DNA of 60,701 nt from Akkermansiaceae bacterium (GTDB lineage Bacteria > Verrucomicrobiota > Verrucomicrobiia > Verrucomicrobiales > Akkermansiaceae), in NCBI GenBank assembly GCA_903906515.1, contig CAIVKO010000149.1:1-60701 (forward strand), in the 5' to 3' direction. A program made the position numbers and the translations under genes. This document shows, in pieces, positions 1-60,701 of the stretch. Within the stretch, counting starts at the first letter, position 1; each line of letters begins with the position of its first letter. The notes under the pieces are model-generated. The model saw only the letters and a list, made by a program, of their open reading frames with translations. It ran no database searches and was not told where the DNA came from.

Positions 1-2
1 AC

Positions 3-131
3 CTCAAATACGACCAAATCAGCCAACGCACCGGCCTCAGCGTCGGCAACGTCGGTTACAAACTCCACCACGCCCTCAAAAATCTAGCCGACTCACTCCG
101 CCGCCTCGGTATCGAATCCGCAGATGGCTGA
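3..131 (+). CDS. RNA polymerase sigma factor, ECF/sigma-70 family, C-terminal fragment
   Basis: Only the last 42 codons are in the window; the gene begins upstream. The frame opening at base 3 reads LKYDQISQRTGLSVGNVGYK and ends at TGA 129-131. This resembles the sigma-70 region 4 helix-turn-helix that binds the -35 element: a typical Y-x-x-I-x-x-x-T-G-L-x-x-G-x-V recognition helix, then H-x-A-L-x-x-L. Its position 111 bp before a membrane protein with a short cytoplasmic N-terminus suggests a sigma/anti-sigma pair (inference). It could be any small sigma-70 family factor; the subgroup cannot be decided from this fragment. Confidence 0.7.
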   Translation, partial: LKYDQISQRTGLSVGNVGYKLHHALKNLADSLRRLGIESADG

Positions 132-242
132 GAGAGACACAAGACTTCAAGACGCAAGACACAAGATAAGAATCCACTCAGCGAATACCTCCGCGATCTC
201 AGCGCCTCCGCGTTTCGATTTATTCCAACATCCGCAATTTCC

Positions 243-3200
243 ATGAACAACGACACCCCATTCACCACCGTCGGCGACGAACCGATCGAAGCCCGTATTG
301 TGGCTTGGGTGCTTGGCGAGGCATCCGGTTTCGAGGTCGCGGAACTCGAACGTCTGTGCGCGGAACGTCCGGAGCTCCTCGTCTTCCGCCGTCGCATGTT
401 AGCCCTTCACGGACTGCTCATCGAAGCCGTCCAAGCCGACGACGGCTGGAAACTCTCGCCGGAAAAACGTAAACCGCTCGATGAAATTTTAGGTCAGGAA
501 AAAGTCGTGAGCATCGAGGACGCGAAGGAGAAGCGCATTCGCCGCGCCGGACTCAAGGCGTTCTTTGCCATCGCCGCATGTGTGGTGTTGGCGATTGTCG
601 TGCTGCAGTTGGTGCACCCGATCTGGATTACGCAAACTATTCATCCGCCAGCAAAAAGTGTCGATTTCATGCCTCCAAGGGGTAGCATCGTGGATCATGA
701 AGAAGATGTCAGCTACTCCTATGGTGCCGGTGGCGAGGCGGATAGGTCGGAATTAAAAAGTAAAGTCCCCAGCCGCGAGGCCAATGTGGCTAAGCAGAGC
801 AAGCCCCTCACCACGCCCTTGCCTCCCGAAGTCATCGAAGGCACACCGAGATCCATCATCGTTTCCGGCCTGGAAACTCCGGTCAATGGACCTGCCGGGC
901 ACTCGTCGATAGCGGCGTCCAAAAAGAAAAGCGGGGCATCAACGCTAACTCTCCGTGAAAACGAGGCCTCCAAAGACGCTTCTACCGACCCCTTCGCTGA
1001 TGAGAAGTCCGAAGTGGTTGCTGCGGATCCTTTCGCGCCTGGCGCTCCGGCTCCTTCTGCGACTCCCGCCCCGGCGACTCCTGCCCCAACTGATATCGCT
1101 GCGGCTGAACCTGCAGCCAGAAGCCCACGTGCCCGCATCATCCCTCCTCCCGCCGGGAAACGCGTTTTTGCCGAGGGTGCCAGTTCGAGTTTCACCATCC
1201 CGGAACCGGGAGAGAACTTTGGTGAGATGTCCGCGCTGAGCTCGTTGTCTGGTCCAGGAATGTCGGGAGGTTTGGGTAGTTCGGGCAGTGCTACCGGTCG
1301 CGGCAAAGGTTGGGGCGGCAAAGGCGATAAAAACGGTCGTCAGAGTGATGATGATTCTCGACTTTCTGATAGCACTGCGCGCCCGGGCAGAAGCGATGCG
1401 ATGAAGCTTCACAATTTCTCCGGTAAAAACACTTATGCCGGTGGTACATCGACAGCGGCGGGAACTCTGCAAGATCATGTGGTGGGTTTCACCGGAGAGC
1501 TTGCGGAGAATGGAAAAGACTCCACCCCTGATAAAGTCCCGATTTTTGGAGATGTGCCGATGGTGGGAAAACTATTTTCAGACAGATCGGATAAGCAGAA
1601 GGAATTGCAGGTTCCAAAAATCACCACCCGCAGCGTGGGCGATGACTTTAATGGAACGATTAACTATGGCTCGCCCATTTCTGGCGAGTCGGGAAAAGCG
1701 GATCAAGCAGGCGGCGGGCAAGATGCCAGCGCCACGGTGGCCCGGGCATCCTGCCCGGAGCCTTCTTCACCTGTTTTTAAGGTAGGGAAGAAGGCGAATA
1801 TCGAAATCACCAGGGAATTCAAGTATCCGACGGAATATGAATCGCCGACGCTTTCATCGCAGACTGCCGCTGATGGAAAGGCTGCTCCTGTAACGCCTGA
1901 AAGTCCGACCTCCTTCATGAGTGATTCGAAGGACGGTCAATCAGATCCTGCCAAGGAGGATGCCGACGTGGAGACATCGAAGGTGGCAGAATCCGGAAAG
2001 CATTCCGGCGAAGTCGAATATGAACTCCATGCCGGGTATTCCAGCGAATATCTTTATCGCGGTAAGGATCTCGGTAATTCCGATTCTCTCCGCAAAGCCG
2101 TCCGCGAGCAGGAAGACAAAGTCGATGAGCGCCGCAAATTGCTCGCTACAATCGTCAACACCAAAGGCATCATCTATAAGGGCGCCGATTCGTATTATAA
2201 TAAGAGCGATGTCGATGGAGATAAGGGAGCGAGTAGTGCTCTTCAGGAATTCGAAAAACTGGAGTCGGATAGGATGCAACTGCAGAGTCAGGTCAAGAGT
2301 CTCCAAAAGTATGACAAAGATCAGTTGATGAGCTATGCTTCGGGTCTTGATCTGCCGGATAATGTGGTGCGCAACACGCTTCCGCAATATCAGGAAGCCC
2401 AGCGTAAATTGGAGGAGTTGAAAATCGAGGGACTTGGTAAAGAACATCCAGTCCTCAAGGCTCAGATTGCGCAAACGGAAGCGTTGAAAAAACAACTCGA
2501 CGAGGGTGTGGTTAATCTGCGCGCAACGCTTAATGCCCAGTTGGATCTTGCCGACAACCGGCTCAAGGAGGTGGAGAAGCGTAAAGATGAATTCCGGGAA
2601 GCGGCGATCAAGCGCGGACTCGACGCTCAGGACTATGTGGATGCGAAGCGGGATTTTGAAAAAGACCAGGCTCTTCTCCAACAACTCAAACTCAAGTTGC
2701 ATTCCTCCACAAAGGCACCGGAGCCTGAGAAACCCAAGATTGACCTCACCAAGTTGATGGAGGAAGTCTCCGCTTCAGAAGATCCCTATTCCACGTTCTC
2801 CCTCAACATCAGCGACGCCTCGTTCAAGGTTGCGCAGGCGGCCTTGGCCAAGGGTGAGCGGCCTGATCCGGCAGGCATTAAGGTGGAGCAGTTTTATAAT
2901 GCCGTGGATTATGGCGATCCCTCGCCACAGAATGGCCAACCCGTCGCCGTCAACATCGAGCAATCCACCCATCCGGTCATTCCTGGACGAAATCTGGTGC
3001 GGGTCGCTTTGAAAACCGCGGCTGCCGGGCGCTCTGCATCGCAACCGCTTCGGCTCACGTTGTTAGTCGATCAATCCGGATCGATGGTGCGTGCCGACCG
3101 CCATGCGGCGATGGACAAGGCGCTTGCCAGCCTCGCCGGCCTGCTCACGAAGAACGATCAAATCACTGTGATCGGATTTGCAAGGACTCCGCGTCTGCTG

Positions 3201-4067
3201 GCAGGTGGCATGATGGGTGATCAAGCTGGGAAACTCAAGGATCTGGTGAATCAGGCGGCCAACGAAGGTGGGACCAACCTGGAGTTGGCTATGAACCTCG
3301 CCGCGAAAAAGGCGATGGAATACAAAACACCCGGTGCGCAGAACCGTATCGTGCTTTTCACCGATGGCGCGGCCAACCTCGGCGACGCCGATCCCGCGCG
3401 CCTCGCGGAAAAAGTGAAGGCCCTGCGCCAGAGCGGCATCGCCTTCGATATCGCCGGCATCGCGGCGGACGAGCTGAACGATGATTTGTTAGGCGAGTTG
3501 GCCCGCAATGGCAACGGTCGCTATTACGTCGTCGGCAAGGGGGACGATCAGGATTTGGGCAAACAACTCGCCGGTGCCTTCCGTCCTGCGGCGGAGAACG
3601 TCAAGGTGCAGGTGCATTTCAATCCTGAGCGAGTGTCACGATACAAGTTGATCGGCTTCGAAAAGGACCGACTCAAGACCGAGGACTTCCGCAACGACGC
3701 CGTGGATGCCGCCGAACTCGCCGCCGAAGAGGCCGGGGTCGCTATCTATCAAGTCGAGACACTCCCCGGCGGCAGCGGCGAGATCGGCGAGGTGAGCGTG
3801 CGTTTCCGCGATACCGCTGCAGGACAAATGGTCGAACGCACCTGGGCAATCCCGCATGACTCCAAAGCCCCCGCCATCGACCGCGCCACGCCATCGATGC
3901 AGTTGGCGGTGCTATCGATGTTGGCGGCCGAGAAACTCAAAGGCGGACCGCTTGCGGAAGCCATCGATTTCAAGCAGTTCACCGATTCCCGCTCCAATGT
4001 TAAACGTTTCTATGGCAACTCCGGTCGCTCTTCCGAGATGCTGCAAGTGATCGATGCGATCAAGTGA
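243..4067 (+). CDS. Membrane-anchored chimeric VWA (YfbK-like) protein with anti-sigma-like N-terminus
   Basis: 1274 aa. Residues 1-105 are a soluble helical N-terminus like those of anti-sigma/FecR-type proteins. Residues ~106-128 form one TM helix, followed by a low-complexity Pro/Ala/Ser region. Residues ~405-470 contain VPIFGDVPMVGKLF followed by an EL...P-I-T stretch, resembling the conserved C-terminal signature of secretins. Residues ~620-830 are a charged coiled coil with a Wzz/GNVR-like GKEHPVLKAQIAQ stretch. Then come the YfbK-type N-terminal module (~835-925), a VWA domain with MIDAS motif DQSGS at D943, and a DUF3520-like C-terminus (~1120-1274). Known VWA/MIDAS domains bind metal and protein ligands; the sensing role is inference. 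A REP-like palindrome is embedded in frame at 1711-1770. Probably co-transcribed with the next gene. Confidence 0.8.
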   Translation: MNNDTPFTTVGDEPIEARIVAWVLGEASGFEVAELERLCAERPELLVFRRRMLALHGLLIEAVQADDGWKLSPEKRKPLDEILGQEKVVSIEDAKEKRIRRAGLKAFFAIAACVVLAIVVLQLVHPIWITQTIHPPAKSVDFMPPRGSIVDHEEDVSYSYGAGGEADRSELKSKVPSREANVAKQSKPLTTPLPPEVIEGTPRSIIVSGLETPVNGPAGHSSIAASKKKSGASTLTLRENEASKDASTDPFADEKSEVVAADPFAPGAPAPSATPAPATPAPTDIAAAEPAARSPRARIIPPPAGKRVFAEGASSSFTIPEPGENFGEMSALSSLSGPGMSGGLGSSGSATGRGKGWGGKGDKNGRQSDDDSRLSDSTARPGRSDAMKLHNFSGKNTYAGGTSTAAGTLQDHVVGFTGELAENGKDSTPDKVPIFGDVPMVGKLFSDRSDKQKELQVPKITTRSVGDDFNGTINYGSPISGESGKADQAGGGQDASATVARASCPEPSSPVFKVGKKANIEITREFKYPTEYESPTLSSQTAADGKAAPVTPESPTSFMSDSKDGQSDPAKEDADVETSKVAESGKHSGEVEYELHAGYSSEYLYRGKDLGNSDSLRKAVREQEDKVDERRKLLATIVNTKGIIYKGADSYYNKSDVDGDKGASSALQEFEKLESDRMQLQSQVKSLQKYDKDQLMSYASGLDLPDNVVRNTLPQYQEAQRKLEELKIEGLGKEHPVLKAQIAQTEALKKQLDEGVVNLRATLNAQLDLADNRLKEVEKRKDEFREAAIKRGLDAQDYVDAKRDFEKDQALLQQLKLKLHSSTKAPEPEKPKIDLTKLMEEVSASEDPYSTFSLNISDASFKVAQAALAKGERPDPAGIKVEQFYNAVDYGDPSPQNGQPVAVNIEQSTHPVIPGRNLVRVALKTAAAGRSASQPLRLTLLVDQSGSMVRADRHAAMDKALASLAGLLTKNDQITVIGFARTPRLLAGGMMGDQAGKLKDLVNQAANEGGTNLELAMNLAAKKAMEYKTPGAQNRIVLFTDGAANLGDADPARLAEKVKALRQSGIAFDIAGIAADELNDDLLGELARNGNGRYYVVGKGDDQDLGKQLAGAFRPAAENVKVQVHFNPERVSRYKLIGFEKDRLKTEDFRNDAVDAAELAAEEAGVAIYQVETLPGGSGEIGEVSVRFRDTAAGQMVERTWAIPHDSKAPAIDRATPSMQLAVLSMLAAEKLKGGPLAEAIDFKQFTDSRSNVKRFYGNSGRSSEMLQVIDAIK
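1711..1770. repeat. REP-like palindrome pair inside the VWA gene
   Basis: Two small hairpins face each other: GCGGGCA-AGA-TGCCAGC and CCGGGCA-TCC-TGCCCGG. Matching units lie outside genes at 4072-4092, 4189-4206 and 55231-55247. Here the unit is translated in frame as part of a Gly/Ala/Ser-rich linker, reading GGGQDASATVARASCPE. Confidence 0.75.
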
Positions 4068-4250
4068 CCGTGGCCCGGGCATCTTGCCCGGAGGCTTCTA
4101 CCCGTCTTGAGAAAACCATTTCGTAAAACAAAATTCCTGACAATGAAACCTCATGGCGGTCTGGAATCCAACCGGATTCCAAATAGGCGGCGGGCAAGAT
4201 GCCCGCGCCATAACGCTAGCCGGTCATTCCTGCCCGAAGTCTTCTTTTAC
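4068..4250. repeat. Intergenic REP-like palindromes between the VWA gene and the giant gene
   Basis: Directly after the VWA stop codon lies CCGGGCA-TCT-TGCCCGG (about 4075-4092), and about 100 bp on lies the opposite-orientation unit GCGGGCA-AGA-TGCCCGC (about 4189-4206), followed by another CCTGCCCG half-unit. The arrangement recalls paired REP/BIME elements. No T-tract follows, so an intrinsic terminator is not supported and read-through to the gene at 4310 is likely. Confidence 0.7.
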
Positions 4251-4309
4251 ACACCATTTACACACGGCCACGTCCGGCCTGATACGATTCAACCCAACGC
4301 CTGACTCAC

Positions 4310-7300
4310 ATGAAAACACTGACCGCTGCCATCCTGCTTGTTGCAAGCACCTTCCTCCACGCTCAGGAACCCGAGGAGCGCATGGTCCTCATCCCATGGG
4401 GCAAGGTGCCGAAAGAGGCGGCCAAGGAAGCGCCGTTGTTTTTCTCCACCTCGGTGGAAGTTAAGGCAAAGGTGGCGTTGGAAGAAGTCACCAGCACACA
4501 GGAAATTGCCTTTGAAATCCAACAGGGCAAACCGGAGACCTTGTCGCTCGCTCTAACGGGTCCTGGTGATGTGCTGTCGGTCACCGGTGCAGGCCTGCGC
4601 GATTGGTCGGTGAGAGTTGGGGATCTAGGCGCTCGTTTCCTAGACATCCGCCCGGTGTTGACCCAAGGCAAGGCGGTCGATGGATTTCATGTCACGGTGA
4701 CGACCCGGGCGAAGGTGGACAAAGGTAATGTAGGTCTGCTTCTTCCTGCGCCGGGAAGTACTGTGGGATTTTCTCTGGCGGTCACGCTGGTTTCCGAACC
4801 GGGTGTGGACGCAAAACTCACCCGCGCGGACGGACTGGTTCCTTTGGCGGATGAAAAGAAGCCGGTTGCCAGCGGCTTCGGAAAGCCGGAAGCGGCGGTG
4901 AAACACTATGTCGGCATGACCACGGCGGTCGCAGAGATCAGCGTCTCCAAGTCCGATTCCGACGCCCGCGATGTTGAGTTGTTGAATGTTTCTCTAACTG
5001 GAAAATCGGCCGCAGACGGAACGAGTGTCTCATTTCGCCTAACCGGCACCGTCCGCGCGAAGAGCGTGAAGGCCGCGATTGAATTGTTAGGAAGCGGAGC
5101 CGCGCTGGCGGAGGGTGTCTCCGGCGATGGCTGGCACGTGGCCCTGCGGAAAACGGGCGAGACATGGGCGTATGATCTGGTGGCGGAGCGCACCGGGGAT
5201 TTTCCGCTGGACCTGACCTTCGAGGTTCCCACCGTGCGGCAGGGTGACTGGCGGACGCTTGGATTTGATATGCCTGCCGGTGTGGTGGTTCCGGTGATCC
5301 TTGGCGGTCTTGCCAAGGACGTGGAATTCGACAAGGACTTGGCCGTGGTTCCGGTATTCGGAGACAATCACTGGCGCGGATTTCTTCCGGCGAACGGTCA
5401 TGCGGAAATGGCGTGGCATCCCGCAGGCAAGGTGGCTGATGGTTCGCTGTTTTTCTCCAGCACCGAAACCACCGACGTGCGGGTGGGTAGTGGACTACTG
5501 CGCCAGATGACCGTCGTGGATCTGCGGGTGCTGCAAGGAAAACTCACGGAACTCTCGCTCGCGCTCGATGGTCCCGCCGAGGTGCTTTCGGTTTCCGGAA
5601 AGACAGTGACTGGATGGTCTGTTAGAAACGTTGCCGGAAAGCGAGCGCTCGATGTGAAACTGGCTCGCCCGATCGAAGGAGCCGAGCGCATCGTGATCGA
5701 GGCACAGGCCGCGCTGGGCGGGTTCCCGGTCAAGGCGGATGCCTTGCGGATGGTGCCGACCGGGGCGCTGCGTCACAGCGGGTGGTTGCGGGTGGCCAAC
5801 GATGGAGCGGTTAGGATCGAGGTGGCGGATGCCAAAGGCCTCGTCCAGCTTGCGCCCGGTCAATTTCCCGGTGGTGTCGATGAGAATCTCCGGCAGGTGT
5901 TTGTCTATCGGTTTCCTTCATCGGACTATGCCTACAACGTGCGTGCGGACCAGGTGTTGCCGGAGGTAGGTCTCACCGAAGTGACAGTCTATGAACTGGC
6001 CGAGACCGACCGCCGGGTATCGGCGGATCTGGAACTTGATATCCGCGAGGCTCCGCTGCGCGAATGGGAAATCGAGATTCCGGCCGATCTCGCGGTGGCC
6101 TCGGTGACCGGTGTGGAAGTGGCGGATTTTATGCCTGCCACCGAAGTGAAGGATGGGATGCGGCGGTTGAAAATCATCTTCAAACGGGCCGTGTCGGACC
6201 GCCAGTTGGTGAGCGTGATGCTCGAAAAGAACGAGGCCGCCAAGTCCGGGACGTGGGTGCTTCAACCGCTCGGATTTCCCGGCGTCAAGACGCGCAGAGG
6301 ATACATCGGTGCGGTGGCTACTGCTGGTTACCGGCTGATTCCGGACAAGACAACCGGCACGGCCGAGGTGCCTGTCACGTTTTTCCCGAAGAAAACCAAC
6401 GGGCTGCAACAGGCATTCCGGTTGCGAGAGGACACCTGGTCGGCAAGTCTTATCGTTGAGTCGTTAGGACAGAGCATCCAGGCGGATGTCTTCCACCTTT
6501 ATTCGCTCAAGGCAGGTGCCGCTTATGGCAGTGTCCTGATGAACTTTTTCGTGGTCGGAGCGCCCGCCACGGAGTGGAGGATTTCCGTTCCGGAAAGCAT
6601 CGGAAACATCGATGTCACCGGGCAGAATGTCGGCCGCGATTGGCGGCGTGATGGTAACACGGTGATCATTCCGCTTTCGCGTCCGGTGCTTGGCACGGGC
6701 ACGGTGCTGCTCACTTTCGAGCAGCCGATGAACTCGCTGGGCGGCAAGCTTTCGCCCGGTGAGGTTAAACCGTTAGGTGTGCAGGGTGAGCGCGGCTTTG
6801 TCCAGGTGGTGAGTCCGCTGCAGGTGAATCACGACTCGACGAGCGAAGGCGCCTTGCTCGCGATCGATCCGAGCGAGCTGCCGGCGGAGTTCCGCTTGCT
6901 GAGTTCCGCGCCTTGTCTCGGGGTGTGGCAATACACAGCGCGGGATTTCAAGATCGCCATGAATATCAAGTGGTTCGAGCCAGGTGAAACCGTGGGCCAG
7001 GTCGTCGATTTCCAGAAGCTTTCCAGCCGGGTTTCCCGTGACGGCCAGTGGGTGACGGATGCAAGGATTTTCGTGAAAACGAGAGGTCGCGGTGCGTTAC
7101 GCATGGTGTTTCCGCAGGGCGCGGTATTGTGGGAAGCCAAGGTGGACGGCGAATCCGTCAATGCCCGTGCGGATGGGGGTTCCACGCTGGTGCCGCTGCC
7201 TGCGCGGTTGGATCCGAACCAGGCGGTGGAAGTTTCGCTGCGCTACGGTGCGCGTTCCGCGAGCCCGACGCGTCCTGTTCTAACGGCACCTCGGTTGGAC

Positions 7301-10300
7301 GCGCCGGTGGTGATCGGGGAGTGGACGGTTACCGGTGACGAGGGCAGGCAGCTTGTCCCGCGCGGTGGCACGGCGGATTTGGTGAGACCGGTGCTTGCCG
7401 AAAGCGGATGGGAGTGGCTGGCCCGCAACCCGGGCGGAATCGCGGCGCTGTTGCTTACCGGTCTCGCCGCGTTGGTCGTCGGGAGAGGAAATGCTTCGAG
7501 TGTTAGAAATGTCATATCGTTGGCGTGCGGTATTGTCTTTGTGGTGATCGCGGTGTGGACCGGTTTTTTTGCAATCTCGACGATGCGGGCCGGATCCGCG
7601 GTGTTGGAATATGCGGCACCGGTGGTGGCGGCGGATCGGGAGATGACGGTGAAGCTCGGTAATCTGTCGGTTTGGGCGGCCCGCACGGGATGGGGCGTCT
7701 GGTTGGGATGCTCATTGGGTTTCATAATCAGCGTGATTGGATTTGTCAGGAAAGACCGGTGGTGGATGGCCTGTGGAATGGTGCTGGTGATTTCCGCGTT
7801 TCTGTCCATTTGCGGTGGTGCTCCGCTGTTTTTCGCGGTGGTGGCGCTGGTGGGAATGGCATGGTGGTTGCCACGCGTGATCTCGACAACGCGTGGGTTT
7901 ATGAAGGCAAAATCCGCCGTGGCGACGGCCGTGGTATCGATGTGGGTGATAATGTCGCCGTGGGATGCGCGTGCGGAAACCCTTCAACCCGCCAAGCCCG
8001 CGGAGTCGATGGTACATGATTGGCAAATCCGCGACGGACGGCTTTACGGCACGGTGGATGTGGCGCTGCGTGGTGAGGCCGGTGACCGGTTTCTGCTGAT
8101 GAGCGAGCCTGCGGTGTTGAGCAGTTTCGAAGGTGCCGGCCTGCATGTGGTGAAGGCGAAATCAGATGATGCCGACTCCTATTGGGTGGTGATGGAAACT
8201 TCCGGAAAAGCAGCAGGCAAGGCGGTATTTGAAATGCCATTGGCCGATCCGATCAAAGGCTGGCTGGTTCCCGGAGGACCGGCGGCCATGCGGCGTGTGA
8301 CGCTGAGGTGGGACCAGGGTGGATGGGAATTTTTCAGCCCGAATGCCGCCAAAACCATCAATCTAACGGGACTGAAACCCGATCAGAGCGGCGCGACATT
8401 GGTGCTCGGTCCAGCGGATGCCGCAACCATCATGGCGCGTCCCAAACAACGTGACGCCGCATCCGAGGAAACGAAGTTTTTCGCGGAGGTCTCCAATTTA
8501 TTCCTCCCCGGCCCGGGTGTGGTGAACGGGCGGCATCTGGTCAATATCCGCCCGGCCCAAGGCCGCGTGACATCCCTGACGTTGAAAGTGCCGGATGGAT
8601 TCACCGTGAGCGATGTGGGCGACGGTCCGGTGGGATCATGGCGCTTCGATCCCGCCAAGCGGGAACTCCGGATTCCGGTGGAGCCCGCACAGAACCAGGC
8701 GTTTTCTCTAACCGTCCAAACCCAGCGTGGTGCCGGAGCCTTGCCGGTGGAACTCGTGCTTGATCCTATCCGCGTCGATGGCGCGGCAGGCGAGGTGGGT
8801 TTCATGGCCCTCGCCTTTGGTGAGGAAGTGCAACCGGAGAAGGTGGATGTCGAAGGGCTTTCACGGGTCAATTCGGAGGATTTTAACAACAGCCTGCTGC
8901 CTCGCGATAAGGACGGACGAGCGTTGGCATTGCTCCAGCATGCTTTCCGCTATGGAACCGGCGTGGTGAAAGCCAAGGTCAAGGTCACGGCGGTGGCTCC
9001 GGAGTTGCGCGCGGAATCATGGCAACTCGTTTCGCTCGGTGAAGACCGACTGGTCGTGGCCACGGATCTGGCTGTTACGATCACTCGCTCCGGTGTGTTC
9101 CGTCTGGAACTCGATGTCCCCGAGGGATTGGAAATCGAAAGCGCCACCGGTCAGGGTCTCAGCCACTGGACTGAAGCCAAGGTGGATGGCAGGCGCGTGG
9201 TCACGCTGCATCTGTCAGGAAGGACGATGGGCCGGCGCGATTACAGCATCACTCTAACCGGACGCCCGACCGGTGCGCAGGAAAAATGGATGGTGCCACG
9301 TGTCACGTTGCGCGGGGCGTCCCGTGAGATCGGAACTCTAACAGTTGTTCCCGAAAGAGGGCTCCAGGTGGGTGTGGTGTTCCGCAGCAAGATCTCACAA
9401 CTCGCGCCACGCGATCTGGCCGACGGACCGAAGGAAGCCGCCAAAGCCGCAGCAAGGCCGGGTGCCCTGGCCTACCGCATGTTGGTCGGAGATTCGGCGC
9501 TCGGGCTTTCCATCAGCCGCCTCGACCCATGGGTGACCGCGCGGGTTTTCCATGACGCGACAATTCGCGAGGGGCAGCTGCTTTCCCGCGTCCATATCGG
9601 ATACAAGATTGAAAACGCCGCTGTTAAATCACAGCGTATCAAGATTACAGGACTGGACGGCACGTCCGCCGACACCGTGCGCGCCACCGGACCCGCCGTG
9701 GCGGACATGGTTGCCGTGGAGGGGGAAAAGGGGTTGTGGGAAATCCGCTTTCAACGCGGGATCGTCGGTGAGACGGATGTCGTGCTGGAATACCAACGAC
9801 CGAATGCCGGAGTCTCCGGTGAGTTGATAGAACCGGTGATGTTGGAAAACGTAAGGCAGCTCACTTACTTCGCGGCGATTCGTGCCGGTGGCCGTCTTGA
9901 ATTGGAATCCGGTAACCTGCCGCGCGGTTGGCAGCGCACTGACTGGTCGGTGGTGCAATCCACCGTCGGCCGTCCCTCGGGCACCTTGGCCCCCGCCATG
10001 GCATTTCGTGTTGCGGATTCCGAAGGCCCGCTGCCGGTGGTGCTCAAGCGCCACGAGCTCGCGGATCTGCGCAAACTCCGGGTTTCCCAAGGCTCGCTCA
10101 CCACTTTGTTATCACCGGGTGGCGAATCTCTAACTGCCGTTGATCTGAAGATGCGGGTGCTGGCAAAAGGCGTGCTGCGTCTTAAGCTGCCGACAAAAGC
10201 GGGATTGTTCAATGTGTTCGTGAACGATGAAGCTGCCGCGCTTGTTCGCGAAGGTGGCGATTGGTTGTTCCATGTTTTTCCGTCACCGGAAGCCGGGATG

Positions 10301-11137
10301 CCGACATCCGTTCGTTTTGTCTATTCCGCAGTGATCGGCAAGGGCGGTCGCATCGAAGGCCCGCTGCTAGATGTGCCGATGGAAAACCTGACATGGCGCG
10401 TGCTCGTGCCGGAAGGATGGAAATTGGCCGGTCACAGTGGAGATTTCGATCTCAAGGCGCAACAAAGCATGGGCTCGTTCCGGCTTGAGGACTATCAATC
10501 GTTTGTGAAGGGGAAACGCGAGAGCGATGCGAAGAGCGCGGTGGCCTTGCTGGATCAGGCTAACGGTTACCTCGTAGCAGGGGACCAGGAAAAAGCCGGA
10601 CTCGCGCTCGGCAACGCGGTGCGCAACGGTCAGCTCGATGCGGCATCCGGAGAAGACGCCCGCATTCAACTCCGAGAACTCAAGACCGAGCAGGCGGTGC
10701 TCGGCCTCAACACCCGTCGTCAGAAGGTGGTGTTAGATAATCGGATTTCCACCCAGCAGCAGGCGCAGAATCCACAACTCGACCGAGCGGCGGAAGTGAA
10801 CCCGGTGCTGCGCGGTGCCTATAACTACGACCCCAAGCAGTTCAAACGTTTCCTGGAGGGAAACACCGCGGATGAAAACACCGCACTCAAGGAAATAGCC
10901 AACCGTATCGTCGCCCAGCAGCTCGCCGCCGAACCAGCGCCCGCCGCACTTGAAGTCGTTCTGCCCGAACGCGGCACCGTGCTGAGTTTCGACCGCAGCA
11001 TGCAGGTGGATGGCGACCGGCCGATGTCGATTGAACTTGACCTGAAACGTTCCGACAGAGGATTCACATGGTTCGCTGTCCTGCTCTGCCTGTTGGTCGG
11101 TGCGATGGGTGTAATGAAACGGCGTCAGGATGCCTGA
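4310..11137 (+). CDS. Giant exported repeat protein with internal membrane block (2275 aa), function unknown
   Basis: Begins with a signal peptide (MKTLTAAILLVASTFLHAQ). It ends with a TM helix (~2252-2268) and a KRR tail, so both large parts are probably outside the cytoplasm. Residues ~1042-1220 hold about five TM helices, the last followed by an Ala-x-Ala-like site (WDARAE), as if two exported proteins had fused. A loose beta-rich module recurs about eight times (near residues 77, 413, 585, 753, 927, 1424, 1600 and 1957). Its pattern is hydrophobic strand, P-x-G, strand, V-x-G-x-x-hydrophobic-x-x-W, strand, then G-x-x-hydrophobic strand. I recognise no enzyme motif. It follows the VWA gene with no terminator, so an envelope complex is a reasonable inference. 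Confidence 0.75.
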   Translation: MKTLTAAILLVASTFLHAQEPEERMVLIPWGKVPKEAAKEAPLFFSTSVEVKAKVALEEVTSTQEIAFEIQQGKPETLSLALTGPGDVLSVTGAGLRDWSVRVGDLGARFLDIRPVLTQGKAVDGFHVTVTTRAKVDKGNVGLLLPAPGSTVGFSLAVTLVSEPGVDAKLTRADGLVPLADEKKPVASGFGKPEAAVKHYVGMTTAVAEISVSKSDSDARDVELLNVSLTGKSAADGTSVSFRLTGTVRAKSVKAAIELLGSGAALAEGVSGDGWHVALRKTGETWAYDLVAERTGDFPLDLTFEVPTVRQGDWRTLGFDMPAGVVVPVILGGLAKDVEFDKDLAVVPVFGDNHWRGFLPANGHAEMAWHPAGKVADGSLFFSSTETTDVRVGSGLLRQMTVVDLRVLQGKLTELSLALDGPAEVLSVSGKTVTGWSVRNVAGKRALDVKLARPIEGAERIVIEAQAALGGFPVKADALRMVPTGALRHSGWLRVANDGAVRIEVADAKGLVQLAPGQFPGGVDENLRQVFVYRFPSSDYAYNVRADQVLPEVGLTEVTVYELAETDRRVSADLELDIREAPLREWEIEIPADLAVASVTGVEVADFMPATEVKDGMRRLKIIFKRAVSDRQLVSVMLEKNEAAKSGTWVLQPLGFPGVKTRRGYIGAVATAGYRLIPDKTTGTAEVPVTFFPKKTNGLQQAFRLREDTWSASLIVESLGQSIQADVFHLYSLKAGAAYGSVLMNFFVVGAPATEWRISVPESIGNIDVTGQNVGRDWRRDGNTVIIPLSRPVLGTGTVLLTFEQPMNSLGGKLSPGEVKPLGVQGERGFVQVVSPLQVNHDSTSEGALLAIDPSELPAEFRLLSSAPCLGVWQYTARDFKIAMNIKWFEPGETVGQVVDFQKLSSRVSRDGQWVTDARIFVKTRGRGALRMVFPQGAVLWEAKVDGESVNARADGGSTLVPLPARLDPNQAVEVSLRYGARSASPTRPVLTAPRLDAPVVIGEWTVTGDEGRQLVPRGGTADLVRPVLAESGWEWLARNPGGIAALLLTGLAALVVGRGNASSVRNVISLACGIVFVVIAVWTGFFAISTMRAGSAVLEYAAPVVAADREMTVKLGNLSVWAARTGWGVWLGCSLGFIISVIGFVRKDRWWMACGMVLVISAFLSICGGAPLFFAVVALVGMAWWLPRVISTTRGFMKAKSAVATAVVSMWVIMSPWDARAETLQPAKPAESMVHDWQIRDGRLYGTVDVALRGEAGDRFLLMSEPAVLSSFEGAGLHVVKAKSDDADSYWVVMETSGKAAGKAVFEMPLADPIKGWLVPGGPAAMRRVTLRWDQGGWEFFSPNAAKTINLTGLKPDQSGATLVLGPADAATIMARPKQRDAASEETKFFAEVSNLFLPGPGVVNGRHLVNIRPAQGRVTSLTLKVPDGFTVSDVGDGPVGSWRFDPAKRELRIPVEPAQNQAFSLTVQTQRGAGALPVELVLDPIRVDGAAGEVGFMALAFGEEVQPEKVDVEGLSRVNSEDFNNSLLPRDKDGRALALLQHAFRYGTGVVKAKVKVTAVAPELRAESWQLVSLGEDRLVVATDLAVTITRSGVFRLELDVPEGLEIESATGQGLSHWTEAKVDGRRVVTLHLSGRTMGRRDYSITLTGRPTGAQEKWMVPRVTLRGASREIGTLTVVPERGLQVGVVFRSKISQLAPRDLADGPKEAAKAAARPGALAYRMLVGDSALGLSISRLDPWVTARVFHDATIREGQLLSRVHIGYKIENAAVKSQRIKITGLDGTSADTVRATGPAVADMVAVEGEKGLWEIRFQRGIVGETDVVLEYQRPNAGVSGELIEPVMLENVRQLTYFAAIRAGGRLELESGNLPRGWQRTDWSVVQSTVGRPSGTLAPAMAFRVADSEGPLPVVLKRHELADLRKLRVSQGSLTTLLSPGGESLTAVDLKMRVLAKGVLRLKLPTKAGLFNVFVNDEAAALVREGGDWLFHVFPSPEAGMPTSVRFVYSAVIGKGGRIEGPLLDVPMENLTWRVLVPEGWKLAGHSGDFDLKAQQSMGSFRLEDYQSFVKGKRESDAKSAVALLDQANGYLVAGDQEKAGLALGNAVRNGQLDAASGEDARIQLRELKTEQAVLGLNTRRQKVVLDNRISTQQQAQNPQLDRAAEVNPVLRGAYNYDPKQFKRFLEGNTADENTALKEIANRIVAQQLAAEPAPAALEVVLPERGTVLSFDRSMQVDGDRPMSIELDLKRSDRGFTWFAVLLCLLVGAMGVMKRRQDA

Positions 11138-11145
11138 ACTTTTTT

Positions 11146-11556
11146 TCAGCCCCACTTTTCGGCCCAATCGGGTGGCAAGCGCAGCGGTTTCCCCTCCGGC
11201 ATTGCGACCAGCGAGAGGCACTGCCGCGCGGTGACCAGCGTGGCTCCGTCCGACTCACGGATCATCTCGAAGGCGCACCAGAAACGGGCGCGCGCCAATT
11301 CATCCAGACGCCCGCGGATGGTGATCCAGTCGCCAAGTTTCGCCGGGCGTTTGTAATCGATCTCGGTGCGGGTAACGACTGGGTAAACCCGGGTTTCCGA
11401 CATGGCCCTGAGGTCCATGCCCATCATCGCGGCGAGGCGGGTGCGGCATGTTTCAATCATGCGGAGGTAGGCGAGGTTGTGGACCACGGCACCGCAATCG
11501 GTATCGAAAAACATCACTTCTTCTCGCGTTTCAAGTTGGGGTTGGGAGCTTGCCAT
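11146..11556 (-). CDS. Acyl-CoA thioesterase, 4-hydroxybenzoyl-CoA thioesterase/YbgC (hotdog) family
   Basis: The start MASSQPQLETREEV is preferred over the longer frame to 11619, because homologues begin just before the first strand and the upstream part is promoter-like DNA facing the next gene. The product is 136 aa, the usual length for a single hotdog domain. The segment FDTDCGAVVHNLAYLRMIE matches the family active-site region, with the catalytic Asp in DTD and an N-x-x-Y-L-R-x-x-E helix. Known members hydrolyse small acyl-CoA or acyl-ACP thioesters in the cytoplasm; the substrate is not predictable here. It stands alone, convergent with the giant gene 9 bp away and divergent from the next gene. 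Confidence 0.85.
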   Translation of the reverse strand: MASSQPQLETREEVMFFDTDCGAVVHNLAYLRMIETCRTRLAAMMGMDLRAMSETRVYPVVTRTEIDYKRPAKLGDWITIRGRLDELARARFWCAFEMIRESDGATLVTARQCLSLVAMPEGKPLRLPPDWAEKWG

Positions 11557-11633
11557 GCGGGCAGTCTGTGAATTTTTTTGTGGTTCTGCAATGTTGGCTT
11601 GTGGGAAGGAGACGAGCAAGGTAGGAAAAAAGC

Positions 11634-13406
11634 ATGAAACCGATATTGGGAATACTTCTTGGGGTGGCAGCCATGCTTGGGCCTGCGGCCCCGGCGCTGT
11701 TGGCCGGGGAATTCGTTCCTCCTGCCGAAGGGCCGGTGGCTTTCCGGCGGGACAAGGTGCCGTTGGATGAGGAGGCGATCACCGGGCTTTCCAACCAACT
11801 TGAAATATTGGCGCGGGGATTGCCTGCGGAATCCGCGGCGGAGCGCCGTGCCGCCGCGCAAATGTTGGCCTTGTCCCTGGCTCTCGACCCAGCAAATGGC
11901 AAGGCCCGGGAAATGGTTGTGGAGTACAAGGAAGACCGCCATGAACCACGATCATTCGGAGACATGCTCGAAAAGACCCGGGCGCGGATCTGGCAGTTGA
12001 TCGAATGGCTGGAAACCCCGGATGCCGGCACTCAGGGGAGGGCTCTAGCGGATTGTCTGAAGGACGTCATCATCGTTTCTGACCCAAAAAACCCCAAGGC
12101 CGACACCCTGCGCGGAGCTGGAGAAAAGGGTGCCTGGACGGGTTGGGTTGCCGCGGTTTCATTCTTCGAAGATCATAAGCCGATCGCTCATATCGACACC
12201 CCACACGTTGACAACCCCAAAGGCAACGGGGAAAAACCGCCTAATCCGCGTCCCACGTCTAGCAGGCCTACTTTGGATTCCGCCCAAGTGCAGACGGTAT
12301 TGTGGAAGAATGAAGGGGGTAATGATTCTCCAAAGTGGGTGCTCGCTCCCGCATCCCTTTCGATGTCGATCAAAAAACTCGAAGATTCCGGATTCGCGAT
12401 CTCGATCGGTGCCGGTGAAAGCTGGGAGTTGTTTTCCAGAACCAACTGGATACTCCGGAATCTCCTCGCAAAACAATACAGCCCCCTGCCCAACGGCATG
12501 CAGGTGATCATCACCAGTAAGGACCTCGAGCAATCCATCCTGTCCAGTAAACGTCAGTCCGTGAGTGCTGCCGCCGGCGTTCTGGCTGGAGCCGCGGTGA
12601 CCGGCGTCGAACCCGCCGCGATCATCATCGGTCAAATCGATGAATCCGGAACCTACAAGCTCTCATCGGGATTCTGGAGTCAGATCGAGGCACTGGAGAA
12701 GGGCAAGGGCGGACGGCTCATCCTGCCTGCCGAGGCCGCCATTCTGATGCCCTCAATGCTGGCCATGGAAAATCCGTCGTTTTTCATGAAATACGAAGTT
12801 TTGCTCGCGTCGGACTTTAAACAATTGCTCGCTCTGGCAGCCAAAAATCCGGACGCCTCGCTTGCTGCCACCATACAGAAATTTGGGGGAATCCGCGATA
12901 AGTCCGTGAATCAGGAAATCCGCCAATACATCGCCAATCCCTTCGTTCGTCAACGGCTCGCTGAGGTCTCGCAGGATGTTCCCTATCATCTATCCGCTAA
13001 AATGCTCCTTCTTCAGGCCGAGGGCAAGCGTCCCACTCTGATCGTGCGGAGAGTGCTTGCCAGCAAGCTGCGACAGGCGGTCGAACCGATGGCTTGGATT
13101 TCCGAAAATCCTGATGATGATTTGAGCGATTCGGCTCTCTCGAAGATAGGAGCCACCTACGACTCATGCCGCACTGGTATTGATGGTATCGAGCGCTATG
13201 CAGATAAAAATGACCGCACACTGATCGATCAAACACGGGATGTGGTCTCTACCGTGCGTAGCTTCGAACGGGCAGCGCGGACACGCGCGGAATACTACAT
13301 TGTGAGGGATGCCATTAGAACCTCCCGTGAGGAGCTGATCCGCCAGGCCAAGGAACTCAACGAGATGCTCTCCCGCGAGGTCGGCGACGCGCCGACTGCC
13401 CCCTGA
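11634..13406 (+). CDS. Exported protein with a degenerate Lon (S16)-protease-like domain
   Basis: 590 aa with a clear signal peptide (MKPILGILLGVAAMLGPAAPALLAG). Residues ~300-372 look like the Lon proteolytic domain. A Ser-rich SVSAAAGVLAGAAVTG helix sits where Lon has its catalytic Ser and a T-G turn, followed by IIIGQIDESGTYKLSSGF (Lon: MTGEI-x-L-x-G-x-V-L-P-I-G-G) and a G-x-L-I-L-P-A-E strand. The Lon catalytic Lys position appears to be Gln, so activity is doubtful. The C-terminal ~200 residues are helical with no family I recognise. Only 16 bp separate it from the next lipoprotein gene, so the two are probably an operon. The Lon similarity is my reading of a short pattern. Confidence 0.6.
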   Translation: MKPILGILLGVAAMLGPAAPALLAGEFVPPAEGPVAFRRDKVPLDEEAITGLSNQLEILARGLPAESAAERRAAAQMLALSLALDPANGKAREMVVEYKEDRHEPRSFGDMLEKTRARIWQLIEWLETPDAGTQGRALADCLKDVIIVSDPKNPKADTLRGAGEKGAWTGWVAAVSFFEDHKPIAHIDTPHVDNPKGNGEKPPNPRPTSSRPTLDSAQVQTVLWKNEGGNDSPKWVLAPASLSMSIKKLEDSGFAISIGAGESWELFSRTNWILRNLLAKQYSPLPNGMQVIITSKDLEQSILSSKRQSVSAAAGVLAGAAVTGVEPAAIIIGQIDESGTYKLSSGFWSQIEALEKGKGGRLILPAEAAILMPSMLAMENPSFFMKYEVLLASDFKQLLALAAKNPDASLAATIQKFGGIRDKSVNQEIRQYIANPFVRQRLAEVSQDVPYHLSAKMLLLQAEGKRPTLIVRRVLASKLRQAVEPMAWISENPDDDLSDSALSKIGATYDSCRTGIDGIERYADKNDRTLIDQTRDVVSTVRSFERAARTRAEYYIVRDAIRTSREELIRQAKELNEMLSREVGDAPTAP

Positions 13407-13422
13407 TACCCCCCCGCTGACG

Positions 13423-14736
13423 ATGACTTGGAGATTGAATATCTGCTACGGAATCACGAGCCGTGGAACTGCGTTTTTTCTCGCCGCATGGATGCTGGTG
13501 TCCTGCGATATCGTGCAGTCGCAGACAATCCGCGATATCGGCACGGATTCTCGTCTCTCTGGTAACAGCGAGACGATCAGCCCGCTGCAAAAATCGTTTG
13601 ATCAACCGGATCCGTCCGACTTTGAAGCATTGCTGCAATCCGGAATCAAAGCTCCCACTGGCGGCTGGGACACCTGGATTTGGAAGGCCTTCAAAATGCG
13701 GGACATTCGGAAAATGCGCATCCTTCTCTCTCACGGTGTCAGACCGTCCAGTCCGGCCCGCCCAGGATCTTCCATGGTCGAGATTGCTGCACGCACCGGC
13801 CAGACAGGTCTGGTCAAACTCCTGCTCGACTACGGATGTCCGCCCGGACAGGCACTTTGGATCGCTTGCGATCGAGGGGACTCTCAACTCGTGGAAGTCC
13901 TGCTTGCCAGCGGAGCCTCGCCGACAAGCACCCGCTTCCCTAGCAAGGACACCCCGCTCAGCACGGTCATCCGCCTGAGACACGATGCAGTGGCGTTAAA
14001 ACTCCTCGAATACGGCGCCGATCCGAAGCTCGCTATCCCGGAAGGTCAATCCACTCTGCACTTCGCCGTCGCCATGGGCTGTCCGCTCACCGTTAAACAC
14101 CTGCTAGATGCCGGTGGCAATCCTAACGCCCCGTTTTCCCAGCCCGTATCGCCCGCCTTCTTCCGTTTGTTCCGCCCGGGTGCCATGCGCTGGATGCTGA
14201 AAATGGACCGCAATCCCACCCTCCTGATGGCTTCGGCGGATGTCGGAAATATCCAAATCGCGCGTTATCTCATACAGGCGGGTGCAAAAAAAACTCCCCG
14301 GACGCGCACTCCTGGTATGTGGGCGATCAATTTTGCGGCCAACCGTGGCGACGTCCGTATGATGCGCTTGCTTCTCGGGCAGGATCCCTATCATGAGGAC
14401 CGCATCATCGAGATCAGCTTGTCCCAGCAAAAGGCGGTCATGTTCGATCACGAGGGTAAGGAGATTTTCAAAACCAAGGTGTCCACCGGAAAGCGCGGAT
14501 TTTCCACCCCGGCCGGCGAATATGTGATCACTAACAAACACCGCGATTGGACGTCCACGCTCTACCACGCCAGCATGCCGTATTTCCAACGTCTGAGCTG
14601 CGCGGACTTCGGTATGCATCAGGGCGTGGTTCCTGACTACCCGGCATCCCACGGCTGCATCCGCGTCCCCGCCGCCAATGCCTCCAAGCTCTTCGGTGTC
14701 ACCCAGGTCGGCGACCGCGTGAGGATATTGAAGTGA
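13423..14736 (+). CDS. Ankyrin-repeat L,D-transpeptidase (YkuD) lipoprotein
   Basis: 437 aa. The N-terminus has a hydrophobic segment ending in a lipobox (MLVSC), so the protein is probably a lipoprotein. The middle (~60-330) holds ankyrin-like repeats, seen as recurring L-L-x-x-G-x-x-P blocks (LLDYGCPP, LLASGASP, LLDAGGNP). The C-terminal ~110 residues are a YkuD domain: S-H-G-C-I-R with Cys412 as nucleophile and an upstream catalytic-type His in FGMHQG. Known YkuD enzymes make 3-3 peptidoglycan crosslinks or attach proteins to peptidoglycan. It starts 16 bp after the Lon-like gene. The ankyrin-YkuD fusion is unusual and suggests a cell-wall enzyme steered by protein contacts (inference). 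Confidence 0.85.
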   Translation: MTWRLNICYGITSRGTAFFLAAWMLVSCDIVQSQTIRDIGTDSRLSGNSETISPLQKSFDQPDPSDFEALLQSGIKAPTGGWDTWIWKAFKMRDIRKMRILLSHGVRPSSPARPGSSMVEIAARTGQTGLVKLLLDYGCPPGQALWIACDRGDSQLVEVLLASGASPTSTRFPSKDTPLSTVIRLRHDAVALKLLEYGADPKLAIPEGQSTLHFAVAMGCPLTVKHLLDAGGNPNAPFSQPVSPAFFRLFRPGAMRWMLKMDRNPTLLMASADVGNIQIARYLIQAGAKKTPRTRTPGMWAINFAANRGDVRMMRLLLGQDPYHEDRIIEISLSQQKAVMFDHEGKEIFKTKVSTGKRGFSTPAGEYVITNKHRDWTSTLYHASMPYFQRLSCADFGMHQGVVPDYPASHGCIRVPAANASKLFGVTQVGDRVRILK

Positions 14737-14743
14737 GGTAGAT

Positions 14744-15373
14744 TCACTCCGCCTTTTTTTTCACCAGCTTGAAGCGGTCGTGGTATGCGCCGTTGTTGAA
14801 CTTGCGGCAGCAATCATAGCAGGCGACGGCGCGGCGGATGGGTTTGACGCGGTGGATGGCGGTGAAGCAATGCGGGCAGAAGTAGCTGTGGTTGCGCTTC
14901 ATGCGGCGGCGTTTGAAGGGCAGCGTGTGGTAGGGTTGCTCGCCGCCGATACCGAGATCAGAGCAGGCGGTCTTCCACTCCGGGCCGTGGGGTTCGATGC
15001 GGCGTCGTCCGCATCGTTCGTAGGCGACGAGGTGGGCGAGTTCGTGTTTGAGCGTGCGCCAGAGCTCTTCGGGCGGGCACTCGCGGAGTTTCGGGTTGAG
15101 TTCGATCGCGCGGTCCGGCCACCATGCGCGGCCGGCGGTGGTCTGCATGCGCGGGTTCCAGGTGACGCGCACTTTGCGGGCGAGTTCCGGCAAGAAGAGG
15201 TTGGAAGAGGCTTCCGAGCACCACGCGGTGAGCCCGCCATCCTCTCTAACAGCTTCGGTGCGGACAGGGGACGGGGCCTTGAAAACCCTCAACCAGGAGG
15301 TCCATCTGAATTCGAGTTGAGGCAATCCGCAGCCCATTGCGTAGAGCGATAACAGCTTTATCCGGGATTGCAA
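14744..15373 (-). CDS. SprT-like zinc metallopeptidase-domain protein
   Basis: Up to 209 aa; a start 12 codons later (MGCGLPQLEF) is also possible. The central motif HELAHLVAYE is the H-E-x-x-H zinc site, with a third ligand likely in the following PHGPEWK. The C-terminus has a C-P-H-C ... C-Y-D-C four-cysteine pattern, as in SprT/Spartan-type proteins with a zinc ribbon. The SprT-like fold is known from DNA-protein crosslink proteases, but most bacterial members are uncharacterised. The gene faces the preceding lipoprotein gene across 7 bp and diverges from metX. Confidence 0.85.
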   Translation of the reverse strand: MQSRIKLLSLYAMGCGLPQLEFRWTSWLRVFKAPSPVRTEAVREDGGLTAWCSEASSNLFLPELARKVRVTWNPRMQTTAGRAWWPDRAIELNPKLRECPPEELWRTLKHELAHLVAYERCGRRRIEPHGPEWKTACSDLGIGGEQPYHTLPFKRRRMKRNHSYFCPHCFTAIHRVKPIRRAVACYDCCRKFNNGAYHDRFKLVKKKAE

Positions 15374-15458
15374 CAGGTCTCCTCATAAAAATACGGAAAG
15401 TTTTCGATCATCACGGGACTGGCTTGCGCTGGCGGGGGCTGGGCGATAGTGTCCGCCC

Positions 15459-16610
15459 ATGTCCGCCGAGACCCATACCCGATTTTTTGAAACCGGCAGC
15501 CCGGAAAACCCGGTGAGATTGCGCGATGGCGGAGTGCTGCCCGGCGTCAGGATTGCCTATGAAACATGGGGGAAGCTCAATGAGGAGAAATCCAACGCGG
15601 TGTTTCTTTTCCACGCGCTTTCAGGGTCGCATCATGCCGCAGGCTACAACCCCGGCATCGAGGGTGTGGGCGCGTTGTGGCAGGAGGAACTTCATGCCGG
15701 ATGGTGGGAGGACATGATCGGCTCCGGTAAACCGCTCGATACAGACAAGTATTTCATCATCTGCGCGAACTACCTTGGTGGATGCTATGGCAGCACGGGT
15801 CCGGTTTCGGTAAATCCGGCGACCGGCAAGCCATGGGGTTCGACTTTTCCTGCGGTGACTGCGGCGGACCAAGTGGAGATGTTCAAGTGTTTGATCGACG
15901 ATTTTGGCATTGACGCGCTTCATGCCGTGGTTGGTCCATCGGTAGGTGGATTGATCGCGCTCACCTTTGCCACGCGTTTTCCGGAGCGGGTGCGCAATGT
16001 GATCAGCATCGGCTCGGGCTACAAAACCACGGTGCTCAATCGCCTGATCCTTTTCGAGCAAATTCTGGCGATCGAAAACGACCCATATTTCAATGGCGGG
16101 GATTATTACGACGCGGAGGCTCCGTTGTATGGCTTGGCGCTTGCCCGCATGATTTCCCACAAGACCTTCGTGCATTTGGATGCCATTGAGCACCGTGCGC
16201 GCCAGGACGTAGTCCAACCGGACGACGTGCTTGCCTGGTATCGGGTGCGCGACCAGTTCCAGAGCTACATGCTGCATCAGGGGAAGAAGTTCGTTCGTCG
16301 TTTCGATGCGAATACCTACCTTCGCATCATCGATCTTTGGTCGCGTTATGACGCCACCTCGGAGGGCGACGCCGAAACTCCGGCGGATCTTTTGGAACGT
16401 GCGCGGCTCGCAGGGCAAAAGTGGCTGGTTTTCTCGATCGACTCGGATTTCTGCTTTTATCCGGAAGAACAAGCGGAACTCGTCAAGCACTTGGAAAACG
16501 CCAAGGTGGATGTCATGCACATCACCGTGCACTCGGACAAGGGGCACGACTCGTTCCTATTGGAGCCGGATTTGTACACGCCTCACATCGCGTGGGTGCT
16601 CGGCAAGTGA
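15459..16610 (+). CDS. metX: Homoserine O-acyltransferase (MetX family)
   Basis: 383 aa, normal length for MetX. An alpha/beta hydrolase-fold acyltransferase that activates homoserine with acetyl-CoA (or succinyl-CoA) for methionine synthesis. The nucleophile elbow is VVGPSVGGL with Ser161, where many members have GGSMGG. The acid is in SIDSDFCFYPEE (D328 or D330) and the His in SDKGHDSFLLEP (H363). The N-terminal strand GVRIAYETWGKLN and LFHALSGSHHAAG are typical of the family. No other methionine gene is adjacent. Acyl specificity (acetyl or succinyl) is not decided by what I can see. Confidence 0.93.
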   Translation: MSAETHTRFFETGSPENPVRLRDGGVLPGVRIAYETWGKLNEEKSNAVFLFHALSGSHHAAGYNPGIEGVGALWQEELHAGWWEDMIGSGKPLDTDKYFIICANYLGGCYGSTGPVSVNPATGKPWGSTFPAVTAADQVEMFKCLIDDFGIDALHAVVGPSVGGLIALTFATRFPERVRNVISIGSGYKTTVLNRLILFEQILAIENDPYFNGGDYYDAEAPLYGLALARMISHKTFVHLDAIEHRARQDVVQPDDVLAWYRVRDQFQSYMLHQGKKFVRRFDANTYLRIIDLWSRYDATSEGDAETPADLLERARLAGQKWLVFSIDSDFCFYPEEQAELVKHLENAKVDVMHITVHSDKGHDSFLLEPDLYTPHIAWVLGK

Positions 16611-16621
16611 TGCGACGTGGA

Positions 16622-17821
16622 TTACCGAATTTCCATCGCCTCCTTGATCGATGTGCAGAGATATTCCATGTTGCGGGAGGTGATTCCGGCGACGTTGATG
16701 CGGCCTCCGCCGACGATGTAGATGCTCTTGTTTTCCTTGAGGAACTTCACCTGGGCGTCGCTCAGGCCGCTGAATGAAAACATGCCTTTCTGGCGTGAAA
16801 TGAACGAGTAATCACCGGGAACCCCATGATCCGCCAGCGCGGTGACGAAGCGGGTGCGGATGGCTGCGATGTGGTTGCGCATGCCGTCCAGTTCGTTCAC
16901 CCATTGTTGGTGCAGCGCGGTGTCGGTCAGGATGGTTTTTACGATCAATCCGCCGTGGGCGGGCGGGTTCGAGTAGTTTACGCGGATAGCGATCTCCACA
17001 TTGCTGAATGCGCTGGCTGCGACTGCGGATGACTCCGCGACCAGCGTGAGGGCGCCGGTGCGGTCCTGATAGAGGCCGAAATTTTTCGAGAACGAGCTGG
17101 CGATCATGAACTCCGGACACTTCGCCGCAAGCGCCAGAACTCCGGCGCGGTCCTCGGCCAGGCCGTCTCCATAGCCCTGATAGGCGAAATCCAGGAATGG
17201 CAGCCATCCACGGCGCGCGGCGATTTCCGCGACGATTTCCCATTGCGCCGCATCCAGATCCACGCCGCTCGGATTGTGGCAGCAGGCGTGAAGCAGGACG
17301 ATGTCACCAGCTGGTATGGCTTCGAGAGTTTCGCGCATCCGGGTGAAATCCAAGCCCTTGCCCACGGCGTCGTAATACGGGTAATCCGCGCTGCCAAATC
17401 CCGCTGCGGCGAAGACGCCCTTGTGGTTCGCCCAAGTTGGCGAGCTCATCCATACGGTGGCACCGGGCAGCGCTTTTTTTAGGAAATCCGCTCCCACCCT
17501 CAAGGCGGCGGTGCCTCCCGGCGTGTGGGCGGTGCGCGCGCGTCCGGATTTCACCACTTCATGCCCGGCCCCGAAAACCATTTCCTGCACACAGGTGCCG
17601 TATTCCGGAGCTCCGGAGATCGGCATGTAGGATTTGGTGGTGGCGGATTGCAGGATCAACGCCTCCGCCGCCTTCACCGAGGCGAGGATCGGCGTGTTTC
17701 CTGCGTCGTCCTTGAATACTCCTACTCCGAGGTTGACCTTGAGTGGATTGGGGTCGTTCTTCCAGGCATCAGTTAGGCCAAGGATGGAATCGGGCGGGGC
17801 GGCGGGCAGTGTGTTGAACAT
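16622..17821 (-). CDS. Class I aminotransferase, aspartate/aromatic amino acid type
   Basis: Start chosen at MFNTLPAAPPDSILGL, giving 399 aa, the usual AspC/TyrB length. The frame stays open 115 codons further upstream, but that part is Arg/Gln-rich and overlaps the divergent gene. PLP enzyme transferring the amino group of Asp or aromatic amino acids to 2-oxoglutarate. The lysine lies in SSFSKNFGLYQDRTG (near residue 246), and LLHACCHNPSGVDL carries the substrate/PLP-binding N-P-S-G. Phe/Tyr versus Asp preference is not resolved. Monocistronic; convergent with metX. Confidence 0.92.
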   Translation of the reverse strand: MFNTLPAAPPDSILGLTDAWKNDPNPLKVNLGVGVFKDDAGNTPILASVKAAEALILQSATTKSYMPISGAPEYGTCVQEMVFGAGHEVVKSGRARTAHTPGGTAALRVGADFLKKALPGATVWMSSPTWANHKGVFAAAGFGSADYPYYDAVGKGLDFTRMRETLEAIPAGDIVLLHACCHNPSGVDLDAAQWEIVAEIAARRGWLPFLDFAYQGYGDGLAEDRAGVLALAAKCPEFMIASSFSKNFGLYQDRTGALTLVAESSAVAASAFSNVEIAIRVNYSNPPAHGGLIVKTILTDTALHQQWVNELDGMRNHIAAIRTRFVTALADHGVPGDYSFISRQKGMFSFSGLSDAQVKFLKENKSIYIVGGGRINVAGITSRNMEYLCTSIKEAMEIR

Positions 17822-17956
17822 GGCGGGGTTTTGGTTACGGGATCCGCACGCGCTGGTAAAGATCAAACCCAAACCCGGCCAGATCACTTGCGGGATTGGG
17901 TCTGTCGGGACTTGGGGCTTGATTGTTCCGCGTCCGGGCCCTAGTTCAAGGGCCGC

Positions 17957-18562
17957 ATGGATCCAATGCACCCTTACGAACACCTGACGCTTTTCCCCGT
18001 GGGCCTGATTCTGGCGCTTTGGCTGATTGGCACACACGCGCTGATGTTGGCCAAGCCCGCCATGGTCCAAGGCTTTCTGAAAAAATTTCCGCGCGATGTG
18101 ATCTTCGGGCAGGTCCTGCTGGGAATCGGTCTGGCGTGGTTCTGGCTGCTGGTCGCGCCGGATCACTGGGGGATCTTGAGCTCGCTGGCGATGGATCTTG
18201 GTGAATTCAATGGAGCCAAGCCGATCCTGCGCGTGCTGGTGCCGGTATCGTTGTTTTTAGTGGCGATCAGCGTAAGGGATTTTCTTGCCGTGCGCGCACT
18301 GGGAGTGGTGGGATTGATGGTGGCCTCGCCGCTGCTTGAGTCGGCTTTTTTGAAAGATCCCTCATCACGTTTGTTGGTGCCGCTCTACGCGTATGCCTTG
18401 CTCACCGCGTCGATGTTCTGGGTGGGCATGCCTTATCTTTTCCGGGATGCCGTTACCTGGGCCACCGCGAATCAGAAACGCTGGACGCTGCTCTCACTTG
18501 CAGGTCTCGGTTACGGTGTTGCGACGCTGGTCTGCGCGTTCGCCTTCTGGCGGGGGTATTGA
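17957..18562 (+). CDS. Conserved-looking integral membrane protein, unknown function
   Basis: 201 aa, mostly hydrophobic with six likely TM helices (starting near residues 14, 48, 88, 111, 137 and 173). I recognise no catalytic or transporter motif. The start MDPMHPYEHL lies 135 bp from the divergent aminotransferase start. A hairpin follows the stop codon. Membrane location is well supported; no function is proposed. Confidence 0.75.
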   Translation: MDPMHPYEHLTLFPVGLILALWLIGTHALMLAKPAMVQGFLKKFPRDVIFGQVLLGIGLAWFWLLVAPDHWGILSSLAMDLGEFNGAKPILRVLVPVSLFLVAISVRDFLAVRALGVVGLMVASPLLESAFLKDPSSRLLVPLYAYALLTASMFWVGMPYLFRDAVTWATANQKRWTLLSLAGLGYGVATLVCAFAFWRGY

Positions 18563-18567
18563 AAATG

Positions 18568-18597
18568 CGGACTCCCGGCTGAGTCGCCGGAAGTCCG
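18568..18597. terminator. Hairpin after the 201-aa membrane protein gene
   Basis: CGGACT-C-CCGGC and GCCGG-A-AGTCCG arms form a hairpin 5 bp after the stop codon. There is no clear T-tract, so termination is only possible; it may also be a small palindromic repeat. Confidence 0.4.
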
Positions 18598-18625
18598 ATG
18601 CGCAAACCTGTGCATGAAGCCGGGT

Positions 18626-18793
18626 TTAGTAAACCGGCGCACCCGAGGTGTCTTGTCCGCCTGTGTTTTTGTTGGCGGTTTTTTCCATGCCTTCGCCTGC
18701 AATTCTCATGTCACGGCCCAAGCCGATGAATGTATTGCAGGAACTAGTCAGCACGGAGGCTATGGCAAGAGTCATCAAAATGATCGATTTCAT
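18626..18793 (-). CDS. Entericidin-like small lipoprotein
   Basis: 55 aa from the start MKSIILMTLAIAS. A hydrophobic signal ends in a lipobox (LTSSC), followed by NTFIGLGRDMRIAGEGMEKTANK, the usual pattern of the EcnA/EcnB entericidin family (C-N-T-hydrophobic-x-G-x-G-x-D-hydrophobic ... G-x-x-hydrophobic-x-x-A). Entericidins are tiny membrane lipoproteins discussed as a toxin/antidote pair in enterics, but many bacteria carry a single copy of unclear role. The longer frame to 18952 adds unconvincing sequence before the signal. Confidence 0.8.
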   Translation of the reverse strand: MKSIILMTLAIASVLTSSCNTFIGLGRDMRIAGEGMEKTANKNTGGQDTSGAPVY

Positions 18794-18866
18794 CACACGC
18801 CCTAGATAACCTATTTTACGATTGGCGCAAGGGGAAACTGTAAGGATGGATTGATATTTCACAAAA

Positions 18867-19430
18867 TCATCTGGCGAACTTGCGGAACTTCCCAGGACGT
18901 GGGCCGTCGGGGCGATTGGGATGAGGCTCCTTCGGCACGACTTCCTTTTCAAGGGTGGTATAACGCGCGTTACTGAGGTTTTGGCCGAGTTCGGTCTCGC
19001 CGTTCTTGCAGACGACCTTCCACTCTTCGAGAGTCTCCTCGAATTTGCGGTGCTTCCATTCGACTTCGCTCAGTTTGATTTCGCCGAAGTCGAGGGTGAG
19101 TTTTTCGTTGGGCTTCATGGTGGGAACCTTCAAGGTGCCCAGTTTTTCCTTCACGACTTTATCATGCTCATCGATCGAACGAGTCACCAACGCGTCGCCG
19201 GACAATACGGCTCCCTCAATCGTGGATGAGGTGGCATTCTGGATATCGACCCTGAGTGTGATGGTTTTCTCATGGGATTTCGAACGGAATCCCTGATCGC
19301 GTTCCGAATCGATCAGATGGCGCTTCACGGTCAGCGTCACGGAAGGTTTGGCAGGTTTGGGTGGTTCGGCGGCGCTCACCTGCGAGAACAGGGCGAGACC
19401 CATGGCGAGAATTGAAGTCAGTGTTTTCAT
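18867..19430 (-). CDS. Exported protein of unknown function
   Basis: 187 aa from the start MKTLTSILAMGLALFSQVSA, a good signal peptide; the extra 41 codons to 19553 are rejected because they precede it. The mature part is beta-rich (VTLTVKRHLID ... TITLRVDIQNATSSTIEGAVLSG), like a small immunoglobulin-type fold. The C-terminus is a basic, proline-rich tail ending RPGKFRKFAR. Likely periplasmic or surface. It lies 73 bp upstream of the entericidin-like gene on the same strand. Confidence 0.7.
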   Translation of the reverse strand: MKTLTSILAMGLALFSQVSAAEPPKPAKPSVTLTVKRHLIDSERDQGFRSKSHEKTITLRVDIQNATSSTIEGAVLSGDALVTRSIDEHDKVVKEKLGTLKVPTMKPNEKLTLDFGEIKLSEVEWKHRKFEETLEEWKVVCKNGETELGQNLSNARYTTLEKEVVPKEPHPNRPDGPRPGKFRKFAR

Positions 19431-19573
19431 CGAGAGTAGAAACTCCGGGGTGCAAGGAAAGTTTCTGAAAAATTGAGGAGGTGGTGAATAAGTCCGGACG
19501 TCCGAAAGTCTCTCATGCGGGACCAGTTCCATCTCTTTCAAAAGATAGGTCACATTTTCAGGATTACTAACCC

Positions 19574-20344
19574 ATGAAAAGCATTATGAAATCTTCTCTG
19601 ATCCTGACGGTCTTTCTGTCCCTCAGTCCCCTTTTTATTGCAGGGAATGCTGCTGCCCAAGCGACACCCACGTCAGTGGCGAGCCTGCGCAACACCAATC
19701 CCTACTATTACGTGGGGCGGGTGACCATGAACCATGGCAGTTCGTCGTATATCGGCAGCGGTACGGTCATCAAACCGTCGTCCGTCCTGACGGCAGGGCA
19801 CAACCTATATGACCGGACCACCGGTTGGAGTACCAACGTGGTTTTCCAGCGCTCATACCATAATGGAACGTATGCCAGCACCACGAGCGCCAGTCGTCTA
19901 TTCATTCTGGGCGGCTATTCCAGTGCGGTGGGCACTTACGGAAGCACAAGCTCTCAGGCATTTAGTCGCGACACCGGCGGTATCATTTGTTTCACTCGCC
20001 CCATGAACGGCGGCTACGCCGGTTGGTGGCAGAATCCGGCGATGCTCACGGGCACGGCCTACAACATGTCGCTGGGTTACGGCGGAGTGGTGCACAGTGG
20101 TAAAGAGTTGCTCCGTTCTTCTCCGACTCGCGTGTTCTATCAGGTTTACGGAGCGTGGTATCGGAACACATCCTATGGCATTGAAGGCGGCATGAGCGGA
20201 GGTCCGTTGTTTGCACAGTCTGGCGGCAACTGGTATGTGGTGGCGGTGAATGTCAGTGGCGATACCAACTCCATCAGCACCGGTAGCGGCGTCCGCGCCA
20301 TCGATGTCGACACCGCTAACCTCATCAAAACCAATCTCCCTTGA
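19574..20344 (+). CDS. Secreted trypsin-like (S1/glutamyl endopeptidase-like) serine protease
   Basis: 256 aa with a signal peptide ending near GNAAAQA. A complete chymotrypsin-fold triad is visible: His76 in VLTAGHN, Asp133 in SRDTGGI, and Ser208 in GIEGGMSGGPLF. The chain is Tyr/Ser/Gly-rich, typical of secreted enzymes. Spacing and length fit V8/glutamyl-endopeptidase-like proteases, but the S1 pocket cannot be assigned. It precedes a membrane-anchored protein gene by 41 bp and may be co-transcribed with it. No inhibitor or pro-peptide beyond the signal is obvious. Confidence 0.88.
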   Translation: MKSIMKSSLILTVFLSLSPLFIAGNAAAQATPTSVASLRNTNPYYYVGRVTMNHGSSSYIGSGTVIKPSSVLTAGHNLYDRTTGWSTNVVFQRSYHNGTYASTTSASRLFILGGYSSAVGTYGSTSSQAFSRDTGGIICFTRPMNGGYAGWWQNPAMLTGTAYNMSLGYGGVVHSGKELLRSSPTRVFYQVYGAWYRNTSYGIEGGMSGGPLFAQSGGNWYVVAVNVSGDTNSISTGSGVRAIDVDTANLIKTNLP

Positions 20345-20385
20345 TGCGTTCCTCTCTCCGGTTTCTCTGAATGCAGTCTGCCGCA

Positions 20386-21600
20386 ATGAAAAAGCATCTG
20401 CTCATCGCCGGATTTGTGGTCCTCGGAATCGCGCTCATTGTCATTCTGCTGCGGAAAGGTGATGCCCTAAACAGCGCCCAAAAAACCCCGGGCGGGAAGG
20501 GGCGTGTTGAAAATGCAGGCGCAGAACGAAAAGGCGCAAACATTGCGGAGGTGGAGTCAGAGGTAGGAGGACCCTTGGTAGAACTTCCCCGCCGTGTCAT
20601 GACCCAACCTGAAATTCTAGCCCTGCTGGATCATGTGGCGGAAGTCCTGCGCTCCGGTGATCCGGTCGCAATCAAACAGGCACTCACACGACTGGATGAA
20701 GTTTTCGCCGGAAAACATCATGATGCTGCGGTTGGAATTTCGGCCATCGTTGAGTTTCTGAAATCCGGCAAGGACGCTGCTACCGGCGAGGGATTTGTCG
20801 TCGGTGAGGGAGGCGTTCTGGTCGAGTCCACCACACTGCGGGTTTTTCTAATGGATCAACTGGGCAGATTGTCCCGGGAAGCTGGCAGCAGTGCGGCGCT
20901 GGAAGTGGCACGCGTCAATCTGCTTCGTCCCGATTCTGCGGACGAGTGGGCCGTTTCCATGCGCAACGTGGCGTGGTTCGATCCTAACAGCCGCGAATTT
21001 CTTGCGGATCGCGTGTCCACGATGCTGGCTTATGAACCATGGCGGAAGAATCCGTCGCAGGGGATGCAGGAGGCCTTCGATCTCATCGTGTACACCGGTG
21101 CTCTGAACACCGTTCCGGAACTCGAGGGCATCATGACCGGTTTGGAATCCCCGCTGGGCAGGGCGGCCGCCGTCGCGATGGATCGCCTCGCCGCCTCTCA
21201 ACCGCTCGAATTGATGACCCTGCTCAATCTGAAGCCGGAACTTTTCGCCTCCACGCCGCTGTTGCGGTCTGATCTGTTTGCCCACGCGGATTTGAGCAAT
21301 CCGGCCCAGCGCCAACAGGCCGAAGCCTACCTTGTTAGGCCAGACGTGAATACCGATGAGCGCGGAAAATTCTTCGCCTCACTGCTGCAAAGCGGACAGT
21401 TTGTCAGTCACAACCTAACCACTCCATTTACCCCGCCGGAAACACCGGCTCAGGCGGGATCGCGCATGGAAGTCCTCAGCCGGACCCTGGATTCATGGCT
21501 TGCCGATGAGCGTTTCAGCGGCTTTCGCGGCGATCTTACCCGCATCGGAGAAGTGATCAAACGCATCGACGAAGAGATCAAGGCGGACGCGGTGAAGTAG
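20386..21600 (+). CDS. Membrane-anchored protein of unknown function
   Basis: 404 aa from MKKHLLIAGFVVLGIALIVI; the frame allows a start at 20371. One N-terminal TM helix (~5-24) anchors a largely alpha-helical extracytoplasmic domain with repeated acidic/hydrophobic helices and several Leu-rich stretches. No enzyme motif is seen. Close spacing to the upstream protease gene hints at a shared transcript. Confidence 0.7.
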   Translation: MKKHLLIAGFVVLGIALIVILLRKGDALNSAQKTPGGKGRVENAGAERKGANIAEVESEVGGPLVELPRRVMTQPEILALLDHVAEVLRSGDPVAIKQALTRLDEVFAGKHHDAAVGISAIVEFLKSGKDAATGEGFVVGEGGVLVESTTLRVFLMDQLGRLSREAGSSAALEVARVNLLRPDSADEWAVSMRNVAWFDPNSREFLADRVSTMLAYEPWRKNPSQGMQEAFDLIVYTGALNTVPELEGIMTGLESPLGRAAAVAMDRLAASQPLELMTLLNLKPELFASTPLLRSDLFAHADLSNPAQRQQAEAYLVRPDVNTDERGKFFASLLQSGQFVSHNLTTPFTPPETPAQAGSRMEVLSRTLDSWLADERFSGFRGDLTRIGEVIKRIDEEIKADAVK

Positions 21601-21677
21601 GTCCCGGACGGTTTGTCTGCGGTGCTTTACGGAGTCAGTGTCACGCGGACGGAAGCCCTTGTGCGTAAACTGGGAAT

Positions 21678-23909
21678 ATGGTGAGCTGTGGACACATGAG
21701 ATTCAGCCCGCCAGCGGATAAAGAAAATCCAAAAGGAGATGCCGGACGTCTGTTATTTGGGGATGGTTCCGGCGATGCCATCCTTTCCGATAGGGACGAT
21801 TCCCAAGAATCTCTGATCGAAGCGGCCGTGCGCCCGTTTTCCGACAATGCAGAGATGAGGTGCTCCGCCGCAGGTCTCCTCGGGCAGCGGGTGACGGCAA
21901 ATGCCGCCACCGCCGCCGCGATGGTGACGCGTTGGAATGAAGTGGACGGACGGAAACGAAAACCGTTCTGGCGGCTCGGGCTATGGATCTCGCTGGTGGT
22001 GGTCTCGGTGGCTACGGTTTGCTCGGACTTCGACGGGATTTCCCGGCTTGTAGAGTGGGGGAAATGGATCTCTGGCGGTTCCATTTTCACACCTCTGCCC
22101 GATTCCTCGCAGCGCGTCGCCAGTAAACTCAATGAATCTGAAAAACTGTTGTTATTCGGCGACCTCACCAAAGCCAGGAAAAGCGAGCGCAAGGAGACGC
22201 TGTGGCGCAGTGAACCTGAGAATCCCGCGTATTTCGCGGACTACGCCGGAGCATATCTCACGGACAACGACGGCAAGCTGCCGCCGGACTTTTTGGAAAT
22301 CGCCAGGCGGATTGATCCCACCAACGCATGGTTCACTTACCTTGCTGCGGCGGTGGAGGCGAAGGATTCCGTGGAGAGCAAGGTCCGCAAGTGCAAACGG
22401 GTCGATGGCAAGATCATCTTTGAAGGCCCGCCCAAGTGGGAAATTCTCGATCAGGCACGTCTGGATCGCGTGATGGCGTTGCTTCGTGAAGCGAGGAATC
22501 AACCGAAATACAACGACTACAGAGCCGAATTGCTGCGAAGACGTCTCCCTTTGCTGTCACAAGAAAGCAGCATCGATCAAATTGACTCGATCAGTTGCCT
22601 GTCCTCCGATTCGGTGTTTTCGAGCCTCCAGTTGGTAAAATTGGCCAAGGCTATTTCCGCCAAAGCGAATAGCTTGGGAGAGGCGGGCGAGGCTTCCGGG
22701 TTTCAGGACATTTCCAGTGATGGGGATCTATTCCTCCAGAGGGTATGCAGCGCTGAAGCCGGGACTCTTGATGATGAACTGGTGAGATCTGCCAGCGCCA
22801 ACCAAATCACAGAGAACTTCGGATATGCTGCGGAAAATGTCGGACTTGCGGGTGATGCGGCGCGTTGGAAAACCATCTCGAATCGACTCATCGAACGAAA
22901 ATGGGGACCTGATTCCCGAAAATTCATCGTGGATGGCAAAGTGGTGGAGCCTGGAATGCGCACTGGCGGACTCATGGCTGGCACGCTTGAATATGTGGCC
23001 AAAAAAGCGGAAAACCAACCACCACTAACGGATGCGGATTTGAAACCGATGCGCTTGCATGACCATGAGTTTCTATCACGGTTATTCGGCTACGTTTCGT
23101 GGCTGGTGATGGTGTTGTGCCTCGGCTTTATCACGATCTATCGGTTTCGCGTGGCGGTGCTGTCCCGACGGTTGGCGCGGCGGATGGAAGATCTGCTGGA
23201 GTCGTCCGACTGGGGATGGATCATCGCTGTGGGTGTAGTGCTGCCATTTGCTTACGTGATGGCCGTCAACCGACTGACTCCGCTAGGCGGGCGTGATTTC
23301 GGGATTCGGGGCACGTTGATACTGATGCCGGCGGGACATTTTCTCGGGCTTTGGTTCTTGTGGTTGATCCTGCCGGCGCAGATCGTCCGCTGGCGTTTGG
23401 CGAAACGGGCGGTCGGTCTTGGTTTCCCACGACCGTCCTGGATGGGATGGTTGGCCTTTGCGAGCGCGGCGGCGTTTGTTCCCATGATCGGCTGGGCTGC
23501 GATTTCCCATTCCTACGGGGCATTCTGGATCGATTGGATGGAAAATATAGGGGTGAAAAATCCGGCAGCTCCCGGGAAAACGTTGGCATTCTGGCTGGCA
23601 TCAGCGCTTTTGGGGGTGCTCGTGCTTTGGGTGATGATTTCGATTTCAGTCTCTCTGTTAGGAAGAGCAGATCGCCAGGTGTATCGAACCACATCATCGT
23701 TCGTGCTGATCAAAGCCTATGCGGCGATCCTGCTCGTCATCGTCATCGCCACCAGTGGTTTCAAGGCATCGCAGCACTATTGGTTCCAGCGGGACACGAT
23801 TTTGAAATTCGATGCGTCCCGACCCGGTTTGAATGTGTACGAATACAAGGTTTCCTTGCAGATGAGAACCGAGCTCCGGGAAATTTTAGGATACGACTCA
23901 GCCCGCTGA
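21678..23909 (+). CDS. Large multi-pass membrane protein of unknown function
   Basis: 743 aa. The N-terminal ~95 residues are soluble and Asp/Ala-rich. A first TM helix lies at ~100-117, a helical extracytoplasmic region at ~120-470 (with DPTNAWFTYLAAA, reminiscent of tetratricopeptide helices), and five or six TM helices from ~475 to the end. The start may be the second Met (21696). The 3' end overlaps the convergent mutarotase gene by 12 bp (23898-23909). No function can be assigned. Confidence 0.72.
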   Translation: MVSCGHMRFSPPADKENPKGDAGRLLFGDGSGDAILSDRDDSQESLIEAAVRPFSDNAEMRCSAAGLLGQRVTANAATAAAMVTRWNEVDGRKRKPFWRLGLWISLVVVSVATVCSDFDGISRLVEWGKWISGGSIFTPLPDSSQRVASKLNESEKLLLFGDLTKARKSERKETLWRSEPENPAYFADYAGAYLTDNDGKLPPDFLEIARRIDPTNAWFTYLAAAVEAKDSVESKVRKCKRVDGKIIFEGPPKWEILDQARLDRVMALLREARNQPKYNDYRAELLRRRLPLLSQESSIDQIDSISCLSSDSVFSSLQLVKLAKAISAKANSLGEAGEASGFQDISSDGDLFLQRVCSAEAGTLDDELVRSASANQITENFGYAAENVGLAGDAARWKTISNRLIERKWGPDSRKFIVDGKVVEPGMRTGGLMAGTLEYVAKKAENQPPLTDADLKPMRLHDHEFLSRLFGYVSWLVMVLCLGFITIYRFRVAVLSRRLARRMEDLLESSDWGWIIAVGVVLPFAYVMAVNRLTPLGGRDFGIRGTLILMPAGHFLGLWFLWLILPAQIVRWRLAKRAVGLGFPRPSWMGWLAFASAAAFVPMIGWAAISHSYGAFWIDWMENIGVKNPAAPGKTLAFWLASALLGVLVLWVMISISVSLLGRADRQVYRTTSSFVLIKAYAAILLVIVIATSGFKASQHYWFQRDTILKFDASRPGLNVYEYKVSLQMRTELREILGYDSAR

Positions 23910-24773
23910 TCCACCCAGCGGCGCGCTGTCGATTTCCACCTTGAGGGTGGAGCTTTCGCCGGGAGCGAGGGTGATGTGGTTTTCCTTCACGTTGCCGGAT
24001 TCCACGCAAACCATGTGCGGCCATTCGTCGTCGCCGAAGTCCAGCATGCGCTTGGATTTGTCGATCCATGGGTTCCAGACGACGGTGGATTTGGAGCCGG
24101 ACTTGCGGACGAAGATGGAACGGCCGAGCGCGGGATCGCGGATTTCCGCAGTGGTGGTGGTGTCCTGATAGATTCGGTCGGTCTCCGAGGTGAAACGGAT
24201 GGATTCCGCTTCCTCGACATGTTGCGTGGTGGTGAGGGAGTCCGTGTATCGTGCGCCTTTGAGGCCGGCGACTTCGATCGTGTGGATGTCGCCCACTTGA
24301 AAATAGGTGTGCAGGCAGTTTTCGAAGGTAAAGTCCGCGTTGCCGGTGTTGGTGACGACGAACTCCATGGTGAGCGAGTTGCCGACGGTGACGATGAACT
24401 CCACGTTCGCGGGTTCCGGGCATGGAAGGTGGAAACAAAGGCGCGCCGATCCATTCGGCAGGAGCATAGAATTTGTTAGGTCCCAAGGGGTGACACGGGC
24501 GGTGCCGTGGGCCGGGTGGCCCTCGCGGCCGCCGAACCATGGGAAAATGACGGGCACCCCGCCGCGGATGGGTTTACCCGGAAGGAAATCACTCGAGCCG
24601 CTCATGAAGAGCAGCGGAGGCTCGCCTTTCTTTTGGAATGCGGTGACGTGGGCACCGTGCGGATAGATTTCCGCCTCGCTGGTTTCCGTTTGGATCCGGA
24701 TGGCAGGTAGGTTTCCCTTGCCGGAGAAAACAGTGACCCTGCCGGGAATGTCATGGTTTTTCAGGGAGTCCAT
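23898..24773 (-). CDS. D-hexose-6-phosphate mutarotase (aldose 1-epimerase family, YeaD-like)
   Basis: 291 aa from MDSLKNHDIPG. Galactose-mutarotase beta-sandwich; interconverts alpha and beta anomers of glucose-6-phosphate-type sugars. Family signatures include YPHGAHV, then FLPGKPIRGGVPVIFPWFGG, the conserved HGTAR (first catalytic His), CLHTYFQVGD (second His), and FGDDEWPHMVCVESGNV with the Glu acting as base. The gene is 112 bp downstream of the VIT/VWA gene on the same strand. Assignment to the hexose-6-phosphate branch rests on the RGGVPVIFPWFG motif. Confidence 0.9.
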   Translation of the reverse strand: MDSLKNHDIPGRVTVFSGKGNLPAIRIQTETSEAEIYPHGAHVTAFQKKGEPPLLFMSGSSDFLPGKPIRGGVPVIFPWFGGREGHPAHGTARVTPWDLTNSMLLPNGSARLCFHLPCPEPANVEFIVTVGNSLTMEFVVTNTGNADFTFENCLHTYFQVGDIHTIEVAGLKGARYTDSLTTTQHVEEAESIRFTSETDRIYQDTTTTAEIRDPALGRSIFVRKSGSKSTVVWNPWIDKSKRMLDFGDDEWPHMVCVESGNVKENHITLAPGESSTLKVEIDSAPLGGSAG

Positions 24774-24885
24774 CGTTTTTGGTGGTTCTTGAATCGCCCT
24801 TTGATGTCCGGTCTCAAACGTCTCGGCAAGACTTTTTAAAGTGACTTGTATCAAAAGGGCGGGCTCATTTCACGAGGTGGCAGGA

Positions 24886-27495
24886 TCATGCCGTGCGTTT
24901 CCGGTGCATCGCGGCAGCTGTAATGGAGAGGATGAAAAGCAGCATGGTAGAGGGTTCCGGGATGTTGGGGATTTGTGGCGAGGCGGATGGGTCTCCGGCG
25001 ATCAGACCGTGATCGGCGTATTGTTGCTGGGTTTCCAAGACCACGGCACCTGACAATGGAGTGACTAACTGATAATGCGCAGCGAGGGTGGAGCGGGTCT
25101 CGTCATTGGCGAATGTGGTGGAGTCTTCCGCAGTTTCGATGGCCCAGACACGGGCGAGTTGGTCCCAAACTTTTTTGCCGGGCAGTCCATCCGCTGTTGC
25201 CGAGCGCCGCCACAGCCAGCCCGGTTCCTGACTGGGTTTGCGCAGTTTGGCGAGGAAGCGTCCGAGGTTTTCCTCGCCGCAAGACGGGTCCGTAATCCGA
25301 TGCAGGCAACCGCTGCGGTAGAGGGCTTCCACCAAGCGGTTCGGGCCGGTGACCAGTGCGCACTCATCAATCACCGGGCGCACCGATCCACGCTCCATCA
25401 ACTGCTGGAGTTCCTCTCCCTGCGCCAGTTTCACCGCTTGTGGTCCGTGTAGCCACACGATGGGTCCGCCGCCATTGGATTTTGCGATGCGGATTGCCTC
25501 GCGGAGCGCGGGCTCGTTGTCGCGACCACCTGTGAAGCGGTATGCGGCGAGTTCCTCCGGCGTGATTTTCCTGGCCGAGTCGTCGGCTAACAGAAGAATG
25601 GTTTCCTCCGGTGTCGTGCTGTTCACGGATTTCAGAATCCGCGCCCTCTGTGAGGCCATCGAGGATGATCCGTCAATTACCACGATTGCTTTTCCCGGTC
25701 GGGCTGGGCGCGTCACCATTTGGGGTTCGCGGATAAGAATGCGCTCTTCTGGCTTGGAGCGGCCGTCCTCGCACCAGACGGTTTCCGGCGGAGTTGTTGT
25801 TTTTTCTAACGATACGGAAACTCCATTGGATGAAATAAATTCCGGTTTGAGGGAAACGCTGAGTGAGAAACCCGGGCCGTCCGTTGCCGAGGACTGTGGT
25901 CGCTCGCTGCCTGCCAGTTTGAATGCGGCATCCCCTTGCAGCCACAAGGCATGCTCCAATTTGGCGGCGGTGCCGAAGTTGCGCTCGATGATTCGCGGTA
26001 GCTCCCATGTCACTCCGGTCATGGGTGCGGTCACGCCGAAGCGGATTTTCATTTCTCCTTGAGCAGGCACCGGGAAACATTGGATCATCACCGTGTCCGG
26101 GCCGACCATGGTGGCCAACACCGGGTCCCGCCGCTGGACCACAGCCACTTCGCGATAGGCCGCCTTGACTTTGCCAACGCTGTTGAAAGCGGCTTCCTGC
26201 GGTATTCCGTTCACCCACAAGGTGAGGCGTGACACACGGCCATGTGGCGGCAGAAGCACCTGGCAACGGGCTTCTCGTTGGACCGCGGACGCGTTCTTGA
26301 AAATCATCGTCCATTCGCCGTAGCCGGTTTGCGAGGTCGCATCCAGATGTCCGTCGAATCGCGACTCCGCCAGATCCAGCCCTCTCACGCGCACCGCCAC
26401 ATCGTCGCCGCCGACGTGGGCGTCGAATTCGACGTCTCCTAACGAGTCGCCGCGTCCAAACGGGCCGGAACCGAGTCGGGTCTCGGGCGGATTGAGTGAA
26501 TTGAAGGGTTTTCCGGTCACCCGGAAAAACACCTCGCGCACCTTCTCGGAGTCTAATGATTGCAGTCTCGCCAGGTTAAACATCGAGGCGGGGATCATCC
26601 AACTCTGCATCATCCAGCCAGCGATGTCGGTGGCTAACTCGGTACCACGACTGCCCTCGTAACAGGCCTTGAGCAGTGTTTTTTCCGAATGAAACCACCG
26701 CAACCGTGTGATCGCCGCGGGCGTGGGGTCATCACAGGACATGGCCGCATTCAAATTGACCCGTGTCCACAGACCCGGAGCTTCCAGCAACACGAGGATG
26801 GCGATAGCGACTGCGATTCCCCAGCGCCGCGCGCGGATGAAACGTGCGGGATCCGCTAGGTTCTTCCAGGTTCTTCGGCTGATCCACCATGTTTGGATAG
26901 CGGCAAGAATGGGAGTAAGCGAGAGCAGGCCCATCCCTAACCAAAGAAGCGCGATAACCGATAGATGGATGAGCGGCAGAAACAACAAGCCGTAAAAACC
27001 CGCGATGCCTATGGCCATGCCGGATGCCATCCCGCGGGTGGTGTCTTTGCCGCGTGGAGCTCCACACAGCATCCATGCATTGCAGCCCGGCACCATGGCC
27101 AGCAGCAACGCGTGCCACACCGTGGGCACCGGATCAAAAAACACCCCACCACAGAAATGGGCGATCATTTCGAATATCAACACTCCCAGCGGCAGCACCA
27201 CTCCGGCCGTCCATGCCCAGAATCGTGAAAATCCGCGCCAAAGCCGGAAACTTCGGGGCTCCTCAGGGCCTACGGCCACGCTCGGGTGATATCCGACGTC
27301 GAGCTTGCCTAACAAATTTTCCAGATGCATCAGGCCTATTGCAACGTCTGGTGTCTGCTCCGCCTCTTCGTGGATGTGCCTGCGCAGGTCGTCCTTCAAT
27401 TCCGCCGCGTCCTCGTCCTGGAATCCCTCTCGCCGTGCGCGATCCGCCAGGTATTCCTCCAGCCTCGCTTCCGCTTGTGTCGTCCATGTTTTCAT
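24886..27495 (-). CDS. HAAS - multi-TM - VIT - VWA - PEP-CTERM protein
   Basis: 869 aa. Residues 1-75 form a charged helical domain like the HAAS (HTH-associated alpha-helical signalling) module usually encoded beside PadR regulators. About five or six TM helices follow between ~93 and 255. A VIT-type domain begins at ~395 (PPHGRVSRLTLWVNG ... AYREVAVVQRRDPVLA). A VWA-like domain starts with DGSSSM near 609. The C-terminal part includes VVLETQQQY. It ends with a PEP-CTERM exosortase signal: PEPST near 847, a TM helix and RKR. Known PEP-CTERM proteins are sorted by an exosortase, none of which is in this window. It starts 18 bp after the PadR gene, so the pair is an operon. Confidence 0.82.
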   Translation of the reverse strand: MKTWTTQAEARLEEYLADRARREGFQDEDAAELKDDLRRHIHEEAEQTPDVAIGLMHLENLLGKLDVGYHPSVAVGPEEPRSFRLWRGFSRFWAWTAGVVLPLGVLIFEMIAHFCGGVFFDPVPTVWHALLLAMVPGCNAWMLCGAPRGKDTTRGMASGMAIGIAGFYGLLFLPLIHLSVIALLWLGMGLLSLTPILAAIQTWWISRRTWKNLADPARFIRARRWGIAVAIAILVLLEAPGLWTRVNLNAAMSCDDPTPAAITRLRWFHSEKTLLKACYEGSRGTELATDIAGWMMQSWMIPASMFNLARLQSLDSEKVREVFFRVTGKPFNSLNPPETRLGSGPFGRGDSLGDVEFDAHVGGDDVAVRVRGLDLAESRFDGHLDATSQTGYGEWTMIFKNASAVQREARCQVLLPPHGRVSRLTLWVNGIPQEAAFNSVGKVKAAYREVAVVQRRDPVLATMVGPDTVMIQCFPVPAQGEMKIRFGVTAPMTGVTWELPRIIERNFGTAAKLEHALWLQGDAAFKLAGSERPQSSATDGPGFSLSVSLKPEFISSNGVSVSLEKTTTPPETVWCEDGRSKPEERILIREPQMVTRPARPGKAIVVIDGSSSMASQRARILKSVNSTTPEETILLLADDSARKITPEELAAYRFTGGRDNEPALREAIRIAKSNGGGPIVWLHGPQAVKLAQGEELQQLMERGSVRPVIDECALVTGPNRLVEALYRSGCLHRITDPSCGEENLGRFLAKLRKPSQEPGWLWRRSATADGLPGKKVWDQLARVWAIETAEDSTTFANDETRSTLAAHYQLVTPLSGAVVLETQQQYADHGLIAGDPSASPQIPNIPEPSTMLLFILSITAAAMHRKRTA

Positions 27496-27513
27496 AACAA
27501 ATATTTTTCGTGA

Positions 27514-27921
27514 TTACTCGGGATTTGGTGCGTTTGCCGTTTTCAACGTGAAGTCCACCCCGGCCTGCAATCCGGTCACCCCGCGAAGCATTTCGGCGAA
27601 ATACAACTCCATCTCTTCGGCAAGCGCCCGGCCCTCCGCCGTGGCCAGGTAGTATTTTCGCGCCGGCCCTTCGTTGGACTCCTCCAACCGCGTCGTCACC
27701 AACCCCTGCCGCTTCAACCTCGCCAACAACGGGTAGATCGATCCCTCCGCCACTCCCACGCCGGGCACCGCCACCAAGGTCTTCACCAACGCATACCCAT
27801 ACCACTCCCGTGCCGAAAGCGCCTTCAGAATGCACAAGTCCAGAATACCCTTGCGCATCTGGACCGTCCAGTTTTCAAAGGTCTCTCTTGCGTTTCCCTT
27901 GTCGTGATCAGCCGTAGGCAT
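27514..27921 (-). CDS. PadR-family transcriptional regulator
   Basis: 135 aa; the second Met (MRKGILDLCILKAL) is an equally plausible start. Winged-helix repressor fold: LDLCILKAL, then YGYALVKTL, then GSIYPLLARLKRQGLV (recognition helix) and the wing RKYYLATAEGR, all hallmark PadR positions. PadR proteins repress until a ligand or partner relieves them. It lies directly upstream of the HAAS-containing gene, the classic arrangement in which the HAAS protein senses for the operon. A TTGCA-T-TGCAA palindrome just upstream may be its own operator. Confidence 0.93.
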   Translation of the reverse strand: MPTADHDKGNARETFENWTVQMRKGILDLCILKALSAREWYGYALVKTLVAVPGVGVAEGSIYPLLARLKRQGLVTTRLEESNEGPARKYYLATAEGRALAEEMELYFAEMLRGVTGLQAGVDFTLKTANAPNPE

Positions 27922-27935
27922 TACGACTATGTATA

Positions 27936-27946
27936 TTGCATTGCAA
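27936..27946. promoter_or_regulatory. Candidate PadR operator palindrome
   Basis: TTGCA-T-TGCAA, a perfect dyad around a single base, lies 15 bp upstream of the PadR start codon within AT-rich promoter DNA. PadR family members usually bind dyads close to their own promoter; the assignment to this protein is inference. Confidence 0.4.
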
Positions 27947-28032
27947 GGTATTGGCGATAAAAAATTTCGAGATTTTTAGGGGTGCTTTTATTTCGATAAT
28001 TCCCGAGGTTTTCCGGAAGATATTGGATATTC

Positions 28033-28404
28033 TCAGGATTTCCAATTCAGCACGCCCTTTTTCAGTGCGTAGGCATAAGCCACCAGCAGAACGCCGGCAA
28101 ATCCTGCCATGCTCGCCAGAACCACTGGTCCATTCGCGACCAAGTCCCTGAACTGCACGGCCCAAGGATACATGAACACCACCTCGATGTCGAACAGCAC
28201 GAACAACATCGCCACCATGTAAAATTTCACAGAAAACCGTGGGGCACCCTCGCCGATCGGTAGCATTCCGCATTCATAGGGCGTGTCCTTGGTTGCATTC
28301 CGCTTGGCGGATCGGCCGAAAACCACGCTGGCCACCAGTACGAACGCCGCGAAGCCGAAAGCGATGAGAACCTGCAAAAGGACGGGAAGATATTGCTCAG
28401 ACAT
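28033..28404 (-). CDS. nuoA: NADH-quinone oxidoreductase subunit A
   Basis: 123 aa from MSEQYLPVLLQVLIAFG; the longer frame to 28482 is rejected as too long for the family. Three TM helices (about 8-30, 63-84 and 92-113). The conserved loop reads DTPYECGMLPIGEGAPRFS, and FYMVAMLFVLFDIEVVFMYP is the NuoA/ND3 signature containing the conserved Cys loop and the membrane carboxylates. It is part of the proton-pumping membrane arm of complex I. It stands alone, with no nuoB or other subunit within the window, which is unusual. Confidence 0.93.
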   Translation of the reverse strand: MSEQYLPVLLQVLIAFGFAAFVLVASVVFGRSAKRNATKDTPYECGMLPIGEGAPRFSVKFYMVAMLFVLFDIEVVFMYPWAVQFRDLVANGPVVLASMAGFAGVLLVAYAYALKKGVLNWKS

Positions 28405-28463
28405 GGGGATCCGTGGTGTGTCGGGCACGTTTCTAGACACTGCCTTGCCGTTTGGGTAGAAAA

Positions 28464-28492
28464 AAACCCGCGCTTTTGACAAGCGCGGGTTT
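28464..28492 (-). terminator. Rho-independent terminator
   Basis: A 12-bp perfect stem (AAACCCGCGCTT / AAGCGCGGGTTT) with a 5-base loop. Read on the minus strand it is followed by a run of T, so it terminates the 105-aa gene upstream (28519-28836) before nuoA. Confidence 0.88.
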
Positions 28493-28518
28493 CGGAAGAA
28501 TTTCCGGGACGATCAAGT

Positions 28519-28836
28519 TCAGTCCTGGGCGGCGGCTTCTTGGGCGGCGGCATAAGCGCTCGACGCTTCATGCACGCGGGCCGTTCCCTTATATTCCTTG
28601 CCCAGTTTTTCAACCAGACCGCGGGTGACAAGGTTTTGAAGCTTCTCATAGGCACGCAAACGGAGCATTTCCTCACCGCCGCTCACCGCATTTCGCAATT
28701 TCAGATTTGCAAAAACCCGTTCGAACAGGTCGTTGAAACCGAAGATTTTCTTTTCGGACAGAACACTGCAAAGCTCATCGGTGACGTGGTCAGGTAGGCG
28801 CCGAGAGAATCGGGTACGTTTTGTGGTGATTGCCAT
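28519..28836 (-). CDS. Small protein, possibly winged-helix, unknown function
   Basis: 105 aa, lysine/arginine-rich at the N-terminus (MAITTKRTRFSRRLP), then a helical middle (LSEKKIFGFNDLFERVFANL ... LRLRAYEKLQNLVTRGLVEKLGKEYKG) that reads like a small helix-turn-helix with a wing. The C-terminus is Ala-rich. It has its own terminator, so it is probably an independent unit. A role in nucleic-acid binding is only suggested by composition. Confidence 0.65.
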   Translation of the reverse strand: MAITTKRTRFSRRLPDHVTDELCSVLSEKKIFGFNDLFERVFANLKLRNAVSGGEEMLRLRAYEKLQNLVTRGLVEKLGKEYKGTARVHEASSAYAAAQEAAAQD

Positions 28837-29043
28837 AACGACGCGATATTACACCGGTATTTGGAAAAAGCGAATCCAAAAAAAGAGAAAAACTCCAAAC
28901 CAATCTTTATTATTTGCAAGTCTTTAATTTAGATTTCATGAATTTTTTTCGGTTTGCCTACAGATGGTCGCTTGACAGCCCGGATTTTTCCGCCAATCTC
29001 CGCGTCCCGCCGCGTCGGAAACGTGGAGGGCATCAGAATTCTC

Positions 29044-29313
29044 ATGAAAAAGGACATTCATCCGAAATACAATCCGGTCGTCTTCGTGGATATGACCACC
29101 GGCAAGCGTTTTATCAGCCGTTCAACCAAGACCTCCGATAAAAAGGAAGTCATCGACGGCGTGGAACACAGTCTCATCTCGATCGGTATCACCTCGGATT
29201 CCCATCCGTTCTTCACTGGCCTTGCCCAGTTTGTGGACACCGAAGGCCGCATCGATAAATTCCAAAAGCGCTTTGGCACTGTCCGTCGCGTCGGCAAGCC
29301 AAAACTCGACTGA
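29044..29313 (+). CDS. rpmE2: 50S ribosomal protein bL31, type B (zinc-independent)
   Basis: 89 aa from [16 protein letters not shown]. Matches bL31: KKDIHP at the start, then [21 protein letters not shown] near the end. No cysteine occurs in the protein, so it lacks the zinc-binding CxxC of type A and belongs to the zinc-independent paralogue class. The start codon was chosen because homologues begin M-K-x-x-I-H-P. A terminator follows at 29341. Confidence 0.95.
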
Positions 29314-29340
29314 GTTCGCCCGATTTTTTCATTTTCACCC

Positions 29341-29375
29341 AAACGCCCGTCCGCCCAGTGCAGACGGGCGTTTTG
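29341..29375 (+). terminator. Rho-independent terminator after bL31
   Basis: Stem AAACGCCCGTC / GACGGGCGTTT with an 11-base loop, followed by TTTTGCTTTG. It separates the ribosomal protein gene from hisF. Confidence 0.85.
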
Positions 29376-29423
29376 CTTTGCCTTTTGCTTGGCGTCCGTG
29401 TCTTCCCGCGCTTAGCTCTCCGC

Positions 29424-30203
29424 GTGCTCGCGAAACGTATCATTCCCTGCCTTGATGTCACCGATGGCCGCGTGGTCAAGGGTGTCAATTTTGTTGATTT
29501 GATCGATGCCGGGGATCCGGTGGAGGCGGCCATGGCCTATAATGCACAGGAAGCCGACGAGTTGGTGTTTCTCGACATCACCGCGTCCTCGGACAACCGC
29601 AAGACGATGGTCGATGTGGTGCGCCGCACGGCCGAGCATTGTTTCATTCCGCTCACCGTGGGCGGCGGCATCCGCAGCGTGGAAAACATGCGGGAAATGC
29701 TGCTCGCCGGCGCGGACAAGGTGGGCATCAACACCTCCGCCGTGAATCATCCGGGCCTCGTGGATGAGGGGGCCAAGGCTTTTGGCAGCCAGTGCATCGT
29801 GGTCGCCATCGATGCCAAACGTGAGGGTCCCGGCAAGTGGGGTGTTTACACGCATGGCGGGCGCAACCCTGTGGGACTCGATGTCGTCGAGTGGGCCAAG
29901 GAAGTCTGGCGGCGGGGAGCGGGGGAGATTTTGCTCACCAGCATGGATTCCGACGGAACCCAGGCCGGATACGATATCGAACTCACCGCAGCGGTTTCAA
30001 CGGCGGTGGGCATTCCGGTGATAGCCAGTGGCGGCGCGGGCAATCTCGATCACATGGTGGACGTGCTCAATGCCGGCAAGGCGGATGCCGTGCTGGCTGC
30101 CAGTATTTTTCATTTCGGCAAACACACCGTGGCCGAGGCTAAACGCCATTTCGCAAGCCGCGGCGTGCCGGTGAGGCCTCCGTCGGCTTGTTTCGCCGGT
30201 TGA
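29424..30203 (+). CDS. hisF: Imidazole glycerol phosphate synthase, cyclase subunit HisF
   Basis: 259 aa using a GTG start, so the protein begins [12 protein letters not shown] as in other HisF proteins; upstream sequence in frame contains the terminator DNA. TIM-barrel cyclase that closes the imidazole ring with NH3 from HisH. Catalytic Asp in PCLDV and in AIDAKREG; phosphate-binding loops GGGIRSVE and [21 protein letters not shown] is the conserved catalytic-face strand. No other his gene is adjacent. Confidence 0.95.
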
Positions 30204-30239
30204 AATCAGCGTGATCGCTCGGCCGCTATATTCAGAAGT

Positions 30240-30352
30240 GGCAGGGACCGTCTCTCCGAGCGGTCCGCGTAAAAGAAATGCGAATGAGAAGTCGGCGCGG
30301 CTATTCATTCTCTGTCCATACGCACGGACCGCTCGGAGAGACTGTCCCTGCC
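30240..30352. repeat. Long inverted repeat between hisF and the HAD gene
   Basis: A 30-base arm at 30240-30269 (starting GGCAGGGACCGTCTC) is repeated inverted at 30323-30352 with two mismatches, around a 53-base centre. It lies between convergent genes and has no T-tract at either end. It is much longer than a terminator, so a small non-autonomous mobile element or repetitive palindrome is more likely. Confidence 0.8.
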
Positions 30353-30384
30353 TTGACTCACTAACCGCAACCCCACCCGCATAG

Positions 30385-31305
30385 TCAACCGCCGCGAGTC
30401 ATCGGTGGTCTGGGATAACGTCCACGGTAATTTTCGATGTCGGTCTGGTGGCGACCTGCGCGGCGCGGTTGGGGTGGCGGTAATTCGTGGCGCAGTTGGC
30501 ATTCTGCGGGCTTGCCAGTGCGGATTTCCTCTGCCAGTTCCTTCACGCTAGGGAGCACGCGCGTGGGTTGGTAAACGTAGCGTGATAGATCTTCCAGACG
30601 GGATGATCCCGTTAGAACCAGATACGCGCGGAGTCCCATTTCCACGCTGCCGCGGATATCGGTTTCCATCGTATCTCCCACCATGATCACACGGTAGCTG
30701 CCCGGATCTGTCGTGGTGTGGGCCAACATGCGGCGACACGCGCGGCTGAACATGAAGGCATTCGGCTTGCCCAAATAATAGGCGGGGCGTCCGGTACTGG
30801 CTTCCAGATAGGCGGCGGTTGCGCCTGCTCCGGGGCGTGTTTTGGTGGCCTCCACCGGGCACCAGTTATCGGGGTTGGTGGCGACGAGTCGCGCGCCTTT
30901 TTCAAGATAACCGTGCGCTTTGTTGAGTTTTTCCAAACTGGGATAACCTTCTCCGACGATGACGAAACCGGGTCCGATCGGATCGTTGGCGATGCCCGCT
31001 TCCTTCAGCGCGGCGAGCAGTCCGCCCTCGCCCAGCACGAAGGCCGTCGATTCTGGATAGGTCTCGCGTAGGAAATCCGCCGTATTCATCGCTGATGTGT
31101 AGAAATGCCGTGCGGAAAGTCCTTCCACTCCCAGATGCCGCATTTTAACGACGAGATCCTCAGGTGTAGGCATCGAGTTATTCGTCAGGAAAAGGAAGGG
31201 AATCCCGTTCTCACGAAATGCATCTATCAAATCCAGCGCGCCGGGAATCAGATGATCCTCCCGGTAAATCACTCCATCCATGTCCAGTAAGTAAGCTTCT
31301 TTCAT
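30385..31305 (-). CDS. HAD-superfamily phosphatase (NagD/HAD-IIA type)
   Basis: 306 aa from MKEAYLLDMDGVIYRED; the frame continues 158 codons upstream, but that sequence is antisense to the branching-enzyme gene and precedes the obvious domain start. Motif I is DMDGVIY (nucleophile Asp and acid Asp), motif II is FLTNNS, the lysine of motif III is in YYLGKPN, and motif IV is VGDTMETDIRG. The C2 cap is intact, as in NagD/p-nitrophenyl phosphatases that act on sugar phosphates or nucleotides. The last ~30 residues are an Arg/Pro-rich tail. Substrate unknown. Confidence 0.9.
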   Translation of the reverse strand: MKEAYLLDMDGVIYREDHLIPGALDLIDAFRENGIPFLFLTNNSMPTPEDLVVKMRHLGVEGLSARHFYTSAMNTADFLRETYPESTAFVLGEGGLLAALKEAGIANDPIGPGFVIVGEGYPSLEKLNKAHGYLEKGARLVATNPDNWCPVEATKTRPGAGATAAYLEASTGRPAYYLGKPNAFMFSRACRRMLAHTTTDPGSYRVIMVGDTMETDIRGSVEMGLRAYLVLTGSSRLEDLSRYVYQPTRVLPSVKELAEEIRTGKPAECQLRHELPPPQPRRAGRHQTDIENYRGRYPRPPMTRGG

Positions 31306-31428
31306 CGACTCCCCACATGCACGTGCCGTGCCAGTCCGGTGTGTATTTCCAAACAGCGTCTCATCCAGGCCAATGAAGTGGCGGATTTGACTTTTCATCG
31401 GTCTCCGTCTGCGCCAACCTTGTTCGTG

Positions 31429-33417
31429 ATGAAGGAAAAACCGAAACTCGTTGTGGATGATCCTTGGTTGGAGCCCCATCAGGACGCGATTGAGCGGCGG
31501 ATGAAGCGGTTTGTCGATGAGTTGGAGGCGATCAAAAACCATGCGCGCAGCCTCGCGGTGCATGCCACCGGCCACAAATACGCAGGCATTCATTTCCACC
31601 CGCTCTCCAACGAGTGGACGGCCCGTGAATGGGCGCCCGAGGCTCAGGCGATCTCGCTGATCGGCGACTTCAATGGATGGAATCGCGAGTCGCATCCGTT
31701 GGAGAAATTTGCCGGCGGTGTCTGGCAGCTCAAGCTTCCCGCGGACTTGCTCGCACACGGGCAGATGGTGAAGCTCCACATTATCGGAGCGGATGGATCA
31801 CGCCGCGACCGCATTCCCGCCTGCATCCGCCGCGCGGTGCAGGACCCGGTGACGCATGATTACTGCGGGCAGATCTGGAATCCGCCGGTGCCCTACGTTT
31901 GGAAAAACGAGTTTGATCCCAAATCGGTCGGCGCACCTTTGATTTACGAGTCCCACGTCGGCATGGGCGGTGAGGAGCCGCGGGTGCACACCTATCGGGA
32001 GTTTGCGGATGGCGTGTTGCCGCGCATTGCGAAGGCGGGCTACAACACGGTGCAGTTGATGGCGGTACAGGAGCATCCGTATTATGGGTCTTTCGGCTAT
32101 CATGTTTCCTCGTTCTTCGCGCCGTGTTCGCGCTTCGGCACTCCGGAGGATTTGAAATATCTCATCGACACCGCTCATGGCCTCGGTCTCGCGGTATTGT
32201 TGGACATCGTGCACTCGCATGCCGTCAAAAACATTGCGGAAGGACTCAACGACTTCGATGGTTCCGGACACCAGTATTTCCACGAGGGGCCGCGAGGTGA
32301 TCATCCGCAGTGGGACTCGAAATGTTTCGACTACGGCCGCCCGGAAGTCCGTCAGTTCCTCCTCTCGAATGTCCGTTACTGGCTTGAGGAATTCCGTTTC
32401 GACGGGTTCCGCTTCGATGGCGTCACCTCGATGCTCTATCACTCGCGCGGCAACAAGGCATTCGGAAGTTATGATGACTATTTCGGCAGCGATGCGGACG
32501 AAGAAGCGATTCTCTATCTGAATCTGGCAGCCGCGTTGATCCAGGAGGTGAAACCCGGAGCCATCGCCATCGCCGAGGATATGTCCGGTATGCCCGGACT
32601 TTGCCGCCCTAACAACGATGGCGGAATCGGTTTCACCCACCGCCTCGCCATGGGTATTCCGGATTACTGGATCAAGCTACTCAAGCACAGTCGCGACGAA
32701 GACTGGAACCTCGACGAGTTGTGGGGCGTGCTTTCAAACCGCCGCTACGGGGAAGCCACCATCGCTTATGCCGAGAGTCACGACCAGGCTCTCGTCGGCG
32801 ACAAGACTCTGGCGTTCTGGCTGATGGATCAGGAGATGTATTGGCACATGGGCAAGGATGATCCGCATTCGGTCATCGACCGCGGCATGGCCCTGCACAA
32901 GCTCATCCGTCTGGTGACATTGGTGTTAGGCGGCGAGGGCTGGCTCAACTTTATGGGCAACGAGTTCGGTCACCCCGAGTGGCTGGATTTCCCGCGCGAG
33001 GGGAACGGTTGGTCTTTCCACTATTGCCGTCGCCAGTGGTCGCTGGTGGACAATCCGGATTTGAAATATGGTCAGCTTGCGGCATTCGATCGCGAGTTGA
33101 TGGATTTCGCGCGCCGGACAAACCTGCTGGCTTCACCGCCGGCACAGGTGTTATACATCGATCACGGTCCGAAGATCCTGGTTGCGGAGCGTGCGAACCA
33201 CATTTTCGTTTTCAACTTCTCGGTCGGTAATTCGGTCTTCGGCTACCCGATCCGTGTACCTTGCGGGGAACCCCGTGAACTGGTGCTGGACACCGATGAT
33301 GCCGATTCCGGTGGCCACGGCCGTGTGGACCCAGTCGTCCACTATCCTGTGGACGCCGAGGGCATGATGAGGATTTACAGTCCGTCACGCACGGGTCTTG
33401 TGTTCGCGAAAATGTGA
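31429..33417 (+). CDS. glgB: 1,4-alpha-glucan branching enzyme, eukaryote-like (GH13 subfamily 8 type)
   Basis: 662 aa from MKEKPKLVVDDPWLEP. Makes alpha-1,6 branches in glycogen. The N-terminal CBM48 module (EWAPEAQAISLIGDFNGW) precedes the GH13 barrel. Catalytic residues: Asp330 in FRFDGVTSMLYH, Glu383 in IAIAEDMSGMPGL, and His451-Asp452 in YAESHDQALVGDKT. These strings match the eukaryotic GBE1-type enzyme more closely than the usual bacterial GlgB (which reads RVDAVASM). No other glycogen gene is adjacent. It faces the rhomboid gene across a short hairpin. Confidence 0.93.
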   Translation: MKEKPKLVVDDPWLEPHQDAIERRMKRFVDELEAIKNHARSLAVHATGHKYAGIHFHPLSNEWTAREWAPEAQAISLIGDFNGWNRESHPLEKFAGGVWQLKLPADLLAHGQMVKLHIIGADGSRRDRIPACIRRAVQDPVTHDYCGQIWNPPVPYVWKNEFDPKSVGAPLIYESHVGMGGEEPRVHTYREFADGVLPRIAKAGYNTVQLMAVQEHPYYGSFGYHVSSFFAPCSRFGTPEDLKYLIDTAHGLGLAVLLDIVHSHAVKNIAEGLNDFDGSGHQYFHEGPRGDHPQWDSKCFDYGRPEVRQFLLSNVRYWLEEFRFDGFRFDGVTSMLYHSRGNKAFGSYDDYFGSDADEEAILYLNLAAALIQEVKPGAIAIAEDMSGMPGLCRPNNDGGIGFTHRLAMGIPDYWIKLLKHSRDEDWNLDELWGVLSNRRYGEATIAYAESHDQALVGDKTLAFWLMDQEMYWHMGKDDPHSVIDRGMALHKLIRLVTLVLGGEGWLNFMGNEFGHPEWLDFPREGNGWSFHYCRRQWSLVDNPDLKYGQLAAFDRELMDFARRTNLLASPPAQVLYIDHGPKILVAERANHIFVFNFSVGNSVFGYPIRVPCGEPRELVLDTDDADSGGHGRVDPVVHYPVDAEGMMRIYSPSRTGLVFAKM

Positions 33418-33428
33418 GAGCGCAGAAT

Positions 33429-33458
33429 TGTAACGGCGGTCATAGACGCGCCGCTACA
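33429..33458. repeat. Small hairpin between glgB and the rhomboid gene
   Basis: TGTAACGGCG and CGCCGCTACA arms around GTCATAGACG. It sits between convergent stop codons; without a T-tract it may act as a weak bidirectional terminator or be a repeat element. Confidence 0.5.
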
Positions 33459-33475
33459 GGATCGAATGCACCTCA

Positions 33476-34339
33476 TCAGGCGTCTGAATCCGTTTCTTTT
33501 TTCCGATACATGGCGATCAGTCCGGTGGCTAGGCCGGAGCAGAAGCCGAAGATGTGTCCGAGGACGTCGGTGTTGCCGCCCGGGCCGCCGCCGCCCATCA
33601 TGCCTAACAATACAACACCGGCGATGATGGGTGCGGTGGTTTTCGCCAGCGGGAGACGGAGTCTTGACTGGCGCATGGCGGAGAACCCGAGGCCCGAGAG
33701 AATGCCGAGAGCGCCGAAGACGGCGGTGGATGCGCCGAGCGAGACAAAGGATTCCGGATAGGTGATGATCGAGGTGATGGCATTGCCCACAGTGCCGGAT
33801 GCGAGGATCATCGCCCATCCGCGCCATGGTCCGAGTGATCTGGAGACGAGGGTTCCGAAAAGCAAGCCGCTGAGAATATTGCCCATGAGGTGCTGGGGAT
33901 CGGCATGGAGGAAGAGGGCCGTAAAGGGTCTCCACCATTCCAAATTCCGGATCAGCCCGATGCTGGACGATGCTGCGCGTTCCACGAGCATGGGGTCTTT
34001 GTTCTGCCAGAAAAAAACCATCAACACGCAGAAAACCCAGATTCCGGCGACGTCCCAACCCGCCGGGTAGCGGAAGATTTCCTGTTGGGGTGGTGTCTTC
34101 GGCGCGGGGATGTCCTGCTCCTGATCGTAATCGTGCAATTCCCGTGAAACGCGTTCGGTGACGGATGGTTCGACTAACAACGAATAACCATCGAGGTTTT
34201 CAAATTTGGCAACCCAGCAGGCCTCTCCCATGGCGAGGATCACCAAGCCATGCTCGTACGCTTTTTCCAAAGATGGGAATGTCCCGACTTCGGCCAGCTC
34301 CTCCCATGGTGTGGAAGCGTTTTCATCGGTGTCGCTCAT
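33476..34339 (-). CDS. Rhomboid-family intramembrane serine protease
   Basis: 287 aa. The cytoplasmic N-terminal ~85 residues are acidic and end near Q-x-I-F-R-Y-P. At least six TM helices follow. The nucleophile is in SLGASTAVFGALG (Ser near residue 203), the classic G-x-S-x-x-x-F rhomboid motif, and the partner His is in DVLGHIFGFCSG near 260. Two further signatures are the loop HADPQHLMGN and a Gly-rich GGGGPGGN stretch. It overlaps the upstream sppA by 4 bp (ATGA), so the two membrane proteases are translationally coupled. Confidence 0.93.
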   Translation of the reverse strand: MSDTDENASTPWEELAEVGTFPSLEKAYEHGLVILAMGEACWVAKFENLDGYSLLVEPSVTERVSRELHDYDQEQDIPAPKTPPQQEIFRYPAGWDVAGIWVFCVLMVFFWQNKDPMLVERAASSSIGLIRNLEWWRPFTALFLHADPQHLMGNILSGLLFGTLVSRSLGPWRGWAMILASGTVGNAITSIITYPESFVSLGASTAVFGALGILSGLGFSAMRQSRLRLPLAKTTAPIIAGVVLLGMMGGGGPGGNTDVLGHIFGFCSGLATGLIAMYRKKETDSDA

Positions 34340-36129
34340 CGCAGTTGGAAATCCGGAGCGATCAAAAGCACTTGTGGCTTCTGGAACGCCTCCACACGTG
34401 CGGCCAGGCGTGATATCGCGGATTTTGCGGGCTCCGGCAGAGTTCCGGTGATTCCGCTACCTAACAGAGCCGCGCGGAGTTTAGCGGATGCGGTTAGACC
34501 GGTGGGTGCCCGGATGATTTCATCGTCTTTTTTCTTTTCCGGTTTGGCAAAAAGCCCCTCGATGCCGCTTTTGGCTTCCGGCACCAGCATGACTTCCGGG
34601 TTTTCCAGTTTGGCTGCCGCAGTGACATGGGCGATGGCGTCATGCAAGCCGCCGATTTGATCGATGAGCCCGATTTCGAGAGCCTGGGCCCCGCTGTAAA
34701 CCCTGCCGCCCGCCAGCGGTTCCAGGTCGCCCTTGAGTGACTTGCCGCGTCCGTCGGTCACACGTTTTTTGAAGGTGCCATAGGTTTTGAGCATGGACTC
34801 CTTCATGATGCGCGCTTCTTCCTCCGTGAATCCGCGAGTCATACTCATTGCTCCGGCATTTTTTCCGCGCTGCGTGCTGTGTGTGGCGATGCCGAGTTTT
34901 TCCATTGCTCCGCCGATCACGAATTTCATGCCCACCACTCCGATCGATCCCGTGATCGTGCCGGCTTCGGCGAAAATGCGGTCGGCCCCGCTGGCGACAT
35001 AGTAACCACCGCTCGCCGCCACACCACCCATCGATACCACGAACGGCTTGCCGGAGGATTTCCACTCGTTGGTGGCTTCCCACAGTACTTCGCTGGCCAT
35101 CGCCGATCCGCCGGGCGAGTTGACGCGCAGGACCAGCGCCTTGGCTTTGGGGTCCTTCATGAGTTTGAGGATTTCTGTTCTAACGGGAGCTACGGACTCA
35201 TCTGTGATATCGCCGTCCAGAGCGACCACCGCCACGAAATCCTTGAGGCTCTTGCCGGACTTCGCGGAGGAGAAGGCGAGTTTGAAAAGATCCATCATGC
35301 CTTCGATCTCGGGACCATCGAGATCTGGAAGTTCGTATTTGCGGTTGAATTTGTATTCCTTGCCATAGGTTTCATGGAGTTTTTTAACGAATTCCGTGCG
35401 GAACATCAGGTGGTCCGCCACGCCCGCTTTCACCATGCCTGCGGCATCGATTGATCCGTCATCAATCACCGCGCGCACCTTCGCTGGATCCAGTTTGCGC
35501 CCCTCCGCCACGGAGGAAACGATCTGGCCGAAGATGGAATCGATGAGTTTTTCCTCCTGCAGTTTTGCCTGATCGCTGGGACCGGTGCGGTAAAACGTTT
35601 CTCCGTAACTTTTAAAATCGCCGATGTGGATGACGTCGGCACGGACGCCCACCTTGTCGAGCAGGTCTTTGAAATACATCGATTCCGCGCAGATGCCGTG
35701 GAATGAACAATCCGCTTCCGGCATCAGGGTGAAGTGATTGGCGGCGCTGCCGAGAATGGCGATCCCGTTAGACAGGTGTTCGCTGTACATCCAGACATCC
35801 TTGCCCGCCGCACGCAGGGCCAGCAGATGGCTGCGGATTTCCTGGATTTGGGACAAATCGATCTGTGCACCGTCCGCATCGATCACCACTGCCTTGACCG
35901 CACTGTCCGCGGTTGCCTTCTCCATGCTGCGGCTCACATCCAGCAGGGTGAGCGGGCGGGACGCATCCATTGAGAAATCCAGCGAAGAGTGCTGCCCTTG
36001 CCCGGATTCGGAAATCAAACCTTCCAGATCGTAAACCGCGACCACCTGCTTGACGGGCTTGTCCGCCGCGCTTGCGATAACCGTGAGCAGGGAGAAAACA
36101 ACAAGGTGGCGGATGATCGAACGTTTCAC
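34336..36129 (-). CDS. sppA: Signal peptide peptidase SppA (67K type, S49)
   Basis: 597 aa, the double-domain length of the 67K form. An N-terminal signal/anchor (IIRHLVVFSLLTVIASAAD) is followed by two tandem S49 domains. The lysine is in HIGDFKSYGETFY (~173), equivalent to E. coli SppA Lys209, and the nucleophile is in VAASGGYYVASGADRIFAEAG (~373). RVNSPGGSA is also typical. Known SppA degrades cleaved signal peptides in the membrane. Coupling to a downstream rhomboid suggests a joint role in membrane protein turnover (inference). Confidence 0.93.
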   Translation of the reverse strand: MKRSIIRHLVVFSLLTVIASAADKPVKQVVAVYDLEGLISESGQGQHSSLDFSMDASRPLTLLDVSRSMEKATADSAVKAVVIDADGAQIDLSQIQEIRSHLLALRAAGKDVWMYSEHLSNGIAILGSAANHFTLMPEADCSFHGICAESMYFKDLLDKVGVRADVIHIGDFKSYGETFYRTGPSDQAKLQEEKLIDSIFGQIVSSVAEGRKLDPAKVRAVIDDGSIDAAGMVKAGVADHLMFRTEFVKKLHETYGKEYKFNRKYELPDLDGPEIEGMMDLFKLAFSSAKSGKSLKDFVAVVALDGDITDESVAPVRTEILKLMKDPKAKALVLRVNSPGGSAMASEVLWEATNEWKSSGKPFVVSMGGVAASGGYYVASGADRIFAEAGTITGSIGVVGMKFVIGGAMEKLGIATHSTQRGKNAGAMSMTRGFTEEEARIMKESMLKTYGTFKKRVTDGRGKSLKGDLEPLAGGRVYSGAQALEIGLIDQIGGLHDAIAHVTAAAKLENPEVMLVPEAKSGIEGLFAKPEKKKDDEIIRAPTGLTASAKLRAALLGSGITGTLPEPAKSAISRLAARVEAFQKPQVLLIAPDFQLR

Positions 36130-36190
36130 ACTGCCTCCTTAAATCCGGAAACGATACAGGTCAAGTGCGCGTCTCCGATGACACGGCCGC

Positions 36191-36751
36191 TCATTTCAGG
36201 AAATTTTCCAACAATCGCTTGCCGTCTTCCGTGAGAATCGACTCCGGATGGAACTGGACACCGTGGACCGGGTATTCCTTGTGCATGAGGCCCATGATTT
36301 CCCCTTCTTCGGTCCATGCCGTGATTTCGAGGCAATCCGGCAAAGTCTCACGCTTGACGATGAGAGAGTGATAACGGGTGGCGATGAAGGGATTTGGCAT
36401 TCCCTCGAAGACGCTTTTGGACGAGTGATGGATGGGCGAGGTTTTGCCGTGCATCAGGCGGTCCGCGCGGACGACATCGCCGCCATAAACCTGGCCGATC
36501 GATTGGTGGCCGAGGCAAACGCCAAGGATGGGTGTGGTTGCGCCGAGTTCGCGGATGAGATCGAGGGAAATTCCGGCTTCGTTAGGTGTGCATGGCCCGG
36601 GAGAGATGCAGATGCGCTCGGGCTTGAGCGCTTTCACTTCCTCCACCGTGATCACATCATTGCGGAAAATTTTCATCTCCGCACCAAGCTCGCCGAAGTA
36701 TTGGACGAGGTTGTAGGTGAAGGAATCGTAGTTATCGAGGATGAGGAGCAT
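36191..36751 (-). CDS. trpG: Anthranilate/aminodeoxychorismate synthase glutamine amidotransferase
   Basis: 186 aa from [20 protein letters not shown], the universal TrpG/PabA start; the longer frame to 36844 runs into the repeat element. Class I glutamine amidotransferase: nucleophile Cys in [12 protein letters not shown], His and Glu in [11 protein letters not shown]. It supplies ammonia to TrpE or PabB. It lies downstream of trpE on the same strand, separated by a 178-bp gap holding a long palindrome. One such subunit often serves both tryptophan and folate synthesis. Confidence 0.93.
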
Positions 36752-36773
36752 TTTGGGTAAATTTGAAATTTTC

Positions 36774-36914
36774 AACCGCAGATGGACGCAGATGGACGCG
36801 GATAAAGAAGAATAAGGAAATTCAAACGAAACAAATGGACCCATGATTCTGATGAGGATTTATGTAAAATCCCTTTATTCTGAAATCTGTGTCCATCTGC
36901 GTTCATCTGCGGTT
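36774..36914. repeat. Repeat-armed palindrome between trpE and trpG
   Basis: Left arm 36774-36803 is built of repeats of CAGATGGACG; right arm 36885-36914 is its inverse with three mismatches over 30 bases. The 81-base centre is AT-richer. A relative with the same arm type but a different centre lies at 55271-55366. Confidence 0.85.
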
Positions 36915-36929
36915 CATTTTCTCTTAGAA

Positions 36930-38429
36930 TCAGTCTTCAAGCGTGCGTGCAAGGGCGATGGCGCGGAGCATGCCTTTGGCCTTGTTGACGGTTTCGATGT
37001 ATTCGTAGGTGGGATCGGAATCGGCGACGACTCCGGCACCGGCCTGCACATAGGCCTTGCCGTCCTTCAACAAACAGGTGCGCAGGGTGATGCAGGAATC
37101 GTGCGAGCCATCGAAGCCGAAATACCCGACCGCGCCGGCGTAGGCGCAGCGTTTGTTTTTTTCCAACGAGTTGATGATCTGCATCGCCCGGATTTTCGGT
37201 GCGCCGCTGACGGTGCCGGCCGGAAACGTCGCTCTCAGGACATCGTAGGCGCTGTGCGTGGGATCAAGTTCGCCGGAGACATTGGATACGATGTGCATGA
37301 CATGGCTGTAACGCTCGACGATCATGAAATCATCCACTTTCACCGCGCCGTGTCTGGCGATGCGTCCCACGTCGTTGCGGGCGAGATCGACGAGCATGAG
37401 GTGCTCGGCGCGCTCCTTGGGATCGGCTAACAGATCAGCGGCGAGAGCGTCGTCCTCTTCCGGGGTTTCTCCTCTCCAACGGGTGCCGGCGATCGGGCGG
37501 ATGTCGATGCGTCCGTGGATTGATCGCACGTGGACTTCCGGGGAGCTGCCGACCAGCGAGAAATCGCCGAGTTCGAGAATGAACATGTAGGGCGAGGGAT
37601 TCACCAATCGCAGCGCCCGGTAGAGATCCACCGGCGGCAGGGTAAAATCGGTTTCAAACCGCTGGCTTGGCACGAATTGGAAGATGTCACCGGCGGCGAT
37701 GAATTCCTTGCCGGCGCGCACGATGGTTTCGAATTCCTCTTGGGTTGTGTTGCTGCGGGCATCCACCGGTTCCACTTTCACCAGGCCATTGAGGGCGGGT
37801 ACATGCAGTGGTCGGTTGAGGATTTCCACGATGGCGGCCACTTTGCCACGGGCCTCGGCATAGGCGTCCTCAAGGGTCGCAAACTCGTCGATGAACGCAT
37901 TGGCCACGACCTGAAGACGACGCAGGCGGTGATCAAACACCAGTAATGTATCTGCCAACACAAACATCGCATCTGGTATTCCGAGCGGGTCAGGCGGCGG
38001 CGGGCCAAGCGTCGGTTCGAACTGGCGCACCGCATCGTAAGACATGTAGCCGACCATTCCGCCGGAAAACAACGGCAGCGCACCGTGCGTGACCGGTTTG
38101 TAGGTGGCCATTTCGCGCTCCAGCGCGGCCAGAAGATCGTCAGGCGTGGTGTAGCTCCGGGTTTTGGAGCCCTCGCGGATGGTGATTTCCTTGTCCCTTG
38201 CCTCGAAAATCGCGCGGGGTCCGCTGCCGACAATCGACCATCGTCCACCCTTTTCGGTGCTTTCCGCGCTTTCGAGCAGAAATGAATGATGATTGTCCCG
38301 CAGTTTCAGGTAGGCTGAAAGCGGGGTCTCGAAGTCTGCGGCGAGCTGGGTGTAAACGGGGATGACATTGCCCCGCTTTGCCAGCCCGGCGAAGGCTTCC
38401 AATGATGGTTCGACCGGAATGAAACTCAC
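36930..38429 (-). CDS. trpE: Anthranilate synthase component I
   Basis: 499 aa from a GTG start (protein M-S-F-I-P-V-E-P-S-L-E-A-F); the frame is open to 38537 but that extension is Arg/Pro-rich and not like TrpE. Converts chorismate to anthranilate. Family blocks: PSPYMFILELGDFSLVGSSPE, RPIAGTRWRGETPEEDD, LMLVDLARNDVGRIA, ATFPAGTVSGAPKIRAM and FDGSHDSCITLRTCLL (each seen in the chorismate-utilising domain). The tryptophan-inhibition LLESAE motif is present near the N-terminus. Transcribed with trpG; promoter not resolved. Confidence 0.93.
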   Translation of the reverse strand: MSFIPVEPSLEAFAGLAKRGNVIPVYTQLAADFETPLSAYLKLRDNHHSFLLESAESTEKGGRWSIVGSGPRAIFEARDKEITIREGSKTRSYTTPDDLLAALEREMATYKPVTHGALPLFSGGMVGYMSYDAVRQFEPTLGPPPPDPLGIPDAMFVLADTLLVFDHRLRRLQVVANAFIDEFATLEDAYAEARGKVAAIVEILNRPLHVPALNGLVKVEPVDARSNTTQEEFETIVRAGKEFIAAGDIFQFVPSQRFETDFTLPPVDLYRALRLVNPSPYMFILELGDFSLVGSSPEVHVRSIHGRIDIRPIAGTRWRGETPEEDDALAADLLADPKERAEHLMLVDLARNDVGRIARHGAVKVDDFMIVERYSHVMHIVSNVSGELDPTHSAYDVLRATFPAGTVSGAPKIRAMQIINSLEKNKRCAYAGAVGYFGFDGSHDSCITLRTCLLKDGKAYVQAGAGVVADSDPTYEYIETVNKAKGMLRAIALARTLED

Positions 38430-38537
38430 GACGCGCCGAACCTTGACCGGAAAACGCCGGAGGGCAAGCTCGGAGCAGGGGGAGGGAGTGCGTTTTTGGT
38501 GATCCCACCCGCCAACTCCCGCGGATGCCATCCGCAA

Positions 38538-39299
38538 TCAAACGCCGATCAATACTTCCACGCCTTTTCCCTGAATGTCCTCGATAAATGCGGGGTCGGC
38601 CTTGGCATCGGTAATCAGGCAACTCAGGTCTGTCACCGCAGCGAAGAAAAACGAGGCCTTCTGGCCGAGTTTCGAGTGGTCCCCCAAAAAAATCACGTCT
38701 TCCGCGCTGGCGATCACGCGCTCTTTGAATGCCGCCTGGCGGGAATTGCTCTCGCTGACCCCGCGCTCGGGATGCAGGCCGCTTCCTGACAAGAACATGC
38801 GGTGGATATTATATCTCAGCAGGGACTTTTCCGCCGTGAGCCCGATGAACGACTTCGACTTGGCATCGTAAATTCCGCCTGTGCAGATCAATTCCAGATT
38901 CGGGCGATCCGCCAGAGCCGTCAGCACGTTGAGCGCGTTGGTCAGAATTGTCAGCGGTAGATCGGGCAAAAACTCGGTCAATGTCAGGACCGTGGAACTC
39001 GCATCCATGAAAATCGTCTCATTCGCCCGGACCCGTCCGGCGGCCAATTTTGCGATCGCCTGCTTTTCATCACGCCGCACCGCCTGGCGCTCGGTGAACG
39101 GCAAATCCTCCCGAATCTTTTCCGGACGGCTCGCCCCACCGTGAATCCGGATCAGCTCCCCGCGCTTTTCCAAAACCTCAAAATCCTTTCGAATCGTCTC
39201 ATCCGTCACTCCCAAACCCTCGGCCGTCTCGGACGTCCGCAAAGATCCCGCTCCATTCAGGAGATCCAAAATCCGGCGTTGACGTTCGATTGCGAGCAT
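38538..39299 (-). CDS. DeoR-family transcriptional repressor, divergent from the BMC operon
   Basis: 253 aa from MLAIERQRRILDLLN; the extra codons to 39392 cover the promoter region. N-terminal HTH (LRTSETAEGLGVTDETIRKDFEVLEKRG, then HGGA) is the DeoR/GlpR pattern; the C-terminal sensor has the sugar-phosphate-binding features IFMDASSTVLTL, ILTNALNVLTAL and ICTGGIYDAKSKSFIG. DeoR proteins are released by phosphorylated sugars, and PVM-type BMC loci often carry one. It most likely senses an intermediate such as fuculose- or rhamnulose-phosphate (inference). Confidence 0.92.
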   Translation of the reverse strand: MLAIERQRRILDLLNGAGSLRTSETAEGLGVTDETIRKDFEVLEKRGELIRIHGGASRPEKIREDLPFTERQAVRRDEKQAIAKLAAGRVRANETIFMDASSTVLTLTEFLPDLPLTILTNALNVLTALADRPNLELICTGGIYDAKSKSFIGLTAEKSLLRYNIHRMFLSGSGLHPERGVSESNSRQAAFKERVIASAEDVIFLGDHSKLGQKASFFFAAVTDLSCLITDAKADPAFIEDIQGKGVEVLIGV

Positions 39300-39320
39300 A
39301 AACTTGTGTATTTCTGTGTT

Positions 39321-39349
39321 TTGTTGGGAATTTTTGGGAAAAGTAATAA
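39321..39349 (+). promoter_or_regulatory. Candidate promoter of the BMC operon
   Basis: TTGTTG (39321-39326) and TAATAA (39344-39349) with a 17-base spacer, 47 bp before the pduL start codon. It lies in the AT-rich 96-bp divergent gap between the DeoR gene and pduL. Confidence 0.45.
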
Positions 39350-39355
39350 TTTTGT

Positions 39356-39367
39356 TTGACTTGTCAA
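39356..39367. promoter_or_regulatory. Candidate operator palindrome in the BMC/DeoR divergent gap
   Basis: TTGAC-TT-GTCAA, a perfect dyad located just downstream of the proposed -10, over the expected transcription start. Its position fits a repressor that blocks the BMC promoter; the link to the adjacent DeoR protein is inference. Confidence 0.5.
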
Positions 39368-39395
39368 CGGAATTCCAGAAAAACCAAAGCAAGTC

Positions 39396-40076
39396 ATGGC
39401 CGAACCGCTAAAACAATCCACCCCACGCGCCGTCATCGAACACATGGTCCGGGAGCAGGTCTATGCCCGCCTCAACCTCAATCTTCCTGCCGCCGCAAAA
39501 GCCCCGAATGCTCTTCTCGTCAATATTTCCGCCAGGCATTGCCACCTCACCCAGGCAGCCGTGGAGGCCCTCTTCGGCCCCGGCCACAAGCTGACGCCGA
39601 TGAAAGGACTCTATCAGGAAGGGCAATACGCCGCCAAGGAGTCGATCACCCTGATCGGTCCGCGCAGTCGCGTGATTTCCAATCTCCGCATCCTCGGCCC
39701 TTGCCGGAACCTCAACCAGATCGAACTTGCCTACACCGACGCGGTTTCTCTCGGCTTCGATATCCCGGTCCGCATGTCCGGTGACATCAAGGGCACACCC
39801 GGTTGCATGCTGATGGGACCTAACGGTTATTTCGAACTCGAAGAAGGCGTCATCCGCGCCCAACCCCATGTCCACATGCGCCAGGAGGATGCCACTTTCT
39901 ACGGCGTCAAACATCTCGACGTCATGAAACTCAAGGTCCACGGCCCGCTCGGCATGACTTTTGACAAACTCGTCGTTCGCGTCGATCCCACCTTCAAACT
40001 CGAAGTCCACATCGACACCGACGAAGGCAACGCCTGCGGCCTCAAGTCCGACACTTTCTGCGAACTGATCAAATAA
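39396..40076 (+). CDS. pduL: PduL-type phosphotransacylase of the BMC
   Basis: 226 aa. Transfers the acyl group from acyl-CoA to phosphate, recycling CoA inside the compartment. The two zinc-binding regions are visible: SARHCHLTQAAVEALFG and HVHMRQEDATFYG. MSGDIKGTPGCMLMGPNG and DEGNACGL are also PduL landmarks. The N-terminal ~28 residues form an amphipathic helix (PRAVIEHMVREQVYARL) before a Pro/Ala linker, typical of an encapsulation peptide. First gene of the operon, 48 bp before the first shell gene. No unrelated Pta-type enzyme is present. Confidence 0.95.
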   Translation: MAEPLKQSTPRAVIEHMVREQVYARLNLNLPAAAKAPNALLVNISARHCHLTQAAVEALFGPGHKLTPMKGLYQEGQYAAKESITLIGPRSRVISNLRILGPCRNLNQIELAYTDAVSLGFDIPVRMSGDIKGTPGCMLMGPNGYFELEEGVIRAQPHVHMRQEDATFYGVKHLDVMKLKVHGPLGMTFDKLVVRVDPTFKLEVHIDTDEGNACGLKSDTFCELIK

Positions 40077-40124
40077 CCTCGAATCCAAAACCACGAATCT
40101 ACAACCCCACCAACACACACCACC

Positions 40125-40397
40125 ATGAGCACTGCACTCGGCATGATTGAAACCAAAGGCTACGTCGGAAGCGTCGAAGCCACCGACGCGATGGCCAAAG
40201 CCGCCAACGTCCAACTCGTCAACCAAATCCAGATCGGCGGAGGCTTCATCACCGTCATCGTCAAAGGCGATGTCGGCAGCGTGAAAGCCGCCGTTGATGC
40301 CGGAGCGGACGCCGCCGGCCGCGTCGGGGAACTCGTTTCCTCCCACGTCATCGCCCGCCCTCATTCTGAACTTCTCGCCCAATTCGGCATCGCGTAA
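40125..40397 (+). CDS. BMC-H shell protein 1 (hexamer)
   Basis: 90 aa, one BMC fold: starts [20 protein letters not shown] (the family opening G-x-I-E-T-x-G), pore loop IGGGFIT near residue 43, then the helix [15 protein letters not shown] and the final strand [11 protein letters not shown]. Forms hexagonal tiles with a central pore that passes small metabolites. Second gene of the operon; about 140 bp, including a palindrome, separate it from the next shell gene. Confidence 0.96.
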
Positions 40398-40400
40398 TAC

Positions 40401-40485
40401 AGTCAATGGTCATCCGGCAACCGTCATCGGGAAGAAATCGTAAAGCCACTTCTTCACTAATGACTAATGACAAATGACCGGTGAC
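40401..40485. repeat. Repeat-armed palindrome between BMC-H1 and BMC-H2
   Basis: Left half carries GTCAATGGTCATCC...CGTCATCGGGAAGAA; right half carries its imperfect inverse (CTTCTTCACTAATGACTAAT, then GACAAATGACCGGTGAC). The arms are made of GTCATTAGTCAT-like repeats, also seen at 42421-42497. Confidence 0.7.
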
Positions 40486-40537
40486 TGCCCGAATGTCTAA
40501 ATTTCACAAACCACCAAACATCTAACGAAATTATATT

Positions 40538-40816
40538 ATGGCCAAACAAGCAATCGGCATCATCGAAACCAAGGGCTTCATCTCCCTTGTCGAAGCCTCT
40601 GACGCAGCCCTTAAAGCCGCCGACATCAAAATGACCGGCTGGGAAAAAATCGGCTCCGGCCTCGTCACCGGGTTTTTCGCCGGCGATGTCGCCGCCGTCA
40701 AAGCCGGTCTCGACGCAGCAGCATCCGCCGCCGCCAACCTCGGCACCGTCACCTCCGTGCAAGTCCTTCCCCGCCCGCACGACGACCTGTCGAAGCTCGG
40801 CTCGTGGATGGGGTGA
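40538..40816 (+). CDS. BMC-H shell protein 2 (hexamer)
   Basis: 92 aa, standard BMC-H: MAKQAIGIIETKGFISLVEA, pore loop IGSGLVT, GDVAAVKAGLDAAASAA, and the last strand VQVLPRPHDDL. Closest in the window to BMC-H3 at the N-terminus (MAKQA). A different pore from BMC-H1 (GSG instead of GGG) suggests distinct selectivity (inference). Confidence 0.96.
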   Translation: MAKQAIGIIETKGFISLVEASDAALKAADIKMTGWEKIGSGLVTGFFAGDVAAVKAGLDAAASAAANLGTVTSVQVLPRPHDDLSKLGSWMG

Positions 40817-40822
40817 AGCCAA

Positions 40823-40894
40823 GTTAATAGTTATTGGTTAAAAGTTAAAAGGAAGTGCATAGCTCCCCTTATAACGAATAACAAATAACTCATA
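40823..40894. repeat. Repeat-armed palindrome between BMC-H2 and ackA
   Basis: Left: GTTAATAGTTATTGG then TTAAAAGTTAAAAGG. Right: CCTTATAACGAATAACAA then ATAACTCATAACC. The two halves are imperfect inverses built from GTTATTAGTTA-like units around a short GC core. It ends directly before the ackA start codon. Confidence 0.7.
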
Positions 40895-40897
40895 ACC

Positions 40898-42073
40898 ATG
40901 AATATCCTCGTCGCCAACCTCGGTTCGACCTCATTCAAATACCGCCTCTTCCGCATGGACGAGAGCGGTGGCGAGGTCGTGGCCAAGGGCGGTTACGAGC
41001 GGGTGTCCGATTATGCGGCCGTCATTGACGATGCCATCGCTACCTTACAACGCGATGGAGTCATTACCGGCCCGGATGATATCGATGCGGTCGGTTTCAA
41101 AACCGTGCTCGGCAAGGATCTCAGCGGTTGTGTCGTTGCGGATCAAAAGGTGATCGATGCGTTGGAAGGTTTCGCCGCAGTCGCGCCGGCTCACAATCCA
41201 CCGTATGCAAACGGCATCCGCCAGTTTGCAAAATCACTGCCAGGCGCGAAACTCGTCGCTCTCTTCGAGACCGCTTTCTATCAATGGACCAGCAGCGCCT
41301 CGGCCAATTATGCTATTCCCCGCAGTTGGCGCGACATCGGCATTCGTCGCTACGGTTTCCATGGTGCCAGTCACAAGTTCATCGCCGAACGCTCCGCCGA
41401 ACTCAGCTCACGCGATGATGTGGCGGAAATCGCCCGACGCCTCTATCTTGATGGACCGCGTCCCATTTCAGGCAAACCTTTCCGCGTGATTTCCTGCCAT
41501 CTCGGCGGATCCAGCTCTGTCACCGGAATCCTCAATGGAGTCGCCATCGGCACCAGCATGGGTTTCTCGCCACAAAGCGGACTGCCACAGAACAACCGCG
41601 TCGGAGAACTCGACTCCGGGGCCATTCCCTATGCCATGCGCACTCTCGGCATCTCGCTTGATGAGGCCGAACGCCAGCTCACCAAGGAATCCGGACTGCT
41701 GGGCACCTCCGGAATTTCCAACGACATCCGCGATGTCAAACAAGCCGCTAAAGACGGCAACCCGGACGCACAACTCGCCCTCGACCAACTCGTTCACTCG
41801 ATCCGTCATTGGATCGGTGCCTTCATGCTCGAACTCGGTGGGATCGATGCGTTGGTCTTCACCGCCGGCATCGGCGAAAACGGCCCGGATATCCGTGCGT
41901 CCGTCTGCGCCAATCTGGAAAACTTCGGAATCCGCATGGATTCCGTGAAAAACGACGCCTGCCAGGCCGTCGAGGCGGACATCAGTTCCGCCGACTCCTG
42001 CGCGAGGATTTTCGTGATCCCCGCCAACGAGGAACTCGTGCTTGCCCGCGAGGTCTTCCGCAAACTCTCCTGA
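40898..42073 (+). CDS. ackA: Acetate/propionate kinase of the BMC operon
   Basis: 391 aa, ASKHA fold. Converts acyl-phosphate plus ADP to carboxylate plus ATP, the step after PduL. Starts MNILVANLGSTSFKYRLF (the N-x-G-S-x-S-x-K phosphate-binding motif, here with T for the second Ser). YGFHGASHKF supplies the catalytic His, VISCHLGGSSSVTGIL is the adenosine/phosphate loop, and LVFTAGIGENGPDIR the ATP-binding GIGEN. Located inside the shell gene cluster, consistent with a role coupled to the compartment even if it acts in the cytosol. Confidence 0.95.
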   Translation: MNILVANLGSTSFKYRLFRMDESGGEVVAKGGYERVSDYAAVIDDAIATLQRDGVITGPDDIDAVGFKTVLGKDLSGCVVADQKVIDALEGFAAVAPAHNPPYANGIRQFAKSLPGAKLVALFETAFYQWTSSASANYAIPRSWRDIGIRRYGFHGASHKFIAERSAELSSRDDVAEIARRLYLDGPRPISGKPFRVISCHLGGSSSVTGILNGVAIGTSMGFSPQSGLPQNNRVGELDSGAIPYAMRTLGISLDEAERQLTKESGLLGTSGISNDIRDVKQAAKDGNPDAQLALDQLVHSIRHWIGAFMLELGGIDALVFTAGIGENGPDIRASVCANLENFGIRMDSVKNDACQAVEADISSADSCARIFVIPANEELVLAREVFRKLS

Positions 42074-42119
42074 ATACCACTCTGAACACTGAAAACTAAC
42101 AAACCAACAAACTAATACC

Positions 42120-42422
42120 ATGGCCAAACAAGCAGTAGGACTTCTCGAAACCCGCGGTCTCGCATGCCTCGTCGTCGGCGTTGACGCGATGCTCAAATCC
42201 GCAAACGTCGAACTCGTCGGTCCGATGAAACAAGTCGGCAACGCTCTCTGCAATGCAGTCGTTTCCGGTGATGTCGCCGCCGTCAAGGCAGCCATCGATT
42301 CCGGTGCGGCCGCTGCCGTCGCAGCAGGCGGCGAAGTCATCAGCGCGCATGTCATCGCTCGTCCGGACGATGCGATCGACGGCGTTTTGCCCAAGGAAGC
42401 AGCCCGCGCCCCGCGCAAGTAA
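42120..42422 (+). CDS. BMC-H shell protein 3 (hexamer, atypical pore)
   Basis: 100 aa. Starts MAKQAVGLLETRGLACLVVG, then KSANVELVGPMKQVGNALCN, helix GDVAAVKAAIDSGAAAAVAAG and strand ISAHVIARPDDAID. The pore position reads VGNALCN instead of the usual G-S-G or G-G-G, placing Asn, Ala and Cys at or near the pore. A longer C-terminal tail (KEAARAPRK) ends the protein. Located between ackA and the first pentamer gene, with no palindrome before it and one after it. Confidence 0.95.
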   Translation: MAKQAVGLLETRGLACLVVGVDAMLKSANVELVGPMKQVGNALCNAVVSGDVAAVKAAIDSGAAAAVAAGGEVISAHVIARPDDAIDGVLPKEAARAPRK

Positions 42423-42497
42423 GTCATCGGTCAGCAGTCATTAGTCATTGGGCAAGAGTTGACTCTTTCGCCATTGGCTAATGACTTACGACCCATG
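42421..42497. repeat. Repeat-armed palindrome between BMC-H3 and BMC-P1
   Basis: Left: GTCATCGGTCAGCAGTCATT then AGTCATTGGGCAAGAGT. Right: ACTCTTTCGCCATTGGC then TAATGACTTACGACC. The halves are imperfect inverses; same unit type (AGTCATTRG) as the palindrome at 40401-40485. Confidence 0.75.
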
Positions 42498-42517
42498 TCA
42501 CATAACCCCTAACTCAT

Positions 42518-42826
42518 ATGTTCCTAGCCGAAGTCATTGGACAAGTCGTCTCGACCAAGAAAGACGAACTCATGGTGGGCAAAAAACTCCTGCTGCTTCG
42601 TCCCAAGCTGGTCGATGACAAGGATCCCACCAAATTCAAGGATGGCCAGAGCACCATCGTCGCCATCGACACCGTCGGTGCCGGCGAGGGGGAACTTGTG
42701 ATGTTCTGCCAGGGCAGTTCCGCCCGCGCCGCCCATGGCCTCAAAACCATCCCGGTGGATGCCGCCATTATCGCCATCGTCGATCGTGTCGAAGTCCACG
42801 GAAAAACCCTCTACAAAGGCGGGTGA
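42518..42826 (+). CDS. BMC-P shell protein 1 (EutN/CcmL pentamer)
   Basis: 102 aa. Caps the vertices of the shell. Begins MFLAEVIGQVVSTKKDELM, has LLLLRP, VAIDTVGAGEGELVMFCQGS and IPVDAAIIAIVDRVEV, the full EutN/CcmL pattern (A-x-V-x-G-x-V-x-x-T ... D-x-V-G-A-G-x-G-x-x-V). Followed 11 bp later by the left arm of the GxxExxY element. Confidence 0.95.
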   Translation: MFLAEVIGQVVSTKKDELMVGKKLLLLRPKLVDDKDPTKFKDGQSTIVAIDTVGAGEGELVMFCQGSSARAAHGLKTIPVDAAIIAIVDRVEVHGKTLYKGG

Positions 42827-42837
42827 AGGTTTTTTTG

Positions 42838-43272
42838 AACCACAGATTACACAGATTTCTCAGATTATGAGCGAAGAGAACCTTCATGCTGAACTAACCC
42901 AACGCATTATTGGTATTGCGATGGAGGTTCATCGTGAACTTCGCAATGGCCTTGATGAAAAATTATATGAAAATGCCATGTGTATCGATTTTGCAGACCA
43001 AAACATTTTTTTTGATCAACAAAAGAGATATACGGTGTTTTATAAGAAACGTCCCATTGGGAATCTCATTCCTGATTTAATTATCGATAACTCTGTTATC
43101 GTTGATGCCAAAGTAGTTGAATCCTTCAACGATGTTCATCTTAGTCAAATGATCGGCTATTTGAAAATTACCGGGCTCCGAGTCGGACTTCTACTCAATT
43201 TTAAGCACGCGTCTCTCAAAATCAAAAGAATAACCATTTAATCAATCTGCGAAATCTGAGTAATCTGTGGTT
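42838..43272. mobile_element. Candidate GxxExxY cassette bounded by inverted repeats
   Basis: Left arm 42838-42866 (AACCACAGATTACACAGATT, then TCTCAGATT) and right arm 43244-43272 are inverse copies matching at 27 of 29 bases. The arms abut a single gene: its ATG follows the left arm directly and its stop lies 2 bp before the right arm. The 435-bp unit sits between BMC-P1 and the aldehyde dehydrogenase, is much richer in A+T than its neighbours, and has gene-less relatives at 46797-46902 and 53731-53838. Mobility is inferred; no target-site duplication is obvious. Confidence 0.65.
42867..43241 (+). CDS. GxxExxY protein
   Basis: 124 aa. The family motif is GLDEKLYENA (G-x-x-E-x-x-Y). The core LIPDLIIDNSVIVDAKVVE ... 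QMIGYLKITGLRVGLLLNF resembles a PD-(D/E)xK nuclease-like fold (D, D-x-K and the Q-x-x-x-Y-L motif). Function is not established for the family. The start at 42867 is preferred because the upstream frame is the inverted-repeat arm. Codon use is far more A/T-rich than in neighbouring BMC genes, pointing to recent transfer or different constraints. It interrupts the otherwise purely BMC operon. Confidence 0.85.
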   Translation: MSEENLHAELTQRIIGIAMEVHRELRNGLDEKLYENAMCIDFADQNIFFDQQKRYTVFYKKRPIGNLIPDLIIDNSVIVDAKVVESFNDVHLSQMIGYLKITGLRVGLLLNFKHASLKIKRITI

Positions 43273-43308
43273 AAACCAATCCATTACCCCAAGACCTTCC
43301 CCACTCTC

Positions 43309-44790
43309 ATGAATCTCGATCAAGCCCAGCTCAAAGTCATCGTTGAATCCGTAGTTGCCCGCCTTGCTTCCGCGCAGGGACAACAAGCACCGGCACCAAC
43401 AGCGCCCGCGCCCGCCGCCAAGGCTTCCTGTGGCTGCGGTAGTTCATCCTCTGGCGGAGAGCGCGGTGTATTCACCTGTGTGGAAAAGGCCGCCCAAGCC
43501 GCGAATGACGCGCATCTCAAGATGAAGAAACTCGGCGTGGCTGGCCGCGCCAAGGTCATTGAGATCGTGAAGTCCCTCGCCGTCGGCAACGCCGAAGCCT
43601 GGGGGAAATTCGAGATGGAGGAAACCAAGATCGGCCGTCTCGACCACAAGATCGGCAAGCTCCTCATCACCAAGAACGTTCCCGGTACCGAGTGGCTCCA
43701 ACCTTATGCGATGAGCGGTGACGGTGGTATCACACTGGAAGAATATGCGCCCTTCGGAGTGATCGGTGCGATCCTTCCCGTTACGCATTCAGTCCCTACT
43801 CTAACTGGAAACGTCATCAACATGGTGGCTGCCGGAAACTCGATCGTTTTCAACCCGCACCCCGGTGGTGCCCGCAGCGCTGCCATGGCGGTGCGTGCCT
43901 ACAACGAGGCGATCGTTCATGAGCTCGGCATCGACAATATCATCACCACCATCGAGTCGCCTACGCTGGAATCGTTTGATGCCATCTGCAAAAACCCCTT
44001 GATCCCGCTGCTTGCCATTACCGGCGGCCCCGCCGTTGTGGGTGCCGCGATGAAATCCGGCAAGCGTGCCATCTGCGCGGGCCCTGGAAATCCGGTCGTC
44101 GTGGTCGATCAAACCGCCGATCTCGCCAAGGCCGCACGCTCGATCATCGAGGGTGGAGCGTTCGACAACAACCTGCTCTGCATCGGTGAAAAGGTCGTCT
44201 TTGTGATCGGGTCCGTCTTCAACCGCTTCTGCGAGGAACTCACCAAAGCCGGTGCCGCGCGTATCAACGCACAGCAACTCGAAAAACTCACCGCCGCCGC
44301 ATTCAATATCACACCGGGAACAGGCGGCGGTTGCGCGCACGCCTCCGTGAACCGCGCGCTCGTCGGAGCGGATCCATCGAAACTCGCCGAATACGCCGGA
44401 GCCACCATTCCTAACGGAACGCAGCTCCTCTTCGCCGAGACGGATGCCGACCACCTCTTCGTGCAGGAAGAGCAGATGATGCCGATGATGCCAATCGTCT
44501 CCTGCCCGGACTTCGAAACCGCGGTGCGTCTCGCTAAACAAGCCGAGCATAACTACCGCCACTCCGCCATCATCCACACGCTGGACGTCAACCACATGAC
44601 CTACATGGCCAAGGAAATGGACACCACCATCTTTGTGAAAAACGGCGCATCTGTCGCCGGTCTTGGCCTCGGCGGTGAGGGTTATCTCTCCTATTCCATC
44701 GCCACCACCACCGGCGAAGGCATCACCACCCCCAAAACCTTCACCCGCATCCGCCGCTGCGTCCTCGTCGAAAACCTCCGTATTATTTGA
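43309..44790 (+). CDS. CoA-acylating aldehyde dehydrogenase of the BMC
   Basis: 493 aa. Oxidises an aldehyde with NAD+ and CoA to acyl-CoA. Catalytic Cys291 in NNLLCIGEKVVFV; NAD-binding region includes PVTHSVPTLTGNVINMVAAGN and GPGNPVVVVD, typical of the PduP/EutE-type branch. The N-terminus (MNLDQAQLKVIVESVVARL) is an amphipathic encapsulation-peptide-like helix followed by an Ala/Pro linker with a CGCG cluster before the enzyme body. The likely substrate in this locus is lactaldehyde, as known for PVM BMCs that use fucose or rhamnose. It follows the GxxExxY element by 36 bp. Confidence 0.93.
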   Translation: MNLDQAQLKVIVESVVARLASAQGQQAPAPTAPAPAAKASCGCGSSSSGGERGVFTCVEKAAQAANDAHLKMKKLGVAGRAKVIEIVKSLAVGNAEAWGKFEMEETKIGRLDHKIGKLLITKNVPGTEWLQPYAMSGDGGITLEEYAPFGVIGAILPVTHSVPTLTGNVINMVAAGNSIVFNPHPGGARSAAMAVRAYNEAIVHELGIDNIITTIESPTLESFDAICKNPLIPLLAITGGPAVVGAAMKSGKRAICAGPGNPVVVVDQTADLAKAARSIIEGGAFDNNLLCIGEKVVFVIGSVFNRFCEELTKAGAARINAQQLEKLTAAAFNITPGTGGGCAHASVNRALVGADPSKLAEYAGATIPNGTQLLFAETDADHLFVQEEQMMPMMPIVSCPDFETAVRLAKQAEHNYRHSAIIHTLDVNHMTYMAKEMDTTIFVKNGASVAGLGLGGEGYLSYSIATTTGEGITTPKTFTRIRRCVLVENLRII

Positions 44791-44793
44791 AGA

Positions 44794-44957
44794 AGACGGA
44801 AGACTCTGAGACAGAAGACAGAAGATAAGAATTTTCCCAATCCATCACCATTCAATGACAGTAAGATCACCATCATCTCCGAGGTCACTTCACACTGGTT
44901 GCCGTGCATCGCTTGCGTCCGGTCTTCTGTCTTCTGTCTAATCATCTTCTGTCTTTA
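44794..44957. repeat. Repeat-armed palindrome between AldDH and BMC-P2
   Basis: Left arm ~44794-44834 carries GACAGAAGACAGAAGATAAG; right arm ~44922-44955 carries GTCTTCTGTCTTCTGTC and CATCTTCTGTC. The halves are inverse copies of the unit AGACAGAAG around a ~90-base centre. The right arm ends just before the BMC-P2 start codon. Confidence 0.8.
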
Positions 44958-44959
44958 CC

Positions 44960-45214
44960 ATGATCCCCGCCCAAGTCGTCGGCCACGCCGTCAGCAGCCA
45001 TTCCCATCCCTCCCTCAAGGGATGCAAGATGCTGTTGTGCCAGCCGCTCGGGTTCGGCGGAAAACCGGAAGGCGCCCCGATCGTCGCCATCGACTTGTTC
45101 GGAGCCGGTCTTCACTCGAAGGTCTTCGTCTCCACCGACGGCGTCGGTGCCCGTCATCTCGTCCACGACGAGAAATCCCCAGTTAGAAATTTCATCCAAG
45201 GAGTGGTCGACTGA
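44960..45214 (+). CDS. BMC-P shell protein 2 (short EutN/CcmL pentamer)
   Basis: 84 aa. MIPAQVVGHAVSSHSHPSL, then MLLCQPLGFGG, IVAIDLFGAGLHSKVFVSTDG and FIQGVVD. The order of strands fits EutN/CcmL, but it is shorter than the other two pentamers and reads D-x-F-G-A-G where they have the D-x-(V/M)-G-A-G turn. Confidence 0.93.
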   Translation: MIPAQVVGHAVSSHSHPSLKGCKMLLCQPLGFGGKPEGAPIVAIDLFGAGLHSKVFVSTDGVGARHLVHDEKSPVRNFIQGVVD

Positions 45215-45349
45215 GACAGAAGACCGCTCCGCTCCCAGACAGAAGACAGAAGATGAAGAAACCACTATTACCCGCACGAATCAGCTACAGCAGTTGCTAC
45301 AACATGCCTGTTCCAGTCTTCTGTCTTCTGTCTCCAAATCTTCAGTCTT
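45213..45349. repeat. Repeat-armed palindrome between BMC-P2 and BMC-P3
   Basis: Left ~45213-45252 carries GAGACAGAAGACC and AGACAGAAGACAGAAG; right ~45314-45349 carries GTCTTCTGTCTTCTGTC and CTTCAGTCTT. Same family as 44794-44957 but with a different, shorter centre. Confidence 0.8.
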
Positions 45350-45353
45350 AAAC

Positions 45354-45668
45354 ATGCGCGTCGCACAAGTCATCGGCCGGGTCACTCTGAGCCTCCAGGA
45401 TCCCTCCCTCAAAGGAGGACGCTGGCTTGTGTGCAATCCGCTGGATGCCGTGCATTTCAACACCGCCTGCCAGACGGCTCCTCCGCTTTCCTCCCAATTC
45501 TCGATGGTTGCCTATGACAACATGGGTGCCGGGGAAGGGGATATCGTGGGCATCGTCGAGGGAGCTGAAGCCACCGCGCCGTTTGATCACGATATTCCGA
45601 TCGATGCCATCACCGTTGCCATTTTTGATTCACTAAATTACCAAGCCGCAGATTCCAATCCATCCTAA
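45354..45668 (+). CDS. BMC-P shell protein 3 (EutN/CcmL pentamer)
   Basis: 104 aa from MRVAQVIGRVTLSLQDPSL; the long upstream frame is palindrome DNA. Core strands WLVCNPLDA, MVAYDNMGAGEGDIVGIVEGA and IPIDAITVAIFDSL match EutN/CcmL. The third pentamer gene; PVM-type loci are known to carry several. Only 12 bp separate it from the aldolase gene. Confidence 0.94.
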   Translation: MRVAQVIGRVTLSLQDPSLKGGRWLVCNPLDAVHFNTACQTAPPLSSQFSMVAYDNMGAGEGDIVGIVEGAEATAPFDHDIPIDAITVAIFDSLNYQAADSNPS

Positions 45669-45680
45669 CATTCAAATCCC

Positions 45681-46766
45681 ATGAGCAAGAAATTATTCAC
45701 CGCCGCCGATATCGAAGCCCTTCTCAAGTCAGGTAGAACCGTTGCTGACATTCCCGCCGGAGCCGTGCTCACACCATCGGCCAAGGACGTGCTTCGCGAC
45801 GGCCTCGGTCCGGTCCGTGCCGGTGGTGGCTCGTCCGTTTCTGTCAGTGCCTCTGCGGAGCCGATCCTGCCTAACTACGAATATCACTGGACTCCCGGAT
45901 CAGACCCCAAGACCCCTGCGGAAATCCAAGCTTTCTTCAACTCACCGGCCATTGTTGAAATCAAGCAGCGCATGGTCGATATCGGCAAGCGGATGTGGGC
46001 TCGTGAATACACCGATGGTAATGGCGGCAACCTCACCATCCGTGTCGGTGACAACCTCGTGCTTTGCACGCCCACTCTCGTTTCCAAGGGATTCATGACG
46101 CTTGAGCAGATGTGCCTTGTCGACATGGAAGGCAAACAACTCGCCGGGAAATTCAAGCGAACCTCCGAGTGCATGACCCACTTGGCCATCATGAAGCGCC
46201 AACCCAAGGCCAAGGCCTGCTGCCACGCGCATCCGCCGCACGGCACTGCTTTCGCCGTCGCAGGCGTGCAACCGCCGACCTGCATGATTCCGGAAGCGGA
46301 AGTTTTCCTCGGTCAGATCGGTCTGGCGGAATATCAAACTCCCGGTTCTCCCGCCAATGCCGAGGTTGTCGGTAAGGCTGCCGTCGATCACATGGCTGTG
46401 CTCATGGTCAACCACGGTGTGATCACCTGGGGCAAGGACATCGAGGACGCTTATTGGAAAATGGAGAATGTGGAGTCGTATTGCAAAACCGTCTGGGTGG
46501 CATCCCAACTCAAGGGCGGCAGCCTGCTCACCATCACTGGTGGTCAGGCCAAGGAACTCATTGCCCTGCGCAAAACCCTTGGCATGGACGACAAGCGCGC
46601 CAACTGGCAGGAATGCCAACTCTGCGACAACTCGGATTTCCAACCTGGCACCGTTTGCCGCGTCCCGGATCAGGCCGCCCCATTATCCGGCAGCCCGAAG
46701 CTCGACCCCGAAGCGGAAAAACTCGTGCAAGCGCTCACCGACCAGATCCTGGCATCGATGAAGTAA
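45681..46766 (+). CDS. Class II aldolase of the BMC (fuculose/rhamnulose-1-phosphate type)
   Basis: 361 aa. Zinc-dependent aldolase expected to split a deoxy-ketose 1-phosphate to DHAP plus lactaldehyde. Zinc ligands are in CCHAHPPHGTAFA (~182-187) and VNHGVITWG; a likely catalytic Glu lies in RTSECMTH (FucA Glu73 region). N-terminal 80 residues (MSKKLFTAADIEALLKSGRT ...) are outside the aldolase fold, begin with a short amphipathic helix and end in a Ser/Ala linker, a possible encapsulation peptide. The C-terminal ~80 residues add a C-x-x-C segment (ECQLCDN). Last gene of the BMC operon. FucA versus RhaD substrate is not resolved. Confidence 0.9.
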   Translation: MSKKLFTAADIEALLKSGRTVADIPAGAVLTPSAKDVLRDGLGPVRAGGGSSVSVSASAEPILPNYEYHWTPGSDPKTPAEIQAFFNSPAIVEIKQRMVDIGKRMWAREYTDGNGGNLTIRVGDNLVLCTPTLVSKGFMTLEQMCLVDMEGKQLAGKFKRTSECMTHLAIMKRQPKAKACCHAHPPHGTAFAVAGVQPPTCMIPEAEVFLGQIGLAEYQTPGSPANAEVVGKAAVDHMAVLMVNHGVITWGKDIEDAYWKMENVESYCKTVWVASQLKGGSLLTITGGQAKELIALRKTLGMDDKRANWQECQLCDNSDFQPGTVCRVPDQAAPLSGSPKLDPEAEKLVQALTDQILASMK

Positions 46767-46796
46767 GCGCTGTGTTTATCCCGAAAACTGAAATTG

Positions 46797-46902
46797 AACC
46801 ACAGATTTCACAGATTGACACAGATTTTGAAGAGGTTGTGAAAACGATCCTGAAACCTATTTGGTGAATCTTTCAATCTGAGTAATTTGAGCAATCTGTG
46901 GT
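46797..46902. repeat. Palindrome element related to the GxxExxY cassette arms (gene-less)
   Basis: Starts AACCACAGATTTCACAGATT and ends AATCTGTGGT, the same arms as 42838-43272, but the 40-odd-base centre (GAAGAGGTTGTGAAAACGAT ... ACCTATTTGGTG) holds no gene. The centre recurs inverted at 53731-53838. Confidence 0.8.
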
Positions 46903-46963
46903 CAAATTCCAACGCCTTGACCCTGCAACTTCGGATTCCGGGTTAATCAGAGCGTCCGCTCGG

Positions 46964-47782
46964 TTATTCCACCGCGTGGATGCCGATCTGATGCTTGTCG
47001 CATAGCTCCTTGATGGCGGATTTTTCCAGCAGGAGTGTCTTGCGGGCTTCGATGGCGATGGCGGAAACTCCCGCTGCGGCGCAAGTCTCGATGGTTTGCG
47101 GGCCGATGACCGGCACATCAAAGCGGAAATCCTGATTGGGCTTGGAAACTTTGACCAACATCACGTCCTTGCCGTGACCCATCTCGCCGCCACGGCGGAT
47201 GCAGGCGTTGGTGCCTTCGAACGCTTCCGCAGCAAGCACCGTCCCATGCCGGACCACTACGCTTTGGCCGATATCGAGTGCGCTGGTCTGTTTTGCGATA
47301 CGGTAACCGAACTCTGCATCGGCGAGTTGGCGTTTTTTGAATGCGGGACCGCAAACATACCCTGGCCCCGGCAGGTGATCTTCCAGGAAAGTCGTCGCGG
47401 ATAGCACCTCGATATTCTCTTTGCTGAGTTCGTCGGCGACGGCACCAAACAAAGTCTCCGCATTGCGCTCCTTCAGGCGGGCCAGAATCATCAACACCCG
47501 CAGGTCGGGACGTAGATCGAAGAGGTTTCTAGGCGAAATCTGGCCCATCATCACCGCCTCCGTGGTCCCCTCACGGCGGAAAAACCTGATCATTTTACCG
47601 AGTTGGCCGACGCGAAACCATTCGATGGCATCCGCCAGATCGGAGAGTTCCGGCCGGGTTTCTCCATGAAAGGCGGCCACCACCAACTTCACCCCGGGGG
47701 AATTGCGTCGCGCGGCAGCAATGAAAGTCTCCGGATAAACTCCGTTGCCTGCGATGATTCCGATGGTTCGTGGTTGGGCCAT
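46964..47782 (-). CDS. lpxI: UDP-2,3-diacylglucosamine pyrophosphatase, LpxI type
   Basis: 272 aa from MAQPRTIGIIAGNGVYPETF. Makes lipid X in lipid A synthesis in organisms that lack LpxH. Family features: IGIIAGNG at the start, VGQLGKMIRFFRREG, VMMGQISP, the conserved D-x-x-V-x-x-G-x-V pattern (DIGQSVVVRHGTVLAAEAFEGT), GKDVMLVKVSKPNQDFRFDVPVIG (quoted in two runs: GKDVMLVKVSKPNQD and FRFDVPVIG), and AIEARKTLLLEK. Located 44 bp downstream of a tRNA-Leu gene. Implies an LPS-type outer membrane. Confidence 0.92.
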   Translation of the reverse strand: MAQPRTIGIIAGNGVYPETFIAAARRNSPGVKLVVAAFHGETRPELSDLADAIEWFRVGQLGKMIRFFRREGTTEAVMMGQISPRNLFDLRPDLRVLMILARLKERNAETLFGAVADELSKENIEVLSATTFLEDHLPGPGYVCGPAFKKRQLADAEFGYRIAKQTSALDIGQSVVVRHGTVLAAEAFEGTNACIRRGGEMGHGKDVMLVKVSKPNQDFRFDVPVIGPQTIETCAAAGVSAIAIEARKTLLLEKSAIKELCDKHQIGIHAVE

Positions 47783-47826
47783 GCCGTGGGTGTCGGGAAA
47801 AACGGCCGACCCGGAAAAACGGGAAG

Positions 47827-47906
47827 TAGCGGCTGTGGGACTCGAACCCACACTCGTTAGAACTCGATTTTGAGTCGAGCGCGTCTACCAATTCCGCCAA
47901 GCCGCC
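47827..47906 (-). tRNA. tRNA-Leu, anticodon CAA
   Basis: The minus strand folds as a cloverleaf: acceptor GGCGGCT pairing with AGCCGCT (first pair G-U), D-arm GCGGAATTGGTAGACGC, anticodon stem CTCGA / TCGAG with loop CTCAAAA giving CAA (reads UUG), a short variable region, and T-arm GTGGG-TTCGAGT-CCCAC. Discriminator is A; no CCA is encoded. Total 80 nt, short for a class II tRNA. Confidence 0.92.
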
Positions 47907-47911
47907 TTGGT

Positions 47912-48555
47912 GCGCGGCAATGTGGCCGCTTCCGCTGGGGAGGGCAAGCGGATTTTACGATTTTGGTCGGGTCTCGGCTTAGCCTGACATTCGTTCTGAC
48001 TTGTAGTTACCCGCCTTTATCGGTGCCGGTGGCCAAGATGGTCAGCCTCAGCGGGTTGAGGATGCTGGAGAAAGCGCCGCGCCGTGGGAGCGGAGGCAGC
48101 AGCCGTGCCGAAGGTGTGGAGCGGGAGCGCGGGGAAAAGGAGGCGTTGCGGATTCTGAGGGAGGGCAGCGGTTTGCTTGGATTGCCATTGAGCAAAGCAG
48201 ATTTGGAAGCCCTAAAAAAAGCGACGCCCGCAAGGTCCAACTCTCCATCTTGTTGCGGGCACACACCTCGGTGAGCAACGGATGGATTGCCCAAAAGCTG
48301 GCGATGGGGCACCCTGGCTCGGTGAGCCGGTCCGTCTCGGACGGCAGAGTGGACAGGAAGATGAAAAAATCGATAAAAAATGTAGAAAGAATGTTAATTC
48401 GTATACTCTGATGCCACTCTCTAACCCCAGAGACTGGTTCTATTCATTATTGAAAATTTTCTTGCGTGCATGACGGGTCGTCACTATCTGTTTTTTTGCC
48501 GCACTGCGAGTTTCTATCAAATTAACAAAAATAAATCTGCCGTTAATTTTTCGCT
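47912..48555. other. Gap without intact genes (about 640 bp)
   Basis: Contains the frameshifted transposase remnant at 48040-48411. From 48412 to 48555 the DNA turns A/T-rich (TTTTTTTGCC, AAATTAACAAAAATAAA), likely promoter DNA for the secreted hydrolase gene at 48556. The rest shows no gene I can support. Confidence 0.6.
48040..48411 (+). pseudogene. Broken REP-associated/IS200-like transposase, C-terminal part
   Basis: Two joined frames read like the tail of a transposase: EREALRIL-type helix (here GEKEALRILREGSGLLGLP) in one frame up to LEALKK, then, after a run of seven A (48214-48220), a -1 shift gives D-A-R-K-V-Q-L-S-I-L-L-R-A, then TSVSNGWIAQKLAMGHPGSV and SRSVS, ending at TGA 48409. 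Adding one A restores a single frame. The T-x-V-S-x-x-W-(I/L)-A-x-x-L-x-M-G-H-x-x-x-V-S-R pattern is known from REP-associated tyrosine transposases. Confidence 0.65.
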
Positions 48556-51219
48556 ATGGAAAAACCAATATTCCCCACTAACACCCGCCGCCTGAAATAC
48601 GCTCTCACCACTCTTGCGCTGTTCACCGCGCTAGCGGCAATTCCCGCCTACTTTCAGACATCTTCCGGCGAAACCAACGCGTTACCACCCATGCCACCGA
48701 TCTGGAGCATCCTGGAGGATGCGGACCAGGATGGAATGACGGATGTCGATGAGCTTCTCTGGGGCATGGACCCTCTCGATCCCTCAGACGGCCTCTCAGA
48801 CCTGGATGGCGACGACATTCCCTTGTCATGGGAGTTTGCCATCGGTACGAATCCGGACATGGCAGATACCGACATGGATGACTGGAGTGATTCGGAGGAA
48901 TACCTTCTCTATGGCACGGATCCCCTCGATCCACTCAGTTTTCCGGAAGGCGGCACTCCTGAAAGTGGCGGAACCACCGATCCTCCAAACCCTCCCGGCG
49001 ACATTTCAGATCCAGAACCCACACCTCCGCCATCACTTTCCAATGGTGATTTCAGCAACGTCGGGAACATCACCACCTGGAAAAGCATGCTGACCTCAAC
49101 CGAATACCAAGGTCATGGTTTCGAGTGGAACGCTGGAGCGATCGGCAGTTGGACGGCCTACTTTGGAAGCACTGTGGAAGTCTGGAACGCGGGCGGAGAA
49201 AAATTCGTCGAGCTGGACGGTAGCCCCGGCAACTACGGCATCAAACAAGCCATCGCCAACGCCATGGCAGGTGGACATGTTCTGGCTTGGAGGGAAAGCG
49301 GAAGAAACAGCACCCGAGCCGGCTCCGATCCCTACCGGGTGCGAGTCTATTACATGAACGGCACCAGCGAGGTTCAGATCGGTCAATCCGCTGAATTCTC
49401 CGGCTTTTCAAAAATGCAATGGAAAGACAATGCCTTCGGCTTCCAAATCACGCCAGCGCAACTCGCCGCCGCAGGAACCAACCCCATCTACGTCGCCTTC
49501 ATCCCCACAGGAAGCCTGAACACCTACGGAACCTTGATTGATAAGGTGAGGTTCGTCCCAATTGAAGTAGCTGTGGATGCGAATCGCGATGGAGAAATCA
49601 CATTCGATGCGAAAGATAAGACCACCGCCGAGAAGCCGTTCAGATTCTGGATCAACAATGACCAAGATAATGTAGATAAAGATGAACCCAGCAATGTCAC
49701 ATTGCCTGATTCAGCCGGAGCAGATATTAGCACTAAACGAGATCTCGAAGACTTCTGCCGCTTACGGATTTCGATAGGAATAGACAATGCCCAGTTGCGG
49801 TCTGGCAATTTTCTAGTAGGAGTGAAATTCGCCGGAGGCACTCCAGAAGGTCCGAGCATTCGCTGTTGGGAAAATCAATCACTCGAAGGAGATAATACTT
49901 ATCTAACTAATGCTGATGCGGCTGCCCGACAGATAGCCTTGACCTGGTTCAATCGTAGTTACGATACAGGTATCACAATGATTCCGTCTACATATTGGGC
50001 CATGCGCAACGATTCCAACGCAAATATTATTTTTGAAGGAGTCGAAAGAGGAGTTGGGAAACTTGTCGTCACCATCCATGATGCGAATGGTGTCCTCCTC
50101 GGGGAAGGAGGTGAAACATGGATCAAACTTCTAGACGTGCGCGAAATGTACCAACGAGCCCGCATCGTAAATGAAGCGGAACAAATTCCCGAGCCTTGGG
50201 TAAATCAGTATCCGCCCGCCCAGACATGGCTCTGGGATCCAAATGGAAACCAATACATTGAAGATCCTAATGCGACAAACCAAACTGTGATCTTCGTTCA
50301 CGGCTGGCGATTGACATATAAAACCTATCTCAACTGGGCTGACACGAGCTACAAACGCCTCTGGCACCAAGGCTTCAATGGGAAATTTTACACATTCCGC
50401 TGGGCAACCTTCAGTGGGGATAACAATGGTTTGCCAGATGAATATGATGATTGGCTGGAGGGGTTGGATTTGGGTAGTGTTCCAGTTCCACGCCCTGGAG
50501 TATTAACCTATAACCCCAGCGAATACCGTGCATGGTTGTGCGGTCCGGCATTGGCGAATTATGTGAATCAATTACCAAATCTTGGAAGACGCAGTCTTTT
50601 TGCCCACAGCATGGGTAATGTCATTGCTGGTTCGGCTTTGAGATCGGGGATGAATATAGACCATTATGCATTGTGTAACGCGGCCGTATCAGCGATGTGC
50701 TACGACTCAAGTTCTTTACTGCATGGAAATGCGAATATTTGGTGGCCTCTTACCCCAGAATACCTTCGGGTGACCCCAGACACTAACGCGAATCCATGGT
50801 TAAGACAATACGGTTTAAATAATAAGTTCAATTATAACAATTTGCAGATGCATAACTTTACATTGAGTGAAGACAATGCTCTCAGCACTTGGATATTAAA
50901 TAATCAAATTTTCAAACCGGAGTTGTCAACGTATTCATACAAACCTCACGATACGAGTCTTACCTGGCCGCTGAATTTTCAGCCCTTTGGTATTCCCCCT
51001 CGGCCGGTTTATTCTCTTCCTGAGGCTATGAGTTATGTCACAAAATCCCTGACCGCTCCAGTTGGCCGTACACCCTCCACCCGGGGTGCAATCGACAGCA
51101 CCGTGGGCATGGATAGTTGGTTTGTCGATCTTCACAGTGCCCAATGGCGTTTGAATTATTTGCAAACAAATCAATTCTGGTTCAATCTCAAAAAGGAACT
51201 GCGGCTTGATGTGAAGTAA
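48556..51219 (+). CDS. Secreted modular protein with Ca-binding repeats and an alpha/beta hydrolase domain
   Basis: 887 aa. A signal-like N-terminus is followed by acidic calcium-binding repeats (DADQDGMTDVDE, DLDGDDIPLSWE, TNPDMADTDMDDWSDSEE), as in thrombospondin-type-3/dockerin-like repeats. A Pro-rich linker leads to a jelly-roll-like region (LSNGDFSNV ... FVELDGSPG, ~155-340). A second segment at ~345-560 contains DANRDGEITFDAKDK. The C-terminal ~320 residues form a hydrolase: oxyanion strand VIFVHGWR, nucleophile elbow LFAHSMGNVIAG, and a candidate His in VDLHSAQW. Lipase or esterase action is plausible but untested. Codon use becomes more A/T-rich in the second half than in flanking genes. 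Starts 9 bp before the next gene. Confidence 0.78.
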   Translation: MEKPIFPTNTRRLKYALTTLALFTALAAIPAYFQTSSGETNALPPMPPIWSILEDADQDGMTDVDELLWGMDPLDPSDGLSDLDGDDIPLSWEFAIGTNPDMADTDMDDWSDSEEYLLYGTDPLDPLSFPEGGTPESGGTTDPPNPPGDISDPEPTPPPSLSNGDFSNVGNITTWKSMLTSTEYQGHGFEWNAGAIGSWTAYFGSTVEVWNAGGEKFVELDGSPGNYGIKQAIANAMAGGHVLAWRESGRNSTRAGSDPYRVRVYYMNGTSEVQIGQSAEFSGFSKMQWKDNAFGFQITPAQLAAAGTNPIYVAFIPTGSLNTYGTLIDKVRFVPIEVAVDANRDGEITFDAKDKTTAEKPFRFWINNDQDNVDKDEPSNVTLPDSAGADISTKRDLEDFCRLRISIGIDNAQLRSGNFLVGVKFAGGTPEGPSIRCWENQSLEGDNTYLTNADAAARQIALTWFNRSYDTGITMIPSTYWAMRNDSNANIIFEGVERGVGKLVVTIHDANGVLLGEGGETWIKLLDVREMYQRARIVNEAEQIPEPWVNQYPPAQTWLWDPNGNQYIEDPNATNQTVIFVHGWRLTYKTYLNWADTSYKRLWHQGFNGKFYTFRWATFSGDNNGLPDEYDDWLEGLDLGSVPVPRPGVLTYNPSEYRAWLCGPALANYVNQLPNLGRRSLFAHSMGNVIAGSALRSGMNIDHYALCNAAVSAMCYDSSSLLHGNANIWWPLTPEYLRVTPDTNANPWLRQYGLNNKFNYNNLQMHNFTLSEDNALSTWILNNQIFKPELSTYSYKPHDTSLTWPLNFQPFGIPPRPVYSLPEAMSYVTKSLTAPVGRTPSTRGAIDSTVGMDSWFVDLHSAQWRLNYLQTNQFWFNLKKELRLDVK

Positions 51220-51227
51220 TAATTTAT

Positions 51228-52256
51228 ATGAAAAAAATGAAACCCAAACACCTGTTGGTTGTAGCCATTTTATTAGCGGCGTTTTTGACGTCGTGGTTTA
51301 TCTATAAAGCCAACAAGAGCAACTCCATCCCGACATCTGAGCGGCAAAGATCTGGTTCTTCTTCTCCTTCGAGACCAGCCGCCGCTGCTCCGACGGATTC
51401 TTTGAAGCAGTTTTTTGGTGCATTCAAAACATCAATCAATCTTTACGGAAAAGTCATCGATCAGCATGGCGATCCTGTTGTGGGGGCAACGGTGAATTTA
51501 ACACCTGTGGACCGAGCCTTCGCCGACCAGTCGAAATCCAGGACGATCGTAGTCACAGACAGCAGTGGGCTGTTTTCCGTGACAGACAAGGTGGGTTCCG
51601 CAATCGGAGTTAGGGCATACAAAGAGGGTTATATGACCTATCCTGGCCTGCCAGGGCAACCCCTGTCTGGCACCACGGTCGATTACGCTTTTCAAGCGGA
51701 AGGCGGAAAGCGTTACAGCAATCCATCGACTCCTTTGATTCTTACTCTCCTCAAAGTCGGTCCGGTCGATCCAGTGTTTTATGTGAAGAATGTCACCTGG
51801 GGGCTAGCATTAGACGGCACACCAAGAAAGATCGCATTGGATTCGGAAAAAGGAAAAGGCTCTCATATCATTGAATTCCGCCTAAGAAGCGATTGGACCA
51901 CGTTGCCTAACACCAATGAAAGATACGGCATGATCTACGATTGGAATTTTGAAGCGAAGATTCCCGGTGGTGGTTTTGTTCAGGTGGATAGCGACTATAA
52001 GTTTGAGGCCCCCGAAACAGGATATCAAGAATCCATTCAATTTGGTTCCTTGGCGTCCTTACCAAAAGATAAATGGACGCGAAGCATCAAAAGACGTTTT
52101 TTTGTGAAGTTCGCAGACGGTAGTTTTGGTAGAATATTCTTGGATGTAGATGCTGGCTCTGACGGCCCCCTTAACATGACATCATGGCTCAATCTCAAAC
52201 CCGGTTCTCGCAATCTATCCTCGAACGAATGGGATCCATCGAGAGTCTCAGAATAA
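51228..52256 (+). CDS. Membrane-anchored protein with a carboxypeptidase-regulatory-like domain
   Basis: 342 aa. N-terminal TM anchor (LLVVAILLAAFLTSWFIY), a Ser/Pro linker, then a beta-sandwich NLYGKVIDQHGDPVVGATVN ... DSSGLFSVTDKVG ... VRAYKEGYM, the carboxypeptidase-D regulatory-like pattern (G-x-V-x-D-x-x-G-x-P-V-x-G-A-x-V). The C-terminal half is beta-rich with no known motif. Starts 9 bp after the hydrolase gene, so the two are almost certainly one operon and may act together at the surface. Confidence 0.75.
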   Translation: MKKMKPKHLLVVAILLAAFLTSWFIYKANKSNSIPTSERQRSGSSSPSRPAAAAPTDSLKQFFGAFKTSINLYGKVIDQHGDPVVGATVNLTPVDRAFADQSKSRTIVVTDSSGLFSVTDKVGSAIGVRAYKEGYMTYPGLPGQPLSGTTVDYAFQAEGGKRYSNPSTPLILTLLKVGPVDPVFYVKNVTWGLALDGTPRKIALDSEKGKGSHIIEFRLRSDWTTLPNTNERYGMIYDWNFEAKIPGGGFVQVDSDYKFEAPETGYQESIQFGSLASLPKDKWTRSIKRRFFVKFADGSFGRIFLDVDAGSDGPLNMTSWLNLKPGSRNLSSNEWDPSRVSE

Positions 52257-52424
52257 ACTCACTGGGTTCAGTGAGTGGAACCAGTGAGTGGGGAACCAGA
52301 TTACACGGATTAACATATTTCTTGTTCCGCTGACGTTTCAGATCCAGTCTTCCGCATGGCTCGCCAACAGAGCCGGGTGGCTCTACCGACTCGGGCTGGA
52401 AAACGGAGCCAAGGGCTTAATTAG

Positions 52425-53654
<1,230 letters not shown>

Positions 53655-53992
53655 AAGAAGACGCAAGAGAAGAGGAATGCGCTCTTCTTTACCTGGATTT
53701 CGAAGTTACAGGGGTGATTAGTTGGATTTTAACCACGGATTACACGGAATGACACGGATTTAAGAATGCACCAAACAGGTTTGGGAATCATTTCCACAAC
53801 CTCTTCATAATCCGTGTTAATCCTTGAAATCCGTGGTTTTATATCGGTTTTCGGGCTTGAAAAATGATTCTGTCCAAAATGATTCTGTCATCCTCTTCAA
53901 TCACGGAAAAAGCGCAGAGCTGAATCCGATTTCGGCGATTTTCACCTCCGTTCTTGCGCGGATGGCCATGCAGCATTAAGCCTCTGTCCGCC
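53655..53992. other. Gap between leuB and dapL (338 bp)
   Basis: Holds an AGAAGAAGACGCAAGAGAAG-type simple repeat right after leuB, the palindromic element at 53731-53838, and ordinary sequence with no gene up to the dapL start. Confidence 0.7.
53731..53838. repeat. Palindrome element, inverted relative of 46797-46902
   Basis: Arms AACCACGGATTACACGGAAT and its inverse ending ATCCGTGGTT. On the minus strand its centre reads GAAGAGGTTGTGGAAATGAT then ACCTGTTTGGTG, nearly identical to the centre at 46797-46902, showing that the two are copies of one element in opposite orientation. Confidence 0.85.
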
Positions 53993-55225
53993 ATGGCAGC
54001 CATCAATTCCAACTTCCTCAAACTCAAAGCCGGTTATCTCTTCCCTGAAATCGCACGCCGCGTGAAAGCCTACAGCGAGGCGAATCCCGACAAAGCCACG
54101 CGCATCATTCGCTGTGGCATTGGCGATGTCACCGAACCGCTTCCCTCCGCCGTGGTTAAGGCGATGCACGAAGGTGTGGATGAAATGGCGTGCCGCGAGA
54201 CATTCAAAGGATATGGGCCGGAACAAGGATACGAGTTCCTCCGCCAGGCCATCGTGGACAACCAATTCGCCGACCTCGGTATATCGGCTGACGAGGTTTT
54301 CATTTCGGACGGATCGAAGTGCGACACCGGCAACATCCTCGACATCTTTGGCAAGGGCAACACCATTGCCATCACTGATCCCGTCTATCCGGTTTATGTC
54401 GATACCAACGTGATGGCCGGGAACACCGGGGATTCCGACGAAAATGGAGCCTACGCCGGTTTGCTCTATCTTCCCTGCAACGCCGCCAACGGATTCGTCG
54501 CGGACGTGCCGGAGAAAAAGGCGGACATCATCTACCTCTGCTTTCCTAACAATCCCACCGGAGCGGTGGCCACGCGCCCGCAGCTTGAAGCATGGGTGGC
54601 ATACGCGAAGGCGAACGACGCCGTCATCCTCTTCGACGCCGCATACGAAGCCTTCATCCAGGACCCTGCGATTCCACGGTCGATTTTTGAAATCGAAGGC
54701 GCGCGTGATTGCGCCATCGAATTCCGATCCTTCTCGAAAAACGGTGGATTCACCGGTGTGCGCTGCGCCTATGTGGTCATCCCGAAGTCCGTGACTGGCA
54801 AGGCGGATGACGGCACCCGTGTGCCGTTCCATCAACTTTGGAGCCGGCGCCACAGCACCAAGTTCAACGGTGCTTCCTATCCGGTTCAAAAGGCGGCTGC
54901 CGCAGTGTTTTCCGAAGAAGGCAAACAACAGGTCTCCGCGCTCATCTCGAACTACATGGGCAACGCCAAACTCCTCCGCGAGGCCGCCAAGGCCGCCGGA
55001 CTTCCGGTTTTCGGTGGAGAAAACGCCCCCTACGTCTGGGTCGGCTGCCCGGCGGGTCTCAGTTCGTGGGACATGTTTGATAAAATGTTAGGTGAGGCTC
55101 AGGTGGTCATTACTCCGGGTTCCGGATTCGGCTCGGCCGGTGAGGGATATTTCCGGATCTCCGCCTTCAACTCCCGCGCCAATGTGGAGGAAGTCTGCCG
55201 CCGCCTGAAATCACTGGTCGCGTGA
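53993..55225 (+). CDS. dapL: LL-diaminopimelate aminotransferase
   Basis: 410 aa from [20 protein letters not shown]. Converts tetrahydrodipicolinate directly to LL-DAP in lysine and peptidoglycan synthesis, bypassing DapC/DapD/DapE; typical of Chlamydiae/Verrucomicrobia and plants. [30 protein letters not shown] and [15 protein letters not shown] are DapL signatures; PLP Lys249 in [28 protein letters not shown] binds PLP. The start codon matches homologues, which begin just before [16 protein letters not shown]. Confidence 0.95.
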
Positions 55226-55227
55226 CG

Positions 55228-55250
55228 TGGTCCGGGCATCCTGCCCGATC
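55228..55250. repeat. REP-like half palindrome after dapL
   Basis: GTCCGGGCATCCTGCCCGATC, the same small hairpin unit (CCGGGCA-TCC-TGCCCG) as found in the VWA gene and at 4072-4092. Confidence 0.65.
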
Positions 55251-55270
55251 CTGTCAGTTTAAGAATTTTC

Positions 55271-55366
55271 AACCGCAGATAAACACAGATACACGCAGAT
55301 GAAAAACATCAATAAAGACTGCGTTTTTATCCTCTGAATCTGTGTTCATCCTGTCCATCTGCGGTT
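55271..55366. repeat. Repeat-armed palindrome between dapL and tsaB
   Basis: Left arm 55271-55300 (AACCGCAGATAAACACAGAT then ACACGCAGAT) and right arm 55338-55366 (ending CCATCTGCGGTT) are imperfect inverses. Same arm family as the trpE/trpG element, with a different centre. Confidence 0.8.
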
Positions 55367-55422
55367 AAATTCTCTTCTTTCAAAGCGCTATCCTACCCGG
55401 AACCATTAAAACCAGATCCGCA

Positions 55423-56103
55423 ATGCCTCCCGCCTTCGTGCTTGTTCTTGAAACCTCCACTCCCCAGGCCTCGATCGCGCTGGTGGGGCCGGACGGTTTC
55501 ATGGAACAACGGGAGTTTTGCAGCGATCGTAATCACAACGCGATGTTGTTTACTCCTCTTCAGGAGCTGTTAGTTGATCGCGGTCGGCCACCCATCAGTC
55601 TTGTATTGGTGGGCAGCGGTCCCGGCAGTTACAGCGGCACCCGTGTGGGAATCGCCGCCGCACAGGGAGTGGCGATTGCCGCAGGTTGTCCGGCGGTGGC
55701 CGTGCCATCGATCCTCGCCGTGCCATCCGCTCAGGACGGAGCCGCCTGCCTTGCCATCGGCGATGCGCGGCGTGGCTCGTTCTGGACTGCGATGATGGAA
55801 AACCATTCTCTAACCAACCCTCCCGTACTATGCGACATTGCGGAACTCACCGCTCTCATCTCCAATGCCGCCAATGCCGGAATTCCGATCATTTCTTTCG
55901 AAGAACCCGGTCGTTTCCCGCTGCCTGCCGATCTGTCGGAAATAGTGCGTCTTGAATTTCCCAATGCCGCACGTCTGTGGAAAGTCTGGCAGCAAACGGG
56001 CGATGAAACCCGCTTAAAATGGTCTGCGGAAATCCCGCAACCGATTTATTTGAAGCCGCCTCACATCACGCCTGGAAAACGCCAGAGCCTGATCCGGACG
56101 TAG
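55423..56103 (+). CDS. tsaB: tRNA threonylcarbamoyladenosine biosynthesis protein TsaB
   Basis: 226 aa. Partner of TsaD in making t6A at position 37 of tRNAs that read ANN codons. LVLETSTPQASIALVG is the ASKHA phosphate-1 strand and GSGPGSYSGTRVGIAAAQGVA the YeaZ/TsaB hallmark (GPGSxTGxRxG). Further C-terminal strands GDARRGSFW are conserved. Its 3' end overlaps the convergent recJ by 38 bp. Confidence 0.93.
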   Translation: MPPAFVLVLETSTPQASIALVGPDGFMEQREFCSDRNHNAMLFTPLQELLVDRGRPPISLVLVGSGPGSYSGTRVGIAAAQGVAIAAGCPAVAVPSILAVPSAQDGAACLAIGDARRGSFWTAMMENHSLTNPPVLCDIAELTALISNAANAGIPIISFEEPGRFPLPADLSEIVRLEFPNAARLWKVWQQTGDETRLKWSAEIPQPIYLKPPHITPGKRQSLIRT

Positions 56104-57802
56104 ATAGGCAAGCCGCCGCACGCACATCCTGAATGATGAGTTGCAGAGTCGTCCGTCCGCGGAAGGTATTGCGGTCGATGGTGAACGCGATGTCCCACGG
56201 TGGATCCGGCAACGGATGTTCCCCGCCGCCGAAAAATACCGCGTCCTGTTCATGATAGCCCTGACGCAGCATGAATCGCAGGTGGTGGTTTTTCATGTGC
56301 AGTGGAGGTCGGCTCAATTCGACTTCGCGGGAAATAAACACCGGCTGCGGGTTGCCGCTGCCGAACGGTTGCAGAAGATCGTAACTTGATAGAAACTCCA
56401 ATGAAAGCTGGTCAAAGGAAATCTCGGCATCGTATGTGAGTTTCGGTTGACGTTGTTCTTCGGTGGTATGGCTGAGCACATATTCAGCGAAATTTTTGCG
56501 GAAAGATTCGATGTGCTCTTCCCCCACAGAGATGCCCGCAGCCATGGCATGGCCGCCGCCCGCAATTAAATCCCCATCGCACGACCGGATGGCCTCTACC
56601 AGCGAAACCCCGTCGATGCTGCGCCCGGAACCTTTGCCAATCCCATTTTCGTCAAAGGCGATAATGAAAGTCGGTTTGTAATACTGGCGCATCAAACGGG
56701 AGGCCACAATGCCCACCACGCCGTGATGCCAATCGCGCGAACCTAACACAATCACCGGATCGCGCGACGGGTCGAAATCACTGGCAAGCATCTCGACAGC
56801 CTCCCGGCGGATCAGCCCTTCATGGGACTGACGCTCTTTGTTATACGCGTCGAGTTTCTGTGCGAGCTCCGCGGCAAGCCGCCGGCAATCGGTTGTTAGG
56901 GTGTTAAGTGCGTCTTCCGGAGCATCCATGCGACCCGCCGCATTGAGACGCGGGCCGATCCGGAATCCGACATCCATCGATGTGGCCGTGCCATTCATGC
57001 CGGTGACATCCTGCAACGCCCGCAGTCCGGGATTTAGGGTGTTAGGCAGGTGTTTGAGTCCGTGACGCACCATCAGACGGTTTTCTCCGATCATCGGAAC
57101 GATGTCGGAAATGGTCGCCACCGCCACGAGATCGATCAACTCCTTGAGGTCGAGATCGGTCTGACGGGTCTTGAGCAGTGCGTGACCCAGCTTGAAAACC
57201 ACGCCTGCTGCGCAAAGGTAGGTGAACTCCGTGCCGCACTTCGGATTGACCAGCGCACAGCAGTCCGGTCGTTCGCCGGGGTTCGGCTCATGGTGATCCA
57301 CGATCAAAACATCGATTCCCTCCGCCCGCAGCGCGGCGACTTCCGGGATGGAAACCGTGCCGCAATCCACGGTGATCATCAAATCAGGCTTGGGTCCTTC
57401 TTTCATGCAGCGTTCCAGCGCCGCCGTGCTGAGGCCATACCCTTCCGGTCCGCGTTTCGGAATGAAATGCCGCGGCTCCAGTCCGTATGCCATGAGGATT
57501 TTCCGCATCAGCGTGATCGAGGCCACTCCATCGACGTCGTAATCACCGTAAATGCAGATCTTTTCCTTCCGGTCGACTGCCAATAAAATTCGCTCCACCG
57601 CCGGTTTCATGTCGGGCAGGAGAAAGGGATCGGCCAAATCCTTGAGTCGCGGGCGAAGGTAACCCTCCAGATCCATCCCGGCCGGAAGCCCACGCTGCCG
57701 AATCAAGTGTTCTAAAATCGGCGGAAACGAACCCGGCGGACCGGTTTCCTGTTGAGTGAACGGTTCGCCTCGCGCGATCCATCTGAAAGGCTGAGCTCGC
57801 AT
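56066..57802 (-). CDS. recJ: Single-stranded-DNA-specific exonuclease RecJ
   Basis: 578 aa, usual RecJ length. DHH/DHHA1 phosphoesterase degrading ssDNA 5' to 3' in recombination and repair. Motifs: IYGDYDVDGVASITLM (motif I-II), DVLIVDHHEPN (DHH), GFRIGPRLNAAGRM, the VVGIVASRLMRQYYKPT strand and GGGHAMAAGISV (DHHA1). The C-terminal OB-like domain includes LLQPFGSGNPQPVF. Divergent from dnaK with a 276-bp gap. Confidence 0.95.
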   Translation of the reverse strand: MRAQPFRWIARGEPFTQQETGPPGSFPPILEHLIRQRGLPAGMDLEGYLRPRLKDLADPFLLPDMKPAVERILLAVDRKEKICIYGDYDVDGVASITLMRKILMAYGLEPRHFIPKRGPEGYGLSTAALERCMKEGPKPDLMITVDCGTVSIPEVAALRAEGIDVLIVDHHEPNPGERPDCCALVNPKCGTEFTYLCAAGVVFKLGHALLKTRQTDLDLKELIDLVAVATISDIVPMIGENRLMVRHGLKHLPNTLNPGLRALQDVTGMNGTATSMDVGFRIGPRLNAAGRMDAPEDALNTLTTDCRRLAAELAQKLDAYNKERQSHEGLIRREAVEMLASDFDPSRDPVIVLGSRDWHHGVVGIVASRLMRQYYKPTFIIAFDENGIGKGSGRSIDGVSLVEAIRSCDGDLIAGGGHAMAAGISVGEEHIESFRKNFAEYVLSHTTEEQRQPKLTYDAEISFDQLSLEFLSSYDLLQPFGSGNPQPVFISREVELSRPPLHMKNHHLRFMLRQGYHEQDAVFFGGGEHPLPDPPWDIAFTIDRNTFRGRTTLQLIIQDVRAAACLSTSGSGSGVFQA

Positions 57803-57982
57803 GAAGTGTCACGCACCATAACGACCAATACACACCGGGTTCAAGGTCGGATACAAAAAGTGTGCATTTGCGCCCGTAGAGACAATTTGACACGGTAAAA
57901 GCGCGACAGGTTGTCTTGAATGGGTAATTTTTTAGAGGGTTGCAACAGGGTTAAAACGATTTAATCAACTGGTAATGAATAG

Positions 57983-59989
<2,007 letters not shown>

Positions 59990-59995
59990 GACAAC

Positions 59996-60060
59996 GTGGC
60001 GGCGATCACCGGTCGCCGCGAATCGCCACAAAACACCCGGCGACCAATGATCGCCGCCAC
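59996..60060. repeat. Long hairpin after dnaK
   Basis: Arms 59996-60018 (GTGGCGGCGATCACCGGTCG...) and 60038-60060 are inverse copies with two mismatches over 23 bases around 19 bases. It starts 7 bp after the dnaK stop. No T-tract follows, so it may be a repetitive palindrome rather than a canonical terminator, but it could stabilise the dnaK mRNA 3' end. Confidence 0.75.
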
Positions 60061-60215
60061 AAAACAATCCCAACCACCTGACCAACTCTTCCTCTCTGAT
60101 CTTTTGTCTTCTGTCTCATAGTCTCCTGTCTCTCCCACCAACACTTTCCACTCCGTGAATGCGGGGTGGCTTCTCACAGTAAACTGAACAACAACAACCG
60201 AAACTAAACACATAT

Positions 60216-60506
60216 ATGGCTAACATCAAACCACTCGGACAACGTGTCCTCGTCAAACGCATCGAAGCTGATGCCATCAGCGCCGGCGGCATCGTCCTTC
60301 CGGACACCGCAAAGGAAAAACCCCAGGAAGCCGAAGTTCTCAGCCTCGGCACCGGTGGCAAGGACGACAAAGGCAAGGACATCGCGTTCACCGTCAAGGT
60401 GGGTGACAAGGTCCTCATCTCCAAATACGGCGGCACCGAAGTCAAACTCGACGGCCAGGAAGTCCTCATCATCAACGAATCCGACATCCTCGGGATTGTC
60501 GGCTGA
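60216..60506 (+). CDS. groS: Co-chaperonin GroES (Hsp10)
   Basis: 96 aa. [18 protein letters not shown], then the mobile loop [20 protein letters not shown] that docks on GroEL, and [19 protein letters not shown] / [13 protein letters not shown] (here [13 protein letters not shown]). Followed after 127 bp by groEL. No CIRCE element was found in the upstream gap, which contains another GTCTTCTGTCTC repeat. Confidence 0.97.
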
Positions 60507-60633
60507 ACCGCTGAGGCGGAGAGATTGGAAATTGGGAAATTGGATAATTGGGAAAGCCCATGAATCCGCCCCATATCAAGCCGTTCCGCCCTTAATCACT
60601 CAATCATCAAATATCTAATATCCAAATAAAGTT
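60507..60633. repeat. Simple-repeat/palindromic gap between groES and groEL
   Basis: Left side carries GGAAATTGGGAAATTGGATA repeats; right side carries CAATCATCAAATATC and TAATATCCAAATAAA, partly inverse to the left. Similar in design to the BMC-operon gap elements. Confidence 0.55.
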
Positions 60634-60701
60634 ATGGCCAAACAACTACAATTCGACGAATCCGCCCGCCAAGCCCTGCTCCGCGGCGTGGAGAAACTCG
60701 C
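60634..60701 (+). CDS. groL: Chaperonin GroEL, N-terminal fragment
   Basis: Only the first 22 codons plus two bases are in the window, starting MAKQLQFDESARQALLRGVE and continuing beyond the edge. This is the standard GroEL opening (M-A-K-x-L-x-F-D-E-x-A-R-x-A-L-L-R-G-V). Preceded by groES in the usual groES-groEL order. Confidence 0.93.
   Translation, partial: MAKQLQFDESARQALLRGVEKL

Follow-up and report, generated by a model that had tools for sequence, protein, structure and literature searches.

It is well supported that the GxxExxY gene (GXY) makes up a single unit with the inverted repeats that frame it, here called arms, and that dispersed arms of related sequence occur chiefly in carriers of the gene. 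The window, meaning the whole stretch of DNA that we analyzed, is 60,701 nucleotides from an Akkermansiaceae bacterium (contig CAIVKO010000149.1) whose genome is a draft of 265 contigs. We consider it about an even call that the unit is an arm-bounded selfish cassette, similar in its way of life to RAYTs and REPINs, with a different nuclease that would itself drive the dispersal of the arms. The relevant features of the window are:

42518..42826, plus strand: EutN-like BMC gene, upstream context
42821..42837, no strand: outer left flank, an imperfect complement of 43273-43289, with which the inverted repeat reaches 46 nt (83%)
42838..42866, plus strand: left arm, AACC followed by three 9-nt-spaced units, CACAGATTA/CACAGATTT/CTCAGATT
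42867..43241, plus strand: GxxExxY / PDDEXK_3 gene (GXY), 124 aa, predicted Cas4/RecB-like PD-(D/E)xK nuclease
43244..43272, minus strand: right arm, the left arm inverted, 27/29 identical
43273..43289, no strand: outer right flank, an imperfect complement of 42821-42837, with which the inverted repeat reaches 46 nt (83%)
about 43309..44790, plus strand: BMC aldehyde dehydrogenase (AldDH) gene, downstream context
46797..46904, plus strand: solitary hairpin of 108 nt with the same arm type and no gene, DNA fold z -3.4
53731..53838, minus strand: second solitary hairpin of 108 nt, same family, opposite orientation, DNA fold z -6.8

A preliminary description of this DNA, made from its letters alone, reported 29-base arms with 27 matching positions around a single gene with no spare sequence, and the coordinates confirm it: the ATG (42867) abuts the left arm, and 2 bp separate the end of the stop codon (43241) from the right arm. 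A repeat finder carried the arms out to 46 nt at 83% (42821-42866 / 43244-43289). Also borne out were its statements that the cassette interrupts a BMC operon, where it sits between the EutN-like and AldDH genes, and that it is more A/T-rich than its neighbors (GC 0.35-0.37, versus about 0.53-0.62 on both sides). There is no second gene and no known transposase between the arms, PF13366 being the only match to the gene there, and no Rfam family matched in 42000-47500. The longest AldDH reading frame opens at a GTG at 43267, within the right arm (43267-43308), so automatic annotation may extend that gene into the arm; judging from the sequence, its start is likely the ATG at 43309.

The window protein belongs to PF13366 (PDDEXK_3; 118 bits against a cut-off of 22) and to TIGR04256 (GxxExxY; 131 bits, cut-off 35). 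Among 38 GXY sequences, G28, E31, Y34, D70, K82 and Y98 are invariant and E80 and Q94 nearly so; the window protein has D70, D80 (in place of E80), K82, Q94 and Y98. We take the D...(D/E)xK...QxxxY pattern of these proteins to be the Cas4/RecB-type motif. AlphaFold2 modeled the window protein with a pLDDT of 96.4. The best Foldseek match to the model was Cas4 SSO0001 (E 5.5e-4), and the same protein was the best PDB match in VIA (4ic1; Z 10.3, 2.6 Å over 96 residues), followed by chains of restriction-fold, exonuclease, AddAB and Hjc proteins, none of them above Z 8. A Cas4/RecB-like PD-(D/E)xK fold is confidently predicted from this model; it predicts a nuclease and is silent on the substrate. 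The PD-(D/E)xK-like core named in the preliminary description agrees with the conserved catalytic-type residues and with the predicted fold. Searching solved structures by sequence with the window protein gave nothing meaningful, and neither PF04754 nor PF12784 matched it at E 0.001.

The likeness to Cas4/RecB-like nucleases is one of fold and of this residue pattern, and in contrast to Cas4, GXY is framed by arms. The Fe-S cluster of Cas4 uses four cysteines. The 124-aa window protein has one, so it should hold no Cas4-type Fe-S cluster. Separately, the accessible part of PMC8934634 places a GxxExxY-domain gene next to a reverse transcriptase of CRISPR-like type, at a spot that other software had called cas4, a call in line with the Cas4-like fold of GXY.

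Framing by arms is common across bacteria. We assembled 80 named GTDB loci (chosen on protein alone, as the best 80 matches of one query type), 60 genus-search regions and loci returned by other searches, which together held 181 distinct GXY genes, 170 of them with usable flanks; the genes of the relatives set are not independent. Flanks were scored blind to any arm sequence: the 250 bp on the left were aligned locally with the reverse-complemented 250 bp on the right, and the best alignment score was taken, with a cut-off of 18. That score was reached by 112/170 GXY genes, compared with 2/134 neighboring genes and 11/508 permuted pairings. Both subsets contributed, with 66/95 from the window's own genome and its relatives and 46/75 from the named multi-phylum set. 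According to record titles, the armed named loci lie in Verrucomicrobiota, Planctomycetota, Acidobacteriota, Bacteroidota, Cyanobacteria, Anaerolineae, Hydrogenedentota, Sumerlaeota, Aminicenantes and several proteobacterial classes. On plasmids, GXY matched in 8 records, and three of the five inspected pass the inverted-repeat cut-off; one query of 50,697 phage records found no GXY, and the window protein had no PHROGs match. The proposal that arms and gene make a small selfish cassette therefore stands as far as the single unit goes (112/170 and 46/75 versus 2/134); the selfishness is what we infer.

Every GXY locus of six closed genomes was scored as well (1/30 could not be), and the armed rate was lower than in the first set: 14 of the 29 new loci reached 18 and 15/29 fell below it. 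At a cut-off of 15 the count was 21/29, with controls of 3/134 neighbors and 30/508 permuted pairings. A motif criterion, devised after the arms had been seen, found both arms pointing inward in 107/170 GXY genes versus 3/134 control genes. One criterion or the other was satisfied by 138/170 genes, and 10/170 lacked a strong inverted repeat and arm motifs alike. The GC content of armed GXY genes was below that of their flanks in 111/112 cases.

Twelve of the 170 genes (L092, L225, L072, L118 and others) have arm motifs of both orientations on each side, as though whole hairpins flanked them, and stacked arms occur in G006 (L046) and Baaleninema. From these hairpin-flanked and stacked cases, arms may be preferred targets.

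Within the window's own genome, a TIGR04256 search returned five GXY genes. By inspection, inverted arms frame four of the five; the automatic score reached 18 for two, L001 and the window copy (L029), and was 16 for L004, 13.5 for L002 and 9 for L005. The preliminary description had expected arms of the AACCACAGATTACACAGATT type on the other copies and had counted a lack of arms against its idea. Arms are present on most copies, and it is their design that recurs; the units themselves differ from gene to gene (CGCCAAG, GCGGAG, CACAGATT and GCAGATG types). We therefore rejected identical arms on all GXY genes and regard the arms as a family of gene-specific sequences. L005 (G000:C96:30178-30495), whose longer frame encodes 271 aa, is a GXY relative that has no arms; it may have a different role within the family.

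The common design, read by inspection, is an outer A(A)CC followed by three RC(NN)A(G/T) units about 9 nt apart. The arms often follow a T-run, have the same orientation at both ends, and are direct repeats of 9-nt-spaced units rather than palindromes. Their sequence follows that of the protein. Mean arm similarity was 0.23 for proteins 20-30% identical and 0.66 at 70-85% identity (Mantel Spearman 0.371, reached in 0/999 permutations), and the relation was also present in the named set of 46 (0.265, 0/999 permutations).

Arms also occur without the gene. A 19-base arm pattern matched 8 times in the window against a shuffled mean of 1.19, and 0/100 shuffles reached 8; the 8 include a shifted match inside the left arm and an isolated 2-mismatch match at 17374. 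Both solitary hairpins of the window fold better than shuffled sequences. Across the own genome, a 20-mer of the arm with up to 3 mismatches had 23 matches, versus 0 for the reversed control, and many of these are inverted pairs with a gene-less loop. Seven aligned hairpin copies, two of them in the window, define a family of about 170 bp whose outer ends are mostly conserved.

The same holds in distant genomes. The strict arm pattern, with 8/9 spacing, was applied to 20 GXY-bearing genomes of other phyla and matched 99 times in Baaleninema simplex (control, 1), 256 times in a planctomycete (control, 2) and 69 times in a gammaproteobacterium (control, 0); it had 0 matches in 6 of the 20 and 1-6 in six others. 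The commonest arm of Baaleninema is the one around its own GXY gene, and one GXY cassette of G172 has two arms that both match six dispersed copies exactly. Among the convergent strict arm pairs of four closed genomes, 27 have starts within 150 bp, the pairs at 419 and 423 bp both hold GXY, and a 1209-bp pair lacks it. We also surveyed 11 arm pairs with an inner spacing of 200-2000 bp and no counted GXY, in loci fetched mostly for GXY. Two of them (L059, L077) in fact hold GXY, and no small gene recurred in the remaining 9.

Single unpaired arms share a direction within a replichore in G169 (21/22; 1/2000 shuffles), where the direction mostly tracks sampled GC skew. The same arrangement was not significant in G172 (22/28; 225/2000), G345 (15/19; 1130/2000) or G203 (17/20; 628/2000), and some strict-pattern matches in this test look like coding noise. 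The one-genome strand bias may be compared with IS200/IS605 elements, which, in the portion of PMC6006769 available, have subterminal hairpins and a replication-tied target preference; theirs, in contrast, is an HUH transposase.

Arm abundance follows GXY across genomes. Our sample of 288 Verrucomicrobiota genomes (163 with GXY, 125 without) held 3093 strict arm matches compared with 338 for the reversed control, with a median of 9 in GXY-positive and 1 in GXY-negative genomes. GXY was present in 114 of the 125 genomes with at least 5 strict arms and in 49 of the 163 with fewer. Within the 17 families of mixed state (198 genomes), the difference in arms was reached by 0/10,000 permutations, and again by 0/10,000 once 2 arms per GXY gene had been subtracted; the GXY-positive median was the higher in 16/17 families, or 11/17 after that subtraction. 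Correlations of this kind cannot give the direction of cause.

It could be that the arms are MITE-like and mobilized by some different enzyme (HUH/Y1, DDE or another), with GXY having settled between them to be carried along. Arm copies do exceed GXY genes in many genomes. Moreover, 6 genomes have at least 10 strict arms and no detectable GXY, and 4 of these (G196, G223, G330, G355) have Y1_Tnp, so arms can persist, or move, without GXY. Against this, Y1_Tnp did not predict arm abundance beside GXY (likelihood-ratio p of 0.11, versus 3.5e-21 for GXY), and 5 of the 15 genomes that have GXY and no Y1 carry at least 10 arms. An HUH (Y1) transposase as the driver is thus unsupported, Y1 being the only transposase class modeled. 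The arm sequence also tracks the GXY protein across phyla, and the only two strict pairs of cassette size (about 420 bp) in the four closed genomes both hold GXY, albeit in small numbers. We consider it rather unlikely that GXY is a passenger.

If instead the nuclease drives its own arms, as we prefer, it would recognize them, probably while replication leaves them exposed in hairpin or single-stranded form, and would cut or nick at those places. Host repair or template switching might then copy a single arm, a pair of arms or the complete cassette to another intergenic site. GXY would in this way fill the role that RAYT transposases have for REPINs, by means of an unrelated nuclease. Armed GXY genes within co-directional pairs are mostly sense, and in the window a mere 40 bp, arm for the most part, separates the GXY ATG from the EutN stop, so the window GXY is probably expressed by read-through. 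Two points weigh against this reading. We know of no strand-transfer chemistry for a lone 124-aa nuclease, and among GXY pairs with at least 65% identity (which are not independent), 265 have a homologous flank, 70 do not and 8 could not be assigned, so most close pairs look vertically inherited or site-stable.

The analogy with REPs and RAYTs, which the preliminary description had raised, holds in part. As far as the accessible text of PMC3116915 describes them, REPINs and RAYTs resemble the GXY system in having short repeats, as singlets and inverted hairpin doublets, that lie outside genes and are tied to an enzyme. The GXY system shares the dispersed inverted hairpin doublets and a repeat abundance that follows the enzyme, independently of Y1. 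It departs from the same source in its enzyme, which is Cas4/RecB-like PD-(D/E)xK rather than a Y1 HUH transposase, and in its repeat, since a REP is palindromic and the GXY arm unit is a 9-nt-spaced direct repeat. Its arms also differ from gene to gene.

In print, the closest case that we came across of a MITE linked with this nuclease fold is the hupL MITEs of Candidatus Thiomargarita nelsonii, which their authors suggest, in the part of PMC4853749 available, are possibly the first PD-(D/E)XK_2-derived MITEs. These differ from the GXY system in their nuclease (PFAM12784/TIGR01784), in their 10-bp direct and 19-bp inverted repeats, and in coming from one organism. The open-access literature, which leaves most subscription papers outside its coverage, yielded nothing that connects GxxExxY with repeats of this kind. 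It names GxxExxY without a function, and PF13366 appears there in a paper available in part; TIGR04256 and the arm strings were absent from what was searched. One peptide string encoded by a repeat also occurs in an antimicrobial-peptide paper available in part.

A second alternative is that GXY is a toxic or antiphage nuclease and that the arms are regulatory or self-recognition hairpins unconnected with mobility. Precedent comes from the Rpn/YhgA-like proteins (transposase_31, PF04754), which, like GXY, are a small, mobile-looking PD-(D/E)xK nuclease family (PMC5350276, PMC10327210, each in part). Once called a transposase, Rpn is reported in the accessible part of PMC10327210 as an antiphage toxin-antitoxin system. 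According to the portion of PMC5350276 available, RpnA has DNA endonuclease activity with little if any sequence specificity reported, Rpn overexpression raises RecA-independent recombination, and a section heading refers to independent rpnC insertions at the same place. Rpn differs from GXY in its Pfam family, and an arm-framed architecture is not apparent in those parts of the two papers. The low GC and patchy presence of GXY would also suit a defense gene. On the other side, PADLOC gave weak Cas4-type matches to just two relatives and none to the window protein, the window arms enclose no second gene, and tens of gene-less arm copies per genome are not predicted by defense. We consider a defense or addiction role distinctly unlikely.

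Far less probable still is that the arms are hairpins that process or stabilize transcripts and that GXY is an ordinary accessory operon gene. What speaks for it is orientation. Of the 105 armed GXY genes with both neighbors seen, 54 are sense and 8 antisense within co-directional pairs, and 43 have convergent or divergent neighbors. Several species also keep GXY at the BMC site.

The BMC site itself argues against a host function of this kind. A DNA search of 59 genomes, the own genome included, matched 28, of which 22 could be read across the EutN-AldDH gap; 7/22 were occupied and 15/22 empty, with 6-146 bp. The empty site that had been sought in relatives was thus found, the gene is far from universal at this position, and GXY as a fixed operon member is rejected. 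Two more occupied sites, found through GXY searches, bring the count to 9/24, an addition biased toward occupied sites. Type I cassettes, with ACAGATT arms, are present in the own genome, G073 and G036 (with a shortened gene); type II, with ACTGA arms, in six genomes. With 9 occupied sites of two types known, the site is shared with other species and is not a private recent insertion.

In the AldDH tree, a clade of six (100/99) contains three type II sites, one type I and two empty; the whole tree asks for at least 7 changes among the three states, or 5 between occupied and empty, with 10/21 inner branches weak. By our own reading, G036 combines a type I left arm with a type II-like right arm, and the empty sites of G029 and G019 still hold sequence similar to the left flank of the type II site in G006. 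The mix of states and flanks fits turnover at one site; it could also have arisen from a single old insertion followed by losses and exchange. Empty sites exist, but their spacers are too diverged to place a junction for a target-site duplication.

Elsewhere GXY occurs in unrelated contexts, beside radA, ade and fabD-fabG (the last with a left arm only), with the same architecture across phyla, and there was no Rfam match in 42000-47500; these points again run counter to a host function. In Bacteroides finegoldii the cassette occupies the radA/FAD spacer, which in Parabacteroides is 13 bp and empty. The Phocaeicola massiliensis plasmid record (L356) has a different reading frame in that spacer, a possible shared insertion slot. 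Finally, that an AT-rich orphan gene merely has accidental or assembly-related inverted repeats, as a draft of 265 contigs might invite one to suppose, can be set aside, given the shuffled, reversed, permuted and neighbor-gene controls and the same architecture in single-contig genomes.

GXY, a gene of no known function, is present in over half of the sampled Verrucomicrobiota genomes (163/288) and in many further phyla, and some genomes abound in 9-nt-periodic intergenic repeats for which no owner has been named. The link between GXY and its arms gives both a testable role, that of a nuclease with a predicted, gene-specific substrate, and the pairing of arm and protein could supply compact sequence- or structure-specific nucleases. 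If the nuclease does drive its arms, then unrelated enzymes have given rise to the REP/RAYT way of life on at least two occasions, and repeats can be dispersed by a Cas4-like nuclease with no transposase involved. Only tentatively, as something we would sooner doubt than assert, do we extend this to a pan-bacterial class of minimal mobile elements, in which a Cas4-like nuclease and host repair would together spread the nuclease's own 9-nt-periodic arms and cassette. Such a class would account for much of the 9-nt-periodic intergenic repeat content of Verrucomicrobiota, Planctomycetota, Cyanobacteriota, Acidobacteriota and others, and would amount to mobility without a transposase.
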